A stretch of 64,000 bases of DNA from assembly GCA_030549795.1 (NCBI GenBank), contig JAUQQO010000010.1, positions 62,001-126,000 of the forward strand. The letters run 5' to 3'. Below the pieces are notes generated by a model, which was given only the letters and a program-made list of their open reading frames with translations, did no database searches and had not been told where the DNA came from. The translations under genes were made by a program, and so were the position numbers. This document shows, piece by piece, positions 1-64,000 of this stretch. Each line of letters opens with the position of its first letter. The stretch's first letter is position 1. The stretch is from Pseudomonadota bacterium. Lineage in GTDB: Bacteria > Pseudomonadota > Alphaproteobacteria > Geminicoccales > Geminicoccaceae.

Positions 1-97
1 GCTCGGCGTCAAGCTCACCAAACTCACCCCCGAGCAGGCGGCGTATATCGGTGTCCCGATCGACGGCCCCTTCAAGCCCGACCACTACCGCTACTGA
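1..97 (+). CDS. ahcY: Adenosylhomocysteinase, C-terminal end (partial)
   Basis: Only the last 31 codons are present; the frame is open from base 2 and ends at TGA 95-97. The peptide contains [15 protein letters not shown] and ends in KPDHYRY. This is the near-invariant tail of S-adenosyl-L-homocysteine hydrolase, the NAD-dependent enzyme that splits SAH into adenosine and homocysteine in the methyl cycle. The terminal Lys-Pro-Asp-His-Tyr-Arg-Tyr segment contributes to the NAD site of the neighbouring subunit in this family. The gene starts before the window. Confidence 0.93.
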
Positions 98-575
98 AGC
101 GACGAACGGCCGGCTCCGTCTCTTCTTGCCGGATCTCGGCGCGACGCGCGAACTGGCCGCCCGCTTGGCCGCGCTGTTGCGCGCGGGCGATCTCGTCGCC
201 CTTGAAGGGGAGCTGGGGTCGGGAAAGACCGAATTCGCCCGCGCGGTGATCAGCGCGCGCGCGGGGATGCCCTTGGAGGTGCCGAGCCCGAGCTTCACGC
301 TCGTCCAACGCTACGAGCTCGCCGGGCTCGTCATCACCCATGCCGATCTCTACCGCCTCGCCGATCCCGGCGAAGTGGACGAGCTCGGCCTCGATGAAGC
401 GCTCGGCGAAGGGGCGCTCATGGTCGAATGGCCCGAGCGGGCGGGCGATCGCTTACCCGCCGACCGCTTGACCGTGCGCCTGCGCGAGCCGCCCGCCGGC
501 CCGCCCGGTGCCCGCATCGTCGAGCTCGAAGCCGGACCCAGCTGGCGCGCGCGGCTTCAAGCGCTTGCCGGATGA
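51..575 (+). CDS. tsaE: tRNA threonylcarbamoyladenosine biosynthesis ATPase TsaE
   Basis: TsaE is the P-loop ATPase that works with TsaB and TsaD to make the t6A37 modification on ANN-decoding tRNAs. The Walker A motif [12 protein letters not shown] is clear, followed by the family motifs PSPSFTLV and HADLYRL and the acidic EWPER segment. The start is uncertain. GTG 51 lies inside the end of ahcY and gives 174 residues, with a Ser/Thr-rich leader that looks non-native. TTG 126 would give 149 residues, close to the usual family length. Neither has a convincing Shine-Dalgarno. The stop overlaps the next start (ATGA), so the genes are translationally coupled. Product confidence is high; start confidence is low. 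Confidence 0.9.
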
Positions 576-1519
576 GCGCGAACGAAGGTGCGGTCGCGGC
601 CTTTCTTGCCCAAACCGGCTGGCAGGGCGCCGAACTGCACCCGATCGCCGGCGATGCCTCGACTCGGCGCTATTTTCGCCTCCTCCATCCGCGCCGCGGC
701 CGCGCCGTGCTCGTCGATTCCGCCACCCAGCCGGTCGAACCCTGGCTGTTGGTGCGCGAGAAGCTCGCAGCGAGCGGCATTCGCGTCCCCGCGCTGTTCG
801 CCGCCGACCCGCTAGCGCGGCTGCTCCTGCTCGAGGACGTGGGCGATCGTCATCTGGATGAGGCGATCGAGAACCGCGACGACGAGCGACGGCTTTATGG
901 ACGAGCGGCCGAGCTTTTGTGCGCGCTGCGCAGCGTGCCGACCTGCGGCCTGCCGCCGCTCGATCCGCCGACCCTGTGCGCCCAGCTCGAGCTCTTCCTC
1001 GATGAAGTCGCCGGCGCGCTTTGTGAAACCGCCAAAGAGGAGTTCCGCGCCATCTGGCGCGCGCTCTTGCCGCCCGCCTGTGCCGGGCCACAACGGTTCG
1101 TCCATCGCGACCTGCACGCCCGCAACCTCATGGTACTCGATGACGACAAGCTTGTGGTCATCGACTTCCAGGATGCCTTCGAGGGCCCGCTTCTCTATGA
1201 TCTCGTTTCGCTCGTGCAGGATGTTCGACGCGATCTGGACCCTATGGTCGCAGAGGAACTTGTTGCGCGCGTGCTCGCCGCCCATCCCCGTGTGCCGCCC
1301 GAGCAGGCCGAGCTGCAGATGGCGGTGCTCGGAGCGCAGCGCGCACTTCGGATCTTAGGCGTGTTCACCCGCCTTGCCGGTCCCGGCGGCAAACCCGCCT
1401 ACCGGCGCTTCTTGCCGCGCGTGCGGGCGCGGCTCGCGCGCAATCTCACCCATCCCGCCCTGGCGCCGCTCGCTCGCTGGTGGAACGCGCACGCAAAAGC
1501 GATCGCCTTTTTGGAGTGA
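572..1519 (+). CDS. amgK: AmgK-type aminoglycoside phosphotransferase-fold sugar kinase
   Basis: This is a 315-residue protein of the APH fold related to Ser/Thr kinases (COG3178). Residues 178-180 form the catalytic HRD in FVHRDLHARN, and D198 in VIDFQD is the metal-binding aspartate. In Caulobacter and Pseudomonas, AmgK phosphorylates the anomeric carbon of MurNAc/GlcNAc in peptidoglycan recycling and MurU then makes the UDP-sugar. The gene normally sits between tsaE and murU. Here murU is absent and addB starts 7 nt after this stop. The start ATG 572 overlaps the tsaE stop. The family is clear from fold and position; the exact sugar substrate is inferred. Confidence 0.8.
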   Translation: MSANEGAVAAFLAQTGWQGAELHPIAGDASTRRYFRLLHPRRGRAVLVDSATQPVEPWLLVREKLAASGIRVPALFAADPLARLLLLEDVGDRHLDEAIENRDDERRLYGRAAELLCALRSVPTCGLPPLDPPTLCAQLELFLDEVAGALCETAKEEFRAIWRALLPPACAGPQRFVHRDLHARNLMVLDDDKLVVIDFQDAFEGPLLYDLVSLVQDVRRDLDPMVAEELVARVLAAHPRVPPEQAELQMAVLGAQRALRILGVFTRLAGPGGKPAYRRFLPRVRARLARNLTHPALAPLARWWNAHAKAIAFLE

Positions 1520-1525
1520 GTCGCA

Positions 1526-4516
1526 GTGGGCACGGTCCTCACCATCCCTCCGCACCGCCCCTTTCTCGACAGCCTCGCCCGCTTTCTCCTCGAACAGAAC
1601 GAGGAGCGGCTCGTCGACACGCTCTTGGTGCTGCCGAGCCGACGCGCCTGTCTTGCCGCGCGCGAAGCGTTTTTGCGCGCAAGCGACGGCCGCACGCTGC
1701 TCTTGCCGCGCCTTGTACCAGTGGGCGAACCGGACGAAGCCGAGCTCCTCCTCGATCCCGAAATCGAGTTCGCGCTCCCGCCGCCGCTTCCGCCTCTGCG
1801 CCGGCGCCTGCTCTTGACACGCCTCCTCATCGCTCGCGGCGATCTCACCCTCGAACAGGCGGTCCGCCTGGCTGGCGAGCTCGAGAGCTTCCTGGATGAA
1901 CTGCAGACCGAGGAGGTGGCGCTCGACGGTCTCGATCGCCTCGTCCCCGAAGAACTCGCCGAGCACTGGCAGGAGGTGCTGCGCTTTCTTTCCATCCTGC
2001 GCGCGCACTGGCCGCAGGTGCTGGCTGAAGAGCGCGCCATCGAACCGGCCGAGCGCCGCCGGCGCTTGCTCGATGCGCTCGCCGCGCGCTGGCAGAAGAA
2101 GCCTCCCCAAGGACCCGTGGTCGCAGCCGGGATCACCGGCACCATCCCCGCGGTTGCGCGCCTTCTGGCGGTGATCGCCGAGCTGCCTCGGGGTTTGGTC
2201 GTGCTGCCCGGCCTCGATGGCGCGCTCTCGCCAATGGAGCGCGCGGCGCTGCGTCCCGTTCACCCGCAATGGGCGCTCTACCGCTTGCTCGAGCGGCTCG
2301 GAATCGCACCGGAAGAGGTGCGCGAGCTGCCCGACCCTGCGGGCGAGCCCGCGGTCGACCGCGCCCCTTTGTGGCGGCGGGTGATGCGCCCTGCCGGGGC
2401 GGAAGCCGTCAATGCGGATGAGCCGCCCTTGCCCGCCACCAGCCTCTCCCGCCTCGAGCTCGTCCAAGCGCGCGATCAATCCGAAGAAGCGCTCGCCATC
2501 GCTCTGCGCTTGCGCGAAGCGCTCGAAACACCGGGCAAGCGCGCGGTGCTTGTGACCGCCGACCGCTTCCTCGCCCGTCGCGTGGCGGCCGAGCTCGCGC
2601 GCTGGGGCCTGGCGATCGACGACAGCGCGGGTGTGCCGCTCGACCAGACCCCGCCCGGGACCTTCTTTTTGCTCACCGCCCGCGTTCTGGTCGAAGACGC
2701 CCCGCCGGTGCCGCTTCTTGCCGCGCTCAAGCATCCACTCGCGCAAGGTGGGGTGGGCCAACGCGACTTCCGCCGCTATGTGCGGGCGCTCGAGCGCGCG
2801 CTCTTGCGCGGTCCGCGGGTGGCCGGAGGCCTCGATGGCCTTCTCGACGAGCTGCGCGCCAGGCCGGCCGATCCCGAGGTCTGGCACGCGCCGGTTCCCC
2901 AAGCGGAGCTCCTCAGCTGGCTCGAAGCGCTGTGCGCTGCCGCGCGATCTGCTCGCGCGCTCGCCGCCCGTCCCTCGGTCGAACCGATCGCACTGCTGGA
3001 TGCACATCTCGCCTTCGCCGAGTGGCTCGCGCGCGATCCACAGGGCGGGCCGGGGCTGTTGTGGGCGCGCGAGGCGGGGGAAGCGCTTTTCGCCTTTTTG
3101 GCCGAGCTGCGCGATGCCCTGCCGGTCTTGAAGACGATCGTGCCGGCTGCCTGGCCGGCCTTCCTCGCCGTTCTCATGGCCGGGCGGTCGGTGCGCCGCC
3201 GCGTTCCCGCCCATCCGCGCCTTGCCATCCTCGGGCGCTTCGAGAGCCGCTTGGTCTCGGCCGATCTCGTGTGCGTCGGCGGGCTCGTGGAGGGCAGCTG
3301 GCCGGAAGCGGCGGAGAGCGGTCCCTGGCTCGACCGCCGCATGCGCGCCGCGCTCAAACTACCTCCGGTCGAACAGGCGATCGGCTTTGCCGCCCATGAT
3401 TTCGTGCAGGCCGCGAGCGCGCCCGAGGTCGTGCTCTCCTGGTCGGAGAAGGACGAGCTCGGCCAGCCGCGCGCGCCCTCGCGCTGGCTCGTCCGCTTGC
3501 AAGCGGTGCTCGCCCGCGCCCGGGCGCAGGAGTCCGTCCGCCCCTCGCGCGAGCGCGCCTCCTGGCCGCGCCGGCTGGATGAGCCGCAGGGCAGCTGGCC
3601 TCGCCCCTGTGCCCGTCCGCGTCCCTGCCCGCCCGAGGCTTTGCGTCCGCGCACGCTTTGGGTGAGCGATGTGCGCGATCTGATGCACGATCCCTACCGC
3701 TTCTACGCCTGCACGATCTTGGCCCTCAAGCCGCTCGAGCCCATCGATGCCGCAGCCGACGGCACCTTTCGCGGCAAGCTCTTGCACGAGATTTTGGCAC
3801 TGTGGTGCCGTAAATACCCCGACCGGCTGCCCGAAGACGTGTCCAAGGCGTTGCACACGCTCGCTAAGCAAGAGTTCCAACAGATCGCGCATCACCCGCA
3901 GGTCTTTGCGCTCTGGTGGCCGCGCTTCGTCGAGCTCGCCCAGGCCTTTAACCGCTGGGAAGAGCAACGCCGCGCCACAACCAAGCGCATTTGGGCGGAA
4001 CTTGTGGGCGCAACGACGCTCAAAGGACGCAACGGCTCGTTCACGATCCGTGCCCGCGCCGACCGCATCGAGCTCGGCCACGACGGTGCGCTTCGGATCA
4101 TCGACTACAAGAGCGGCCGGCTGCCGCAGCGCAAAGAGGTCGTCTTGGGCCGCGAGCCTCAGCTCGCTCTTGAAACCTTGATCGCCCTTGAGGGCGGGTT
4201 TGCCGACGTTCCCCGGGGCGAGGTGGTGGAAGCCCTGCTTTTGTCCTTGACCCCGCGCGACGGTGCGGCACCGGAGGAGCTGCGCTTTGCGGCCGACGGC
4301 AGCGGCAATCCGCGCGTGCGCGACCGCCGCACCCCAAAAGAGCTCGCGCAAGAGGCGCGCGACGGCCTCATCCGTCTTCTCGAGCATTTCGCGCGCGCCG
4401 ATACGCCCTTCGCCCCGATCCCGCGGCCGGAGCCGGCGCGGCGCGATGATCCCTTCGATCACCTCGCCCGCACCGCCGAATGGTGGAGTGCCGAGGCGGC
4501 GGAGACGAACCCGTGA
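1526..4516 (+). CDS. addB: Double-strand break repair protein AddB (alphaproteobacterial type)
   Basis: This is a 996-residue partner of AddA in the AddAB helicase-nuclease, the alphaproteobacterial counterpart of RecBCD for end resection before RecA loading. The N-terminal two thirds is a degenerate helicase-like region. The C-terminal RecB-type nuclease domain shows FRGKLLHEILALW, then RIIDYKSGRLP (catalytic Asp and Lys), then QLALE. I see no four-cysteine iron-sulfur pattern like that of Bacillus AddB. The start is GTG 1526, seven bases after amgK. The last base of the stop is the first base of the addA start, which indicates tight stoichiometric coupling. Confidence 0.93.
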   Translation: MGTVLTIPPHRPFLDSLARFLLEQNEERLVDTLLVLPSRRACLAAREAFLRASDGRTLLLPRLVPVGEPDEAELLLDPEIEFALPPPLPPLRRRLLLTRLLIARGDLTLEQAVRLAGELESFLDELQTEEVALDGLDRLVPEELAEHWQEVLRFLSILRAHWPQVLAEERAIEPAERRRRLLDALAARWQKKPPQGPVVAAGITGTIPAVARLLAVIAELPRGLVVLPGLDGALSPMERAALRPVHPQWALYRLLERLGIAPEEVRELPDPAGEPAVDRAPLWRRVMRPAGAEAVNADEPPLPATSLSRLELVQARDQSEEALAIALRLREALETPGKRAVLVTADRFLARRVAAELARWGLAIDDSAGVPLDQTPPGTFFLLTARVLVEDAPPVPLLAALKHPLAQGGVGQRDFRRYVRALERALLRGPRVAGGLDGLLDELRARPADPEVWHAPVPQAELLSWLEALCAAARSARALAARPSVEPIALLDAHLAFAEWLARDPQGGPGLLWAREAGEALFAFLAELRDALPVLKTIVPAAWPAFLAVLMAGRSVRRRVPAHPRLAILGRFESRLVSADLVCVGGLVEGSWPEAAESGPWLDRRMRAALKLPPVEQAIGFAAHDFVQAASAPEVVLSWSEKDELGQPRAPSRWLVRLQAVLARARAQESVRPSRERASWPRRLDEPQGSWPRPCARPRPCPPEALRPRTLWVSDVRDLMHDPYRFYACTILALKPLEPIDAAADGTFRGKLLHEILALWCRKYPDRLPEDVSKALHTLAKQEFQQIAHHPQVFALWWPRFVELAQAFNRWEEQRRATTKRIWAELVGATTLKGRNGSFTIRARADRIELGHDGALRIIDYKSGRLPQRKEVVLGREPQLALETLIALEGGFADVPRGEVVEALLLSLTPRDGAAPEELRFAADGSGNPRVRDRRTPKELAQEARDGLIRLLEHFARADTPFAPIPRPEPARRDDPFDHLARTAEWWSAEAAETNP

Positions 4517-7500
4517 TGCTGGCGCCCACCCCCGAACAGCGAGAAGCCGCGGACCCCCGCTGTTCGGTGTGGGTCACCGCCAATGCCGGCACCGGCAAGA
4601 CGCGGGTACTCACCGACCGCTTCCTGCGCCTGTTGCTGGCCGACGCCAACCCGGAAGGCATCCTCGCCATCACCTTCACCAAGGCGGCGGCAGCCGAGAT
4701 GATCCGCCGCATCGAGGAGCGGTTGACGCTGTGGGCGACCGCCTCGGAGCAAGCCTTGGCAGCCGATCTCACGATGCTGCTCGGGCGGGAACCGCAAGAG
4801 GACGAACGCAACCGCGCCCGGGGCCTGCTCGCGACCGTGCTCGATCTGCCGCGCGGGCTTGCGATCGCCACCATCCACTCCTTCTGCCAGACGCTGTTGC
4901 GCCGTTTCCCGCTCGAAGCGGGCGTAGCCCCCCACTTCGAAGCGATCGACGAGCGCGATGCGGCCGAGCTGCGCCGCGAGGCCACCGCCGCCGTGCTAAC
5001 GGAAGCGTCCAACGATACGGGGCCGCTCGGGCAAGCGGTGAGCAAGCTCGCGATCTGGCTCGCCGACGGCTCGATCGAGCAGTTGATCGCGGAGCTGTTG
5101 GCAGCGCGCACGCGCCTTGTGCGGGCGCGCGAGGAAGCGGGCGGGTTCGAACCCCTCCTTCAGGCGATCGCCCGCGCCCTGCGCGCCGACCCCGAGCTCC
5201 ATCCGCATGCCCACATCAAGAAGGCCTGTGCTGCGGGCGAGTTCGACGCCGATCGCCTTGCCCGCGCCGCGGAGGTCATGCGCGATGGTGGCATCCGAGA
5301 CCGGGAGCGGGCGGCGCGGATCGCTGCCTGGCTCAACGCCGCGCCAAGCGACCGCGAGTGGCTGTTCGAAGACTATCGGCGCGCCTTCTTCAACCAAGAC
5401 GGCAAACCCCTCGAGCAGCAGTCGCTCATGTCGAAGGCGCTCTCCGGGCATCACGACGAGCTCTTTCGTGCCCTGATCAACGAGCAGGCTCGCCTCGCAG
5501 AGGTCTTGGACAACACGCGCCGACAGATGATCTATGCCAAGACCGAAGCGATGTTGCGCTTGGGCTACGCGGTGATCGACCGCTACGAAAAACTCAAGCA
5601 GCATAGAGCAGCTTTGGATTTCGATGATCTGATCGTCTACAGCAGGAAACTCTTGTGCGATCCGAGTCGGCGCGCGTGGGTGCTGTATCGGCTCGATGCC
5701 CGCATCGACCATGTGCTGGTCGACGAGGCACAGGATACGAGCCCGGATCAGTGGGCGATCATCGAGGCACTCACAGAAGAGTTCCTCGCCGGAGAGGGTG
5801 CGCGCCCCCTCAACCGCACCCTCTTCGTGGTGGGCGACGAGAAACAATCGATCTACCGCTTCCAAGGCGCTGATCTTGCGAATTTCCGTGCCGTGCGCGA
5901 CCGCATGTGTGCGCGCGCAGGCTCGAACCGTGAGCGCTTTAAGCGCTGCCCGCTCACCCGCTCCTTCCGCTCGGTGCCGGCGATCCTCACCCTCGTCGAT
6001 GCGGTTTTCGCGCACGACGAGATGCGCCGAGGCGTCGCCGATGAACCGATCGTCCATCGAAGCGAGCGCATGGGCGAGCGCGGGATCGTCGAGCTGTGGC
6101 CGCTTGCCGTGCCCAGCAAGGACGCAGAGCCGGACAAGCCCTGGCCACTTCCCGATGCCCGGCGCAGTAGCGACGATCCCGAGCAGGCGGTCGCCGAGGC
6201 GATCGCTGACCGCATCGCGGGGTGGCTCGCGCGCAACGAGCGCCTGCCCGGCTCCGGTCGACCGATCCGGCCCTCGGATGTGCTCATCCTCGTGCGCAAG
6301 CGCGGCACCATCCAAGAGCGGCTCGTGCGCGCGCTGCGCCGGCGCCACGTGCCCGTAGCCGGGGTCGACCGCCTCAATCTCGAACGTCACCTCGCGGTGC
6401 AAGACCTGCTCGCCTTGGGCGACGTGCTCGTTTTGCCCGAAAACGACATGGCACTCGCCTGCCTTCTTAAGAGCCCGCTTTTAGGTCTTGAGGAGGAGCA
6501 TCTCTTCGAACTCGCTCATGGACGCGAAAAGACCTCGCTTCTCGAGCGGCTGCGCGCCCGTGCGGAGAGCGACGCGCCGGAAGGTCCCTTCAAATCGGCC
6601 TATGCGCGGCTCGAGGAGTGGATCCGGCGCGCCGACTTCATGCCGCCTTTTGAGCTCTTCAATTGGATCCTCGGCGCCGATGGCGGGCGGATGCGCCTGC
6701 TCGCGCGGCTCGGGCCGGAAGCTGCCGATCCGATCGAGACCTTCTTGGGCCAGGCACTCGCCTACGAGCGCGGGCATCCCTCTTCTCTGCAGGGCTTTTT
6801 GTCCTGGTTCCGGCTGGGGGCCGACGAGCTCAAGCGCGATAGTGAGAAATCGGGCGATGTCGTGCGCGTGACGACCGTGCACGGAGCCAAAGGCCTTGAG
6901 GCTCCGATCGTGTTTTTGGCCGATGCCGGACCCTACCAGGGCCGCAACGACGGCCGCCTCATATGGGGCCGGGGGGATTCCGACGGACGGGGTCCCGAGC
7001 TTCCCTTCTGGCGGGCAGCAGACGGCGAACGCGAGCCCTTCACCGACCGCCTCGTCGAAGCTGAGCGCACCCTTGCGAAAGAAGAGGAGCGCCGCCTGCT
7101 CTATGTTGCGCTCACCCGCGCCGCCGAATGGCTCATCGTCACCGGCTGGCACAACCGCCGTACCGCCAAAGTGGCAGCCAAAGACGAGACCGGCGCATCG
7201 TCCGAGAGCGAGCCCTCATCCCAAAAGCACTCCGCTTCGACCGCACAAGTGTGCGATCATTCTTCGGCCGCCGACGACTGCTGGCACGGAATCCTCGCCC
7301 GCGCGCTCGAAAGCTTAGCCGGTCTCAAAGGCGAGGCCGAGTTTGAGAAGAAGACGGAGCACGAGCTCGGGCGCGCCTTTCCCGGCCCCATCCTGCGCTA
7401 TGCCACCGGCCTCACGCGGCAGCGCGAAGAGGAGCCGGCTGAGCCCGCGCCGCGCCCCGAGCTTCCCGAATGGGCGCGCCGTCCTGCCCCACAAGAGCCC

Positions 7501-8100
7501 CGCCCGCCGCGCCCGCTCGCACCCTCGCGGGTTCTGCCCGAGCCGGAAGAAGCCCGCATCTCACCCGCGAGCGCCGAGGCGGCGCAGGCGCGCCGGATCG
7601 GCGCGCTCGTGCACCGTCTCTTCGAGCTCTTGCCGAGTCTGCCCGAAGCTCATCGACCGCAGGCGCTGGCCACCTTCTTCGACCGCTTCGCCCCCGATCT
7701 CGACGACCGCCTTCGGCAGGAGCTCGCCGCGCGCGTTTGCGGCCTCTTGGCGCGGCCCGACCTCGCCCCGCTCTTCGGCCCCTCGGCGCGGGCGGAAGTG
7801 GCGATCGTGGGGCTCGTCGATGGGATGCCGGTCTCCGGTCGGCTCGACCGCTTGCTCATAGGCGAGCAGGAGGTTCTTGCCCTCGACCTTAAGACCGATC
7901 ACAAGCCGCCTGCGCGCGCAGAGGAGACGCCCCGGGGCTATCTGCGCCAAATGGCGCTCTATTATGCCCTCCTCGCGCAGCGCTTTTCCGACCGTCCGGT
8001 GCGGGTTGGGCTGTTGTGGACGGCAAGTGGCGCTCTGCACTGGCTGGACGGTGGGCTCCTCGAGCGTTATCGGCCCCGGCTTGACGGTGGCGTGGCGTGA
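4516..8100 (+). CDS. addA: Double-strand break repair helicase-nuclease AddA
   Basis: This is a 1194-residue UvrD-family helicase fused to a C-terminal RecB-type nuclease. Walker A is at residues 22-29 (ANAGTGKT). It is followed by ITFTKAAAAEM, the motif II segment VLVDEAQDTSPDQW, the motif III/IV region VVGDEKQSIYRFQGAD, and the late helicase motif TTVHGAKGLE. The nuclease motif LALDLKTDHKP and QMALYYALL are near the C-terminus. ATG 4516 overlaps the addB stop by one base, and GTG 4513 is an alternative. With AddB it forms a complete AddAB enzyme for recombinational repair. Confidence 0.95.
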   Translation: MLAPTPEQREAADPRCSVWVTANAGTGKTRVLTDRFLRLLLADANPEGILAITFTKAAAAEMIRRIEERLTLWATASEQALAADLTMLLGREPQEDERNRARGLLATVLDLPRGLAIATIHSFCQTLLRRFPLEAGVAPHFEAIDERDAAELRREATAAVLTEASNDTGPLGQAVSKLAIWLADGSIEQLIAELLAARTRLVRAREEAGGFEPLLQAIARALRADPELHPHAHIKKACAAGEFDADRLARAAEVMRDGGIRDRERAARIAAWLNAAPSDREWLFEDYRRAFFNQDGKPLEQQSLMSKALSGHHDELFRALINEQARLAEVLDNTRRQMIYAKTEAMLRLGYAVIDRYEKLKQHRAALDFDDLIVYSRKLLCDPSRRAWVLYRLDARIDHVLVDEAQDTSPDQWAIIEALTEEFLAGEGARPLNRTLFVVGDEKQSIYRFQGADLANFRAVRDRMCARAGSNRERFKRCPLTRSFRSVPAILTLVDAVFAHDEMRRGVADEPIVHRSERMGERGIVELWPLAVPSKDAEPDKPWPLPDARRSSDDPEQAVAEAIADRIAGWLARNERLPGSGRPIRPSDVLILVRKRGTIQERLVRALRRRHVPVAGVDRLNLERHLAVQDLLALGDVLVLPENDMALACLLKSPLLGLEEEHLFELAHGREKTSLLERLRARAESDAPEGPFKSAYARLEEWIRRADFMPPFELFNWILGADGGRMRLLARLGPEAADPIETFLGQALAYERGHPSSLQGFLSWFRLGADELKRDSEKSGDVVRVTTVHGAKGLEAPIVFLADAGPYQGRNDGRLIWGRGDSDGRGPELPFWRAADGEREPFTDRLVEAERTLAKEEERRLLYVALTRAAEWLIVTGWHNRRTAKVAAKDETGASSESEPSSQKHSASTAQVCDHSSAADDCWHGILARALESLAGLKGEAEFEKKTEHELGRAFPGPILRYATGLTRQREEEPAEPAPRPELPEWARRPAPQEPRPPRPLAPSRVLPEPEEARISPASAEAAQARRIGALVHRLFELLPSLPEAHRPQALATFFDRFAPDLDDRLRQELAARVCGLLARPDLAPLFGPSARAEVAIVGLVDGMPVSGRLDRLLIGEQEVLALDLKTDHKPPARAEETPRGYLRQMALYYALLAQRFSDRPVRVGLLWTASGALHWLDGGLLERYRPRLDGGVA

Positions 8101-8161
8101 ACTTTAGCTTTTGGTAGGAGGCGGTTGTGGCCGCTCGGAACAGCGAGATGGAAACGGGCCC

Positions 8162-8485
8162 ATGGCAGTGGTCCATGCGAGCGATACGAGCTTCGAGAAG
8201 GACGTGCTCAAGTCGGACCGTCCGGTCGTTGTCGATTTCTGGGCCGAATGGTGCGGTCCGTGCAAGATGATCGCACCTTATCTCGACGAGATCGCCGAGG
8301 AACTCGGCGACCGCGTGAAGATCGTCAAGGTCAACATCGACGAGAACCCGCTCACACCCACCAAATATGGCGTGCGCGGTATTCCCACCCTCATGGTGTT
8401 CAAGAACGGCGCCGCGGTCGCCACCAAGGTGGGCGCACTTCCCAAGCGCCAGCTGCTCGAGTGGATCGAGCAGAGCGTCGCTTAA
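8162..8485 (+). CDS. trxA: Thioredoxin
   Basis: This 107-residue cytoplasmic thioredoxin has the active-site motif WCGPCK at residues 30-35, the cis-proline loop GIPTLMVF and the final helix region. It is the general dithiol donor for ribonucleotide reductase, methionine sulfoxide reductases and others. TrxB, its reductase, is encoded at 46483-47433. The start at ATG 8162 removes a poor upstream extension and matches family length. trxA directly after addA is a conserved alphaproteobacterial arrangement. The gene ends 3 nt from the stop of the convergent ThDP enzyme. Confidence 0.97.
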
Positions 8486-8488
8486 GGA

Positions 8489-10156
8489 TCAGCGCGCCAG
8501 CGCAGCCGCGCGGATCGCCGAAAGCGTGGTCCGCGGCGAGATCGCTTCCGGATCGATCTGCAGTTCGATGACCGCCGGGCCGGGGAAGGCGAGTGCTTCC
8601 TCGAGCGCCGGCGCGAACTCTGCCGATGTCCGCACCTGCGCGCCGAAACAGCCGAATGCCCGCGCATAAGCCGCGAAATCGGGGTTGACGAGCTCGGTTC
8701 CCGATACCCGCCCGGGATATTCGCGCTCCTGGTGCATGCGGATGGTGCCGTACATACGGTTGTTGACCACGAGCACGACAAGGCCGCGGATCCCGTATTG
8801 GACGGCTGTCGCCAGCTCCTGCCCGGTCATGAGAAAACAGCCGTCACCGGCAAAGCACACGACCGGGCGCGCGGGATCCATGAGCTTGGCGGCGATCGCC
8901 GCGGGCAAGCCGTAGCCCATCGAGCCTGAAGTGGGCGCGAGCTGGCTGCGGAAGGGACCATAGGGCCAAAAGCGGTTGGGCCAGGCGCAATAGTTGCCGG
9001 CACCATTGGTAATGATCGCATCCTTGGGCAGCCGCGCGCGCAACTGCCGGATCACTTCGCCCATCTGTAAAGCACCGGGATGCTCGGGCGGGGTGCGCCA
9101 GGCGAGATAAGATTCGCGCAACCGCGCCCGATCCTTAGCCCAAGGCCGCCGCTCGGGCGGGGGAAAGGCCGCGAGTGCCGCAGCGATCGCCGGCATGGTG
9201 GCGCAGATCGCGAGCTCGGGTGCATAGACCTTGCCCAACTCGCCCGCATCCGGATGGACATGGACGAGCGGCACTTCGGGCTTCGGGATGCCCAAGAGCG
9301 TGTAGCCCTGAGCGGTCATCTCGGAGAGCCGCGAGCCCAACACGAGCAAGAGATCGGCGCTGCGCACCCGCTCGATCAGCGCCGGATTGGGCCCGATGCC
9401 GAGATCGCCGACATAACAGGGATGCTCGTTGTCGACGATGTCCTGGCGGCGGAAGCCGGCTGCCACCGGCAGCTCGAAGCGCATGAGGAAAGAAGCGAGA
9501 TCGGCACAGGCCTGCTGTGTCCAACCGCTGCCGCCGACGATCACGAAGGGGCGCTCGGCGCGCGCAAGTCGCTCCCGCAGCGCCTCGAGGCGGACGGGAT
9601 CGGGCCATATCGGCACGGTCTCGACAAAGGGTGCGTCTTCGACCGTCGCGCGGGCGTGCAGCACATCTTCCGGCAGTGCCAGCACGACCGGACCGGGCCT
9701 GCCGCTGAGCGCGACGGCGAAGGCGTGGTGGACCATCTCCGGGATGCGCGCGACGTGGTCGATCTCCGCCACCCACTTGGCGATGCCGCCGAACATCCGC
9801 CGATAGTCGATCTCTTGGAAGGCATCGCGCTCGCGGGTCCCGCTCTCGATTTGGCCCACGAAGAGGATCAAGGGCGTACTGTCCTGTTGGGCGACGTGCA
9901 CGCCGGATGCGGCGTTGGTCGCCCCGGGACCGCGGGTGACGAAGGCGATGCCGGGTCTGCCGGTAAGCTTGCCCATCGCCTCCGCCATCATGCTCGCACC
10001 GCCCTCGTGGCGGCAGACGATAAAGCGTGGCCGGTTGCGGCCGTAAAAGCCGTCGAGAACCGGAAGATAGCTCTCGCCGGGAACACCGAAGCAGAACGCG
10101 ATGCCCTGCCGCTCGAGCTGGTCGACGAGGATCGTGCCACCGTGCCGTTCGCCCAT
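8489..10156 (-). CDS. Thiamine-diphosphate-dependent enzyme, acetolactate synthase-like
   Basis: This 555-residue protein of the IlvB/benzoylformate decarboxylase superfamily has the domain order Pyr, central Rossmann-like, PP. The catalytic glutamate that activates ThDP is E51 in RHEGGAS. The ThDP/Mg motif begins at GDGCFLMTG and ends with NN in VVNNRMYGT. No regulatory subunit (IlvN) is adjacent, so it is probably not the biosynthetic acetohydroxyacid synthase. Substrate is unknown; a 2-oxoacid decarboxylase or carboligase is likely. It is divergent from the lar racemase operon, which suggests but does not prove a link to 2-hydroxyacid metabolism. ATG 10156 is chosen because the family N-terminus begins just after it. 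Confidence 0.85.
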   Translation of the reverse strand: MGERHGGTILVDQLERQGIAFCFGVPGESYLPVLDGFYGRNRPRFIVCRHEGGASMMAEAMGKLTGRPGIAFVTRGPGATNAASGVHVAQQDSTPLILFVGQIESGTRERDAFQEIDYRRMFGGIAKWVAEIDHVARIPEMVHHAFAVALSGRPGPVVLALPEDVLHARATVEDAPFVETVPIWPDPVRLEALRERLARAERPFVIVGGSGWTQQACADLASFLMRFELPVAAGFRRQDIVDNEHPCYVGDLGIGPNPALIERVRSADLLLVLGSRLSEMTAQGYTLLGIPKPEVPLVHVHPDAGELGKVYAPELAICATMPAIAAALAAFPPPERRPWAKDRARLRESYLAWRTPPEHPGALQMGEVIRQLRARLPKDAIITNGAGNYCAWPNRFWPYGPFRSQLAPTSGSMGYGLPAAIAAKLMDPARPVVCFAGDGCFLMTGQELATAVQYGIRGLVVLVVNNRMYGTIRMHQEREYPGRVSGTELVNPDFAAYARAFGCFGAQVRTSAEFAPALEEALAFPGPAVIELQIDPEAISPRTTLSAIRAAALAR

Positions 10157-10306
10157 CGCTCGGGTCCCGTTGCTTGTGCGGCTCTGCCATAATCCGCCTA
10201 TGCGCCTTAAGCCAGGGCCGGGCGCGCAGGACTGCGCGTACCGGTGCGGGCGCTGGCCGCGGCGCTTGCGCGCGCTACCATCCCAGTCGGAAAGGGGGAG
10301 GCGAGG

Positions 10307-11599
10307 ATGAGCGAGCCGATCGAGCTGCTCTTCGGGCGCGGAACCATCGCCGTGCGGCCGCCGCCGGGATCGAAGCCGACCGTCATCCGCAAGCGGCCGA
10401 TGCCGATCCTGCCCGATCCCGTGGCCGCGGTCGAAGCCGCCCTCGCCGCGCCGGTGAACAGTCCGCCGCTTGATGTGCTCGCGCGCGGCAAGCGCTCGGC
10501 CTGCATTCTGGTGTGCGACATCACCCGGCCGGTCCCCAACCGGCTGTTCTTGCGCCCTCTGATCGAGCGTCTGCTCGCAGCCGGTGTGCCGCGCGAGGGG
10601 ATCACCATCCTGATCGCAACCGGCCTGCACCGCCCCAACGAAGGTGCGGAGCTCGCCGAGATCATCGGCGATCCCTGGGTGCTCGCGCAGCTGCGCATCG
10701 AGAACCACGTCGCCACCCGCGACGAAGACCATGTCACGCTCGGGAGAACCCCCACCCGCGGAACGGTGGTGCGCTTGGATCGCCGCTTCGTCGAAGCGGA
10801 GGTGAAGATCGCAACCGGGCTCGTCGAGCCGCACTTTATGGCCGGCTGGTCGGGCGGGCGCAAAGTGATCGCACCCGGCATCGCCCACGCCGAGACCATC
10901 ACCACCTTCCACAACGCCGCCTTCATGAGCCATCCGCGCGCCGCCAACTGCATCTTGGATGGTAATCCCTTGCACGAAGAACAAATCGAGATCGTCAAGA
11001 TGCTGGGTGGTGCGCTCGCGCTCAATACGGTGATCGACGACCAACGCCGCCTCGCCTTTGTCAATTTCGGCGAGATCATTGCGAGCCATCTCGAGGCGGT
11101 GCGCTTTTGCGAACGCTATGCGGTGGTTGAAGTGCCGCGCCGCTTCCGCACCGTGGTCGCCTCGGCGGCCGGCCATCCGCTCGACAAGACCTATTACCAG
11201 ACCGTCAAGGGCATGGTCGGGCCGCTGCGCATCCTCGAGCCCGGCGGCGATCTCTTCGTCGTCTCCGCCTGCTCGGAAGGCTTGGGCTCGCCCCATTTCG
11301 CCGAGGCGCAACGGCGGCTGGTCACACTCGGGATCGAGGGCTTCGCTCGGAGCATCGCGAGCAAACCGCGCGCCGACATCGACGAATGGCAGACGCAAAA
11401 GCAGCTCGAGGCGATGCGGCGCGGGCGGGTGTTCCTCTATACCACCGGCTTGAGCCCTGAGGAGCGGCGCCTGACCGGCGTCGAACTGGTCGACGATCTC
11501 GACGCCGCGCTCGCGCAAAGCCTGCGGCGTCACGGCGATCCGGAAATCGCTTTCATTCCCGAAGGCCCCTATGTAGTGCCGGTGTGCCGTGACGGCTGA
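10307..11599 (+). CDS. larA: Nickel-dependent 2-hydroxyacid (lactate) racemase LarA
   Basis: This 430-residue protein is of the LarA family, which uses a covalently bound nickel-pincer nucleotide (NPN) for hydride-transfer racemisation of 2-hydroxyacids. Known active-site residues of Lactiplantibacillus LarA align with a shift of one to three positions: R74 in DITRPVP, H108 in TGLH, H176 in EPHFM, K186 in GGRK (the cofactor-anchoring lysine), H202 in TFHN, and Q298 and K301 in YQTVKG. The substrate may be lactate, but family members also act on malate, gluconate or aromatic hydroxyacids. ATG 10307 follows a strong AAAGGGGGAGG. It overlaps larC by 11 nt. Confidence 0.93.
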   Translation: MSEPIELLFGRGTIAVRPPPGSKPTVIRKRPMPILPDPVAAVEAALAAPVNSPPLDVLARGKRSACILVCDITRPVPNRLFLRPLIERLLAAGVPREGITILIATGLHRPNEGAELAEIIGDPWVLAQLRIENHVATRDEDHVTLGRTPTRGTVVRLDRRFVEAEVKIATGLVEPHFMAGWSGGRKVIAPGIAHAETITTFHNAAFMSHPRAANCILDGNPLHEEQIEIVKMLGGALALNTVIDDQRRLAFVNFGEIIASHLEAVRFCERYAVVEVPRRFRTVVASAAGHPLDKTYYQTVKGMVGPLRILEPGGDLFVVSACSEGLGSPHFAEAQRRLVTLGIEGFARSIASKPRADIDEWQTQKQLEAMRRGRVFLYTTGLSPEERRLTGVELVDDLDAALAQSLRRHGDPEIAFIPEGPYVVPVCRDG

Positions 11600-12809
11600 G
11601 CCCGAACTCTTCGTCCACCTCGATCCGGTGGGCGGGATGGCCGGTGACATGTTCGTCGCCGCCTGTTGCCACGCCCGCCCCGAGTTGCGCGCTGAAGTCG
11701 AAGGGATACTCGCTCGCGCCGCGCTTCCCGAAGGCGTGCAGGTGCAATTCGTGCCGGATCGACGCGGCGGCATCGCCGGAATGCGCTTTTCTGTAAGGGT
11801 CGCCCATTCGGCTCCGCCTGCTGGTGCGCTTTGCGCCGTCCTCGAGCGGCTCGCGCAGACCCCGCTTCCTTGCCCCGTCCGCAACCGGGCCCGTGCGATC
11901 TATCGCCGGCTGGGCGAAGCCGAGGCCGCGGTCCACGGGGTTCCGCTCGACGCCGTCCACTTCCACGAGCTCGCCGGGTGGGACTCGTTCGTCGACATCC
12001 TCGCGGCTGCGGCGATCATCGAGGCGCTGCCTAAGGCGCGCTGGTCAGTGGGTCCTTTGCCTACCGGTGCAGGCTTCGTTGCGAGCGAACACGGTCTTCT
12101 TCCCGTCCCGGCGCCGGCGACTCTGGCTCTGCTCGAAGGCTTCGCTTGGCTCGACGACGGTATCGACGGCGAGCGGGTGACACCCACGGGTGCCGCGATC
12201 CTCGCCGAGCTCGCGCCCGCTGCGCGTTTGCCGGCGCGGCCCTTGCGCCTTGCAGCGTGCGGCTATGGGCTCGGCAGTCGGGAACTCGCGGGCAAACCCA
12301 ATGTGTTGCGCGCGCGATTGTTCGCTGCCTCCGCTTCCGTTCGTTCGGAAGTCGACCGCGAGTGGCTTGCGGTGCTGCGCTTTGAGGTGGACGACCAGAC
12401 GGGCGAGGATCTCGCCTTGGGCCTCAAGCGGCTGCGCGGCCATCACGGGGTGCTGGATGTCTGCCAATGGCCGGTGGTCGGCAAGGCCGGCCGACTTGCG
12501 AGCGCCGTCCAGATCCTGTGCACTGCGGAGGAAGCGGACGCGGTGGCGCGCGCTTGTCTATTGGAAACCACGACGCTTGGGGTGCGCATCGCCCTGCTCG
12601 AGCGCTATGTGTTGCCCCGCACGGTCGAAACCGTATCGGTTGATGGTCGCACGCTGCGGATCAAGCGCGCGGCGCGGCCCGATGGTACGCTCACGGCCAA
12701 AGTCGAGCTGCGCGATCTCGCCCAAAGCGGGCTCGATGCCGGTGGTCGGGCGCGCTTGCGCCGGCGCGCCGAAGCGCGCGCACTGGGCGAAGAGGAGAAG
12801 GAGGGATGA
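11589..12809 (+). CDS. larC: NPN nickel-insertion cyclometallase LarC
   Basis: This 406-residue protein carries out the last step of NPN cofactor synthesis, CTP-dependent insertion of nickel into the dithiolated pyridinium nucleotide (COG1641 family). The N-terminus shows HLDPVGGMAGDMF, which is typical, and the middle has HFHELAGWDSFVDI. In Lactiplantibacillus larC is split into two frames joined by programmed frameshifting. Here it is one continuous frame. The start GTG 11589 lies inside the larA end, so translation is coupled. Its 3' end overlaps larE by 4 nt. Confidence 0.93.
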   Translation: MTAEPELFVHLDPVGGMAGDMFVAACCHARPELRAEVEGILARAALPEGVQVQFVPDRRGGIAGMRFSVRVAHSAPPAGALCAVLERLAQTPLPCPVRNRARAIYRRLGEAEAAVHGVPLDAVHFHELAGWDSFVDILAAAAIIEALPKARWSVGPLPTGAGFVASEHGLLPVPAPATLALLEGFAWLDDGIDGERVTPTGAAILAELAPAARLPARPLRLAACGYGLGSRELAGKPNVLRARLFAASASVRSEVDREWLAVLRFEVDDQTGEDLALGLKRLRGHHGVLDVCQWPVVGKAGRLASAVQILCTAEEADAVARACLLETTTLGVRIALLERYVLPRTVETVSVDGRTLRIKRAARPDGTLTAKVELRDLAQSGLDAGGRARLRRRAEARALGEEEKEG

Positions 12810-13615
12810 GCGAGGAGCGCACCGCGCGCTTGCGCGCCATTCTCCTGAGTTTCCCCCGGCTCGCGGTAGCGACCAGCGGCGGGGTCGACAGCACCACGCT
12901 CGCTGTGCTCGCGCACCGCGTCCTGGGCCCGCGGGTGCTGGTTGTGCACGCCGTCTCGCCGGCCGTACCTCAAGAGGCGACCGCGCGGCTGCGCGCCCTA
13001 GCCCAACGAGAAGGTTTCGCCTTGCGCGAGATCGACGCGGGTGAGCTCGCCGATCCCCGCTACCGCGCCAACCCGCTCGATCGCTGTTATTTCTGCAAAC
13101 ACAATCTCTATGCCGCGATCGCGCGGATCTTCGATGGGCCGATCGCATCCGGAACCAACTGCGATGATCTCGGCGACTTTCGACCGGGCCTGCGGGCCGC
13201 CCGCGAGGCCGGTGTGCGCCATCCCTATCTCGAGGCGGGGTTCGACAAAGCGGCGGTGCGCGCGCTCGCCCGAAGCCTCGGGCTCGGCGAGCTCGCCGAA
13301 CTGCCGGCCTCGCCCTGTCTTGCGAGCCGCGTTGAGACCGGGATCGCTGTCACCCCCGAGCGGCTCGCGCTCATAGCCCGCATCGAACGGCTGCTCAGCG
13401 AGCGCTTCGGGCCGGGCGACCAGCGCTGTCGGCTGCGGGCGCGCGGGATCGAGCTCGAACTGCCGCCTGAACGTTTGCTTGCGCTCGATGCTCCCGCCCG
13501 CGCGGCACTTTTGCGGGCAGTCGAAGCGCTGCTCGCCCAAGCCGGCCTTGCGATGCCGGTGACCGTCGCGCCCTATCGGCGCGGCAGCGCCTTTGTGCAT
13601 CCGGGGCCGCGGTGA
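12806..13615 (+). CDS. larE: NPN sulfur transferase LarE, three-cysteine type
   Basis: This 269-residue PP-loop ATP pyrophosphatase adenylates and thiolates the carboxylates of pyridinium-3,5-dicarboxylate mononucleotide. The PP-loop SGGVDST is at residues 24-30. Three cysteines are present: C94 and C97 in the DRCYFCK motif and C171 in ASPCLASR. Single-cysteine LarE proteins sacrifice their own sulfur. Three-cysteine homologues bind a [4Fe-4S] cluster and can act catalytically with external sulfide. This copy therefore belongs to the cluster-binding class by signature. It overlaps larC and larB by 4 nt at each end. Confidence 0.93.
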   Translation: MSEERTARLRAILLSFPRLAVATSGGVDSTTLAVLAHRVLGPRVLVVHAVSPAVPQEATARLRALAQREGFALREIDAGELADPRYRANPLDRCYFCKHNLYAAIARIFDGPIASGTNCDDLGDFRPGLRAAREAGVRHPYLEAGFDKAAVRALARSLGLGELAELPASPCLASRVETGIAVTPERLALIARIERLLSERFGPGDQRCRLRARGIELELPPERLLALDAPARAALLRAVEALLAQAGLAMPVTVAPYRRGSAFVHPGPR

Positions 13616-14298
13616 GCCGGTTCTTCGTCCACGATCACGCGCGGCGGCAGCGCATCGGCCTTCCCGAAGCTGTCTTGTGTGCCGGCAAAACGGTCGCGCA
13701 GCTGACAGCCATCCTGGCCGAGCTCGCCCATGAGGGCGAGCGGGCGCTGTTGACCCGGCTCTTGGGCGAGCAGTACGCCGCTTTGCCGGAGAGCCTGCGG
13801 CGCTTGCTCGACTATGATCCGCTCTCTGGCACCGCTTTTTTGGGCTTCGTTGCGCCGCCGCGCCTGCCTGCGCGGGTGGCGGTGGTCGCCGCCGGCACGA
13901 GCGACCAGCGGGTCGCGGAAGAGGCGGTGCGCACGCTCGCCTTCCACGGCGAGGCGGCGGAGCGGCACTACGATGTGGGGGTGGCGGGCCTCTGGCGGCT
14001 TCTCGAGCGGCGCGACCGGCTCGCCCGATTTCCAATCGTCATCGCCTGTGCCGGTATGGAAGGGGCGCTCTTCAGTGTTCTGGGCGGCCTCGTTCCTGGA
14101 CTTGTGGTGGCGGTGCCGGTCTCCAACGGCTACGGGGTGGCGGACGGCGGTCGGGTGGCGCTTCAGAGCGCCCTTGCGAGCTGCGCGCCGGGCATCGCGG
14201 TCGTCAACATCGACAATGGCTACGGTGCTGCCTGCGTGGCGCTGCGCGTGCTCGCTACAGCTCGACAGGAAAGCGCGGGATCGACAGGTCCTGGTTGA
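13612..14298 (+). CDS. larB: NPN biosynthesis carboxylase/hydrolase LarB
   Basis: This 228-residue protein carries out the first committed step of NPN cofactor synthesis: carboxylation of nicotinic acid adenine dinucleotide and release of AMP. The N-terminus carries the family motif LPEAVLCAGKT, and the C-terminal half resembles AIR carboxylase (PurE). C208 in DNGYGAAC fits the cysteine that forms the covalent adduct in characterised LarB. The start is GTG 13612, overlapping larE by 4 nt. The last 44 nt overlap the end of rodA on the other strand, so no terminator fits between the two operons. Confidence 0.92.
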   Translation: MSRFFVHDHARRQRIGLPEAVLCAGKTVAQLTAILAELAHEGERALLTRLLGEQYAALPESLRRLLDYDPLSGTAFLGFVAPPRLPARVAVVAAGTSDQRVAEEAVRTLAFHGEAAERHYDVGVAGLWRLLERRDRLARFPIVIACAGMEGALFSVLGGLVPGLVVAVPVSNGYGVADGGRVALQSALASCAPGIAVVNIDNGYGAACVALRVLATARQESAGSTGPG

Positions 14299-15394
14299 CC
14301 TGTGCGTTGAGAAGCAGGCCCATGCCGAGCATCGCCGTGAGCATCGCTGTGCCCCCGTACGAGACGAGCGGCAACGGCACGCCCACGACCGGGATCAGAC
14401 CCGTGACCATAGCGATGTTGACGAGGGCGTAGAGCGCGAAGTTGACCGTCACACCGGCGGCGAGCAGCCGCGCGAAATGGCTTTGGGCGCGCAGAGCGAC
14501 CGAGAAGCCCACCAAGAGGATCGCCGCGATCAGCACGAGCACCGCCACCGCCCCGAAAAAGCCACTCTCTTCGGCGAGCATGGTGAAGGCGAAATCGGTG
14601 TGTTTTTCGGGCAAAAACGAGAGTTGGGCTTGTGTTCCGCGCATGTAGCCGCGGCCCCAAAGGCCGCCGGCGCCAATGGCGATCTTGGATTGGATGATGT
14701 GATAGCCGGCGCCTAAGGGATCTTTCTCGGGGTCGAGGAAGGTGAGCACGCGCTGGCGCTGGTAGTCGTGCAGGTGCGACCAGACGATCGGCAGCGCGGC
14801 TCCACCGAGACCAGCGGCGAGCGCGAACTTCCACAGCGCAGCTCCGGCCAGAAACAGCATCGCGGTTCCCACAGCCGCGATCATAACCGCGGTGCCGAGA
14901 TCGGGCTGCTTTAAGACCATCCCGACTGGGAGGAGGATCATCACCACGGGCGGCAGCAGGAAGAGAGGCCTGCGCACCTCGTCGAGATAGGCCGAGTGAA
15001 AATAACGAGCGAGCGCGAGCACGAGCGCGAGCTTCATGAGCTCGGAAGGCTGAAGCTGGACGAAACCGAGATCGATCCAGCGCTGCGCGCCCTTGTTGAT
15101 CTCGCCGAACAGCGCGACGATGAAAAGAAGGGCGAGCACGGCGAAATAGATGGAATAGGCGAGCTTGAAGATACGCCTGAGGTCGACGAGCGCGAGCGCC
15201 ACCATCACCACGAGCATGACTATGAGCCGGATGCCATGGCGCAACGCCCACGGGCTGTGCGCACCGCCCGCAGCCGAGTAGAGGAGCGCGTAGCCGACCA
15301 GGCCGAGGAGGGTGACGAGCGCGACCAAGGGCCAGTGCAGGCGGGCGAGCTTCTCGCCCAGGCTCGGCGCGACCGGGTCGAAGCGGGCGCGCAT
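14255..15394 (-). CDS. rodA: Rod shape-determining SEDS glycosyltransferase RodA
   Basis: This 379-residue integral membrane protein of the SEDS family polymerises glycan strands of peptidoglycan in complex with PBP2. About ten hydrophobic segments are visible. Conserved motifs include GAQRWIDLG, QPSELMKLAL, KQPDLGTA, LPEKHTDFAF and the C-terminal PLPLVSYGG. The start ATG 15394 overlaps the mrdA stop. The two products act as one elongasome synthase. It is the last gene of mreBCD-mrdA-rodA. Confidence 0.96.
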   Translation of the reverse strand: MRARFDPVAPSLGEKLARLHWPLVALVTLLGLVGYALLYSAAGGAHSPWALRHGIRLIVMLVVMVALALVDLRRIFKLAYSIYFAVLALLFIVALFGEINKGAQRWIDLGFVQLQPSELMKLALVLALARYFHSAYLDEVRRPLFLLPPVVMILLPVGMVLKQPDLGTAVMIAAVGTAMLFLAGAALWKFALAAGLGGAALPIVWSHLHDYQRQRVLTFLDPEKDPLGAGYHIIQSKIAIGAGGLWGRGYMRGTQAQLSFLPEKHTDFAFTMLAEESGFFGAVAVLVLIAAILLVGFSVALRAQSHFARLLAAGVTVNFALYALVNIAMVTGLIPVVGVPLPLVSYGGTAMLTAMLGMGLLLNAQVNQDLSIPRFPVEL

Positions 15395-17271
15395 CAGCGG
15401 CCTTCCACCAAGGCGAGCCGACCGCCGGTCGGGGCCTCGGGCGCGGAATCGAGGCGCAGTGCCTCGAGCATGACGTCGCGGGCGATCGGCGCGGCGGTCT
15501 TGGCCCCGCTCTCGCCATGTTCGACCACGACCGCGACCGCAAAGCGCGGTCGATCATAGGGCGCATAGCAGACGAAGAGGGCGTGGTCGCGCTCTTCGCG
15601 CGGCCGGTCCTTGCGCTTGTGGGCCCCGATCGCCCGTTCCGCGCGGGTGATCCGGCGCACTTGCGACGTGCCGGTCTTGCCGGCCATGAACACCCCCGCA
15701 AGGGGCAACGCGGACGCCTTGGCGGTGCCGCGCGGGCCGTTGACCACCTCGAACATGCCCTTGAGCACCCATTCGAGATGCTCGCGGCGCACGCCCAAGG
15801 GCGGCGGGGCCAGTCCGCGTCCCTCTTGGACATGCGCGAGATGGCCGCGCACGATCCAGGGGCGGACGGCGCGGCCGCCGTTGCACAAGCGTGCGGTCAT
15901 CACCGCGAGCTGCAGCGGGGTGGCGGTCACAAAGCCTTGGCCGATGCCGCACACGAGCGTCTCGCCTTTTTGCCAGGGCTGTTTCAAGCGCTCGCGCTTC
16001 CACTTGGTATCGGGCATAAGGCCAGGCATCTCACCCGGCAGGTCGAGGCCAAGCCGCTCGCCGAAGCCGAACTTGCGCGCCATAGCGGCGATCGCGTCGA
16101 TCCCCACCCGACGCGCGATCTCATAGAAGTAGACGTCGCAGGACTGAGCGAGCGCCTGGACGAGCCCCATCCGGCCGTGGCCGCCGGGACGCCAGCAGTG
16201 AAAGCGGGCGTTGCCCAGGCTCATATGCCCGGGGCAGAAGACCTCGCTTGTGGGGGTGACCACACCCGCCTCGAGTGCCGCGAGCGCGGTGATCATCTTG
16301 AAGGTCGAACCGGGCGGGTACTGGCCGCGGATGCACTTGTTGACGAGCGGATGGCGGGGATCGTTGGCCAGCTGGCGCCAGAGCGTCGCTGAGAGGCCGC
16401 CCGTGAAGGCGTTGGGATCATAGGTCGGCACCGAGGCCATGGCGAGCACGGCTCCCGTGCTCACCTCGAGCACGACGCAAGCGGCCGCTTCTTGATCGGC
16501 GAGCCGGTCCATACAGAAGCGCTGCAGCTCGAGGTCGATGGTGAGCTGGAGATCGGCGCCCTCCTCGCCCTCGCGGCGATCGACCTCGCGGATCTCGCGG
16601 CCGACCGCGTTCACCTCCACCCGCGAGAGTCCGGCGCGACCCCTGAGCTCGCGGTCGTAGGTGCGCTCCACCCCGCTCTTGCCGATGCGGAAATCGGGCA
16701 GCCGCAACAGTGGATCGTCGTCGCGCGCGAGCTCGGCTTGGCTCACCGGGCCCACATAGCCCACCACATGAGCGGTTACCGGCCCGTGCGGGTAGCGGCG
16801 CAGAAGGCCGGAATCGAGGAGAATGCCGGGCAGTTCGGGGGCGCGCACGGCGATGCGGGCGACCTCCTCCCAGGAGAGATCCTCGCGCACCGTGACCGGC
16901 ACGAAGGGCCGATGGAGGCGCAACTGTTCGAGCACTTCCTCGATGCGGCGCTCATCAAGGGTGATGATCTGGGCCAGCGCTTCGAGCACCCGGCGCGGAT
17001 CCTTGGCCTGTTCGCGCACGATCCGCACCCGATAGGTGGGCACGTTGACGGCGAGCGGCCGCCCGCGGCGGTCGACGAGCACGCCGCGCGGAGGCACCGT
17101 CAAGCGCTGGTTGATGCGATTCTCCTCGGCGAGGAGCGCGTAGCTCTCGTGATCGCGCACTTGCAGCTGCCACAAGCGCCAGACGAGACCGCCCATGAGC
17201 GCGAGCTGGGCGCCGCCGACGACGAGCAGGCGGCGTCGAAAACAGCGGCTGCGGTCAGCTTCCTGGTACAC
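15394..17271 (-). CDS. mrdA: Penicillin-binding protein 2 (elongasome transpeptidase)
   Basis: This 625-residue class B PBP has an N-terminal membrane anchor at about residues 14-34, then the dimerisation domain beginning PPRGVLVDRRG, then the transpeptidase domain. Catalytic motifs are STFK at 322-325 (acylated serine S322), SCD at 377-379 and KTG at 532-534. It cross-links peptidoglycan during cell elongation with RodA. The start is GTG 17271, which overlaps mreD by 17 nt. The usual mreD-mrdA-rodA order is preserved. Confidence 0.96.
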   Translation of the reverse strand: MYQEADRSRCFRRRLLVVGGAQLALMGGLVWRLWQLQVRDHESYALLAEENRINQRLTVPPRGVLVDRRGRPLAVNVPTYRVRIVREQAKDPRRVLEALAQIITLDERRIEEVLEQLRLHRPFVPVTVREDLSWEEVARIAVRAPELPGILLDSGLLRRYPHGPVTAHVVGYVGPVSQAELARDDDPLLRLPDFRIGKSGVERTYDRELRGRAGLSRVEVNAVGREIREVDRREGEEGADLQLTIDLELQRFCMDRLADQEAAACVVLEVSTGAVLAMASVPTYDPNAFTGGLSATLWRQLANDPRHPLVNKCIRGQYPPGSTFKMITALAALEAGVVTPTSEVFCPGHMSLGNARFHCWRPGGHGRMGLVQALAQSCDVYFYEIARRVGIDAIAAMARKFGFGERLGLDLPGEMPGLMPDTKWKRERLKQPWQKGETLVCGIGQGFVTATPLQLAVMTARLCNGGRAVRPWIVRGHLAHVQEGRGLAPPPLGVRREHLEWVLKGMFEVVNGPRGTAKASALPLAGVFMAGKTGTSQVRRITRAERAIGAHKRKDRPREERDHALFVCYAPYDRPRFAVAVVVEHGESGAKTAAPIARDVMLEALRLDSAPEAPTGGRLALVEGR

Positions 17272-17785
17272 GGTCGGCTCTCGGCAGAAGGCGTTCGACC
17301 GGAACGAGCGTCCAAGCGACGAGCGGATAGACGGCGGCGGTCCAAAGCGCCTCGCCGAGAAAGGACGAAATCGGCAAGGGCTGCATCCACACCAAGGAGC
17401 CGAGGCCCCAGCGCACGAGCGCGGTCGCCGCCACCACCGGTAAGAAGACGAGCCAAGCCAGGCTCACAGACTGGCGCAGAAGGGCGCGCGGGGCACGACC
17501 GAGCAGAAGTGCGGGCACAAGGAAGGTAAGCGCGTGCAGGCCCAACGGCAGCCCGCCTGCAAGATCGCGCACGATGCCGAGCAGAAAAGCCGAGCCGGGC
17601 GTAAAAAGATCCGGCCGCCGGATGGTCCACTGATAGACCACGGCGAGGGCGAGGAGCGGCGCGACGGTGTCGGGAGCGGCGCCGAGCAACGGCAGGAGGT
17701 CGAGGGCGACGGCAACGAGCGCGGTCGCAAAGGCGAGCGAGCGCTTGAGCGCGAGGGCGAGCCCGGCGAGCGAGATGTCGCTCAT
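17255..17785 (-). CDS. mreD: Rod shape-determining protein MreD
   Basis: This 176-residue hydrophobic protein has about five to six membrane segments and is poorly conserved, as is normal for MreD. Identity rests on size, topology and position between mreC and mrdA. MreD is an inner-membrane part of the elongasome that interacts with MreC. The ATG start overlaps the mreC stop by 4 nt. Confidence 0.88.
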   Translation of the reverse strand: MSDISLAGLALALKRSLAFATALVAVALDLLPLLGAAPDTVAPLLALAVVYQWTIRRPDLFTPGSAFLLGIVRDLAGGLPLGLHALTFLVPALLLGRAPRALLRQSVSLAWLVFLPVVAATALVRWGLGSLVWMQPLPISSFLGEALWTAAVYPLVAWTLVPVERLLPRADRVPGS

Positions 17786-18693
17786 CGGAACGGCAGTCCC
17801 GCGGCGCGCATGGGCGTGGGCACCGCTTCCACGGTCGGGTTCTGGCCGTTCGGCGCCGGCACCGGCTCGGTGGCGAGCACGCTCACCCAGTCCAGCCGGT
17901 CCCAGTCGACGAAGGGGCGGACGAACACGCGTCGCTCTTCGATGCGCACGATCTCGCCGACCGGAAGCCCGAAGGGCAAAAGCCCACCGCGACCGGAGGT
18001 GAGCACGCGATCGCCCACCTTCACCTCGGGGTCCATGGGCAGGAACTTGAGTTCGGCTAAGGGGCCGTTGCGGCCCTCGAGGATGGCCTGGTCGCGCGAG
18101 CCGGCCACCACCACCGGAATTTTGGAATTGAAGTCGGTGACCAAGAGCACCCGCGCGCTGCGCTCGCCCACTTCCACCACTCGTCCGACAAGACCATAGG
18201 CGTCGACCACCGGCATGCCCTTCTCCACGCCGCGGTCACGGCCGGCATCGATGAGCCGGGTCTGCACGAAGGGACTGCCGGGATCGGCGACCATGCGCGC
18301 CACCGTATGGCGGCGGGCGGCGGGGACCTCGGGGATCTTGAGCGCCTCGCGCAGGGCGGCGTTCTGCACCGCAAGGCGCACCGCCTCGTTCTGCCAGTGC
18401 ACGAGGCGGCGGTTTTCCTCCCGCAGGCGCTGGTTCTCTTCGACGAGCGCGAGGAAGGAACCCAGGCTCTCGGCGCCGCGACGCAGCGCGGCGAGCGGGG
18501 CTGTGGGCCAGGCGGAGACGGAGGCCACGAGATCGGCGGCGCGCTCGTTGATGGCGGTGAAGATCTTGAGATCGAGCTTGCCGATCAGCAGCATGAGCAG
18601 GGCGGTAAGCGCGAGCAGGCCGTTGGCGTGGGCGCGGGCGAAGGACTTCAGCCGCTGCCAGGGCGTGGCAGCCGAACGCGGGCCGGGGCTCAT
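17782..18693 (-). CDS. mreC: Rod shape-determining protein MreC
   Basis: This 303-residue protein has one N-terminal membrane helix (about residues 22-44), a coiled-coil stretch (about 75-110) and the periplasmic two-barrel MreC domain. The latter includes PFVQTRLIDAGRDRGV and the late RVLTSGRGGLLPFGLPVG. MreC scaffolds PBP2 and RodA in the periplasm. The gene starts 20 nt after mreB and overlaps mreD. Confidence 0.95.
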   Translation of the reverse strand: MSPGPRSAATPWQRLKSFARAHANGLLALTALLMLLIGKLDLKIFTAINERAADLVASVSAWPTAPLAALRRGAESLGSFLALVEENQRLREENRRLVHWQNEAVRLAVQNAALREALKIPEVPAARRHTVARMVADPGSPFVQTRLIDAGRDRGVEKGMPVVDAYGLVGRVVEVGERSARVLLVTDFNSKIPVVVAGSRDQAILEGRNGPLAELKFLPMDPEVKVGDRVLTSGRGGLLPFGLPVGEIVRIEERRVFVRPFVDWDRLDWVSVLATEPVPAPNGQNPTVEAVPTPMRAAGLPFR

Positions 18694-18712
18694 CGGGTGA
18701 AGCCTCCGCGGC

Positions 18713-19816
<1,104 letters not shown>

Positions 19817-21406
19817 TCAGGCCGAGAGCGCCGCCGGCGCACTCCTAGCACGCTTGGTGAAAAGTTTGTTTAACGCCGCGATGTAGGCACGGCAGGAGGC
19901 GACCATGGTGTCGGTGTCGGCCGCCTGACCGTTCACCGACCGGCCGTCCTCCTCGAGGCGCACGGTGACCACCGCTTGCGCATCGGTGCCCTCGGTCACA
20001 GCATTGATTTGGAACAACGGCAGGCTCGCGCGATGCGGCACGATCGCGCGGATGGCCTTGAAGATGGCATCCACGGGGCCATCGCCGAAGGCGCGCGCTG
20101 CCTTGCGCTCGCCGTCCACTTCCAAAACGAGGTCGGCTTGCGGCTTGACTTCGGTGCCGCACTCCACCTTGAGGCTCACCAGACGCACGCGGTGATCTTC
20201 GCTTTGGATCTGGTCGTCGACGAGCGCGATCAGATCCTCGTCGAAGATCTCTTTCTTGCGGTCGGCGAGCCGCTTGAAGCGCACGAAGGCATCCTCGAGG
20301 GCATTCTCGCCCAGATGATAACCCAGCTCCTCGAGCTTCTTGCGGAACGCGTGCCGGCCGGAGTGCTTGCCGAGCACCAACGTCGACTTTACCAGGCCCA
20401 CGTCCTCCGGTCGCATGATCTCATAAGTACCGGAGTGCTTGAGCATCCCGTCCTGGTGAATGCCGCTCTCGTGCGCAAAGGCATTCGCCCCCACGATCGC
20501 CTTGTTGGGCTGGACGTTGAAGCCGGTGATCGCGGAAACCAGCCGCGATGCTTTCATGATGTCGCGGGTATTGATCCGGTTCCAGAAAGGCAAGAGATCG
20601 TGGCGGGTACGGATCGCCATCACGATCTCTTCGAGCGCAGCGTTGCCGGCGCGCTCACCGATGCCGTTGATCGTGCACTCGATCTGCCGCGCCCCGGCTT
20701 TGACCGCCATAAGACTGTTGGCCACCGCAAGGCCGAGGTCGTTGTGGCAGTGCACCGAGAGCACCGCCTTGTCGATGTTGGGAACGTTGTTCTTGATCGC
20801 CCGGATGAGGTCGGCGAACTCTTCCGGATAGGCATAGCCGACCGTATCGGGGATGTTGATGGTGGTGGCGCCGGCGTTGATCGCACTCTCGATGCAGCGG
20901 AACAGGAAATCGCGTTCGCTACGCGAGCCGTCTTCGCACGACCATTCGACGTCATCCGTGTAGCGCCGAGCGCGCTTGACGCTCTCGATCACCCGCCTGT
21001 GGACCTCTTCTGGGTCCATCTGCAGCTTGTACTTCATGTGGAGCGGGCTGGTCGAGATGAAGGTGTGGATGCGCTTGCGCTCGGCGGGGGCGAGCGCCTC
21101 TGCGGCACGGTCGATGTCGCCGGCGGAAGCGCGGGCGAGCGCGCACACCACGCTGTTCTTGACCTTCTTGGCGATGGCGTGCACCGCCTGGAAGTCACCC
21201 TCGGAGGCGATCGGGAAGCCGGCTTCGATGATATCGACCCCCATGGCCTCCAGCACTTCGGCCACCTTGAGCTTCTCTTCGACGGTCATCGAGCAGCCGG
21301 GCGACTGCTCGCCGTCGCGCAAGGTGGTATCGAAGATGTAAACGCGTTCGCCTTGTGCGGCTTCCGAAGCTTTCTCGGCCAAAATCTGAACGGGGTTGAC
21401 GGACAT
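19817..21406 (-). CDS. leuA: 2-isopropylmalate synthase
   Basis: This 529-residue enzyme condenses acetyl-CoA with 2-oxoisovalerate, the first committed step of leucine synthesis. The HMGL-type catalytic domain opens with DTTLRDGEQSPGCSM and contains the metal-binding HCHNDLGLA and the GERAGNAALEE segment. The C-terminal LeuA dimer domain (from about residue 390) is the site of leucine feedback inhibition. The upstream 318-nt gap holds a candidate leucine-containing leader peptide and a strong hairpin, listed separately. Other leu genes are not in the window. Confidence 0.97.
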   Translation of the reverse strand: MSVNPVQILAEKASEAAQGERVYIFDTTLRDGEQSPGCSMTVEEKLKVAEVLEAMGVDIIEAGFPIASEGDFQAVHAIAKKVKNSVVCALARASAGDIDRAAEALAPAERKRIHTFISTSPLHMKYKLQMDPEEVHRRVIESVKRARRYTDDVEWSCEDGSRSERDFLFRCIESAINAGATTINIPDTVGYAYPEEFADLIRAIKNNVPNIDKAVLSVHCHNDLGLAVANSLMAVKAGARQIECTINGIGERAGNAALEEIVMAIRTRHDLLPFWNRINTRDIMKASRLVSAITGFNVQPNKAIVGANAFAHESGIHQDGMLKHSGTYEIMRPEDVGLVKSTLVLGKHSGRHAFRKKLEELGYHLGENALEDAFVRFKRLADRKKEIFDEDLIALVDDQIQSEDHRVRLVSLKVECGTEVKPQADLVLEVDGERKAARAFGDGPVDAIFKAIRAIVPHRASLPLFQINAVTEGTDAQAVVTVRLEEDGRSVNGQAADTDTMVASCRAYIAALNKLFTKRARSAPAALSA

Positions 21407-21451
21407 CGTGAGCTCCTCGGACTACTGAGATGTTGCGACTTTGCGAGACGA

Positions 21452-21496
21452 CCCCTGAACGACCACGGCCGGGGTGCCCGGCCCGGCGCTCAGGGG
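21452..21496 (-). promoter_or_regulatory. GC-rich hairpin in the leuA leader
   Basis: On the minus strand, 46 nt before the leuA start, lies a nested hairpin. The outer 7-bp stem is CCCCTGA/TCAGGGG (21490-21496 with 21452-21458). The inner 7-bp stem is GGCCGGG/CCCGGCC (21477-21483 with 21467-21473) with a 3-nt loop. No T-run follows, so a simple intrinsic terminator is unlikely. A translational or Rho-type attenuator is possible. The leader reading frame at 21490-21534 ends inside the outer stem. Confidence 0.45.
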
Positions 21497-21534
21497 CAGC
21501 TAAGTCGCAGTCCGAGGCGGCAAGCGCGCAGCAC
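21490..21534 (-). CDS. Candidate leucine-containing leader peptide of leuA
   Basis: This short frame runs from GTG 21534 to TGA 21490 and encodes MLRACRLGLRLSCP, with four Leu and four Arg in 14 residues. Its stop lies in the hairpin that precedes leuA. Leader peptides rich in the regulated amino acid are a known attenuation device for branched-chain synthesis operons, which is why it is noted. Evidence against it: the start codon is GTG, I see no clear Shine-Dalgarno, and Leu and Arg codons are common in this genome. The rest of the 21407-21724 gap shows nothing I can name. Confidence 0.25.
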   Translation of the reverse strand: MLRACRLGLRLSCP

Positions 21535-21724
21535 GTGGCGCCGGCGACCCAAAGCCGCCGCTCTTGCGACGGATGTCGGCTCGCTCCTCGCCCGCCTCGC
21601 TTCGCGCAACGATCGCTTCTCCACGGAAACAGCCGGCGACCACCAGCCTCGGTCACCCGACCGCTGGGCCCTACATATCGCGCGATCGACGGGTGTCTGT
21701 AAAGAGCCGATGCGCCCTTAAGCC

Positions 21725-23905
21725 TCAAAGAAAACTCACCGGGTCGACATCGACGGTAAGGCGCACCTTGGTGGGAAGACGCCGCCCGGAAAGCCAACTG
21801 CGCAAGTACCGCGGCAGATCCACCCCTTGTTGGGCCCGCACGAGCAGCCGCTCGCGCCAGCGCCCGCGCAAGAGCGCAAGCGGGGCCGGGGCGGGCCCGA
21901 GGATGTCGATGCCGTCTTCGATCGGCGCGGCGCGCGCGAGCGCTCGTGCGCACGCCCGCACCGCCTCGGTATCGGCGCCGCTCACCACGAGCGCCGCCAA
22001 GCGGGAAAAGGGCGGCAGCCGGCCGATCCGTCGCTCCTCGAGCTCGGCGGCCAGAAAGCCGTCGCGGTCGGCCCGCGCCAACGCCCGCATCACCGGATGC
22101 TCGGGGTCGTGGGTCTGCACGAGCACCCGCCCCGGCCGCTCGGCACGCCCGGCCCGCCCCGCAAGTTGAAAGAGCAGCTGAAAGCTGCGCTCGGCGGCGC
22201 GCGGGTCGCCCCCGGAAAGACCCAGGTCGGCATCGACCGCGACCACGAGCGTAAGCGCCGGGAAATGGTGGCCCTTGGCCAACATCTGGGTGCCGACGAG
22301 GATGTCGACCTCTCCTTCGAGCACAGCGCGCACGAGCTCGTCTGCCGCCGCGGCGCCTCCCACCGTGTCGCTCGTGACGATGCGCAGCCGCGCCTGCGGA
22401 AGCAGCCCCTGCGCCTCCTCGGCGATGCGCTCGACCCCGGGGCCGGAGACGGCAAGCGCGCCCACCGACCCGCAGGCCGGACAATGCTCGGGTTCCGCCA
22501 TCGACCAACCGCAATGGTGGCACATCAAGCGCCGGCGCAGCCGATGCGCGGTGAGCCAGGCGGTGCAGTTGGGGCAGCGCAGCCGATGACCGCAGGCGCG
22601 GCACAAGGTGAGCGGTGCGAAGCCGCGCCGGTTGAGGAAGAGTAGTGCCTGCTCGCCGCGCGCAAGCGTCGCCATGAGCGCCTCGCGCACCGGCGGCGCG
22701 AGAAAGGCCCCGGCCGGCGGGCGGGCGCGGCGCAGATCGACGAGCTCGATCTTAGGCAGCGGCGCCGATCCGTGCCGGGCAGCGAGGACCAGGCGCGACC
22801 AGCCCGGCCGCGCGGGCGGCCCACCGGGGACACCTCCGGCTGCGACCGCGCTCTCGAGCGAGGGTGTCGCGCTGACCAAGACCACCGGACAGCCCTCGAG
22901 GCGGCCGCGCAACAGGGCGAGATCGCGGGCGTGGTAGGACGTGCCCTCCTCCTGCTTGAAGCTCGGATCATGTTCCTCGTCGACGACGATCAGCCCGAGC
23001 TCGGGAAGCGGCAGAAAGAGCGCCGAGCGCGCCCCGACCACGACCCTCGCCTCCCCGCGCGCGATGCGCCGCCAGCCCTCGCGCCGCTGCGCCGCCGTAA
23101 GGCCGGAATGCCACAGCTGCGGTCGGGCCCCGAAGCGGGTGGAAAAGCGCTCGAGCCACTGGGCGGTGAGCGCGATCTCGGGCAACAGCACGAGCACCCG
23201 CCGCCCCTTGCGCAACGCGGCGGCGATGGCCTCGAAATAGACCTCCGTCTTACCCGAGCCGGGCACGCCTTCGAGCAGAACAACACCCGCACCGGCCGCC
23301 ACCGCGGCGCGCAGATGCTGCGCTGCCGCCGCTTGCACGCGCTCGAGCGTCGGCCCCGGGCGCTCGGGGTCGGGTTGCGGTTCCATCCGCCGCGGCAGCG
23401 CAACCGCTTCAAGAAAACCGCTCTCTGCCAAGCGGGCGAGCGCAGGCACGCTCGCACCCACTGCTTTTGCGAGCGCGCGAGCGCAGATCGCCTCATCCTC
23501 CGGCAGGGCGGCGAGCACGCGCCGCTCGAGCGCCGTGCGCGGCTCCCGAGGCGGCGCCGCGCGTCGGTAACCCACAACCGGCGGTTCTGGGGAAAGTGCC
23601 GCCGGCACACTTAAGACCAACCGCAAGATGGCGCCCAAAGGCTCGAGCGTCTCATTCGCCGCGGCCTCGACGAGACGGCGCACCGGCTCGGGAAGCGGCG
23701 GTAGGTCGAGAACGGCGAGCACCGGCCGCAGCCGCTCGGGCGACCGCGTGCCCTCGGGCGCCCCGTCCCAGACCACGCCCACAAGCTCGCGTGGGCCGAG
23801 CCCGACGCGCACATAGCTGCCCGCAGCGAGCGGGGTTTCGGCGCGATAGTCGAGCGGACGGTCGAGCGGTACGGGCAGCAGCACCGGGACGAGGGTAACG
23901 GCCAT
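21725..23905 (-). CDS. priA: Primosomal replication restart helicase PriA
   Basis: This 726-residue superfamily 2 helicase reloads the replisome at stalled forks and D-loops. The N-terminal 3'-end-binding domain is followed by Walker A GVPGSGKT at 213-220, the DEEH box in VVDEEHDPSF, and the zinc region made of paired CxxC motifs (CRACGHRLRCPNC, then CHHCG and CPACG). The start ATG 23905 is conserved in context. It is divergent from xerC with a 96-nt shared promoter region. Confidence 0.96.
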   Translation of the reverse strand: MAVTLVPVLLPVPLDRPLDYRAETPLAAGSYVRVGLGPRELVGVVWDGAPEGTRSPERLRPVLAVLDLPPLPEPVRRLVEAAANETLEPLGAILRLVLSVPAALSPEPPVVGYRRAAPPREPRTALERRVLAALPEDEAICARALAKAVGASVPALARLAESGFLEAVALPRRMEPQPDPERPGPTLERVQAAAAQHLRAAVAAGAGVVLLEGVPGSGKTEVYFEAIAAALRKGRRVLVLLPEIALTAQWLERFSTRFGARPQLWHSGLTAAQRREGWRRIARGEARVVVGARSALFLPLPELGLIVVDEEHDPSFKQEEGTSYHARDLALLRGRLEGCPVVLVSATPSLESAVAAGGVPGGPPARPGWSRLVLAARHGSAPLPKIELVDLRRARPPAGAFLAPPVREALMATLARGEQALLFLNRRGFAPLTLCRACGHRLRCPNCTAWLTAHRLRRRLMCHHCGWSMAEPEHCPACGSVGALAVSGPGVERIAEEAQGLLPQARLRIVTSDTVGGAAAADELVRAVLEGEVDILVGTQMLAKGHHFPALTLVVAVDADLGLSGGDPRAAERSFQLLFQLAGRAGRAERPGRVLVQTHDPEHPVMRALARADRDGFLAAELEERRIGRLPPFSRLAALVVSGADTEAVRACARALARAAPIEDGIDILGPAPAPLALLRGRWRERLLVRAQQGVDLPRYLRSWLSGRRLPTKVRLTVDVDPVSFL

Positions 23906-24001
23906 GGGTCTCCCGAGCGCTCACGGGGCCCCGCATGCACGCCCCGGTTGACGGCGCTCGTGCGCATAGCATGCTCGCCGTGCGTAGGCGAAGGTGGAGC
24001 G

Positions 24002-25006
24002 ATGTTCGCGACCGTCGATGCTGAACTCGCCGGGTTTGCGCGCGCCTGGCTGGATCGGCTTGCTCTCGAGCGCCGCTTCGCGCCCCGCACGGTTGCGGCC
24101 TATGGCCGCGATCTCGACGGTTTTTTTTCCTTTCTCGCGCGCCATCTCGGAGGGCCGGCGGATGTACGGGCGCTCGGCGCGCTTGCTCCGCGCGATCTGC
24201 GCGCCTGGCTCGCCGAGCGCCAGCGCCGCGGTTACGCGCGCAGCTCGACCATGCGCGCGATGGCGGCGGTGCGCGGCTTCTTCCGCTTCCTGGAGCGGCA
24301 GGGGGTGGAAGCGAGCGCGGCGGTGCGGGCGATCCGGCTCGGCGGGCTGCGCCGCATGCTGCCGCGCGCGCTCGCCCCCGAGGAGGCCGAACGCCTGCTC
24401 GCCGCCGCTGCTGTGCCGGAGCGGGCGCTGTGGGTAGCCGCACGCGACCGCGCGCTGCTCGCACTGCTTTGGGGAGCCGGCTTGCGCATCGGCGAAGCCC
24501 TCGCTCTTACGCGCGCCGCCGTGGGTGCCGAACCGGCGGCGTTGCGCGAGCTGCGGGTACGCGGCAAGGGCGGACGAACCCGTCTCGTGCCCATCCTGCC
24601 CGAAGTGGCGGGCGCTCTCGCCGAGTATGTGGCGGCTTGTCCCTGGCCGCTTCCACCCGAAGGGCCGCTCTTTCGCGGCGTGCGCGGCGGCCCCCTGCAG
24701 GCCGGGGTCGTGCAGGCGCTCGTGCGCCGGCTGCGAATCGCCCTCGGCTTGCCGGAGACGGCCACACCCCATGCCTTGCGCCACAGTTTCGCCACCCACC
24801 TGTTAAGTGCGGGCGCCGATCTTCGCGCTATTCAGGAACTCTTGGGCCACCGCAGTCTCTCGACCACCCAACGCTACACCGCCGTCGACGCCAGCCGCCT
24901 GCTCGCGCTCTACAACGCCTTCCATCCGCGCGCGGTCGAATCCGATCCGCAACGGCAGGATTGCGGTGCCGAGCCGCCGCCCCTAAGACCCGGCGTGAGC
25001 GATTGA
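24002..25006 (+). CDS. xerC: Tyrosine recombinase XerC/XerD type
   Basis: This 334-residue site-specific recombinase resolves chromosome dimers at dif. The core-binding SAM-like domain covers residues 1-105 and the catalytic domain the rest. Catalytic residues are R162 (GLRIGE), K189 (RGKGGRTR), H257 and R260 (HALRHSF), H283 (LGHRS) and nucleophile Y292 (QRYTAVD). ATG 24002 is preceded by GGTGGAG. The position next to priA matches chromosomal XerC in alphaproteobacteria rather than a mobile integrase. XerC versus XerD cannot be settled by eye. Confidence 0.9.
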   Translation: MFATVDAELAGFARAWLDRLALERRFAPRTVAAYGRDLDGFFSFLARHLGGPADVRALGALAPRDLRAWLAERQRRGYARSSTMRAMAAVRGFFRFLERQGVEASAAVRAIRLGGLRRMLPRALAPEEAERLLAAAAVPERALWVAARDRALLALLWGAGLRIGEALALTRAAVGAEPAALRELRVRGKGGRTRLVPILPEVAGALAEYVAACPWPLPPEGPLFRGVRGGPLQAGVVQALVRRLRIALGLPETATPHALRHSFATHLLSAGADLRAIQELLGHRSLSTTQRYTAVDASRLLALYNAFHPRAVESDPQRQDCGAEPPPLRPGVSD

Positions 25007-25039
25007 TCGGTTGTCGCGAAGTCCGGGCGACCCACGCGC

Positions 25040-28000
25040 GTGCGCCTTTTCTTCTTAGCACTCCTCGCTTCCCTTGCCGCTGCGCTCGCAGCACTTCTGC
25101 TCGTGCCGCAACTGGTCGACGAAGCGGCACTCGCGCGCCGCGTGCTCGCTCATCTCGAAACGGCGCTCGGTGAATCGCTTTCGGTGCAGGGCGAAAGCCG
25201 GCTCACGCTGTTGCCGCAGCCGCGCCTGAGCCTCGCCCAGCTCGTGGTGGGCGATGCGCGAGCCGGCACCGCGGGCGCGGCCAAAATTGAGCGCGCCGAG
25301 ATCCTGCTCTCCTACCCGAGCTTATTGGGCTTTGCGCCGCATGTGCGCGAGCTGCGGCTGATCCGCCCGCAATTGCGGCTTGCCCGCATCACGGCGCTTG
25401 CCCCGCTCCTCGAGGCGCTCGTGGGTGCCCGCGTGGACGCGCGCGCGCTTGAGACTCTCTCGATCTTCGAGGGCCGGCTCGTGCTTTCCGATCCGCAGCT
25501 CGCACACCCGCTCGAGCTCGCGCAGGTGACGCTCGAGGCTGCGCGGGAAGCCGAGCGCGCGGTGGTGGCAGCGAGCGGCGAGGCGCGCCTGCACCATCTG
25601 CCGCTCGCCTTCACATTCGAGCTGCGCCCGCTCGGCGGTGCGGCCGCGCTCAACCTTAAGCTTACGCTCGGCTCCGGCTCGGGAGCGCTGCGCTTGGGCT
25701 GGCGCGGCAATCTCGTGGCCGCGGCAGCCGAACCGCGGCTTGTGGGCGAGCTCGAGCTCTCGGGGGACGGGGCGACGCTCGCCGGCTTGGCCGATGTGCT
25801 CGCGCTTGCGGGCTTCGACCGGCTGGCGGGGTTCGGCGCTTTCGCCCTGCGCAGCCGGCTCGAGCTTCGTGGTCGCCAGCTCGCGCTCGAGGGGCTGCGC
25901 CTTGCCACCGCGGCGGGCGAAGCCGAGGCGCGGCTCGAAGCCGAACTCGGCACACCGGCGCGCTTTTCATTGGCTCTTGAGAGCGCGCGCTTTGCCCTGC
26001 CGGACGAGCCGATGCTGGCCCGTCTTGCCGCTTGGATGGAGCGGGAGCTTCCGAGCGATCTCGTAGGGGAAGTGCGCGCGCGGGTGCGGGCGCTTGCGCG
26101 CGCCGGCGAAGAGATGCGCGGTCTCGAGCTCAACGCACGCCTGCCGGGCGACGGCAGCCTCGTGATCGAGCGCTTGGCCGCCGAGCTGCCCGGGAGCGGC
26201 GAGCTCGCGCTCAGCGGGCGCGCGCACCGCGAGCTGGCCGGTCCCACCTTCCGCGGCCATCTCGCGCTCAGGCTCGGTGAGGTCCGGCCCTTCGCGCGCT
26301 GGCTCGGCCTCGAGCCCGTAGCTTGGCCGGCTGCGCTTACCGGGCTCGCGCTCGAGGGCGAGCTGGTGGCCGCACCGGATGCCCTCGCGCTTAGGGAAGC
26401 CGAGGTGCGCGCCGCCGGCGCGCGCGCCCGGGGTCAGCTCGCGGTGATCGGCGGGCCGCCGCTGCGGCTCGAGCTGCGCGCCGCCGTCGACCGGCTCGTC
26501 CTCGATCCCTGGCTTGTCGAGCCCGCTGCCCTTCCCCTGAAGCGCTGGCTCGTCGACGGTCCGCCCGCGGAACCCGAGCTCGCCTTCGACCTTTCGATCG
26601 CGCGGTTGAGCTGGCGCGCGCTTCGGGCGGAGGCGCTGCACCTTAATGGCGAGCTCGCGAGCGGGCGGCTTTTCCTCCGCGAGGCGCGTTGGACCGATGC
26701 GAGCGGGGCGAAGGCGCGGCTTTCTGGAAGCCTCGGGCCAAGTGGCGCGGTCGATCTCGATCTCGCGCTCGAGGTCCCGGAACCTGCCCCCTTCGCCCGC
26801 GGCCTGGGCCTGGATCCCGGCGCGCTCTTCTTCCTCGACGGACCGCTTTTGGGCCGAGCCGGGCTCAAGGCGTCGCCCGAAGGGCCCGAGCTTGCGCTAG
26901 CGCTCATGGGACCCGATGGGCGCCTCGATGCGGTTCTGCGCCTCGATCGCGCGAGCCTGGCCCCGCGCGCCCTGCGCGTGGCCGCAGCGGTGGATGATAC
27001 CCGACCGCTCCTTGCCCGCTTGATGCCGGGCGTGCCCATGGCCGCGGGCCTTTCCGGCCCGTTTCGGCTCGAGGGAGAGGGCCTTTGGCGCGCCGAGCGC
27101 ACCTGGACGATCGAGGGGACACTCGCGCTCGGGCGGATCTCGGGAAGTGCCGCGCTCGAGCTCATCGAGACGGCGGCAGCCCCACTTCTGCGCGGCCGCG
27201 TGAGCCTCGCCGGGCTCGATGCTGCGAGCTTTTCCACATTCTACGCGCTCGCCGAGCCGGTGCTCGGATTGCCGCGCGGCCCCCTGGCCAGCTGGCCGGG
27301 TGCTTGGCCCAAAGAGCGCTTCGGCATCCCTATTCTCCCCCCGATCGACCTCGACCTCGCGCTTTCCCTCTCGCTTTTGGGCCGCGATGGGACGCCGCTC
27401 GGTCCGGGTGGGCTGCGCCTTGCCCTCGCAGGCGATCTCCTGGCGGTGGAGGAGCTCGATATGCCGCTTGCCGGCGGCCGGTTGCGCGGTGCGCTTTGGA
27501 TCGAGCTCGCGCCGCAAATGGCACGGCTCGAGGGACGGCTCGCGCTCGCAAGTGCCGAGCTCGCCGCACTCGCTGCGGCCCTGCGCATCCGCGAGGATGT
27601 CGAGGGCGTCCTCGATCTCGAGCTCGCGGCGCAGAGCATCGGCGGCTCGCTCGCTGATCTTGCTGGCAATCTCGAGGGCGAGGGCAGCTTGACCCTGCGC
27701 ACGCCCGCTGGTTCGCAGCCCCTGGGCTTGCCCGCTTCTACTCAAGAGCTCGTGCTCCACGGCCCCTTCACCGTGACGCGCGGGATCGCGCGCGCTCCGG
27801 CGCTTTTGCTCGAGACCCGCGAAGGGGCAGTCGGGCAGGCGCGCGCGCTCTTCGACCTTTTAGCCTGGATCCTCGACCTCGAGCTTAAGACCGACGCGGC
27901 GCGCGGGCTGCGCCTGTTCGGCCCGCCCGAGGCACTGCGCCGCTATGAGCGCGCGCCGAGCCCGCGCCGCTGCTCCCGCGCTCGCCCGCTCAATCCGAAG

Positions 28001-28081
28001 GCCCGAGCATGGTCTCCGGCCGCACGATGGTGTCGAACTCTTCGCTCGTCACGAACCCGAGCTCGAGTGCCGCCTCCTTGA
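25040..28081 (+). CDS. AsmA-like inner-membrane anchored protein
   Basis: This large protein of 1013 residues has an N-terminal membrane helix (about residues 3-22) followed by a long periplasmic region rich in beta-strand repeats. It contains the AsmA C-terminal pattern [18 protein letters not shown] near residue 880. AsmA-like proteins are bridge-like lipid-transport or envelope-homeostasis factors, so the call is structural. The GTG 25040 start follows xerC by 33 nt. The last ~40 residues are Arg/Pro-rich and unlike the rest. They are read antisense through the final 92 nt of fumC, so either the true stop was lost by a frameshift or the tail is a late extension. Confidence 0.78.
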
Positions 28082-29393
28082 GGGTCTTGCCTTCGGCGTG
28101 CGCTTTTCTTGCCACTTTAGCGGCGGCATCATAGCCGATCTTGGGGGCGAGGGCGGTAACCAGCATCAGGCTGCGCTCCACGAGCTCACGGATCCGCTCG
28201 CGGTTGGCCTCGATCCCGGCCACGCAATTGTCGGCGAAGCTGCGCGCGCCGTCGGCGAGCAACCGGATCGACTGCAAGACGTTGTAGGCGATCAAGGGTT
28301 TAAAGACGTTGAGCTCGAGATGGCCCTGCAGGCCACCCACGGTGACCGCCACATGGTTGCCCATCACCTGCGCACAGACCATGGTGAGCGCTTCGGCTTG
28401 GGTCGGGTTGACCTTGCCGGGCATGATCGAGGAGCCGGGCTCGTTCTCGGGCAGCTGAAGCTCACCCAGCCCGCAGCGCGGGCCCGAGCCCAACAGGCGA
28501 ATGTCGTTGGCGATCTTGGTAAGACTGACCGCCACCGTGTTGAGCGCGCCGGAGAGCTCCACGAGCGCGTCGTGGCTCGCCAGCGCTTCGAACTTGTTGG
28601 GCGCGCTCACGAACGGCAAGCCGGTGATGTGGGCGATTTCGGCCGCTACCGCTTCCGCGAAGCCTTTTTTGGTGTTGAGTCCGGTCCCCACCGCGGTGCC
28701 GCCTTGGGCGAGCTCGTAGATCCGCGGCAGCGCCGCGCGAATGCGCTCGATCCCCATCGCCACCTGATGCGCCCAGCCCGAGAACTCCTGGCCGAGGGTC
28801 AAGGGGGTGGCGTCTTGGAGGTGCGTGCGGCCGATCTTGATCACATCCGCAAACGCTTTGGCCTTGCCGGCAAGCGCCGCGTGCAGATGGTTGAGCGCCG
28901 GCAACAGCCGTTCGTGGATCTCGCGCGCCGCCGCCACGTGCATGGCGGTGGGGAAGGTGTCGTTGGAGGATTGGCCGCGGTTGACGTGGTCGTTGGGGTG
29001 CACCGGGCTTTTCCCGCCGCGCCCGGCACCCAAGAGCTCGTTGGCGCGCCCGGCGATCACCTCGTTCGCGTTCATGTTGGTCTGGGTGCCCGAGCCGGTC
29101 TGCCAGACGACGAGCGGGAATTCATCGTCGAGCTTGCCGTCGATTACTTCGTTGGCGGCCTTGATGATCGCCTCGCCGATCCGCGGCTCGAGCAGGCCCA
29201 TGCGCAGGTTCACCCGTGCGCAGGCGAGCTTGATCACCCCGAGCGCGCGAATGAGCGGGATCGGCATGCGCTCGCCGCCGATTTTGAAGTTCTGGAGCGA
29301 GCGCTGGGTCTGAGCACCCCAATAGCGCTCGGCCGGCACCTCGATGGGGCCAAAACTGTCGGTTTCAACGCGCACGTTGCGCTCGCCGTTCAT
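27990..29393 (-). CDS. fumC: Class II fumarate hydratase
   Basis: This 467-residue oxygen-stable, metal-free fumarase of the TCA cycle interconverts fumarate and malate. The three conserved regions of the superfamily are present: [14 protein letters not shown], the [19 protein letters not shown] segment with the B-site residues, and the signature loop [13 protein letters not shown] carrying the catalytic serine. The length is normal. The gene is convergent with, and overlaps, the AsmA-like gene. Confidence 0.97.
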
Positions 29394-29528
29394 CGCCTTC
29401 CTCCGCGCTTTGAGTTGCCCCGCGCCTAGCGCAGGGCGAAGGGTCTGTCGACGCGCGCAAAAGGTGCGCGTTGGCTGTGCGCGCGAGCCGAAGCCGGCCC
29501 TTACGCGCCAACGCGCGCAGGCCGAGGC

Positions 29529-30014
29529 CTATTTCTTGCGGAATCGGTCGAGGGCGACGATCTCGGCTCCGCCTTCGGGCTGGCCCTCGCGCCGCTCCTC
29601 GGCCTTGCGCCCTGCCGGCTGAGGCTTGCGCTCGGGCTGCGCCAAGGGCACGATTTCGGGCTCTAGCGTGAACTGAAGGCCGAATTCCGCTCCCGGATCG
29701 GCGAAGACCTTGATCGCGTGGAAGGGGATGCGGATGCGGTGCGGGACGTCGTTGAAGCTCAAGGTGACCGAGAGACCCTCATCGTCAACCTCGAGGTCCC
29801 AGTACTGATACTGGAGCACCACGGTCATCTCGGTCGGGTAGCGCTCGCGCAGATAATCGGGGAGCTCCACACCCGGGTCGGAGGTGCGGAAGGTGATGTA
29901 GAAGTGGTGTGGCGGCGGCAGGCCTTCGGTGGCAAGACGCCGCAGCACGTCGCGCACCACCGTCCGCAACGCCTGTTCGACCATACGGCCGTAATCGATC
30001 GCGCTTCGCGCCAT
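29529..30014 (-). CDS. sspB: ClpXP adaptor SspB (alphaproteobacterial type)
   Basis: This 161-residue adaptor binds ssrA-tagged proteins and tethers them to ClpXP. The folded domain covers about residues 1-115 (HFYITFRTSDPGVELP, then PHRIRIPFHAI). It is followed by a flexible Arg/Glu/Pro linker and the C-terminal ClpX-docking peptide IVALDRFRKK, which resembles that of Caulobacter SspB. The gene lies 54 nt downstream of the ssrA gene on the same strand, so the tagging RNA and the adaptor for its tag are neighbours and could share regulation. Confidence 0.93.
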   Translation of the reverse strand: MARSAIDYGRMVEQALRTVVRDVLRRLATEGLPPPHHFYITFRTSDPGVELPDYLRERYPTEMTVVLQYQYWDLEVDDEGLSVTLSFNDVPHRIRIPFHAIKVFADPGAEFGLQFTLEPEIVPLAQPERKPQPAGRKAEERREGQPEGGAEIVALDRFRKK

Positions 30015-30067
30015 GGTTCCCGCGATCGCTGGTTGGGGTCGCTCCCTTCCGCATCGGGCGGATCGGA

Positions 30068-30365
30068 AGTGGGGGGCTTCTGTTGCCCGGCGCCCCCCGA
30101 GCCGCGCTTACCTAATCGAGATCAGGCAGCGAGCGCCAGACGATTGTCGTTGGCACTTGTGGGTTTGGCCCGATAACGGCGGTACCATGCCGGGCGAAAG
30201 CTGCCCCTTTACTGCGCGCGTCGAACCTAACTCGCCCCCTCAACAGCCGGACCCGCGCACCGCGCGTGATCCGGCTCGCCATTGGTGGAGGCGCCGGGCT
30301 CTGCCCCCGGGTCCGCGACGCCTATTCCGGGCAGGGTTCATCGCCATCTCCGGCTCAAGCCGGCT
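30068..30365 (-). ncRNA. ssrA: Two-piece (circularly permuted) tmRNA
   Basis: The gene reads on the minus strand in permuted order. The acceptor piece ends in CGCCTCC-A-CCA (30293-30283) with CCA encoded, preceded by a 5-bp T stem (30310-30306 with 30298-30294). A 43-nt intervening segment follows. The coding piece begins GGGGGCG (30239-30233), which pairs with CGCCTCC and places a G-U at the third pair, the alanine identity element. GGTTCGACG, typical of the tmRNA 5' domain, follows. The tag frame 30154-30122 encodes [10 protein letters not shown] and stops with TGA. A terminal hairpin GGGGGGC/GCCCCCC is at 30098-30071. The outer ends are estimates. The seven-nt T loop is GGCAGAG, not the usual TTCRA. 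Confidence 0.88.
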
Positions 30366-30370
30366 CCCCC

Positions 30371-30398
30371 AATATAGGCACTCGTCACCGGGCCGCAA
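30371..30398 (-). promoter_or_regulatory. Predicted sigma-70 promoter of ssrA
   Basis: On the minus strand TTGCGG (30398-30393) and TATATT (30376-30371) are separated by 16 nt. The -10 box matches five of six consensus positions. Transcription would begin near 30365, just before the acceptor piece of the tmRNA. The divergent gene thyX starts at 30539, so the two promoters share this region. Confidence 0.5.
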
Positions 30399-30538
30399 CC
30401 ACCCCGGCGAGAAAGAGCGACGGGGAAAGAGCTGGGCCCGGCGGGGAAGAGGCCGGTCTCGGCCCCGATCGCCCGACTTGCACGGCCGATGCGGGGCGCT
30501 CACAACAACCCTCCGTCAGCCGACGGGAGAACCCTTGC

Positions 30539-31573
30539 ATGCGGCTCGAGCCCGAGAAACTGGCCGAGATCGAGGCAGCGCGCGCGCAAAAGCAGCCCAC
30601 CCGGCGGGCGACCGTGCCCGCCCTCGAGGAGATCTTGGGCGTGCCGTTGCCCGTGCTCGACCACGGCTTCGTGCGCGTGATCGATTACATGGGCGACGAT
30701 GCGGCGATCGTGCAGGCGGCACGGGTCTCTTACGGCAAGGGCACGAAGAAGCCGAGCTCCGATCGCGCGCTGATCCGCTATCTCATGCGCCATCGGCATA
30801 CGAGCCCGTTCGAGATGTGCGAGATCAAGTTGCACGTCAAATTGCCGATCTTCGTGGCTCGACAGTGGATCCGCCACCGCACCGCCAACGTCAACGAATA
30901 TTCGGCGCGTTATTCGGTCCTCGATCGCGAGTTCTATCTACCGGATCGGGAGTTATTGCAGCTCGTGCGCATCGAGCGCAAGAGCACGGTCGAGCAAACG
31001 CAGCTCTTTGCGTTGCCGGAACCAGAAGTGCACGACATCGCCGCGCAATCGACCACCAATAAGCAGGGCCGAGAAGGTGCGCTCGCCGCCGAGGTCGCGG
31101 CGGAAGTGATCCGGCGGATGAAACGGGCGGCAGAGACCGACTTCACCCTCTATGAGCGGCTGTTGGGTGAGGGCGGCGAGGGGATCGAAGGCTTCGGGAT
31201 CGCGCGCGAGCTCGCGCGCCTCGTGCTTCCGCTTTCCACCTACACCCAATGGTATTGGAAAATCGACCTGCACAATCTCCTGCACTTCCTCGAGCTCAGG
31301 GCCGATCCGCACGCCCAGGCCGAGATCCGCGCCTATGCCGAAGTGTTGCTGGAGGTGGTCAAGCGCTGGGTGCCGCTCGCTTACGAAGCGTTCGAGGATT
31401 ACCGGCGCCGGGCGTTCACCCTTTCCGCTCCAGCGCGCGAAGCGGTGCGGCGGGCGCTGCGCGGCGAGACGGTCGATCCCGAAGCCCTCGGCTTGAGTGC
31501 GCGCGAGTGGCGCGAACTCTGCTCCGCTTTGCCCGAGCTCGCGTCGCGCGCCGGGCGCGCGGGCGAGCCTTAA
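30539..31573 (+). CDS. thyX: FAD-dependent thymidylate synthase ThyX
   Basis: This 344-residue flavin-dependent enzyme makes dTMP from dUMP using NADPH and methylene-THF. The diagnostic RHRX7S motif is at residues 112-122 ([11 protein letters not shown]). H(84)RHTSPFE-like residues and the C-terminal [12 protein letters not shown] segment agree with the family. ATG 30539 follows GGGAG and is chosen because the region upstream is the tmRNA promoter area and reads as junk. ThyX is unrelated to ThyA, and tetrahydrofolate rather than dihydrofolate is its product. The stop overlaps the convergent small gene by 4 nt. Confidence 0.95.
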
Positions 31574-31755
31574 GCGCCAGCCTTGCGGCTGGTGCCGGTG
31601 CAGAGCGCGACGATGGTCACGAAGACCACAACAGTAAGGGGAAGTGCGATGTAGACGAGGCTCGCGAAGCCGAAGGCGAGCGCCACCACCACGCCCAGGA
31701 GGAGGAGGGCGAGCAGCACCCAACCCAGGGTCCCAAGACCTTCGCTCTCCTGCAT
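31570..31755 (-). CDS. Small two-helix membrane protein
   Basis: This 61-residue hydrophobic protein has two membrane helices (about residues 10-30 and 32-52) and a short basic tail ending TSRKAGA. I do not recognise a family. The start ATG 31755 is set by a very strong Shine-Dalgarno (GGAGGGAGAACC directly before it), which supports the gene being real. It is convergent with thyX and divergent from the OmpA-domain lipoprotein. Confidence 0.65.
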
Positions 31756-31997
31756 GGTTCTCCCTCCGCTTGCGTCTCGGTGCAGCAAGGCTAGCGACGG
31801 TGGCGAGAACGGACAGCCGACGGGAGGTCGCATATTCCCGACCCGTTGCGTGCTTGGGCCAACTGTAGGAATCGCACAACAGGATCGCGCGATTGCCGCG
31901 TTCGCGCCGTGATGGCGGTCAGGCGAGCGTTCCCATGAGCAACGGATGTCGGTATCAGGGGAAGCCAAGGGAGCAGAGCATAAGGGAGCAAGGTCGC

Positions 31998-32888
31998 ATG
32001 CTCAGGCATCTTCGGCTGGCAGCCGCAGTGAGCGGTCTGGCGCTTCTCGCCGGCTGCGGTGATCGTCCGCCCGGTCACACCGATATCTTCGGACGCATGA
32101 TGGAGGCAGCGCCAGCGGCGCAGACGATGAAGCGGGCCCGTGCGACGAGCCCCGGCGCCGATCCCTATCGCGCCGCCTACTACAAGTACTCGATGGAACA
32201 CGCCGAGTACGAATTCAACGTCATGGAGCATTACAGGAGCGCGGTCTATCACGCCAACAATGCGATGGCGGCCGCCGGCGGTGCTGCTCCCGAACCGGCG
32301 CCGATCAGCTCCCGTCAGCTCCCCGCCGACAAGGTCGACGAGCTCACGAGCGCCCGCAACCGCCTGGTGGCGGCGCTCAATGCCGGCGGTGCCACCCGCA
32401 ATCCCGATGCCGCCGGCAAGGCGGTGGCACGCTTCAATTGTTGGATGGAGCAGCAGGAAGAGAACTTCCAGCCGCGCGACATCGCCTACTGCAAGAACCA
32501 GTTCTTCGAGGCGCTCGCGGCCATCGAGACCGCAGCTCCGGGTGCGCCGGAGACGATCAAGATCGACGCCGATGTCTTGTTCGACTTCGACAAGGCGGTG
32601 ATCAAGCCGGCCTTCTTCCCGGTACTCGATCGGGTAGCCGAGATTCTCGTCAAGAACACCAACATCCGAGTCGAGGTCTCGGGCCATACCGATACCGCCG
32701 GTCCTGCGGCCTACAACCAGCGTCTCTCGGAGCGCCGGGCCAAGGCAGTGGCCGATTATCTCGAGCGCAAGGGTGTGTCGCGCGACCGCATGACGGTGCG
32801 TGGCTATGGCGAGACGCGGCTTGCGGTGCCGACCCCCGACAACACCCGCGAACCGCGCAACCGTCGGGTGGAGATCCGTCAGCGTTGA
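31998..32888 (+). CDS. OmpA-domain outer-membrane lipoprotein (Pal-like)
   Basis: This 296-residue protein has a lipoprotein signal peptide with lipobox LLAGC (cysteine at residue 21). A 170-residue alpha-helical region of unknown role follows, then a C-terminal OmpA-like peptidoglycan-binding domain: DVLFDFDKAVIKP, VSGHTDTAGPAAYNQ, LSERRAKAV, YGETRLAV and a final NRRVEI. It probably tethers outer membrane to the wall. It is longer than classical Pal and has no Tol genes beside it, so I do not call it pal. ATG 31998 has GGGAGCAAGG upstream. A strong terminator follows. Confidence 0.88.
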   Translation: MLRHLRLAAAVSGLALLAGCGDRPPGHTDIFGRMMEAAPAAQTMKRARATSPGADPYRAAYYKYSMEHAEYEFNVMEHYRSAVYHANNAMAAAGGAAPEPAPISSRQLPADKVDELTSARNRLVAALNAGGATRNPDAAGKAVARFNCWMEQQEENFQPRDIAYCKNQFFEALAAIETAAPGAPETIKIDADVLFDFDKAVIKPAFFPVLDRVAEILVKNTNIRVEVSGHTDTAGPAAYNQRLSERRAKAVADYLERKGVSRDRMTVRGYGETRLAVPTPDNTREPRNRRVEIRQR

Positions 32889-32912
32889 GACGGCGCGAAC
32901 CGTTGCGCGCAG

Positions 32913-32944
32913 GAGCGCGGCCGCTTCGGCCGCGCTCTTTTTTT
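32913..32944 (+). terminator. Intrinsic terminator of the OmpA-domain lipoprotein gene
   Basis: A perfect 11-bp stem, GAGCGCGGCCG paired with CGGCCGCGCTC, has a CTT loop and is followed directly by seven T residues (32938-32944). This is a textbook Rho-independent terminator 24 nt after the stop codon. The convergent membrane gene ends at 32944. Confidence 0.92.
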
Positions 32945-33333
32945 CACCCCCCGAGCCCGACCAGCCGCGCGATCAACGCCGCCACCCAAAGGCCAAGCGC
33001 CGCTTTGAAGGCGATCCAAGCGTAGCGGCGGAAGCAGCGGGCGCGCGCAGCGCTCACCAAGCGCTGGGCGACGGCGGGCGCGAGCTGCGGTCGGGGGTCG
33101 AGCAAAAGCCAAGCCTCGGTGCGGGTGTAGGGGTGGTGGGGGGCTCGATGCGCCTTGAGCGCGAGCACCCCGGCCATGAGGAGCGAGCCGGCGGCCGCGC
33201 AATAGAGAGCGGCAAGCGGATAGGCGGCAAGGCCGAGACAGGTGCAGAGAATGGCGAGGGTGGCAAAGCCGACGCCGCGCAGGACGGAGAGTTCGGTCGC
33301 CCGCTCGATGGGGTCGAAGGGGTCACCGGGCAC
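32944..33333 (-). CDS. Uncharacterised membrane protein
   Basis: This 129-residue protein has two hydrophobic hairpin segments near residues 20-60 and one C-terminal membrane helix near 108-127. A hydrophilic loop between them contains HHPYTRTEAWLLLD. I do not recognise a named family, but the arrangement next to a YggT-family gene is plausible for an envelope protein. It begins 18 nt after the YggT stop on the same strand, so the two are probably co-transcribed. Confidence 0.6.
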   Translation of the reverse strand: MPGDPFDPIERATELSVLRGVGFATLAILCTCLGLAAYPLAALYCAAAGSLLMAGVLALKAHRAPHHPYTRTEAWLLLDPRPQLAPAVAQRLVSAARARCFRRYAWIAFKAALGLWVAALIARLVGLGG

Positions 33334-33351
33334 GGCTGGTTGCCCCGACCG

Positions 33352-33681
33352 TCAGATTTCGGGTGCGAGGCCGAGGGCGCGACAGAAGACCCACCAGCCG
33401 ATGCGGGCGACGATGATCCACCACACGGCAACCAGCGGCAAGAGCGCCTCGACCATAAAGGAAGGAGTGACGAGGCGGACGAGATCGAGAACCGGATCGG
33501 TGAGGCGGCGAAATGCCCGCCAAATGTAGAAGTCCCAGTCATGGGGCACGAACAGGCCGAGCACGAAACGGCCGAGCATGGTCCACATCAGGGCGGCGAG
33601 AAGAAAATTGCCGATCCCGAAGATGGGCGCCGCGAAAAAATAATATGCAAGAGCTTCGATGAGCTGATCCACTGCCGGCAT
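33352..33681 (-). CDS. YggT family membrane protein
   Basis: This 109-residue integral membrane protein has YggT-type features: two hydrophobic halves, the central motif RRLTDPVLDLVRLVTP and an aromatic-rich final helix. YggT proteins are linked to osmotic or envelope stress and cell division. Their biochemical role is not settled. ATG 33681 is preferred over an upstream in-frame start at 33720, because that one lies inside the inverted repeat that ends the symporter transcript. Confidence 0.75.
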   Translation of the reverse strand: MPAVDQLIEALAYYFFAAPIFGIGNFLLAALMWTMLGRFVLGLFVPHDWDFYIWRAFRRLTDPVLDLVRLVTPSFMVEALLPLVAVWWIIVARIGWWVFCRALGLAPEI

Positions 33682-33692
33682 CCGAAGAAGGT

Positions 33693-33716
33693 GGGCGGGG
33701 CATAAGCGCCCCGCCC
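33693..33716 (-). terminator. Inverted repeat after the symporter gene
   Basis: A perfect 9-bp inverted repeat, GGGCGGGGC/GCCCCGCCC with a 6-nt loop, lies 18 nt after the symporter stop on the minus strand. No T-run follows, so it is either a weak terminator or an mRNA-stabilising hairpin between the symporter and the YggT gene. Confidence 0.5.
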
Positions 33717-33733
33717 TCAATCTTCCGTGTAGA

Positions 33734-35638
33734 TCAGTGCGCGATTGCTGGCTTTTCTTCGCTCATCACCGGTCCGCCCTTGGGGATGCGGATTTGGTCG
33801 ATGAAGTCCTGCATTTCCTTAGATGGCGGCTTGGTCAACAGGCTCACCACGATGGTGACGAGGAACGCCACCGGGATACCGACCACCCCGGAAGCGATGT
33901 TGGAGAGCCCCTGCCGGGACAGCCAGGTACCCTGGAACCAGCGCGCCATTCCATAATATTCGGTGCCGAACATGTAGAACACGCAGATCGCATAGCCGGC
34001 GATCATGCCGGCGATCGCCCCCGCGGTCGTGCAGCGCTTCCAGAAGACACCCAAAACGAGCGCCGGGAAGAATCCGGAGGCTGCCACTGAGAAGGCCCAG
34101 GAGACGAAGATCAAGATCCCCTGCGGCAAGGTGATGGCCGTATAGGCCGCAAGCAGAGCCACGAAGATGAGAAGGACGCGGGCGACGATGAGCCGCCGCG
34201 CCGTCGGCGCCTGGGGATCGAGCATCTTGTAGTAGATGTCGTGGCTCAAGGCGTTGGCGATGGCGAGCAAGAGGCCATCTGCGGTGGAGAGCGCCGCGGC
34301 CAGGCCGCCGGCGGCGACGAGCCCGGCGATCACATAGGGCAAGCCGGCGATCTCCGGGGTGGCGAGCACCACCGTGTCCGGCAGGATCGAGAACTGGTTG
34401 AAGGTCAAGGTGGTCACGGGGGCGAGATTGCCGGCCGCATCCTTGACCGCCTGGCACGCCGCGAACACCGCCTCGGGGCTGGCCGCGTTGGCGCCGCAGA
34501 TCTTCACCATCCCGATCTTGCCATAGGTGAAGATCCAGGAGGGCAAGGCGGCTACCGCCTGCAGTGAGGACAGATCCCTACCCAACACGTTCGTGAACAC
34601 TTCATACTTCGCGAACACAGCATAGGCCGGTGCGGTGAAATAGAGGATGAAGATGAAGAGCAGGGACCAGCCCACCGATTGGCGCGCCTCGCGCACGCTC
34701 GGCGTGGTGAAGAAGCGCATGATCACGTGCGGCAAGGAGGCGGTGCCAACCATAAGGCAGAAGATGAGGCCGAAGAAGTTGAGCGGATCACGGAACCAGA
34801 AGGGCGTGGCATGACCCTTGGCCTCGCCCACGAACGGCGCGAGATAGCTCGCGGTTCGCTCGAGGGTCGTGATCTCTTGCAAGATCGAGCCATAGACGAT
34901 CTGAGGAATCGGGATACCCGTCTTTTGGGTCGAGAGGATCACGACCGGGATGAGATAGGCGATGATCAAAACGATATACTGGGCCACCTGTGTCCAGGTC
35001 ACAGCTCTCATGCCGCCCAGCATCGAGCAGACGAGGATGCCCACAAGGCCCACGAACACACCATACTCGAAGGGGATGCCGAGCAGCCGCGCCGCCACGA
35101 GACCGGTGCCAGTGAGCTGGCCCATCAGATAGATGAACGAGCAGCTCACCAAGATGATCACGCCAATAAAGCGGGCGAAGTTGCCGCCGTAGCGCGCCGC
35201 CAGGAAGTCGGGCACGGTGTAGGCACCGAACTTGCGCAAATACGGTGCAACGAGCACGGCCACCAACACGTAACCGCCGGTCCAACCCAAGATAAAGGCG
35301 AGGCCGTCATAGCCTTGGGCGTAGAGCGAGCCCGCCATGCCGATGAAGGAGGCGGCGCTCATCCAGTCGGCGGCGGTGGCCATGCCGTTGTAGAAGGCCG
35401 GGACCCGCCGTCCGGCTACATAGTATTCAGAGACCTGCGCGGTGCGCGACAGGTAGCCGATACCGGCATAGACCGCGATGGTCAAAAGAACGAATAGGTA
35501 GCCCAGAACGTATCCCGGAACGCCGAGCTGCTCGAGGATGGCAAGGACGACGACAAATGCGAGGAAGGCCCCGGTGTAATAACCATAAATCTTCCCTAGA
35601 TTAGCGACGAATACGTCTTGACTTGCTTGCTGTGCCAT
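33734..35638 (-). CDS. Sodium:solute symporter family permease (ActP-like)
   Basis: This 634-residue SSS family transporter has about 13 membrane helices. The SSS signature region is visible around AATADWMSAASFIGMAG (Na site) and LVAAGGLAAALSTADGLLLAI. It belongs to the subfamily that pairs with a DUF4212 small subunit, often annotated as acetate or monocarboxylate permease. Substrate is inferred only. The gene starts 13 nt after the DUF4212 gene and the pair forms a two-gene operon. Confidence 0.88.
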   Translation of the reverse strand: MAQQASQDVFVANLGKIYGYYTGAFLAFVVVLAILEQLGVPGYVLGYLFVLLTIAVYAGIGYLSRTAQVSEYYVAGRRVPAFYNGMATAADWMSAASFIGMAGSLYAQGYDGLAFILGWTGGYVLVAVLVAPYLRKFGAYTVPDFLAARYGGNFARFIGVIILVSCSFIYLMGQLTGTGLVAARLLGIPFEYGVFVGLVGILVCSMLGGMRAVTWTQVAQYIVLIIAYLIPVVILSTQKTGIPIPQIVYGSILQEITTLERTASYLAPFVGEAKGHATPFWFRDPLNFFGLIFCLMVGTASLPHVIMRFFTTPSVREARQSVGWSLLFIFILYFTAPAYAVFAKYEVFTNVLGRDLSSLQAVAALPSWIFTYGKIGMVKICGANAASPEAVFAACQAVKDAAGNLAPVTTLTFNQFSILPDTVVLATPEIAGLPYVIAGLVAAGGLAAALSTADGLLLAIANALSHDIYYKMLDPQAPTARRLIVARVLLIFVALLAAYTAITLPQGILIFVSWAFSVAASGFFPALVLGVFWKRCTTAGAIAGMIAGYAICVFYMFGTEYYGMARWFQGTWLSRQGLSNIASGVVGIPVAFLVTIVVSLLTKPPSKEMQDFIDQIRIPKGGPVMSEEKPAIAH

Positions 35639-35651
35639 GGCCGCTCCCCTC

Positions 35652-35912
35652 TCATTCCTCTTCGGCCACGCCGAATTCTTCGTCGATCTTGTTCTGCTTC
35701 CAGGCGAACCAGAAGATTTGGATCACGAAGACGATGAGCGAGCCTTGCGCCGCCATGTAGAAACCGAGCGGGAAACCGCCGATGACGATCTGGTTGAGGA
35801 AATAAACGAAGAAATGTATCACGAAGCTGAATATCGCCCATATCACGAGCGACGTGATCATGAGATTGCGCGTTTTGCGCCAGTACTCTTCCATACGTGG
35901 CGATGCCTGCAT
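35652..35912 (-). CDS. DUF4212 small subunit of the SSS symporter
   Basis: This 86-residue protein has two membrane helices (about 18-40 and 50-72), with RMEEYWRKTRNLM before the first and QIFWFAWKQNKID at the end of the second. The pattern matches DUF4212, which almost always precedes a sodium:solute symporter of the type found immediately downstream. It probably stabilises or regulates that transporter. Confidence 0.88.
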   Translation of the reverse strand: MQASPRMEEYWRKTRNLMITSLVIWAIFSFVIHFFVYFLNQIVIGGFPLGFYMAAQGSLIVFVIQIFWFAWKQNKIDEEFGVAEEE

Positions 35913-36113
35913 ACCTCACCTCCCAGCCGATCGCCGGGCTGCTCGCCAGGAGGCACTCTGGCAAACGGTACCCGACGAACCGCGTTGCTCCCACGACTCT
36001 TGCGCAGCCGCGCGCCGCGGAGCCCTCAGGCTCGACCTGCGCCGCGGTGTTGCCAAACCGTAATCCGTCGTAAGATGCGCGCAAGGACGCAGCCTTGAGG
36101 CGGGAACGCAGCC

Positions 36114-36794
36114 GTGCTGGGACATGCTGCCGCACTTTTCGAACGAATCGCGAACATTTGGCGCCGCGGCGGTAACCCGCGCTGCCGCGATCTCGAACAA
36201 CTGGCCGGGTTGTTGGCGGGAGAGGCGGCCTTCGTCGCCCAGAAGTCGACGATCGAATATTGCCGCGCGCGCGCAGGCTGTAACTGGGATAAGCTCTTCG
36301 CGGGTGATGAGTTCGCGCGCGAGATGAAGCGCGCGCGCTGGATGACCTTTCCCTTGGTGCTCGCCGACCTCGCCGAGATGCTGCAGATCCTGTTGCGGCG
36401 CGGCGGCTTCGAGGCGGCGGCGAGCGCCGATCGGCTGCGCCCGGTGGTCGCGCGCGCCTTGCGCTGGCACGGCCCACCCGAGATCCCGCTCGACCTCGAG
36501 CAAGCCGAGGCGGCGATCGCGGCCCGGCTGGAGCGAACCCTCGCCGCCCCCATACGTCCGGTCTACAGCTTCGCACCCGCCACCGGGCGCGCCGTTTTCG
36601 ACGCCTTGCCGCTTAAGACGGACGCCCGCGGCGACCGCACGGTGGTCGAGAACCAAGTGGTGTTCTTGCTGTGCGGGGCCTATGGGCGGCTTGAGGAGCG
36701 CATTGCCCTTGCCGAGATCGCCCGCGCGCTGATCGCGCCCGCCCGCGCGGTGGTGGGCCCGGCAGGATTCGAACCTGCGACCAGACCGTTATGA
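36114..36794 (+). CDS. Conserved hypothetical protein with 3' end antisense to a tRNA
   Basis: This 226-residue protein has no family I can name. The body (residues 1-210) has normal composition, with a helical region containing [11 protein letters not shown] and a C-terminal helical part. The last 14 residues, [12 protein letters not shown], are the antisense translation of a tRNA gene and are the well-known artefact peptide. The true stop may therefore have been lost, or the protein really ends inside the tRNA. The GTG 36114 start is uncertain. It is divergent from the DUF4212 gene with a 201-nt gap in which I see no named element. Confidence 0.55.
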
Positions 36795-36826
36795 GCGGCC
36801 AGCTCTGACCACTGAGCTACGGGCCC
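36751..36826 (-). tRNA. tRNA with CAU anticodon, probably tRNA-Ile2
   Basis: The 76-nt gene is on the minus strand. Acceptor stem GGGCCCG (36826-36820) pairs with CGGGCCC (36761-36755), the discriminator is A and CCA is encoded (36753-36751). The D arm has GCTCAG, the anticodon loop is CTCATAA and the T arm is GCAGGTTCGAATCCTGC. The CAU anticodon could be elongator Met, but the stem-loop GGCCGCTCATAACGGTCTGGTCG resembles the lysidine-modified tRNA-Ile2 found after rpoD in alphaproteobacteria. The isotype is the uncertain part; the tRNA itself is not in doubt. Confidence 0.93.
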
Positions 36827-36854
36827 GCAGGCCGCACCCGCGGACGGGTGCGGC

Positions 36855-38873
<2,019 letters not shown>

Positions 38874-39011
38874 ACACGCGGTCTCCTCGCAGGCGGCGAT
38901 TCGCTGAGCGGTTGGCAGCACAGACGCGACCGCGCGGCACGGCAACGCGCCCTCGCCCTGCCGCGGGGCTCACCGATCCGCAGACGCCGCGCCCGCGCCG
39001 GTCGCTCGAAA

Positions 39012-40823
39012 TCATCCCTCGTCTTGTGCGTTCAACAAGCGATCGAGGCCGTCCAGTGGCCGCGTAGGCTCGCTTCGCGCGTCGGTGGTGCGCAAACCTT
39101 CGAGTTCGCGTTCGCGCAACAGACGCCGGCGCAGACGCGCCGACGCTGCCCGCCATCGCTCGAGAGGCGATGCGCTCACTTCCCCCGTCTCGGACCCTTC
39201 CCGGGGCCCGCCCGCCGATCGCACCCGCGCCAAAGGCTCGGCCAAGCCACAGCGAGCGAGATGGGTGGCGAGCCCTTCGGCGTCAAGGCGATCGCCGCGC
39301 GCCCAAAGATGCAGGATCTCCTGGCGCATGCGCTCGAGACTCGGCTCTTTGAAGGTGAACTCGGCCAATTCTTCGTCCACCGTCGCAAACTCGCCTTGCG
39401 CGCCCAAAATCGCGGGGTCCTCGAGGATGGGGGCGAGAAGCGGCGCCTCGCACCAGCGCTCGCGCTCTTTGAGGGCCGCCGCGAGCGCGCTCGGTGCCAC
39501 CTTCCGCGCGACTGCCCCGGGCTCGCTCCCACGCCCGCTCGCTTTGGCGCGCAAGCGCAGCCGCTCGAGATCGGCCTCGAGCCGGCGCGCGAATTCTTCC
39601 TTGAGGCTCGCGCGCAGATCCGCATCCGCCACCGCGGCAATGAAGCTGCGCAGCTTGCGGCGAAAGCTCGCGCGCACGTCGACGTCGCGGAGATCGGCAA
39701 AGGGGCCGCTGCGCCAAATGCGCCACAGGAAATCGCTCAACGGCTCGGCCTTGGCGATCAGTTCGCGCATCGTCGCAGCACCGTAGCGACGCACCAGGCT
39801 ATCGGGGTCCTCGCCTTGGGGAAGCGCGACGAAGGCGAGCGTGCGGTCGGGGCGCAAGAGGGGTGCGGCGCGCAGCGCCAGCCGTTCAGCTGCGCGCACC
39901 CCGGCGGCATCGCCGTCGAGACAGATGATCGGCCGCGCCACCAAGCGCCAGCAGGCCTCGAGCTGCTCTTCCCCCATCGCGGTGCCAAGAGGCGCCACCG
40001 CAGCGATGTCGGCCGAGGCGAGCGCGATCACATCCAAATAGCCCTCGACCACCACGAGCTGGTTGCACGCGCGGGCCCGCGCTGTGGCGTGATCGAGCCC
40101 GTAGAGAAGGCGGCTTTTGTGGAAGAGCGGCGTTTCGGGGGTGTTGAGATATTTGGGCTGACCGTCGCCGAGGGTGCGAGCGCCGAAGCCGACGATGCGC
40201 CCCCGCGCATCGGCGATCGGGAAGGTGACCCGCGCGCGGAATAGGGCATAGGGCGCTCCGCCGCCTTCCGGAACCCGCAACAGCCCGGCGCGCACGAGCA
40301 GCTCTTCAGAGAAACCTTGGGCGGCGAGTGCTGCGCCGAGTGCCGAGCCGTTGGCCGGCGCCCAGCCCAGCCCGAAGGCGCGGATGGTCGCGGGATCGAG
40401 CCCGCGGCGGGCGAGAAAGGCGCGCGCCGGCTCGCCTTCCGGCTCGTTCAGGCGGGCTGCGAACCACCGTGCGGCGGCGGCATTGACGTCGAAGAGCGCC
40501 CGGTCAAGGCGATCGACAGCCGCCGCCCGCCGCGGCGCCGGGATGCCGGTGAGCTCCTCCAGCCGGAGAAGCGCGTCGCGGAACTCCAACCGCTCGATGG
40601 CCATCACAAAGGCGATGGCATCACCATGCGCTCCGCAGCCGAAGCAGTGGTAGAAGCCCTTGTCCGGCACCACCGTGAAAGAGGGCGTCTTTTCCTTGTG
40701 AAAGGGGCATAAGCCCACCCACTCGCGGCCGCGCCGAGAGAGCTTCACCCACCGCCCGATGATCTCAACGAGCGGCAAGCGCGCGCGGAATTCCTCAAGC
40801 GAAGCACTGGCGCCGGTGCTCAC
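39012..40823 (-). CDS. dnaG: DNA primase DnaG
   Basis: This 603-residue replicative primase has the CHC2 zinc ribbon ligands C39, H42, C60 and C63. The RNA polymerase core and Toprim domain follow: VVEGYLDVIAL with the catalytic glutamate, then ICLDGDAAG. The C-terminal helicase-binding domain is divergent, as is usual. The start is GTG 40823. It lies 27 nt downstream of yqeY and 138 nt upstream of the rpoD start. Confidence 0.96.
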   Translation of the reverse strand: MSTGASASLEEFRARLPLVEIIGRWVKLSRRGREWVGLCPFHKEKTPSFTVVPDKGFYHCFGCGAHGDAIAFVMAIERLEFRDALLRLEELTGIPAPRRAAAVDRLDRALFDVNAAAARWFAARLNEPEGEPARAFLARRGLDPATIRAFGLGWAPANGSALGAALAAQGFSEELLVRAGLLRVPEGGGAPYALFRARVTFPIADARGRIVGFGARTLGDGQPKYLNTPETPLFHKSRLLYGLDHATARARACNQLVVVEGYLDVIALASADIAAVAPLGTAMGEEQLEACWRLVARPIICLDGDAAGVRAAERLALRAAPLLRPDRTLAFVALPQGEDPDSLVRRYGAATMRELIAKAEPLSDFLWRIWRSGPFADLRDVDVRASFRRKLRSFIAAVADADLRASLKEEFARRLEADLERLRLRAKASGRGSEPGAVARKVAPSALAAALKERERWCEAPLLAPILEDPAILGAQGEFATVDEELAEFTFKEPSLERMRQEILHLWARGDRLDAEGLATHLARCGLAEPLARVRSAGGPREGSETGEVSASPLERWRAASARLRRRLLRERELEGLRTTDARSEPTRPLDGLDRLLNAQDEG

Positions 40824-40850
40824 CTGGTGCCGCGGCCCCGCCCGCCCCTT

Positions 40851-41306
40851 TTAGTGCAGCCGCTCGCACAACAGCCGCCGAACGAGGGCGAAATCCAGCC
40901 CACTTGCGTGGCGTTGCTTGAGCCAGCTGATCACCTTGCCGGCGTCTTTGAGTTTTTCCGCGCCCACCGCTCGGATCGCCTCCTCCACCGCCGCCCGCAC
41001 ATCCGATTCGCCCATTTGAGCCGGCAAAAAGGAGCGCAGGACGGCGATCTCGCGCGCTTCCTGCTCGGCCCGCTCGAGCCAGGCTCGGCTCTCGCAGCGG
41101 GCGATCTCGGCTTCGCGATCGGCGACCATCTCGCGCAACAGACCCTCGATTTCGGCGTCGCCCACCGCTTCCCGCGCGCCTTGCGCGCGCGCCGCACGAT
41201 CGCGCTCGTGGATGGCGGCGAGGACGAGGCGCAACAGGGCGGCTGCACGCTCGTCCGCCTGCTCGCTCGCTTCCTTAAGCGCCGTTTGCAGCTTTTGACG
41301 CAACAC
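40851..41306 (-). CDS. yqeY: GatB/YqeY domain protein
   Basis: This 151-residue single-domain protein is homologous to the C-terminal tRNA-binding domain of GatB. Motifs include ALLRLVLAAIHERD and the terminal DAGKVISWLKQRHASG. It probably binds tRNA or assists amidotransferase-type reactions; its role is not settled. It is the first gene of the yqeY-dnaG-rpoD block, starts with GTG and is divergent from carA. Confidence 0.92.
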   Translation of the reverse strand: MLRQKLQTALKEASEQADERAAALLRLVLAAIHERDRAARAQGAREAVGDAEIEGLLREMVADREAEIARCESRAWLERAEQEAREIAVLRSFLPAQMGESDVRAAVEEAIRAVGAEKLKDAGKVISWLKQRHASGLDFALVRRLLCERLH

Positions 41307-41383
41307 CTCGCTTCAACCCCTCGCGCCCGACCCGCCCTCAGGCGCCCCCTTTCGACCGGCTCCCTCCCGGGCCGCCGCGTCGC

Positions 41384-41411
41384 TTGACGCGCGGCCTTGG
41401 ACTGATAGAAC
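41384..41411 (+). promoter_or_regulatory. Predicted sigma-70 promoter of carAB
   Basis: TTGACG (41384-41389) and TAGAAC (41406-41411) are separated by 16 nt and lie about 80 nt before the carA start. The -35 box matches five of six consensus positions and the -10 box four. This would give a leader of about 70 nt. It is the best promoter candidate in the gap between yqeY and carA. Confidence 0.45.
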
Positions 41412-41489
41412 CCGGGCCGTTTGACCGGCGCGCGGCGCCATGAGTTTTTACCCAGCGCTGCCAACAGCGGATCAACAGCCGTGGACCAC

Positions 41490-42641
41490 ATGTTCCCTCG
41501 GCGCGCGGCCACTGCCGCCCTCGCGCTCCAGGATGGCACCGTCTTCCTCGGTTTCGGGCTCGGCGCCCCGGGCGTGCACGTCGGTGAACTCGTTTTTAAC
41601 ACCGCGATGACGGGCTACCAAGAGATCCTCACCGACCCGTCGTACGCCGGTCAGATCGTGACCTTTACCTTCCCGCACATCGGCAATGTCGGTGCCAACG
41701 AGGAAGACCTCGAATCGACCACACCGGTCGCACGCGGTGCCGTGTTCCGGGCCGAAGTCACCCCGCCCTCGTCCTGGCGCGCCACCCGCCATCTCGCCGC
41801 CTGGCTGGAAAGCCACGGAATCGCCGCCATCACCGGTGTCGATACCCGCCGTATTACCCGCATCTTGCGCGAGAAGGGGGCGCAGAATGCGGCCCTCGCC
41901 TTCGACCCCGCGGGCCGGCTCGACATCGAGGAGCTCAAGGCGCGCGCCGCCTCCTGGCCGGGGCTCGTCGGCATGGACCTCGTGCCGGAAGTGACCTCGC
42001 GGCAGCGGGCGATCTGGCGCGAGGGGCGCTGGCAGTGGGGACGCGGCTATGTGTTGGGCGAGCCCGGCGGGCCGCCGGTGGTGGTGGTGGACTATGGCGT
42101 CAAGCGCAACATCCTGCGCTCGCTCGTCTCGGTCGGCTTCGAGGTGACGGTGGTTCCCGCCACCACGACCGCGGAAGAGATTTTGGCGATGCGCCCGGCT
42201 GGGGTGGTGCTCTCCAATGGCCCGGGCGATCCGGCGGCCACCGGCGTTTACGCCGTGCCCGAGATCCGCAAACTCGTCGCAAGCGGGCTGCCGATCATGG
42301 GCATCTGTCTTGGACACCAGATGCTCGGCCTCGCGATGGGTGCGCGCACCTTCAAAATGCGCTTCGGCCATCACGGCGCCAACCACCCGGTTAAGGATCT
42401 GACCACCGGGCGGGTCGAGATCACGAGCCAAAATCACGGCTTTGCGATCGCCGATGAGGGGCTTCCGGAGACGATCGAGGTCACGCACCGCTCGCTTTTC
42501 GACGGCACCATCCAAGGGATCCGGCTCAAAGAGCGGCCGGTCTTTTCCGTGCAGTACCATCCCGAGGCTTCACCGGGGCCACAGGACGCCCACCATCTCT
42601 TCCACCGCTTCCGCGCACTCGTCGAAGGCCGAGCGCGCTGA
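41490..42641 (+). CDS. carA: Carbamoyl-phosphate synthase small subunit
   Basis: This 383-residue glutaminase subunit supplies ammonia to CarB for arginine and pyrimidine synthesis. The N-terminal CPSase domain begins LALQDGTVFLG. The class I glutamine amidotransferase domain carries nucleophile C273 (GICLGHQMLG) and the catalytic His-Glu in YHPEASPG. ATG 41490 is chosen by family N-terminus; GTG 41481 is possible. No strong Shine-Dalgarno is visible. It is followed by carB after 18 nt. Confidence 0.95.
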   Translation: MFPRRAATAALALQDGTVFLGFGLGAPGVHVGELVFNTAMTGYQEILTDPSYAGQIVTFTFPHIGNVGANEEDLESTTPVARGAVFRAEVTPPSSWRATRHLAAWLESHGIAAITGVDTRRITRILREKGAQNAALAFDPAGRLDIEELKARAASWPGLVGMDLVPEVTSRQRAIWREGRWQWGRGYVLGEPGGPPVVVVDYGVKRNILRSLVSVGFEVTVVPATTTAEEILAMRPAGVVLSNGPGDPAATGVYAVPEIRKLVASGLPIMGICLGHQMLGLAMGARTFKMRFGHHGANHPVKDLTTGRVEITSQNHGFAIADEGLPETIEVTHRSLFDGTIQGIRLKERPVFSVQYHPEASPGPQDAHHLFHRFRALVEGRAR

Positions 42642-42659
42642 CGGATAAGGACCGCGCCC

Positions 42660-45971
<3,312 letters not shown>

Positions 45972-45986
45972 CGCACGGGTCAGGGG

Positions 45987-46463
45987 ATGTCGAACCGGAT
46001 ACCGATGACGCCCGAGGGCTATGCACGGTTGAGCGCCGAGCTCAAACGGCTCAAAACCGTCGAGCGACCGGCGGTGATCCGGGCCATTGCGGCGGCGCGC
46101 GAGCATGGCGACCTCTCGGAAAACGCCGAGTACCACGCGGCCCGCGAACGCCAGGGGTTCATCGAAGGCCGGGTGATGGAGCTCGAAGACAAGCTCAACC
46201 GTGCTGAGATCATCGATCTTTCCAAGCTCTCCGGCTCCAAGATCATGTTCGGGGCGAAAGTGCGCCTCGTCGACGAGGAGACCGAGGAGGAAGTGAGCTA
46301 TCAGATCGTCGGCCCGGACGAAGCGGAAATTTCGCTCGGGCTGTTGTCGATCAACTCGCCGCTCGCGCAAGCCCTTCTCGGTAAGGAGGCAGGAGAATCG
46401 GTGGAGGTGAACACGCCGCGCGGTATTCGCTACTTCACCATCCTCGAAGTCAAATACGGCTGA
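45987..46463 (+). CDS. greA: Transcription elongation factor GreA
   Basis: This 158-residue factor rescues backtracked RNA polymerase by stimulating transcript cleavage. It has an N-terminal coiled coil with the acidic tip in [16 protein letters not shown] (catalytic D and E), then the C-terminal FKBP-like domain with [17 protein letters not shown]. carB-greA adjacency is common in alphaproteobacteria. It starts 15 nt after carB. Confidence 0.97.
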
Positions 46464-46482
46464 GCAGAGCAGAGCGGGAACG

Positions 46483-47433
46483 ATGGCGGCCGAGCGACGG
46501 GTCCGGCTCGCGATCCTCGGCTCCGGTCCGGCCGGCTACACGGCGGCGATCTACGCCGCGCGCGCCGGCCTCGCGCCGTTGCTCGTGCAGGGTCTGCAGC
46601 CCGGCGGACAGCTCGCGATCACCACGGAAGTGGAGAACTTCCCGGGCTTTCCCGAGCCGATCTTGGGCCCCGAGCTCATGGAGCGGATGGCCGCGCAGGC
46701 CCGCCGCTGCGGAGCCGAGCTCGTGGCGGATGTCGCGGTCGCGGTCGCGCTGCACGAGCGGCCGTTCCGCATCCTCCTCGACAGCGGCGATCGGATCCTT
46801 TGCGATGCCCTGATCATCGCAACCGGAGCGCAAGCGCGCTGGCTCGGCTTGGAAAGTGAAACGCGCTTTCGCGGCTTTGGGGTGTCGAGCTGTGCCACGT
46901 GCGACGGCTTTTTCTTCCGCGGGCGCACCGTAGCGGTCGTGGGCGGCGGCAACACGGCGGTGGAAGAGGCGCTCTATCTTTCGCGGTTGTGCGCGAAGGT
47001 CTACCTCGTCCACCGCCGCGACGCGCTCAGGGCGGAAAAGGTGCTGCAGGAGCGGTTGTTCGCCGAGCCCAAGATCGAGCCGGTTTGGAACCATGTGGTC
47101 GAAGAGATCCTCGGCAGCGAGGAGCCGCGGGCGGTCACGGGCGTGCGGCTGCGCCATGTGCACACGGGCGCGCGGCGCGAGCTGGCGGTTGAAGGCGTGT
47201 TCGTCGCCATCGGCCACGATCCCGCCACTGCGCTCTTTAAGAACCAACTCGACATGGACGCCGAGGGCTATATCGTGACCCCGCCCGGGAGCACGCAGAC
47301 GAGCGTGCCGGGCGTCTTCGCCTGTGGGGACGTGCAGGACAAGCGGTTCCGGCAGGCGGTGACCGCTGCGGGCAGCGGATGTATGGCGGCGCTCGAAGCC
47401 GACCGCTGGCTCGCCGAACTGGGGGCGACTTGA
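46483..47433 (+). CDS. trxB: Thioredoxin-disulfide reductase
   Basis: This 316-residue flavoprotein reduces thioredoxin with NADPH. FAD-binding GSGPAGYT is at residues 13-20, the redox-active CATC at 137-140, the NADPH-binding GGGNTAVEEALYL follows, and the late FAD motif is GVFACGDVQD. It is the partner of TrxA encoded at 8162-8485. The ATG start is 19 nt after greA. Confidence 0.97.
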   Translation: MAAERRVRLAILGSGPAGYTAAIYAARAGLAPLLVQGLQPGGQLAITTEVENFPGFPEPILGPELMERMAAQARRCGAELVADVAVAVALHERPFRILLDSGDRILCDALIIATGAQARWLGLESETRFRGFGVSSCATCDGFFFRGRTVAVVGGGNTAVEEALYLSRLCAKVYLVHRRDALRAEKVLQERLFAEPKIEPVWNHVVEEILGSEEPRAVTGVRLRHVHTGARRELAVEGVFVAIGHDPATALFKNQLDMDAEGYIVTPPGSTQTSVPGVFACGDVQDKRFRQAVTAAGSGCMAALEADRWLAELGAT

Positions 47434-47470
47434 CGCGTTCGGTTCGTCTTTTCGGGGGAAGCCTTCGGGA

Positions 47471-48373
47471 ATGCTCGATTGGGACCGGGTGCGGATCTTT
47501 CACGTCGTCGCAGAGGCCGGCAGCTTTACCCGCGCCGCCGATCGCTTAGGCCTCTCGCAGTCGGCGATCAGCCGGCAGATCAGCGCGCTCGAGGAAGATC
47601 TGGGCGCACCATTGTTCCACCGTCACGCGCGCGGGCTCGTGCTCACCGAGCAAGGCGACATCCTGCTCGAAGCGGCGCGCGAGATCGCGCGCAAGATGGC
47701 CGCGGCGCAAACCGCGCTCAAAGAGAGCCGGGAAGTGCCCGCGGGACATCTGCGCGTGTGCACGACCGTTGGCGTCGGCACGGTGTGGCTTGCCTCCCAT
47801 CTCGCCGAGTTCCTCGACCGCTATCCCGAGATCTCGATCTCGCTCATCGTCACCGATGCCGAACTCGATCTCTCGATGCGCGAGGCGGATGTGGCGGTGC
47901 GCATGCAACGGCCGACCCAAGCCGATCTCATCCAAAGACGGCTTATGACGGTGCACACCCACATCTACGCCGCCCAGAGCTATCTCGAGCGCTATGGTGT
48001 GCCGACCTCGGTGGCCGATCTCGACCACCACCGGCTCGTCGCCTACAGCGACGATCCCAACCTCGCCGCCCAGCCCTTGAACTGGATCCTTTTTGCCGGG
48101 CGCGAGGAGGGCGAGGAGCGCCCCAGACGCGCGGCCCTTACCGTCAACAATGTCTACGGCATGCTGCGGGCCGTGCAGAGCGGGCTCGGGCTCGCCTCGC
48201 TTCCGGATTATCTCGCCACCAACGCCGGCAACCTCGTGCGGGTGCTGCCCGAACTCGAAGGTCCCAGCTTTACGGGCTACTTCGTCTATCCCGAGGAGCT
48301 GCGGAACTCCAAGCGGGTAGCGGTGTTCCGCGACTTCCTGCTCGAGAAGGTGGCCGCCCAGCCGGTCTGGTGA
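47471..48373 (+). CDS. LysR-type transcriptional regulator
   Basis: This 300-residue LTTR has an N-terminal winged helix-turn-helix (residues 1-60), with FTRAADRLGLSQSAISRQIS and LFHRHARGLVLTEQG. The C-terminal effector domain is of the periplasmic-binding fold. LTTRs usually control a divergent or nearby gene, but here the neighbours are trxB upstream on the same strand and a gene-free region downstream. The alphaproteobacterial trxB-lysR pair is frequent; the effector is unknown. Confidence 0.92.
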   Translation: MLDWDRVRIFHVVAEAGSFTRAADRLGLSQSAISRQISALEEDLGAPLFHRHARGLVLTEQGDILLEAAREIARKMAAAQTALKESREVPAGHLRVCTTVGVGTVWLASHLAEFLDRYPEISISLIVTDAELDLSMREADVAVRMQRPTQADLIQRRLMTVHTHIYAAQSYLERYGVPTSVADLDHHRLVAYSDDPNLAAQPLNWILFAGREEGEERPRRAALTVNNVYGMLRAVQSGLGLASLPDYLATNAGNLVRVLPELEGPSFTGYFVYPEELRNSKRVAVFRDFLLEKVAAQPVW

Positions 48374-48464
48374 GGGGCGCCGACCGGCTAGCCGCGCATT
48401 TTTGCATAGCTCTGTTGCAAGAGCGCACTAGCTGATGCGGGCCACCGGGCCTAAATGATGCGGT

Positions 48465-48617
48465 GCAGCACGGGCGGCTCTGGGTGTCCGTGCTAGCGCG
48501 GCGGCAGCCGCGCTCCGCAGGTGCGACGCCTGCGGGTCGGGATCTCCGGATCCCTTCCTCCCAGACGTTAGCCTCCCTGATCCACTTGGCCGAGTCGCGA
48601 GACTCGGCCCTTTTTTT
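48465..48617 (+). ncRNA. Candidate small RNA with tandem CCTCCC motifs
   Basis: Four consecutive perfect hairpins are packed into 87 nt: 48468-48493 (6 bp), 48495-48514 (8 bp with GGCA loop), 48515-48535 (7 bp) and 48539-48554 (6 bp with a TCCG tetraloop). An unpaired-looking stretch follows with two copies of CCTCCC (48557-48562 and 48572-48577). It ends in an intrinsic terminator (48588-48617). No protein frame fits. The CCTCCC copies are complementary to Shine-Dalgarno sequences, a feature of several alphaproteobacterial sRNA families. The 5' end is not located and no clear promoter is visible. The rest of 48374-48917 shows only the hairpin at 48638-48668. Confidence 0.55.
48588..48617 (+). 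terminator. Intrinsic terminator of the candidate small RNA
   Basis: A perfect 9-bp stem GGCCGAGTC/GACTCGGCC with a GCGA tetraloop is followed by C and seven T residues (48611-48617). It is 215 nt beyond the lysR stop, far for an mRNA terminator, which supports a separate transcript. Confidence 0.88.
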
Positions 48618-48637
48618 GCGCGCTACCGGAGGGAGGA

Positions 48638-48668
48638 GAGGGAGCTTTGCACCCGTTGCGGGTCCCTC
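48638..48668. other. Hairpin in the gene-free region
   Basis: GAGGGA (48638-48643) pairs with TCCCTC (48663-48668). Inside it CCCG/CGGG closes a TTG loop (48652-48662), leaving an internal loop on one side. The element follows a purine run GGAGGGAGGAGAGGG. No T-run or reading frame is attached and its role is unknown. Confidence 0.3.
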
Positions 48669-48917
48669 TTCCACCTGCGCCTGGTGAGGCATCCGGTCGC
48701 ACCCACTCGTAGGTCGCACCCTCTTCCGCGTCAAGCGCGTCTGCCCGGGAACGATCGTCTTTGCTGCAGCGCAGCATTCGCGGCGCCGGCGCGGGCGCTC
48801 GAAGCCGGCACGAGAATCGCTAGGGTAAGGCGCGTACCCGAAAAGCTGTTCAGCCAAAAGTTGATCGCCGGCGCCGCATGGCGCGACGGCGCGGCCGCGC
48901 TATGCGCGCGCGATCGA

Positions 48918-49901
48918 TTAGGGCTCAAAGATCAGAATGCTGTGCGGCACCTCGCCCGCCGGCACGCTCTTGAGCGGCTTGAGCGTCCTCGTGTCGATAA
49001 TGGTGATATCATCGGAGAGCCCGTTGGCCACCCAAAGTCGCGTCTCGTCACGGTTGAGGGCAAGCCCCCACGCCCGTCGACCCACGAGCACGTAATCGGT
49101 CACTTTGCGCGTCTTGACGTCCACTACCGCCACATGGTTGGCGCGGCCGAGCGCTACATAAGCGCGTGCGCCCTTGCTGTCGATGATCACGTCCACAGGT
49201 GTAATATTTTCTTTACGCAGTCCGCGATACTCGAACTCGATGGTATGGACGAGCTCGAGCTTGTCGACGTCGACGATGTCCACCATGCCGGCGATCTCGG
49301 CTGAAACCCAGAGCTCTTTGCCGTCCGGGGTGAGCGCGAGCCGGCGGGGGCGGGTGTTCATCACCAGATCCTTGATGATCTCCCCTTTCTCGAGATCGAT
49401 GACGTGCAACAGATTGGCCGCTTCCGAGACGACGAAGGCGAGCTTGCCATCGGGCGTGATGATGGCACCTTCGGGTTCCGGCCCGGTATCGAAGGCGGCG
49501 ATCTGCTGTCCGGTCTCGAGATCGAAGAGCGACGCCTGGCTGTCCTCCTCGTTCGAGACGAGCAGATAACGGCCGTTGGGATGCAAATAGTGCACCTCGG
49601 GATAGAGCACGTTGGGCAACCGTCGCACGAGCTTTTGCGTGTGCGTGTCGAAGACACCGATCATATTGTCTTCCGCACAGCACACCAAAAATTGCTGGCG
49701 ATCGAGCGTGAACACCATCCCACGCGGGCGACCACAGGCCGGCACCGTGCGCAGCACGTTGCCGTCGAGATCGAAGACCGTGAAGTTGCCGCTCTTCTCG
49801 TTGCTCACGATCGCGAAGCCCTGGCTCGCCTGGGCCGCGTAGGCCAAACTCAGCGCGAGCGCCGCCAGTGCCGAAGCGAGCCCGAGCGATCTGCCCGACA
49901 T
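48918..49901 (-). CDS. PQQ-dependent catabolism-associated beta-propeller protein
   Basis: This 327-residue exported YVTN-repeat beta-propeller has a signal peptide ending about AAQA. Seven repeats of about 40 residues follow, of the type LALTPDGKELWVSAE and VHYLHPNGRYLLVSN. This matches the family found beside PQQ-dependent alcohol dehydrogenases and Ped/Lut-type ABC transporters. It is proposed to be periplasmic and its exact role is not known. ATG 49901 has GGGGGAGG directly upstream. It opens the PQQ island and is divergent from the ankyrin gene. Confidence 0.82.
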   Translation of the reverse strand: MSGRSLGLASALAALALSLAYAAQASQGFAIVSNEKSGNFTVFDLDGNVLRTVPACGRPRGMVFTLDRQQFLVCCAEDNMIGVFDTHTQKLVRRLPNVLYPEVHYLHPNGRYLLVSNEEDSQASLFDLETGQQIAAFDTGPEPEGAIITPDGKLAFVVSEAANLLHVIDLEKGEIIKDLVMNTRPRRLALTPDGKELWVSAEIAGMVDIVDVDKLELVHTIEFEYRGLRKENITPVDVIIDSKGARAYVALGRANHVAVVDVKTRKVTDYVLVGRRAWGLALNRDETRLWVANGLSDDITIIDTRTLKPLKSVPAGEVPHSILIFEP

Positions 49902-50051
49902 CCGTGCCTCCCCCCAGACATAATCGGCTTGAATGAAGGTCATAAGGCATACTCGCAGAGCACGAAAGGTCCTAAGCCGGGGTGTGACATCGCCGCCGCT
50001 TGTCCGTTCGCTCCGCCGCGCGCCATGCCCCCACATCGGGGAGGATCGGCA

Positions 50052-50981
50052 ATGCTTGAGCACCCGTTCGCGCGCGGCGCGGCGGCCGCCGCGCTCGTCT
50101 GCTTCGGCCTTGCGCTCCCGGCCGCGGCCGGCGATCGCGTCTGCGAGGCGCTCGCGCGGGCGTTCGCGCAGGAGCCGGCCGAGGAGCGCCGCCAGCTCGA
50201 CCGCCAGCTCGCCCAGGCGGCGGCAAAGGGTTGTGGCGCGCTCGTGCAGACGCTCCTTGAGCGCGGCGCCTCGCCCTTGGCGCGCGACCGTCGCGGCGAC
50301 ACCGCGCTCCACCACGCCGCCCGCAGCGGCAACATCGCAACCGCGCGCCTGTTGCTCGAGGCCGGCGCCGACCCGAACCAGCGCAACCTCGAGGGTGCGA
50401 CCCCGCTCTTTCTCGCCGCCGAGGCCCGTCGGACCGCCTTCGCCCGCTTCCTGCTCGACCAGGGCGTGCCCGCTGATCAGCCCGGGCGCAGCGGCGCGAC
50501 CCCACTTGCGGCAGCGGCCTTCACCGGCAACCTCGAACTCGTGGTTTTGCTGCTCGCCCGCGGTGCCGATCCCGCCGCTGTTGACGCCACCGGCAAATCC
50601 CCGCTCGTCTATGCCGCTGCGCGCGGCCACAGCGAGGTGGTGCGTCGCTTGCTCGACGCTGGCGCGCCCGTCGACCAGCGCACGGGTCACGGGCTCACCG
50701 CGCTCATGTGGGCGGCGGGGCACGCCGACGACGTCCCCGAGGCGGACGGCCTTGCGACGGTGGAGCTGCTTTTGGCCCGCGGGGCGACGATCGATCTCGC
50801 CGACGATCGCGGGCGCACCGCTCTTTTGATCGCGGCCGAGCGCGGCCATCGCCGGATCGTCGACGTCCTGCTGGCGCGCGGAGCCGACCCCGCGCGGCGC
50901 GATCATGCTGGACAGGGACTGGCCGAGCTGTTGCGCGCGCGACCCGCGGCCGCCTTGGCTCCTCAAAGCGCGCCCAGATAG
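50052..50981 (+). CDS. Exported ankyrin-repeat protein
   Basis: This 309-residue protein has a signal peptide (residues about 1-26, ending PAAAGD), a short helical segment with one cysteine, then about seven ankyrin repeats from residue 60 (for example GDTALHHAARSGNIATARLL). Ankyrin repeats bind other proteins, and periplasmic ones are often chaperone- or inhibitor-like. Its place inside the PQQ island suggests a partner there, but that is inference. Start ATG 50052 has GGGGAGG upstream. The 3' end overlaps the convergent cytochrome gene by 19 nt. Confidence 0.85.
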   Translation: MLEHPFARGAAAAALVCFGLALPAAAGDRVCEALARAFAQEPAEERRQLDRQLAQAAAKGCGALVQTLLERGASPLARDRRGDTALHHAARSGNIATARLLLEAGADPNQRNLEGATPLFLAAEARRTAFARFLLDQGVPADQPGRSGATPLAAAAFTGNLELVVLLLARGADPAAVDATGKSPLVYAAARGHSEVVRRLLDAGAPVDQRTGHGLTALMWAAGHADDVPEADGLATVELLLARGATIDLADDRGRTALLIAAERGHRRIVDVLLARGADPARRDHAGQGLAELLRARPAAALAPQSAPR

Positions 50982-51601
50982 CGGGCGATCGCCTCGATCT
51001 CCTCGTCTGAGAAGGTGTCGAGCAGCGAGCCCATGGCGGCGTTGTTGGTGCGCTCCTTGAGCCGGAAGGCGCGCATGGTGCTCACAAGGTAAGCGGTGAG
51101 CTGGCCGGCGAGGCGGGGCATGGTGCCGTCGCCCATGAAGTCGGCGCCGTGGCACTCGCGGCACTGGCCTTCTGCGAGCAACCGCTCGACGACGCCGTTT
51201 TCGTCTGCAACCGGCGGCTGATCGACGCGCGGCCAGGGTCGCGCAGCGAAATAGGCGGCGAGCTCGCGCAAATCCTGGCGCGAGAGGTCTTTGACGACCT
51301 CGTTCATCACCTCGTGCTTGCGCGCGCCGTTTTTGTAATCGCGCAGTTGGATGAAGAGGTAGCCCTCGTGCTGACCGTCGACGATCGGAGATTCGGCATA
51401 GTTCGGCACGCCATTTTCACCGTGGCAGGCAAGGCAGGTGGGCACGAGCTCGGCCAAGCGTTCCGAGAGCTGCGGTTCGGGTATCGGTTCCGCCGCCCGC
51501 GGGCGCATCTCCTGCGCGCTCACGGGATCGCCGAGGGTCAGCGTCGCTCCTACGGCGATGCCCGAGAACCAGCGTCGGGCTCGTTGGGTGTGCCTGTCCA
51601 T
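50963..51601 (-). CDS. Dihaem periplasmic cytochrome c (c4-like)
   Basis: This 212-residue cytochrome has a signal peptide cleaved near VSAQ and two class I haem c domains. The haem sites are CLACH at 56-60 and CRECH at 147-151. The order and spacing resemble cytochrome c4 type proteins that shuttle electrons to terminal oxidases. It is the last gene of the cupredoxin-SBP-dehydrogenase-cytochrome operon, so it is the likely electron acceptor, direct or indirect, of the dehydrogenase just upstream (51658-53376). Confidence 0.88.
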   Translation of the reverse strand: MDRHTQRARRWFSGIAVGATLTLGDPVSAQEMRPRAAEPIPEPQLSERLAELVPTCLACHGENGVPNYAESPIVDGQHEGYLFIQLRDYKNGARKHEVMNEVVKDLSRQDLRELAAYFAARPWPRVDQPPVADENGVVERLLAEGQCRECHGADFMGDGTMPRLAGQLTAYLVSTMRAFRLKERTNNAAMGSLLDTFSDEEIEAIARYLGAL

Positions 51602-51657
51602 CCTCGCGACCGCCCGCCCGCGGCCCTTCCGCGCGCGGTCCCTCCCTGAAAACCTCG

Positions 51658-53376
51658 TCATTCCACCAACGTGAATGCGATAATGGCGTTGCCGCGCTTG
51701 AAATCCAGTTGCGCGCTGCCGCCTGCGGCGACAGCGACATATTGCTTGCCGTCGACCGTATAGCTCACCGGCGGCGCGTTCACGCCCGCGCCGGCCTGGA
51801 AGCTCCACAGCCGTGCCCCGGTCGCGGCATCGACGGCATTGAACCGGCCGTTGCCCTCGCCGAAGAACACGAGCCCACCGGCGGTGGCGAGTGCCCCCCC
51901 GATCAGCGGCTGCGGCGTCTTCACTTCCCAGCGGATGGCCCCGGTCCGGTAGTCGACGGCGACCAGCGCGCCCCAATGTTCGTCCGCGGGAGCGACGCGA
52001 AAGGCGCCGCCGAGCCAGAGCTTACCGCCGGGGTAGGGCGTGCTCTGCAGATGGAAGGTCATCGGCTGGTGGATGGCGAGGGCATAGACCAGACCCAGCC
52101 CGGGATGGATCGCCACCGGCGACCAGCCCACCCCACCGTTGGCGCCCGGTGCCATGCGCGTGCCCTCAGGCGTGGGCAAGGCCCACATGTTCTCCTGCGG
52201 CACGATCGGCTCGGAAAAGCGGATGAGCGAGCAGTCCTCGCGCCGGTGGATGTAGATATAGCCGGTCTTGCCGGCGTGCAGCACGGCTGGAACCGTCTGC
52301 CCATTCTCGTCCGGCGCCTCGATGAGCACGGGCGGGCTCACCGCGTCCATGTCCCAGCGATCGTGCGGCACATACTGCAGGTGGCAGTGGTAGCGGCCGG
52401 TGTCGAGGTCCACCGCTACGAGGCTGTTGGTGTAGAGGTTGTCCCCCGGCCGCTGCGAGTCGTCGAGCGGCGGTGCTGGATTGCCCACCACCATGAAGAT
52501 CTTGCGCCCGGCGCGGTCGATGGCCGGCGTCTGCCAGACCGGGCCGCCGAGCCAGCGGTAGGGATCGCCGATGCGCGCGAGCGTCTCCTTTTCTTTGGCG
52601 ATGTCGCGGCGGAGGTCTTTCCCCGTGGCGTCCTTGGTGGCCCACACGCCGACCGAGTTCTCGGGCGTGGTGTAAAACGTCCACAACAGCTTGCCGGTCT
52701 TGGCGTCGAAGGCTTTAAGAAAGCCGCGGATGCCGTATTCGCCACCGCTTGTGCCGATCAGCACTTTCCCCTCGACCACAACCGGCGCCATGGTCTCGGA
52801 ATAGCCGAGTTCGGGATCGGCGATCTGCGTCTCCCACACGAGCTTGCCGGTACGGGAATCGAGCGCGATCAGCTTGGCATCGAGCGTGCCCATAAAGACG
52901 AGGTCTTCATAGACCGCCACGCCGCGGTTGTTGGGGCCGCAGCAATAGGAGGTCACGGGCGAAAGGCGGTGTTTAAAGTGCCAGAGCTGCTCGCCGGTGG
53001 CGGCATCGAGCGCGTAGACGTGGTTGTAGGCGGTGGTCACGTACATCACACCGTCGACCACGACCGGCGTGGTCTCGAGTGATTCGCGCACGTCCACCTG
53101 AAACAACCAGGCCGGCCGCAAGCGGCGGACGTTGGACGTATTGATCTGTGCGTTCGGATAAAACCTCGTCTGCTTGTAGTTGTGATTGGGGTGTAAGAAG
53201 TTGTTGCCGTCACCTTCAGCGAGATCGAGCATGCGCTGTGTCACGAAGCGCAAGTCCGCCGACAGATGCGTGCCCTTGATGGTCTGTGCGCGAGCCGCCT
53301 CTGGCTCGCCGAATGCGTTCAGCGCAACAGTGAGCAGGAGGATCGTGGTCAGCGGGGTCCGGCTTCGACGCAGCAT
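51658..53376 (-). CDS. PQQ-dependent alcohol dehydrogenase, haem-free, divergent type
   Basis: This 572-residue quinoprotein has a signal peptide (about residues 1-30) and an eight-bladed propeller with tryptophan docking repeats such as [11 protein letters not shown]. Vicinal cysteines C145-C146 form the ring that covers PQQ. Metal ligands are E213 and N299, the catalytic base is D342, and D344 sits two residues later, the extra acid found in lanthanide-dependent enzymes. K370 replaces the arginine usual in methanol dehydrogenases at the PQQ contact. There is no CXXCH, so electrons must leave to a separate cytochrome. ATG 53376 is preceded by GGGGAGGAG. The 100-nt upstream gap holds a palindrome GCGCTTAAGCGC. 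Confidence 0.88.
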
Positions 53377-53476
53377 CGCTCCTCCCCGACGCGGGTGCAC
53401 ACCGCTTGCTGCCGGATAGCCAAGCCCCTTTCTATCAGCAAGCGCTTAAGCGCGCCTGCGACGACGCGTCCGCAGC

Positions 53477-54670
53477 TCAGCTGCGGCAGCGGCTTTCCGG
53501 CTCGTCCACCCCGAGCGTGTCGAGGGTGTTGCGCTGGTGGAGGAACTTCTCGTAGGGCGCGCGGCCGATCACGGCATCGGCGGTGCCGAGCAGGATCGGC
53601 TGGCGCAATTGCCGGTCCCAAAGCCGGAAGGTCGAGGGCGCCCCCTTATAAAGATCGATGGTCGCGTTTTGGTCGAGGAGCGCGGTGCGCACCTTGGCGT
53701 AGTCGACCGAGCGGGCGCGGGTCATGGCATCGAGGACGGCGCGGATCGCCGCCCAGGCGGCGAATTCCGGATCCTGCATCTTGCGCGGGATCGCGAGCGC
53801 CCGCTCGAAGCGCTGCTCGAGCTGCGGTGCGCCTTGACGCTCGAAGGCCCAGTGCCAGGCCGCGGGCACGAGCCCGTGGGTGCCCACCACCGGGCGCGGC
53901 AGCACCGTCTGGTAGGGAAGCGTGCGCCCGAATTCGCCGTCGGTATCGGCGATCACCACCACGTCGTAACTGACGCCCTGGGTCAAAAGGCGGGGGTTGT
54001 TCTGCTCGCGCTGGCGCGGGTCGCGGCCCGAGACGAAGCGGCGCGTCTCGACGATGCGCCCGCCGAAGCGGCGGATGGCGCGCGCGAAAGCCTCGCCCCA
54101 GCGCTCGTCTTCGGCTTCTGGTCCGACCAAGAGCAAAGCGTCGCGCCAGTTCATGACCGCGAGGTGCTGGGCGAGGGCATCGGCGAGCATCGCCCGGCTC
54201 GGGATGATGTGGAAGAGATGCGGCGCGCAGGCCTCGCCGCGCAGCCGGTCGTCGCGCGCGGAGATGTTGAGTAAGGCGAGCTCGCGCCCGCTCGTGCGGG
54301 CAGCGAGTTCGGCCACCATCTCGTCGGGGAGGTCGATGAGGAAGAAGCGGGAGCCGGCTTCGCTCGCGAGCCGATCGAGCCCGGCCAGCACGCCCTCGAG
54401 GTCCTTCGCCCGCACCGCTTCGAGCACGAGTTCGACGCCGATCGCACGACCGATGGCGCGGGCATCGCGCATCGCCACATTCGCTCCGTCCAAGGGCACG
54501 ATGGCCGGGCGGATGGGCACGTTGGCATAGGTGTTGAGCGCCCGGTGGCGGGGGTCGTCCTCGAGGCCGAGGTAGCCGAGGGTGACCCGGGTCGGGGCTT
54601 GCCCGGTCTGCGCAGCCGCCGGCTGGGCGAAGAGGAACAGAGCGATAAGAGCGGCACAGAGCGCGCGCAC
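53477..54670 (-). CDS. ABC substrate-binding protein of PQQ alcohol dehydrogenase system
   Basis: This 397-residue periplasmic binding protein has a cleavable signal (ending PAAAQ) and a type 1 fold with two lobes (LFHIIPSRAMLADALAQHL and YDVVVIADTDGEFGR). The pattern LLNISARDDRLRGE and the WHWAFE segment match the family annotated as the substrate-binding part of a PQQ-linked alcohol dehydrogenase ABC system. Homologues in Pseudomonas (Ped) and Methylorubrum (Lut) are needed for lanthanide uptake. Its partners, the ATPase and ABC-2 permease, lie at 57762-59380. It follows the cupredoxin-like gene by 25 nt. Confidence 0.8.
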   Translation of the reverse strand: MRALCAALIALFLFAQPAAAQTGQAPTRVTLGYLGLEDDPRHRALNTYANVPIRPAIVPLDGANVAMRDARAIGRAIGVELVLEAVRAKDLEGVLAGLDRLASEAGSRFFLIDLPDEMVAELAARTSGRELALLNISARDDRLRGEACAPHLFHIIPSRAMLADALAQHLAVMNWRDALLLVGPEAEDERWGEAFARAIRRFGGRIVETRRFVSGRDPRQREQNNPRLLTQGVSYDVVVIADTDGEFGRTLPYQTVLPRPVVGTHGLVPAAWHWAFERQGAPQLEQRFERALAIPRKMQDPEFAAWAAIRAVLDAMTRARSVDYAKVRTALLDQNATIDLYKGAPSTFRLWDRQLRQPILLGTADAVIGRAPYEKFLHQRNTLDTLGVDEPESRCRS

Positions 54671-54695
54671 GGACGTCGTCCTCGGCCGGCCAGGC

Positions 54696-55115
54696 TCAGC
54701 GGACGACGAATTTGCCGACGGCGCCGCGGGCCTCGTGTCCTTTGAGGGCGAAGGTGAAGTCGCCTGGGCGGATGGGCACGAAATAGAGATCGACCTTGCC
54801 GTCCTCGTCGAATTCGATGCCCTCGATACCTCCGATGGGATGGACCTCGATGCCGGCGATGACGATCTGGGAGATCCACGCGTTGCGGAAAAGATCGGGT
54901 GCGACGAACATCACTTCGTCACCGGCCTTCGAATCGATGGTGAGCCGATAGTATTTGCCGGTCTCGAGCTGAAATTCTTTTTTGGAGAACTGGAGGTCCT
55001 TGTCGATCGCCAATTCGAGGCGCGTCGGCCGGGTGGCGAGGTTGCCGGCGGCGTACGCCGATCCCACGACCGCGAGCCCGACACATCCGAGCAGCATAGC
55101 CCGACGCAGCATCAC
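54696..55115 (-). CDS. Exported cupredoxin-like protein lacking the copper cysteine
   Basis: This 139-residue periplasmic protein has a signal peptide (ending AYAAG) and a cupredoxin-like beta domain: YRLTIDSKAGDEVMFVAPDLF and a C-terminal LYFVPIRPGDFTFALKGHEARG. The mature part has no cysteine and only two histidines, so a normal type 1 copper site is not possible. It may bind another metal or act as a scaffold. It starts the minus-strand operon that runs through the SBP, dehydrogenase and cytochrome. M1 (55115) and M2 (55112) are both possible starts. Confidence 0.72.
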   Translation of the reverse strand: MMLRRAMLLGCVGLAVVGSAYAAGNLATRPTRLELAIDKDLQFSKKEFQLETGKYYRLTIDSKAGDEVMFVAPDLFRNAWISQIVIAGIEVHPIGGIEGIEFDEDGKVDLYFVPIRPGDFTFALKGHEARGAVGKFVVR

Positions 55116-55143
55116 CTCGCCTCCCTGCCGGTCTCAAGTTTAA

Positions 55144-55181
55144 CTTATGGAAGCAATAAGCACAGCTTAGAAGGGTGTCAA
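55144..55181 (-). promoter_or_regulatory. Predicted promoter and palindrome of the cupredoxin-dehydrogenase operon
   Basis: On the minus strand a perfect TTGACA (55181-55176) is followed after 17 nt by TATTGC (55158-55153). An inverted repeat CTTAT-N7-ATAAG (55144-55148 and 55156-55160) covers the -10 and could be an operator. The divergent ABC importer gene starts at 55261, so a regulator bound here could affect both. Confidence 0.5.
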
Positions 55182-55260
55182 GCCTACGCAGCCGTGCCAG
55201 CTCTTGTCGGGCTCGCGACGGCGTCTCATCTCACGAGCGATCATACGGGGGAGGCAGGGG

Positions 55261-56247
55261 ATGGACCGACGAACCACGCTTCGGCTCGCCGCCGGCACGG
55301 CGGCGCTCGCCCTTTTAAGCCCAGCACTTCGTGCCGCTGATCTCGGGGTGATCCGCGCCGGCGTGTTGCGCTTCGGCACGGTGAGCTGGGAACTCGACGT
55401 TCTCAAACACCACGGTCTCGACCGCAAGGAAGGGTTCACCCTTGACGTTACCGCCTTCGCCTCCAACGACGCCGCGGATGTGGCGTTGTTGGGCGATGCC
55501 GTGGACATGATCGTCGAGGACTGGCTGTGGGTGAGCCGCCAGCGCGCCGAAGGGGTGCTCTTATCCTTCATTCCCTATTCCTCCAACGTCGGCTTTGTCG
55601 TCGCCCGTCCCGAGCGCGGCATCCGCTCGCTTGCCGATCTTGCCGGCAAGACCCTGGGTGTGGCCGGGGGCGCGCTCGACAAGGGCTGGCTTTTGGTGCA
55701 GGCGCTCGCGCGCAAACAGGGCATCGATCTCGCCAAGGCGGCCAAAGTGGTCTACGGCGCACCGCCCTTGCTCTCCGAAAAGCTCAAGCAGGGCGAGCTC
55801 GATGCCGCGCTTTTGTATTGGCACTTCGCCGCGCGGCTGGAGGCGCAGGGTTATCCCAAGGTGATCGGTGTCGCCGAGGCGCAAGAAGCCCTCGGTGTGC
55901 CCGCTTCTACCCCCCAGCTCGGCTATGTGTTCAAAGAGAGTTGGGCCAAAGCCGCGCCCGAGCGCATCGCCGCCTTCGCCCGCGCCTCGCGCGCCGCCAA
56001 GGCCATCATGAAGGAAAGCGACGCCGAATGGGAGCGCATCCGGCCGCTCACCCGCGCCGAGGACGATGCCACGCTCGCCATGCTGCGCGACCGCTACCGC
56101 GAGGGCATCGTCACGAGCTGGGGCGATGCCGAGCGCGCTGCTGCGGCCAAGCTCTATGCGGTGCTCGCCGAGCTCGGTGGCGAACAGCTGGTCGGCAAGT
56201 CCAAGACCCTCGTCGATGGGACTTTCTGGCCCCTTGTCCGCTACTGA
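55261..56247 (+). CDS. Tat-exported SsuA/NMT1-like substrate-binding protein
   Basis: This 328-residue periplasmic binding protein begins with a twin-arginine type signal (DRRTTLRLAAG). The mature domain has the NMT1/SsuA features, including GVAGGALDKGWLL. Family members bind sulfonates, nitrate, taurine, thiamine precursors or urea; nothing here fixes the ligand. ATG 55261 has GGGGGAGGCAGGGG upstream. It starts the operon that continues through its own permease and ATPase and then the Ped/Lut-type genes and the second dehydrogenase. Confidence 0.85.
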   Translation: MDRRTTLRLAAGTAALALLSPALRAADLGVIRAGVLRFGTVSWELDVLKHHGLDRKEGFTLDVTAFASNDAADVALLGDAVDMIVEDWLWVSRQRAEGVLLSFIPYSSNVGFVVARPERGIRSLADLAGKTLGVAGGALDKGWLLVQALARKQGIDLAKAAKVVYGAPPLLSEKLKQGELDAALLYWHFAARLEAQGYPKVIGVAEAQEALGVPASTPQLGYVFKESWAKAAPERIAAFARASRAAKAIMKESDAEWERIRPLTRAEDDATLAMLRDRYREGIVTSWGDAERAAAAKLYAVLAELGGEQLVGKSKTLVDGTFWPLVRY

Positions 56248-57040
56248 ACTCGCCGCCGCGGCCTCTTCCGCCGCAGCCGCCCGCTCGCGCCGCTTCGAGC
56301 CGCGGCGCCTGCTCGCCCCCCTTTCGGTCCTCGTGCTCGCGGGCCTGTGGGCGGCGACCGCCTGGCTCCTCGATTCCCCCCGCCTCTTTCCCAGTCCCGC
56401 GCTCGTGCTCGAGGCGATCCTGCGCGAGTTCCGAGCCGGCGAGCTCCTGATCCACCTCGGCTGGACGCTCATGCGGGTGGCCGTGGCATTCCTGCTCGCC
56501 ATGGCGATCGGGGCGGCGATCGGCATCGCCATGGGCCGCATGGCACTCATCGACGACTTCGGCCGCCCGTGGCTGCTGTTCTTCCTCAATTTGCCAGCGC
56601 TCGTCACCATCGTCCTGTGTTACATCTGGCTCGGCCTGGGCGAAGTCGCCGCCGTGGTCGCGGTCGCCATCAACAAGATCCCCAACGTCGCGGTCACCCT
56701 GCGCGAAGGAGCCAAGGCCCTCGATCAGGCGCTCTTCGAGATGGCACAGGTCTTCGCCGTTCCCAAACGCCTCGTGCTCGAGCACATCGTGCTCCCGCAG
56801 CTCGCCCCCTATTTCTTGGCTGCTGCGCGCTCAGGTCTGGCGCTCGTGTGGAAGATCGTGCTCGTGGTGGAGCTCTTGGGCCGCCCGAACGGAGTGGGCT
56901 TTCAGATCCACTCCGCCTTCCAGCTGTTCGACGTCGCCACCGTGCTCGCCTACGCCTTGGCCTTCATGGCGGTGGTGCAGCTCATCGAATGGGCGGGATT
57001 CCAACCGCTCGCGCGGAGGCTCGAGCGGTGGCGGCGCTGA
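56216..57040 (+). CDS. SsuC-like ABC importer permease
   Basis: This 274-residue binding-protein-dependent permease has about six membrane helices. The EAA-type loop is visible around EMAQVFAVPKRLVLEHIVLPQ, which contacts the ATPase. It overlaps the binding-protein gene by 32 nt and the ATPase gene by 13 nt. The overlap supports one tightly coupled unit. A TTG at 56234 is an alternative start. Confidence 0.86.
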   Translation: MGLSGPLSATELAAAASSAAAARSRRFEPRRLLAPLSVLVLAGLWAATAWLLDSPRLFPSPALVLEAILREFRAGELLIHLGWTLMRVAVAFLLAMAIGAAIGIAMGRMALIDDFGRPWLLFFLNLPALVTIVLCYIWLGLGEVAAVVAVAINKIPNVAVTLREGAKALDQALFEMAQVFAVPKRLVLEHIVLPQLAPYFLAAARSGLALVWKIVLVVELLGRPNGVGFQIHSAFQLFDVATVLAYALAFMAVVQLIEWAGFQPLARRLERWRR

Positions 57041-57761
57041 GCGTGGTGGTGGTGCGCAAGCGGTTCCCGGCCGTGGGCGCCGCGCCCGAAAAGCTCGTCC
57101 TGCATGATCTGCGCTTTCGCGTCGCAGCCGGTGAGACGGTGGCCGTGCTCGGGCCCTCGGGTTGCGGCAAGACCACGCTTTTGAACCTGATCGCTGGGCT
57201 CGATAGGGAGTTCGAGGGCCGGATCGAGCGCCCGGCCGGCCGGCTCGCCTTCGTCTTTCAAGAGCCGCGCCTTCTTCCCTGGCGAACGGTCGAAGACAAT
57301 CTGCGTTTTGTACTCGACGGCGTGCCCGATGCCTCAGCGCGCATCCGCACCGCGCTCGGCGAAGTCGAGCTGCCCGAGGTGGGGCCCGTTTACGCCTCGC
57401 GCCTTTCCCTCGGCATGGCGCGACGGGTGGCGCTTGCCCGTGCGCTCGTGGTCCGCCCGAGCCTTTTGCTCTTGGACGAGCCCTTCGTCTCGCTCGACCA
57501 GCCCACCGCCTGGCGGCTGCGGCTGTTGCTCCTCGAGCTCTTGGCCCGCCACCGCACCACCACATTGATCGTCACCCACGAGCCGCGCGAGGCGGTGATG
57601 CTCGCCGATCGCATCCTGCTCTTAAGTGCCGCCCCGGCGCGGCTGCGCGCCGAGCTCGCCGTGCCGCTCAGCTTCGACGAGCGACGCGAGCAGGCGCGGA
57701 TCGAGGCGGTCGCCCGCGCTCTGCTCCCCGATCTCCGTGAACCTATAGCCGCCGAGGCCGC

Positions 57762-57765
<4 letters not shown>
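57028..57765 (+). CDS. SsuB-like ABC importer ATPase
   Basis: This 245-residue ATPase has Walker A GPSGCGKTTL, the Q loop in FVFQEPRLLPW, the signature SLGMARRVAL (a known variant of LSGGQ in this subfamily), Walker B LLLLDEPF and the H-loop VTHEP. With 55261-57040 it forms a complete SsuABC-like importer. The start is GTG 57028, inside the permease gene. Confidence 0.9.
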
Positions 57766-58510
<745 letters not shown>

Positions 58511-58514
<4 letters not shown>

Positions 58515-59380
58515 GCAGCGAGCCCCGCCTCATCCGCGACCTCGCACCGGCGGCCCCGGCAGCGCCGCGGCCGAACCGGCTCGCCCATGCCTTGCGCGCC
58601 CTCGAAGTCGTCGCGCTGCGCGAACTGTTGCGCTTTTTGGGCCAGCGCGAGCGCTTTTTCTCGGCCATGGTGCGGCCGCTTGTGTGGCTGTTCATCTTCG
58701 CTGCCGGCTTTCGCAACGTCTTGGGCGTCTCGATCCAAGAACCCTATTCGACGTACGTACTCTACGAGCTCTACATCACCCCGGGGCTCGTCGGCATGAT
58801 CCTTTTGTTCTCGGGCATGCAAGGCGCCCTCTCGATGGTCTATGATCAAGAAATGGGCTCGATGCGCGTGTTGCTCGTGAGCCCCTTGCCGCGCTGGTTT
58901 TTGCTCTCGGCCAAGCTCTTGGGGATCGTCTTCGTCGCCACCCTGCAAGCCTATGTCTTTTTGCTCATCGCCCGTATCTACGGGGTCGATCCGCCCCTTT
59001 TGGGTTACCTCTACGCGCTGCCGGCGATCCTTTTGGGCGGGCTCATGCTGGGTGCGCTCGGCCTTTTGCTCTCCTCGCTCATTCGCCAACTCGAGAACTT
59101 CGCCGGGGTGATGAACTTCGTGATCTTCCCGATGTTCTTTGCGAGCTCGGCCCTTTATCCTTTGTGGCAGGTGCGCGAGTCCTCGCAAATCCTTTACGAG
59201 ATCTGCGCCTTCAACCCCTTCACCCACGCCGTCGAGCTCATCCGCTTCGCGCTCCACGAGAAGTTCGCAGCCGCCGACTGTGCCTGGACGGCCTTTTGGA
59301 CCGTCGTCTTCCTCGCCCTCGCCTTCCGCGGCTATGACCCGGTCAAGGGCTTTACCGCCCGCACCGGCAAGGCCGAGTGA
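58511..59380 (+). CDS. ABC-2 type permease, PedC-like
   Basis: This 289-residue ABC-2 membrane protein has about six helices and motifs YDQEMGSMRVLLVSP and NPFTHAVELIRFALHEKF. It is the permease partner of the ATPase just upstream. ABC-2 permeases are usually exporters, yet this one is associated with a periplasmic binding protein in PQQ alcohol clusters and with lanthanide uptake in Ped/Lut systems. The transport direction is unresolved. The start is GTG 58511. Confidence 0.86.
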
Positions 59381-59401
59381 TCTCTTCAAAAGTCCCCACA
59401 C

Positions 59402-59432
59402 TTGACAGATCCATCCAAGCCGACGCTACCAA
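59402..59432 (+). promoter_or_regulatory. Possible promoter of the second PQQ dehydrogenase
   Basis: A perfect TTGACA (59402-59407) lies in the 83-nt gap before the dehydrogenase. The best -10 candidate is TACCAA (59427-59432) with a long 19-nt spacer. Weak on its own, but the gap is larger than other joins in this operon and would allow separate high expression of the enzyme. Confidence 0.3.
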
Positions 59433-59463
59433 TAGTCCATCATGAGAGGATCGGGAGGCGATC

Positions 59464-61152
59464 GTGAGCTCAACACAGAAATTGTTGGCGGGCTGCGCCG
59501 CTTGGGCCCTGCTCGCCAGTGCCGGGGCGGCCTCGGCCATGGACAAAGAATGGCCGATCTACGGCGGTAATTACGCCAACTGGCACTACAGCACGCTCAC
59601 CCAGATCAATAAGGACAACGTCAAAAGGTTGTCTTTTGCGTGGGCGCGCTCGCTCGGCAACGCTTTTTCACAAGAGACGACGCCGCTGGTCATCGGCGAT
59701 ACGCTGTTCGTGACGAGCGCCAACGGACCCCAGTACGTCATGGCGCTCGATGCCGCCACCGGTGCCATCCGCTGGAAGGTCGAGCTCGAGATGCCGGCCG
59801 GCGTGCAACAATACGCCTGTTGCGGTGTCGTCAACCGCGGTGTGGCCTATAGCGACGGCATGATCTACGTCGGCCGACTCGACGGCGCGATTTCCGCGTT
59901 CGATGCCAAGACCGGCGAAGAAAAATGGACGACGGAGATCGTCGACTACAAACAAGGTTCCGTGATCACTTCGCCTCCGCTGGTCGTCAAGGACCTCGTC
60001 ATCTCGGGCTTCGGCGGTGGCGAATATGGGGCGCGCGGCTATATCGTGGCGCTTGATAAAAAGACCGGCAAAGAGCGCTGGAAGACCTGGACGGTTCCCG
60101 GCCCCGGCGAGCCCGGCAACGAGAGCTGGAAGGGCGATTCTTGGAAGTATGGCGGCGGCACGGTGTGGCTCGTGGGCTCGTACGATCCCGAGCGCAACCT
60201 CGCCTATTTCGGCACCTCCAATCCCGCACCCTGGGCGGCGCATGTGCGCGGTCCCAACACTTCGGACTACGGCCCCTTCACCAACAAATGGACGGCGGCG
60301 ACGATCGCCATCAACCCCGACAACGGCGCGATCGTCTGGGGCTTTCAGGGCACCCCGCACGATGCCTGGGACTATGACGGGGTCAACGAACTTGTGCTCG
60401 TCGACATCGACGTCACCGGTGACGGACGCCCCGATCCGGTCGGGTTAAAGGCCGACCGCAACGGCTTTTTCTTCGTCCTCGACCGCATCACCGGCAAAGC
60501 GCTTAAAGCCGATCCGTTCGTCTATACCAACTGGGCCAAGGGCTTCGACCTCGCCGCCCAGCGTCCGATCGAAGATCCGGCCAAACGCCCCGGGCTCAAA
60601 AAACGGGCTGTCGACATCTGCCCCAATCTCATCGGTGGCAAGAACTGGATGCCGATGGCCTGGAGCCCGGATACCAAGCTCGTCTATATTCCTGCCAACA
60701 ATCTCTGCATGGACATGGAGGACAGCGAGGTCGAATACAAGCGCGGCTCCTTCTACCTCGGCAAAGATTTCCCGACCAAACCCGGCCCTGGTGGATATTT
60801 GGGCGAGCTCATCGCCTGGGACCCGGTAGCGGGCAAGAAGGTGTGGAGCATCAAAGAGAAGTGGCCGTTCAATGGCGGGGTGCTCGCAACCGCCGGTGGG
60901 CTCGTCTTCGCCGGCAACTACGCGGGCGAGTTCCGCGCCATCGATGCCAAGACCGGTGAGATCCTGTGGAAAAAACAGCTGGGCTCGGGCATCCACGCCG
61001 CCCCTGCGACCTACGAAGCGGGCGGCAAGCAATATGTGGTGGTGGCGGTCGGCCGCTCGGAGACCATCCCCGGTTTCTTAGGTGAGATCGGCCGCCAGAT
61101 GATCGAGGCCCAGCCCACCGGCGGCATGCTCTTTGCCTTTGCGATCGAATAA
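59464..61152 (+). CDS. XoxF-like PQQ-dependent methanol/ethanol dehydrogenase, lanthanide-type
   Basis: This 562-residue periplasmic quinoprotein has a signal peptide (to about residue 25, ASAMD) and an eight-bladed propeller with tryptophan docking repeats such as DAKTGEEKW. Vicinal disulfide C119-C120, metal ligands E187 and N253, catalytic D303 and the extra acid D305 (PHDAWDYDG) are all present, as is R332 in KADRNG. D305 is the signature of lanthanide-dependent XoxF or PedH enzymes; calcium enzymes have a small residue there. There is no haem motif. Substrate could be methanol, ethanol or other alcohols. GTG 59464 has GGGAGG upstream. It is followed by a strong hairpin and the fused MoxJ-cytochrome gene. 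Confidence 0.9.
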   Translation: MSSTQKLLAGCAAWALLASAGAASAMDKEWPIYGGNYANWHYSTLTQINKDNVKRLSFAWARSLGNAFSQETTPLVIGDTLFVTSANGPQYVMALDAATGAIRWKVELEMPAGVQQYACCGVVNRGVAYSDGMIYVGRLDGAISAFDAKTGEEKWTTEIVDYKQGSVITSPPLVVKDLVISGFGGGEYGARGYIVALDKKTGKERWKTWTVPGPGEPGNESWKGDSWKYGGGTVWLVGSYDPERNLAYFGTSNPAPWAAHVRGPNTSDYGPFTNKWTAATIAINPDNGAIVWGFQGTPHDAWDYDGVNELVLVDIDVTGDGRPDPVGLKADRNGFFFVLDRITGKALKADPFVYTNWAKGFDLAAQRPIEDPAKRPGLKKRAVDICPNLIGGKNWMPMAWSPDTKLVYIPANNLCMDMEDSEVEYKRGSFYLGKDFPTKPGPGGYLGELIAWDPVAGKKVWSIKEKWPFNGGVLATAGGLVFAGNYAGEFRAIDAKTGEILWKKQLGSGIHAAPATYEAGGKQYVVVAVGRSETIPGFLGEIGRQMIEAQPTGGMLFAFAIE

Positions 61153-61162
61153 GCGCTGGCGT

Positions 61163-61186
61163 GCGGGCGGTCGCTTGACCGCCCGC
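61163..61186 (+). terminator. Intercistronic hairpin between dehydrogenase and fused partner
   Basis: A perfect 10-bp stem GCGGGCGGTC/GACCGCCCGC with a GCTT loop lies 10 nt after the dehydrogenase stop and 20 nt before the next start. There is no T-run, so it is likelier to protect the dehydrogenase mRNA or reduce read-through than to terminate fully. It would give more enzyme than accessory protein. Confidence 0.5.
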
Positions 61187-61206
61187 CTTGTCGAGGAGCC
61201 GCGCCC

Positions 61207-62319
61207 GTGCGCCGCATGTTGCTCGCAACGCTGTTGCCCGCGCTCGCGATAAACGGGAGCGTTTTCGCAAGCGAGCCGTTGCGCGTCTGTTTGGATCCCG
61301 ATGTGCCGCCCTTGAGCTCGGCGGCCGGCCCCGAACACGGGATTCTTTACGAGATCGGCCAACGCTTGGCACATGCGCTTGCGCGACCCTTTGCGGTCGT
61401 TTGGTGGCCGACCGATCTCGGCAAACGCGCCATCCGCTTGACCGTGCTCGCCGATCGCTGCGATGTCATGCTGGGCGTGCCCTTCGTCAAAGGGCTCATG
61501 GGCCCGCGCCTGTTGGTGGCGGGGCCGCTCTTCGAGCTCGGCTATGTGCTCGTCCTGCCGGCCGGCGAAAGCCTCGCGCAGATCGAGGATCTGCGCGGCC
61601 GGCGCATCGGCGTCGCCTTCAATTCCGAAGCCCAGAGCGCGCTTGCCACCCTCGAGGGCGTCGAGCCCGTGACCTTCCGACAGCCGGAAGAGGCGGTGCG
61701 CGCGCTGCTTGCGGGTGCGGTGGATGCCGCCATGGTCTGGGAGCCGGCAGCGGTCGCTGTCGAACGGGAAAGCGGGCAGCGGCTCGCGATCCTCCGCCTC
61801 GACGGGCCGCGCCTGCGCTGGCAGGTGGGCGCCGGCCTTGCGCGCGAGAAGCGGGCGCTGCGCGACCAGCTCGACGCCCTCATCGCCGCGATGGGGGAGG
61901 AGATCGCAGCGATCCGGCGCGCTTATGGCCTGCGCTATGACGGCGCCTTGCGCTGGGATTGGCTGCCTTTGGAGGGGGAGCGGCGTGGGGCGCGCCCGAG
62001 CGCCATCGTTCCCGCGGCCGCTGAGGCCGAAGCCGCCGACCCGGCGGTCATCGCGCGCGGCCGCGAACTGTTCAACTCCATCTTGGGATGCGCGCACTGC
62101 CACGGGCCGGATGCGGTGGGGCCCGATAAGGCCCGCGATCTGCGCCGCATGCGCATCCGCTACCGCGCGAGCTGGCCCGAGACCTACTGGCAAACGGTGC
62201 TCGAGGGCCGGCTGCAAACCCAATCGGGCCTTGTGATGCCGGCGTGGAAGGACACGGCCGCGCGGCCGGATCTCGAGGCCATCCTCGCCTGGCTCGCCAC
62301 CCTCCAGCTCGCGCGCTGA
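61207..62319 (+). CDS. MoxJ/XoxJ-like binding domain fused to monohaem cytochrome c
   Basis: This 370-residue exported protein has a signal peptide (to about A21) and two domains. Residues 22-245 are a periplasmic-binding fold like MoxJ/XoxJ (LRVCLDPDVPPLSS, then ADRCDVMLGVPFVKG, LRGRRIGVAFNS and AAMVWEPAAVAV), with C28 and C85 available for a disulfide. An Ala/Glu linker leads to a class I cytochrome domain with CAHCH at 295-299 and M344 in VMPAW as likely axial ligand. In xox operons XoxG (cytochrome cL) and XoxJ are separate; here both functions are in one chain. The start is GTG 61207 with GAGGAG upstream. Confidence 0.85.
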   Translation: MRRMLLATLLPALAINGSVFASEPLRVCLDPDVPPLSSAAGPEHGILYEIGQRLAHALARPFAVVWWPTDLGKRAIRLTVLADRCDVMLGVPFVKGLMGPRLLVAGPLFELGYVLVLPAGESLAQIEDLRGRRIGVAFNSEAQSALATLEGVEPVTFRQPEEAVRALLAGAVDAAMVWEPAAVAVERESGQRLAILRLDGPRLRWQVGAGLAREKRALRDQLDALIAAMGEEIAAIRRAYGLRYDGALRWDWLPLEGERRGARPSAIVPAAAEAEAADPAVIARGRELFNSILGCAHCHGPDAVGPDKARDLRRMRIRYRASWPETYWQTVLEGRLQTQSGLVMPAWKDTAARPDLEAILAWLATLQLAR

Positions 62320-62338
62320 GCATCTGTCCGCCGCGCTC

Positions 62339-62368
62339 TTGACAATATTCCTATACATGCGGCATAAG
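62339..62368 (+). promoter_or_regulatory. Predicted promoter of the downstream hypothetical gene
   Basis: A perfect TTGACA (62339-62344) is followed after 18 nt by CATAAG (62363-62368), in an AT-rich patch unusual for this genome. It lies 31 nt before ATG 62399 and argues against the earlier in-frame ATG at 62357. Confidence 0.45.
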
Positions 62369-62398
62369 CGGGCAAGATCCTTCCGCGGAGCCCCTGCC

Positions 62399-63181
62399 AT
62401 GTCCGTTGCCGGTTCCGGGCGCCGTGGGCCGCGTACGCCCGAGGGCAAGGCGCGTTCCGCTCTCAACGCGCTGCGCCACGGCTTGCGCGCCCGACGCTTC
62501 TGTCTTCTCCCGCACGAGGATCCGGCCGAGTTCGAGGCCCTCGCGCAGGCCACCCGCGCCGCCTATGCACCCACTGATCCCATCGAGCGCGAGCTCGTGG
62601 AGGCGATCGCGGTGGCGCTGTGGCGGCAGATGCGGGTCGATCGGCTGGAAGCCGAAGCGCTCGCCGACATCCCGCCCGCCGACGATTCCCGCTCCTGCGG
62701 CACCGATCTCGAAAGCGAGGACAAGCGCGCGCGGCTTCTCACCCTCATGCGCTATCGCGCCCAAGTGGAGCTCGCGCTCGCTCGGGCCCAGCGCGCGCTC
62801 GAGCGCCATCGTGCGCTGCGCGCCCGGCTCGACGCGGCGACGGATGCACGAGATTGCACGAACGAAATCGACGTCCTTACCGATCGCGCGGCGCAGCGAG
62901 CGGCGCAGCCGCAGCGCGTGCCCTTGCGCGATGCCGAGCGCAAGGCCCGCAACCCGCTCGATACGCCCTTGTTGCGCGCGCTCGGGCGCGATCCCGATAC
63001 CGTCTTGCCGGTACCGGGCTTGAAGCCGGAGCTGTGGCCCTTCTGCCAGCACCGCGCCGATCCGCAGCGAGCGGCGCGCGAAGGGTTGAAGCCCTACCGA
63101 CGGGTGCCGCATCTGCCGCCCGAAGAGTGGTACGCCAACCAGCATCTTTTGGCCGCGATGGAGCGCGCCCGGGCCGCCTGA
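62399..63181 (+). CDS. Hypothetical protein with GPRTPEGKARSALNALRHGL motif
   Basis: This 260-residue protein is rich in Arg and Ala. The N-terminal 30 residues match a widespread motif (GPRTPEGKARSALNALRHGL) seen in many uncharacterised, often strain-variable bacterial proteins. The middle is predicted mostly helical and the C-terminus has LPPEEWYANQ. No catalytic motif is visible. Function unknown. It has its own promoter candidate, so it is probably not part of the alcohol island. Confidence 0.65.
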   Translation: MSVAGSGRRGPRTPEGKARSALNALRHGLRARRFCLLPHEDPAEFEALAQATRAAYAPTDPIERELVEAIAVALWRQMRVDRLEAEALADIPPADDSRSCGTDLESEDKRARLLTLMRYRAQVELALARAQRALERHRALRARLDAATDARDCTNEIDVLTDRAAQRAAQPQRVPLRDAERKARNPLDTPLLRALGRDPDTVLPVPGLKPELWPFCQHRADPQRAAREGLKPYRRVPHLPPEEWYANQHLLAAMERARAA

Positions 63182-63291
63182 GGGGCGATCCGCCGAAAGC
63201 CGAGGAAGGAGCGCGCACATGCGCCCTTGATTGCCGGCGCGCCGAGCGACTCTAGATGGCCGGTGAGCAGTCCAAATGGGTTGACCCGGCT

Positions 63292-64000
63292 ATGTTCCTC
63301 ACGCGCCGTTCGCTCGTTGGAAGCCTCGCCGGTCTTGCGCTCGTGCCCTTAGCGCGCGGTGGGAATTTCGCCGAGATCCGCGCGCGCGCCCGCGGTCAGA
63401 CCGTCTATTTCAACCATTGGGGCGGCTCGCCCCAGATCAACGACTACATCGCCTGGGCGGCGGAAGAAGTGCGCGCCCGCTTCGATGTCCGCCTCGTCTC
63501 GGTCAAGCTCGCCGACACAGCCGAAGCGGTGGGCCGTGTGCTGGCCGAAAAGCAAGCCGGCCGCCTAAGCGGCGGAACCGTCGATCTCATTTGGATCAAC
63601 GGCGAGAACTTCGCCGCCATGAAGAAAAACGGCCTCCTCTTCGGTCCCTTCGTCGAGCTTCTCCCCAATTTCGCCCTCGTCGATACGGTGGGAAAGCCCA
63701 CGACACTCCTCGACTTCACCATTCCCACCGACGGGCTCGAAGCTCCTTGGGGCATGGCGCAGTTCATCATGATCTACGATTCGGCGCGCGTGCCCGACCC
63801 ACCGCGCTCGATTTCGGCCCTCGCCGCGTGGATCCAGCGCCATCCCGGCCGCTTCACCTATCCCGCCCCGCCCGACTTCATCGGCTCGACCTTTCTTAAG
63901 CACGTCCTTTATGCGACCATCGACGATCCGGCGCGGTTGCTCGCCCCGCCGGAGCCGAGCCGTGCGGCTACCGACACAGCTGGAGTGTGGGCCTGGTGCG
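63292..64000 (+). CDS. YnjB-like ABC transporter substrate-binding protein (partial)
   Basis: The first 236 codons are present and the gene runs off the window. It opens with a Tat-like signal (TRRSLVGSLAGLAL) and continues with the YnjB-type binding domain: VYFNHWGGSPQINDYI, GTVDLIWINGENFAAMK, and AGLEAPWGMAQ-like LEAPWGMAQFIMIYDS. YnjBCD importers have an uncertain substrate. An in-frame ATG at 63256 is an alternative start; no strong Shine-Dalgarno decides. Permease and ATPase should follow outside the window. Confidence 0.8.
   Translation, partial: MFLTRRSLVGSLAGLALVPLARGGNFAEIRARARGQTVYFNHWGGSPQINDYIAWAAEEVRARFDVRLVSVKLADTAEAVGRVLAEKQAGRLSGGTVDLIWINGENFAAMKKNGLLFGPFVELLPNFALVDTVGKPTTLLDFTIPTDGLEAPWGMAQFIMIYDSARVPDPPRSISALAAWIQRHPGRFTYPAPPDFIGSTFLKHVLYATIDDPARLLAPPEPSRAATDTAGVWAWC

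Follow-up and report, generated by a model that had tools for sequence, protein, structure and literature searches.

The window (the whole stretch of 64,000 nucleotides analysed here) contains, on the + strand between a LysR-type regulator gene and a convergent beta-propeller gene, a structured RNA that is real and well supported, the main evidence for it being comparative. An earlier note, made from the sequence alone, had proposed a structured, terminated and apparently non-coding RNA with an anti-Shine-Dalgarno (anti-SD) stretch, and our analysis bears this out: the four hairpins, the two CCTCCC copies 9 nt apart and the terminator all lie where the note placed them. We consider it probable that the locus encodes a trans-acting sRNA of about 155 nt with its own promoter, activated by a LysR protein and acting as an anti-SD RNA that covers ribosome-binding sites, like the AbcR and alpha-r8 RNAs. 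The features are the following.

46483..47433, + strand: trxB, thioredoxin-disulfide reductase (NCBIfam TIGR01292, 391.7 bits, cut-off 343.45)
47471..48373, + strand: LysR-type regulator gene directly 3′ of trxB, positional counterpart of vtlR/lsrB (Pfam HTH_1 and LysR_substrate)
48404..48418, + strand: candidate LysR-type operator dyad GCAT-N7-TTGC, about -59 to -45 from the predicted start (family upstream alignment, by eye)
48428..48433, + strand: putative weak -35-like element CTAGCT (CTAGC/CTGGC is conserved, 17 nt ahead of the -10-like block, by eye)
48451..48456, + strand: -10-like element CTAAAT (CTANNT block in most of 24 family sequences, by eye)
48463..48617, + strand: putative small RNA, about 155 nt (model R2 matches full-length in family loci; 5′ end predicted)
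48468..48493, + strand: hairpin H1, 8-nt loop GCUCUGGG (9/9 pairs changed on both sides, 34 sequences)
48479..48484, + strand: predicted pseudoknot 5′ strand UCUGGG, in the H1 loop (4/6 pairs changed on both sides)
48495..48514, + strand: hairpin H2 (8/8 pairs changed on both sides; weakest stem, 82.7% of cells paired)
48515..48535, + strand: hairpin H3 (8/8 pairs changed on both sides)
48539..48554, + strand: hairpin H4, loop UCCG (6/6 pairs changed on both sides)
48557..48562, + strand: first CCTCCC copy (not conserved as CCTCCC; 3/27 sequences of alignment A4)
48560..48565, + strand: predicted pseudoknot 3′ strand CCCAGA, in the linker (covariation, loop-linker permutation)
48571..48581, + strand: putative seed GCCUCCCUGAU (anti-SD), containing the second CCTCCC copy at 48572-48577 (identical in 27/27 of A4)
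48588..48617, + strand: intrinsic terminator, stem 48588-48609 and T run (5/8 counted pairs changed on both sides)

Evolutionary support for the hairpins and the terminator

We have evaluated the fold at two evolutionary depths. In an alignment of six sequences from the genus, 9 of 46 pairs have changed on both sides and 96.0% of cells are paired, values neither of which is reached in any of 500 shuffles, and the covariation signal is lost when the partners are slid against each other. One of the five measures, the number of further pair types, is not above the shuffles (483/500), and two H2 pairs are broken in three of the six sequences.

The family alignment, A7, is an alignment to a covariance model with E-values up to 1e-7 (34 matches). 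It replaced a first version, A6, whose 51 matches included antisense and partial ones, and from which 17 rows were dropped. A covariance-model alignment was used because MAFFT, applied to the family's 27 full-length sequences, put H1 in the wrong place in several rows. In A7, both sides have changed in 40 of 45 pairs (277 cells), and the share of paired cells is 93.4%; the shuffle means are 25.3 pairs, 75.7 cells and 71.7%, and none of 500 shuffles reaches the observed values. Being fitted to a model of those stems, the alignment leans towards the nested stems, and the stem counts have to be read with this in mind. The covariation of the four stems that the earlier note had proposed to look for in related genomes is thus found in both genus and family, and since the four stems covary, the region is conserved better than mere spacer.

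A single sequence says less. The strand from 48460 to 48622 has a folding energy of -90.2 kcal/mol, whereas its shuffles average -72.45 (z -3.72, 1 of 200 shuffles as good). The terminator stem is followed by a C and seven Ts (48611-48617), and a terminator scan taken alone is weak (two found in 47400-49800 versus 1.9 expected in shuffles). The hairpins had been described as four perfect ones; all four are present, and H1 falls short of perfect in having G-U pairs in its upper part. The loops of H1 to H4 read GCUCUGGG, GGCA, GCGAC and UCCG, and the CCUCC motif is in none of them.

That the region holds no protein frame, as the earlier note had it, is nearly right: a 74-aa frame on the + strand and a 195-aa frame on the - strand overlap it, and both are unlikely to be coding because the indels of the relatives in loops and linker are not multiples of three.

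A pseudoknot between the H1 loop and the linker

Comparison shows an H-type pseudoknot between the H1 loop and the linker. Four of its six pairs have changed on both sides in A7, in different genera, and 94.8% of cells are paired, which no shuffle out of 500 reaches. For this helix the alignment is unbiased, because both strands were unpaired in the fitted model. Examples of co-varying loop and linker are UCCGGG/CCCGGA, UCUGAG/CUCAGA, UCUGGA/UCCAGA and CCUGGG/CCCAGG. Slides by one column still give one and two pairs changed on both sides, the number of further pair types is not above the shuffles (181/500), and within the genus the pseudoknot pairs never vary.

A permutation of loops against linkers over 11 representatives gives 25 in 20000 as good as the cognate pairing, with several non-cognate pairs outscoring cognate ones and the best helix of L030 lying elsewhere than in the H1 loop. 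Among these representatives, L001, L003 and L016 share CCCAGA in different register. L003 also stands for the class of L024, L028 and L029, three loci without the pseudoknot that were kept outside the permutation.

All six pairs are formed in 24 of the 34 rows of A7. In each of those 24 rows the geometry is H-type: the pseudoknot strand directly abuts the 3′ arm of H1 (0 nt between them), with 2-5 nt left on its opposite side. The ten remaining rows include L020 and L023, where the register is off by one; L027, with five pairs; and L018, L048, L053 and L030, which are gapped or misaligned at this place. In L024, L028 and L029 the pairing is absent (L024 has a complementary GUCUGGG at another place in the sequence). 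By eye, the pseudoknot is found in 13 of 16 Geminicoccaceae genera, and these last three loci are the three genera without it.

In those three loci, a small hairpin sets CCCAGA opposite a neighbouring ACGUCU. The same local hairpin holds CCCAGA in all 26 class-wide loci, with ACGTCT itself in 22 of them. The simplest account, judging from these sequences, would be that the partner changed within Geminicoccaceae and that the three genera retain the older form.

One seed rather than two

The earlier note had counted two anti-SD motifs, and here the comparison changes the picture. The region of the second copy, GCCTCCCTGAT, is identical in all 27 sequences of A4. The first copy reads CCTCCC only in the window, L002 and L020, and 16 other words take its place in the remaining A4 sequences; its CCC starts CCCAGA, so that it overlaps the 3′ strand of the covarying pseudoknot, the partner of UCUGGG in the H1 loop. 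With one motif constant and the other varying, we infer a single seed, together with a pseudoknot strand that happens to read CCTCCC in this species. Motif counting in a single genome can mislead, as this first copy shows.

The constancy of the seed is partly a matter of selection, because the sequences were gathered with queries containing the core; the first copy lay in the same query and yet varied. The sequences of A4, and those used in scripts, were taken by patterns with CCTCCC or CCTCCCTGAT plus a T run. L019 and L015 are absent from this pattern-based set, presumably because L019 has no T run and L015 duplicates L014. In L048, which is outside A4, the first G of the seed is missing, and of the loci listed from outside the family, most read CCUCCCUGUU here. 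In the minimum-energy structure CCUCC falls in or near the loop of a weak hairpin with 5 pairs, GUUAG-CCUCC-CUGAU; since the seed sequence hardly varies in the family, covariation cannot speak for or against this hairpin.

Distribution and gene neighbourhood

The RNA had been called an orphan, and this does not hold: homologues occur throughout Geminicoccaceae, and the core is widespread in Alphaproteobacteria. A plain DNA search matched positions 11-178 of the 201-nt query in each of the other five genus genomes; elsewhere in the family it is chiefly the 3′ part that is retained (query about 117-182, window 48556-48621). Some match at an E-value up to 0.1 is found in all 31 genomes; those in G012 and G030 (E-values 0.06-0.08) are near chance, and that in G030 lies outside the core. 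The core is found in Geminicoccaceae including Arboricoccus pini and Marinimicrococcus flavescens, and the layout is present in the six genus genomes and across the family.

Model R2, of the whole RNA and built from the six genus sequences, gives 34 end-to-end matches in 32 family loci. It also matches end to end in 26 of 26 class-wide loci, where the shared core gives much of the score. A looser model of the 3′ core, R1, matches 212 of 385 alphaproteobacterial genomes at E-values up to 0.01, a count that takes in alpha-r8-type RNAs, as R1 reports four places in the source genome. Our search of the open-access literature returned nothing on a Geminicoccaceae small RNA and nothing on AbcR together with Rhodospirillales, and a search there by the letters of the core gave, among the matches listed, only papers unrelated by title.

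The source genome has one full copy of the RNA, and also an hfq gene. By tblastn, a lysR homologue adjoins the RNA in 22 of 30 Geminicoccaceae loci; for the other 8 there is none within 1.5 kb, a count limited in some cases by contig ends. Outside the family, lysR adjoins in 17 of the 26 class-wide loci, 11 of these 17 with trxB too (the 26 are the best-scoring of many, with 1.5 kb flanks). A locus of Marinimicrococcus flavescens (L011) carries three tandem copies of the RNA on the minus strand, at 836-1006, 1172-1342 and 1503-1673, about 330 nt apart, and has no lysR homologue in the surrounding 8 kb (L075). At gathering threshold, Rfam reports in the whole window only a tmRNA and one tRNA; the former is an alphaproteobacterial permuted tmRNA gene with a strong match (30068-30402, minus strand).

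Promoter and candidate control by LysR

From the -10-like block, we infer a transcript start near 48463; this block is out of register in L007 and L010. The published LsrB box, GCAT-N3-TG-N3-T (PMC8844928), has seven fixed letters, and the candidate operator dyad upstream shares six of them. Among 24 class-wide loci, 7 have the exact box upstream; shuffling gives a mean of 0.68, and none of 300 shuffle sets does as well. These seven loci represent five genera, and in one of them (L105) the box lies inside lysR; L098, outside the seven, has two boxes 3′ of lysR. In L014 and L015 we observe, upstream of the RNA, repeated ATGC/GCAT half-sites with A-rich spacers, perhaps a double LysR operator.

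In A. tumefaciens the gene order is trxB, vtlR, abcR1, abcR2, and VtlR activates abcR1 (PMC7486931). In S. meliloti the abcR1 promoter has its LsrB box at -61 to -49, AbcR1 is LsrB-dependent, and its anti-SD motifs repress transporter mRNAs (PMC8844928); as to an effect of LsrB on AbcR in this species, PMC7486931 reports none, whereas PMC8844928 states the opposite. LsrB activity is said to need the oxidation of two cysteines (PMC8844928). The LysR protein of the window has a single cysteine, and for this reason its signal may differ from that of rhizobial LsrB. Since the papers conflict on the range of LsrB (called unique to Rhizobiales in PMC11975290, whereas PMC7486931 describes the order trxB-vtlR as well conserved throughout the class), the identity of the window LysR protein with VtlR/LsrB is proposed here by gene position.

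Search for targets

The pattern TCAGGGAGG-N3-11-ATG, complementary to the seed, occurs at 25 places in the six genus genomes, 24 of them distinct (two share one site), and the reversed pattern at 1. At least 8 of the 24 distinct sites precede genes for solute-binding proteins by Pfam (L122, L132, L135, L136, L137, L138, L145, L146), the remaining sites having been assigned partly by Pfam and partly by eye. As a control, CGAGGGAGG has 85 places; of 30 checked, 5 are solute-binding by Pfam and the other 25, by eye, are not. A second control, TGAGGGAGG, has 22 places, none of them solute-binding by eye (one checked by Pfam), and it is biased against operon-first genes because TGA is a stop codon. 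Against the fairer control, CGAGGGAGG, the difference is small. The trend towards solute-binding proteins among seed targets thus failed its control, and because such proteins are frequent after the control site too, we claim neither enrichment nor a target. The start sites with AGGGAGG in the genus are preceded by CG (85) more than three times as often as by TC (25) or TG (22).

As an example, a LivK-like gene (L122) has a 10-nt match, AUCAGGGAGG, at its Shine-Dalgarno site. The sequence CAGGGAGG is kept in 4 of the 5 same-genus genomes with the gene start (the source, L125, L126 and L127, not L124; L130 is without the gene start); it also occurs in L128, and is absent in L129 and L131. This match fits the AbcR theme.

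Proposed mechanism and alternatives

If the locus acts as we propose, the product of the adjacent lysR gene, which occupies the position of vtlR/lsrB, would activate the RNA through the GCAT-N7-TTGC dyad. The RNA is predicted to bind Hfq at the U-tail of the terminator. Its seed would pair with Shine-Dalgarno sequences AGGGAGG preceded by AUC and block translation of a set of mRNAs, perhaps those of nutrient-uptake and periplasmic-metabolism genes, as for AbcR. The hairpin domain with its pseudoknot may stabilise the RNA, and by keeping the CCC of the first pyrimidine stretch paired, the pseudoknot would leave one defined seed presented.

A different origin of the same transcript is unlikely in our judgement, but has points in its favour: the lysR message could run to a shared terminator and a nuclease free its 3′ part, as with SorX, the hairpins being a stable mRNA 3′ end. 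The lysR gene is co-oriented, and within 47400-49800 the scan finds no terminator-like site after it other than the RNA's own. SorX of R. sphaeroides is such a 3′-UTR-derived RNA (PMC9438474), and its Rfam model (RF02784) matches weakly here, at 25.7 bits in the window and 42.4 in the best relative (L005, same genus), every locus tested scoring below the cut-off of 46.6. Against it we weigh the conserved -10-like block and upstream dyad just before H1 in the family, the 8 of 30 family loci where no lysR homologue lies within 1.5 kb (contig ends cut some of these short) and the three tandem copies in Marinimicrococcus. It is more improbable still that the hairpins are a sponge or a platform for a protein (Hfq, a CsrA-like or another protein), to which the CCUCCC seed would be secondary. 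Selection on the four stems is strong while little stem sequence is conserved, as such a role would have it; but sequence conservation is highest in the 3′ part rather than in the hairpins, and by eye no GGA pattern is constant in the loops.

Membership in the alpha-r8 family (mmgR/suhB), as a diverged form with a 5′ extension, seems doubtful to us. The alpha-r8 model RF00519 aligns over its whole length with 34.7 bits and an E-value of 1.8e-5, CCUCCC stands before the terminator, and the Rho-independent terminator follows the core as in alpha-r8 RNAs. On the other side, the score is below the gathering score of 41, and the alpha-r8 10-mer UUUCCUCCCU is absent, the RNA reading GUUAGCCUCCCUGAU instead. 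A separate RNA in the source genome (L061, C26:88007-88080) has the exact 10-mer UUUCCUCCCU and a different 5′ half, shared with relatives, so that both types coexist there. L061 itself scores only 29.6 bits, lower than the window RNA, so that RF00519 separates the types poorly and a distant common origin is possible; a further weak match, 28 bits, is at C11:45638-45705 (L062).

The reading we prefer, a LysR-activated trans-acting sRNA, may also be part of something wider, which we put forward only tentatively: an undescribed sRNA family throughout Alphaproteobacteria, tied to trxB-lysR, with rhizobial AbcR maybe a derived branch. In this family CCCAGA would always be held while its partner switched in evolution, being a local ACGUCU hairpin in loci of other families and the H1 loop in 13 of 16 Geminicoccaceae genera, where the pseudoknot spans three further hairpins. 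The lock would gate the neighbouring seed and be opened by Hfq, a target or a ligand. A swapped-partner pseudoknot of this kind would be a clear case of an anti-SD sRNA whose structure masks one of its two apparent seeds.

Comparison with known sRNA families

The AbcR RNAs, which have been described from families of Rhizobiales, have an important part in regulating nutrient uptake. If a conserved RNA occupies this trxB-lysR position also elsewhere in Alphaproteobacteria, in families other than those, the ancestry of the AbcR circuit would reach deeper and its core would become testable. The window RNA has in common with AbcR1 and AbcR2 the position after trxB and a LysR gene (vtlR/lsrB; orthology by position), an anti-SD stretch, a terminator as its 3′ end, and an LsrB-type box 50-60 nt before the start, here a predicted one. 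AbcR has two anti-SD motifs, aSD1 CUCCUCCC in a 5′ hairpin loop and aSD2 UUCCCCUC (PMC8844928), whereas the window RNA combines four hairpins and a pseudoknot with a single GCCUCCCUGAU ahead of the terminator. Alpha-r15 RNAs are described as multicopy in Rhizobiaceae and Brucellaceae (PMC3712013), and the window RNA is single copy in its genome. The alpha-r15 model (RF02345) gives no match at E-values up to 10 in 48370-48930, and none in the 31 genomes of the order or in the 289 of the class sample. The sequence thus gives no tie to AbcR; since this model is silent in the control genomes too, its sensitivity is unproven, and it neither supports nor excludes descent.

With alpha-r8 (MmgR, SisA-D) the RNA shares a CCUCCC stretch followed by a terminator. 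It differs from it in its sub-threshold score, the missing 10-mer and its gene neighbourhood, and it is about twice the length of the 77-nt MmgR (PMC7143759). SisA pairs, assisted by Hfq, near start codons, its core 10-mer pairing upstream of a start codon (PMC12559287). Alpha-r15 RNAs are said to share partial homology with RF00519 (PMC7143759).

SorX has a short 3′ module of similar sequence; it is 75 nt when mature, and comes from the 3′ end of the mRNA of an OmpR-type regulator (PMC9438474). SmelA075 and SmelA099 likewise have several hairpins and anti-SD motifs, but they carry CCUCCUCCC in each hairpin loop (PMC3927594), while none of the four loops of the window RNA does. Among the families compared here, the view of the earlier note that dense hairpins ahead of the motif are a layout unlike that of other CCTCCC RNAs stands.
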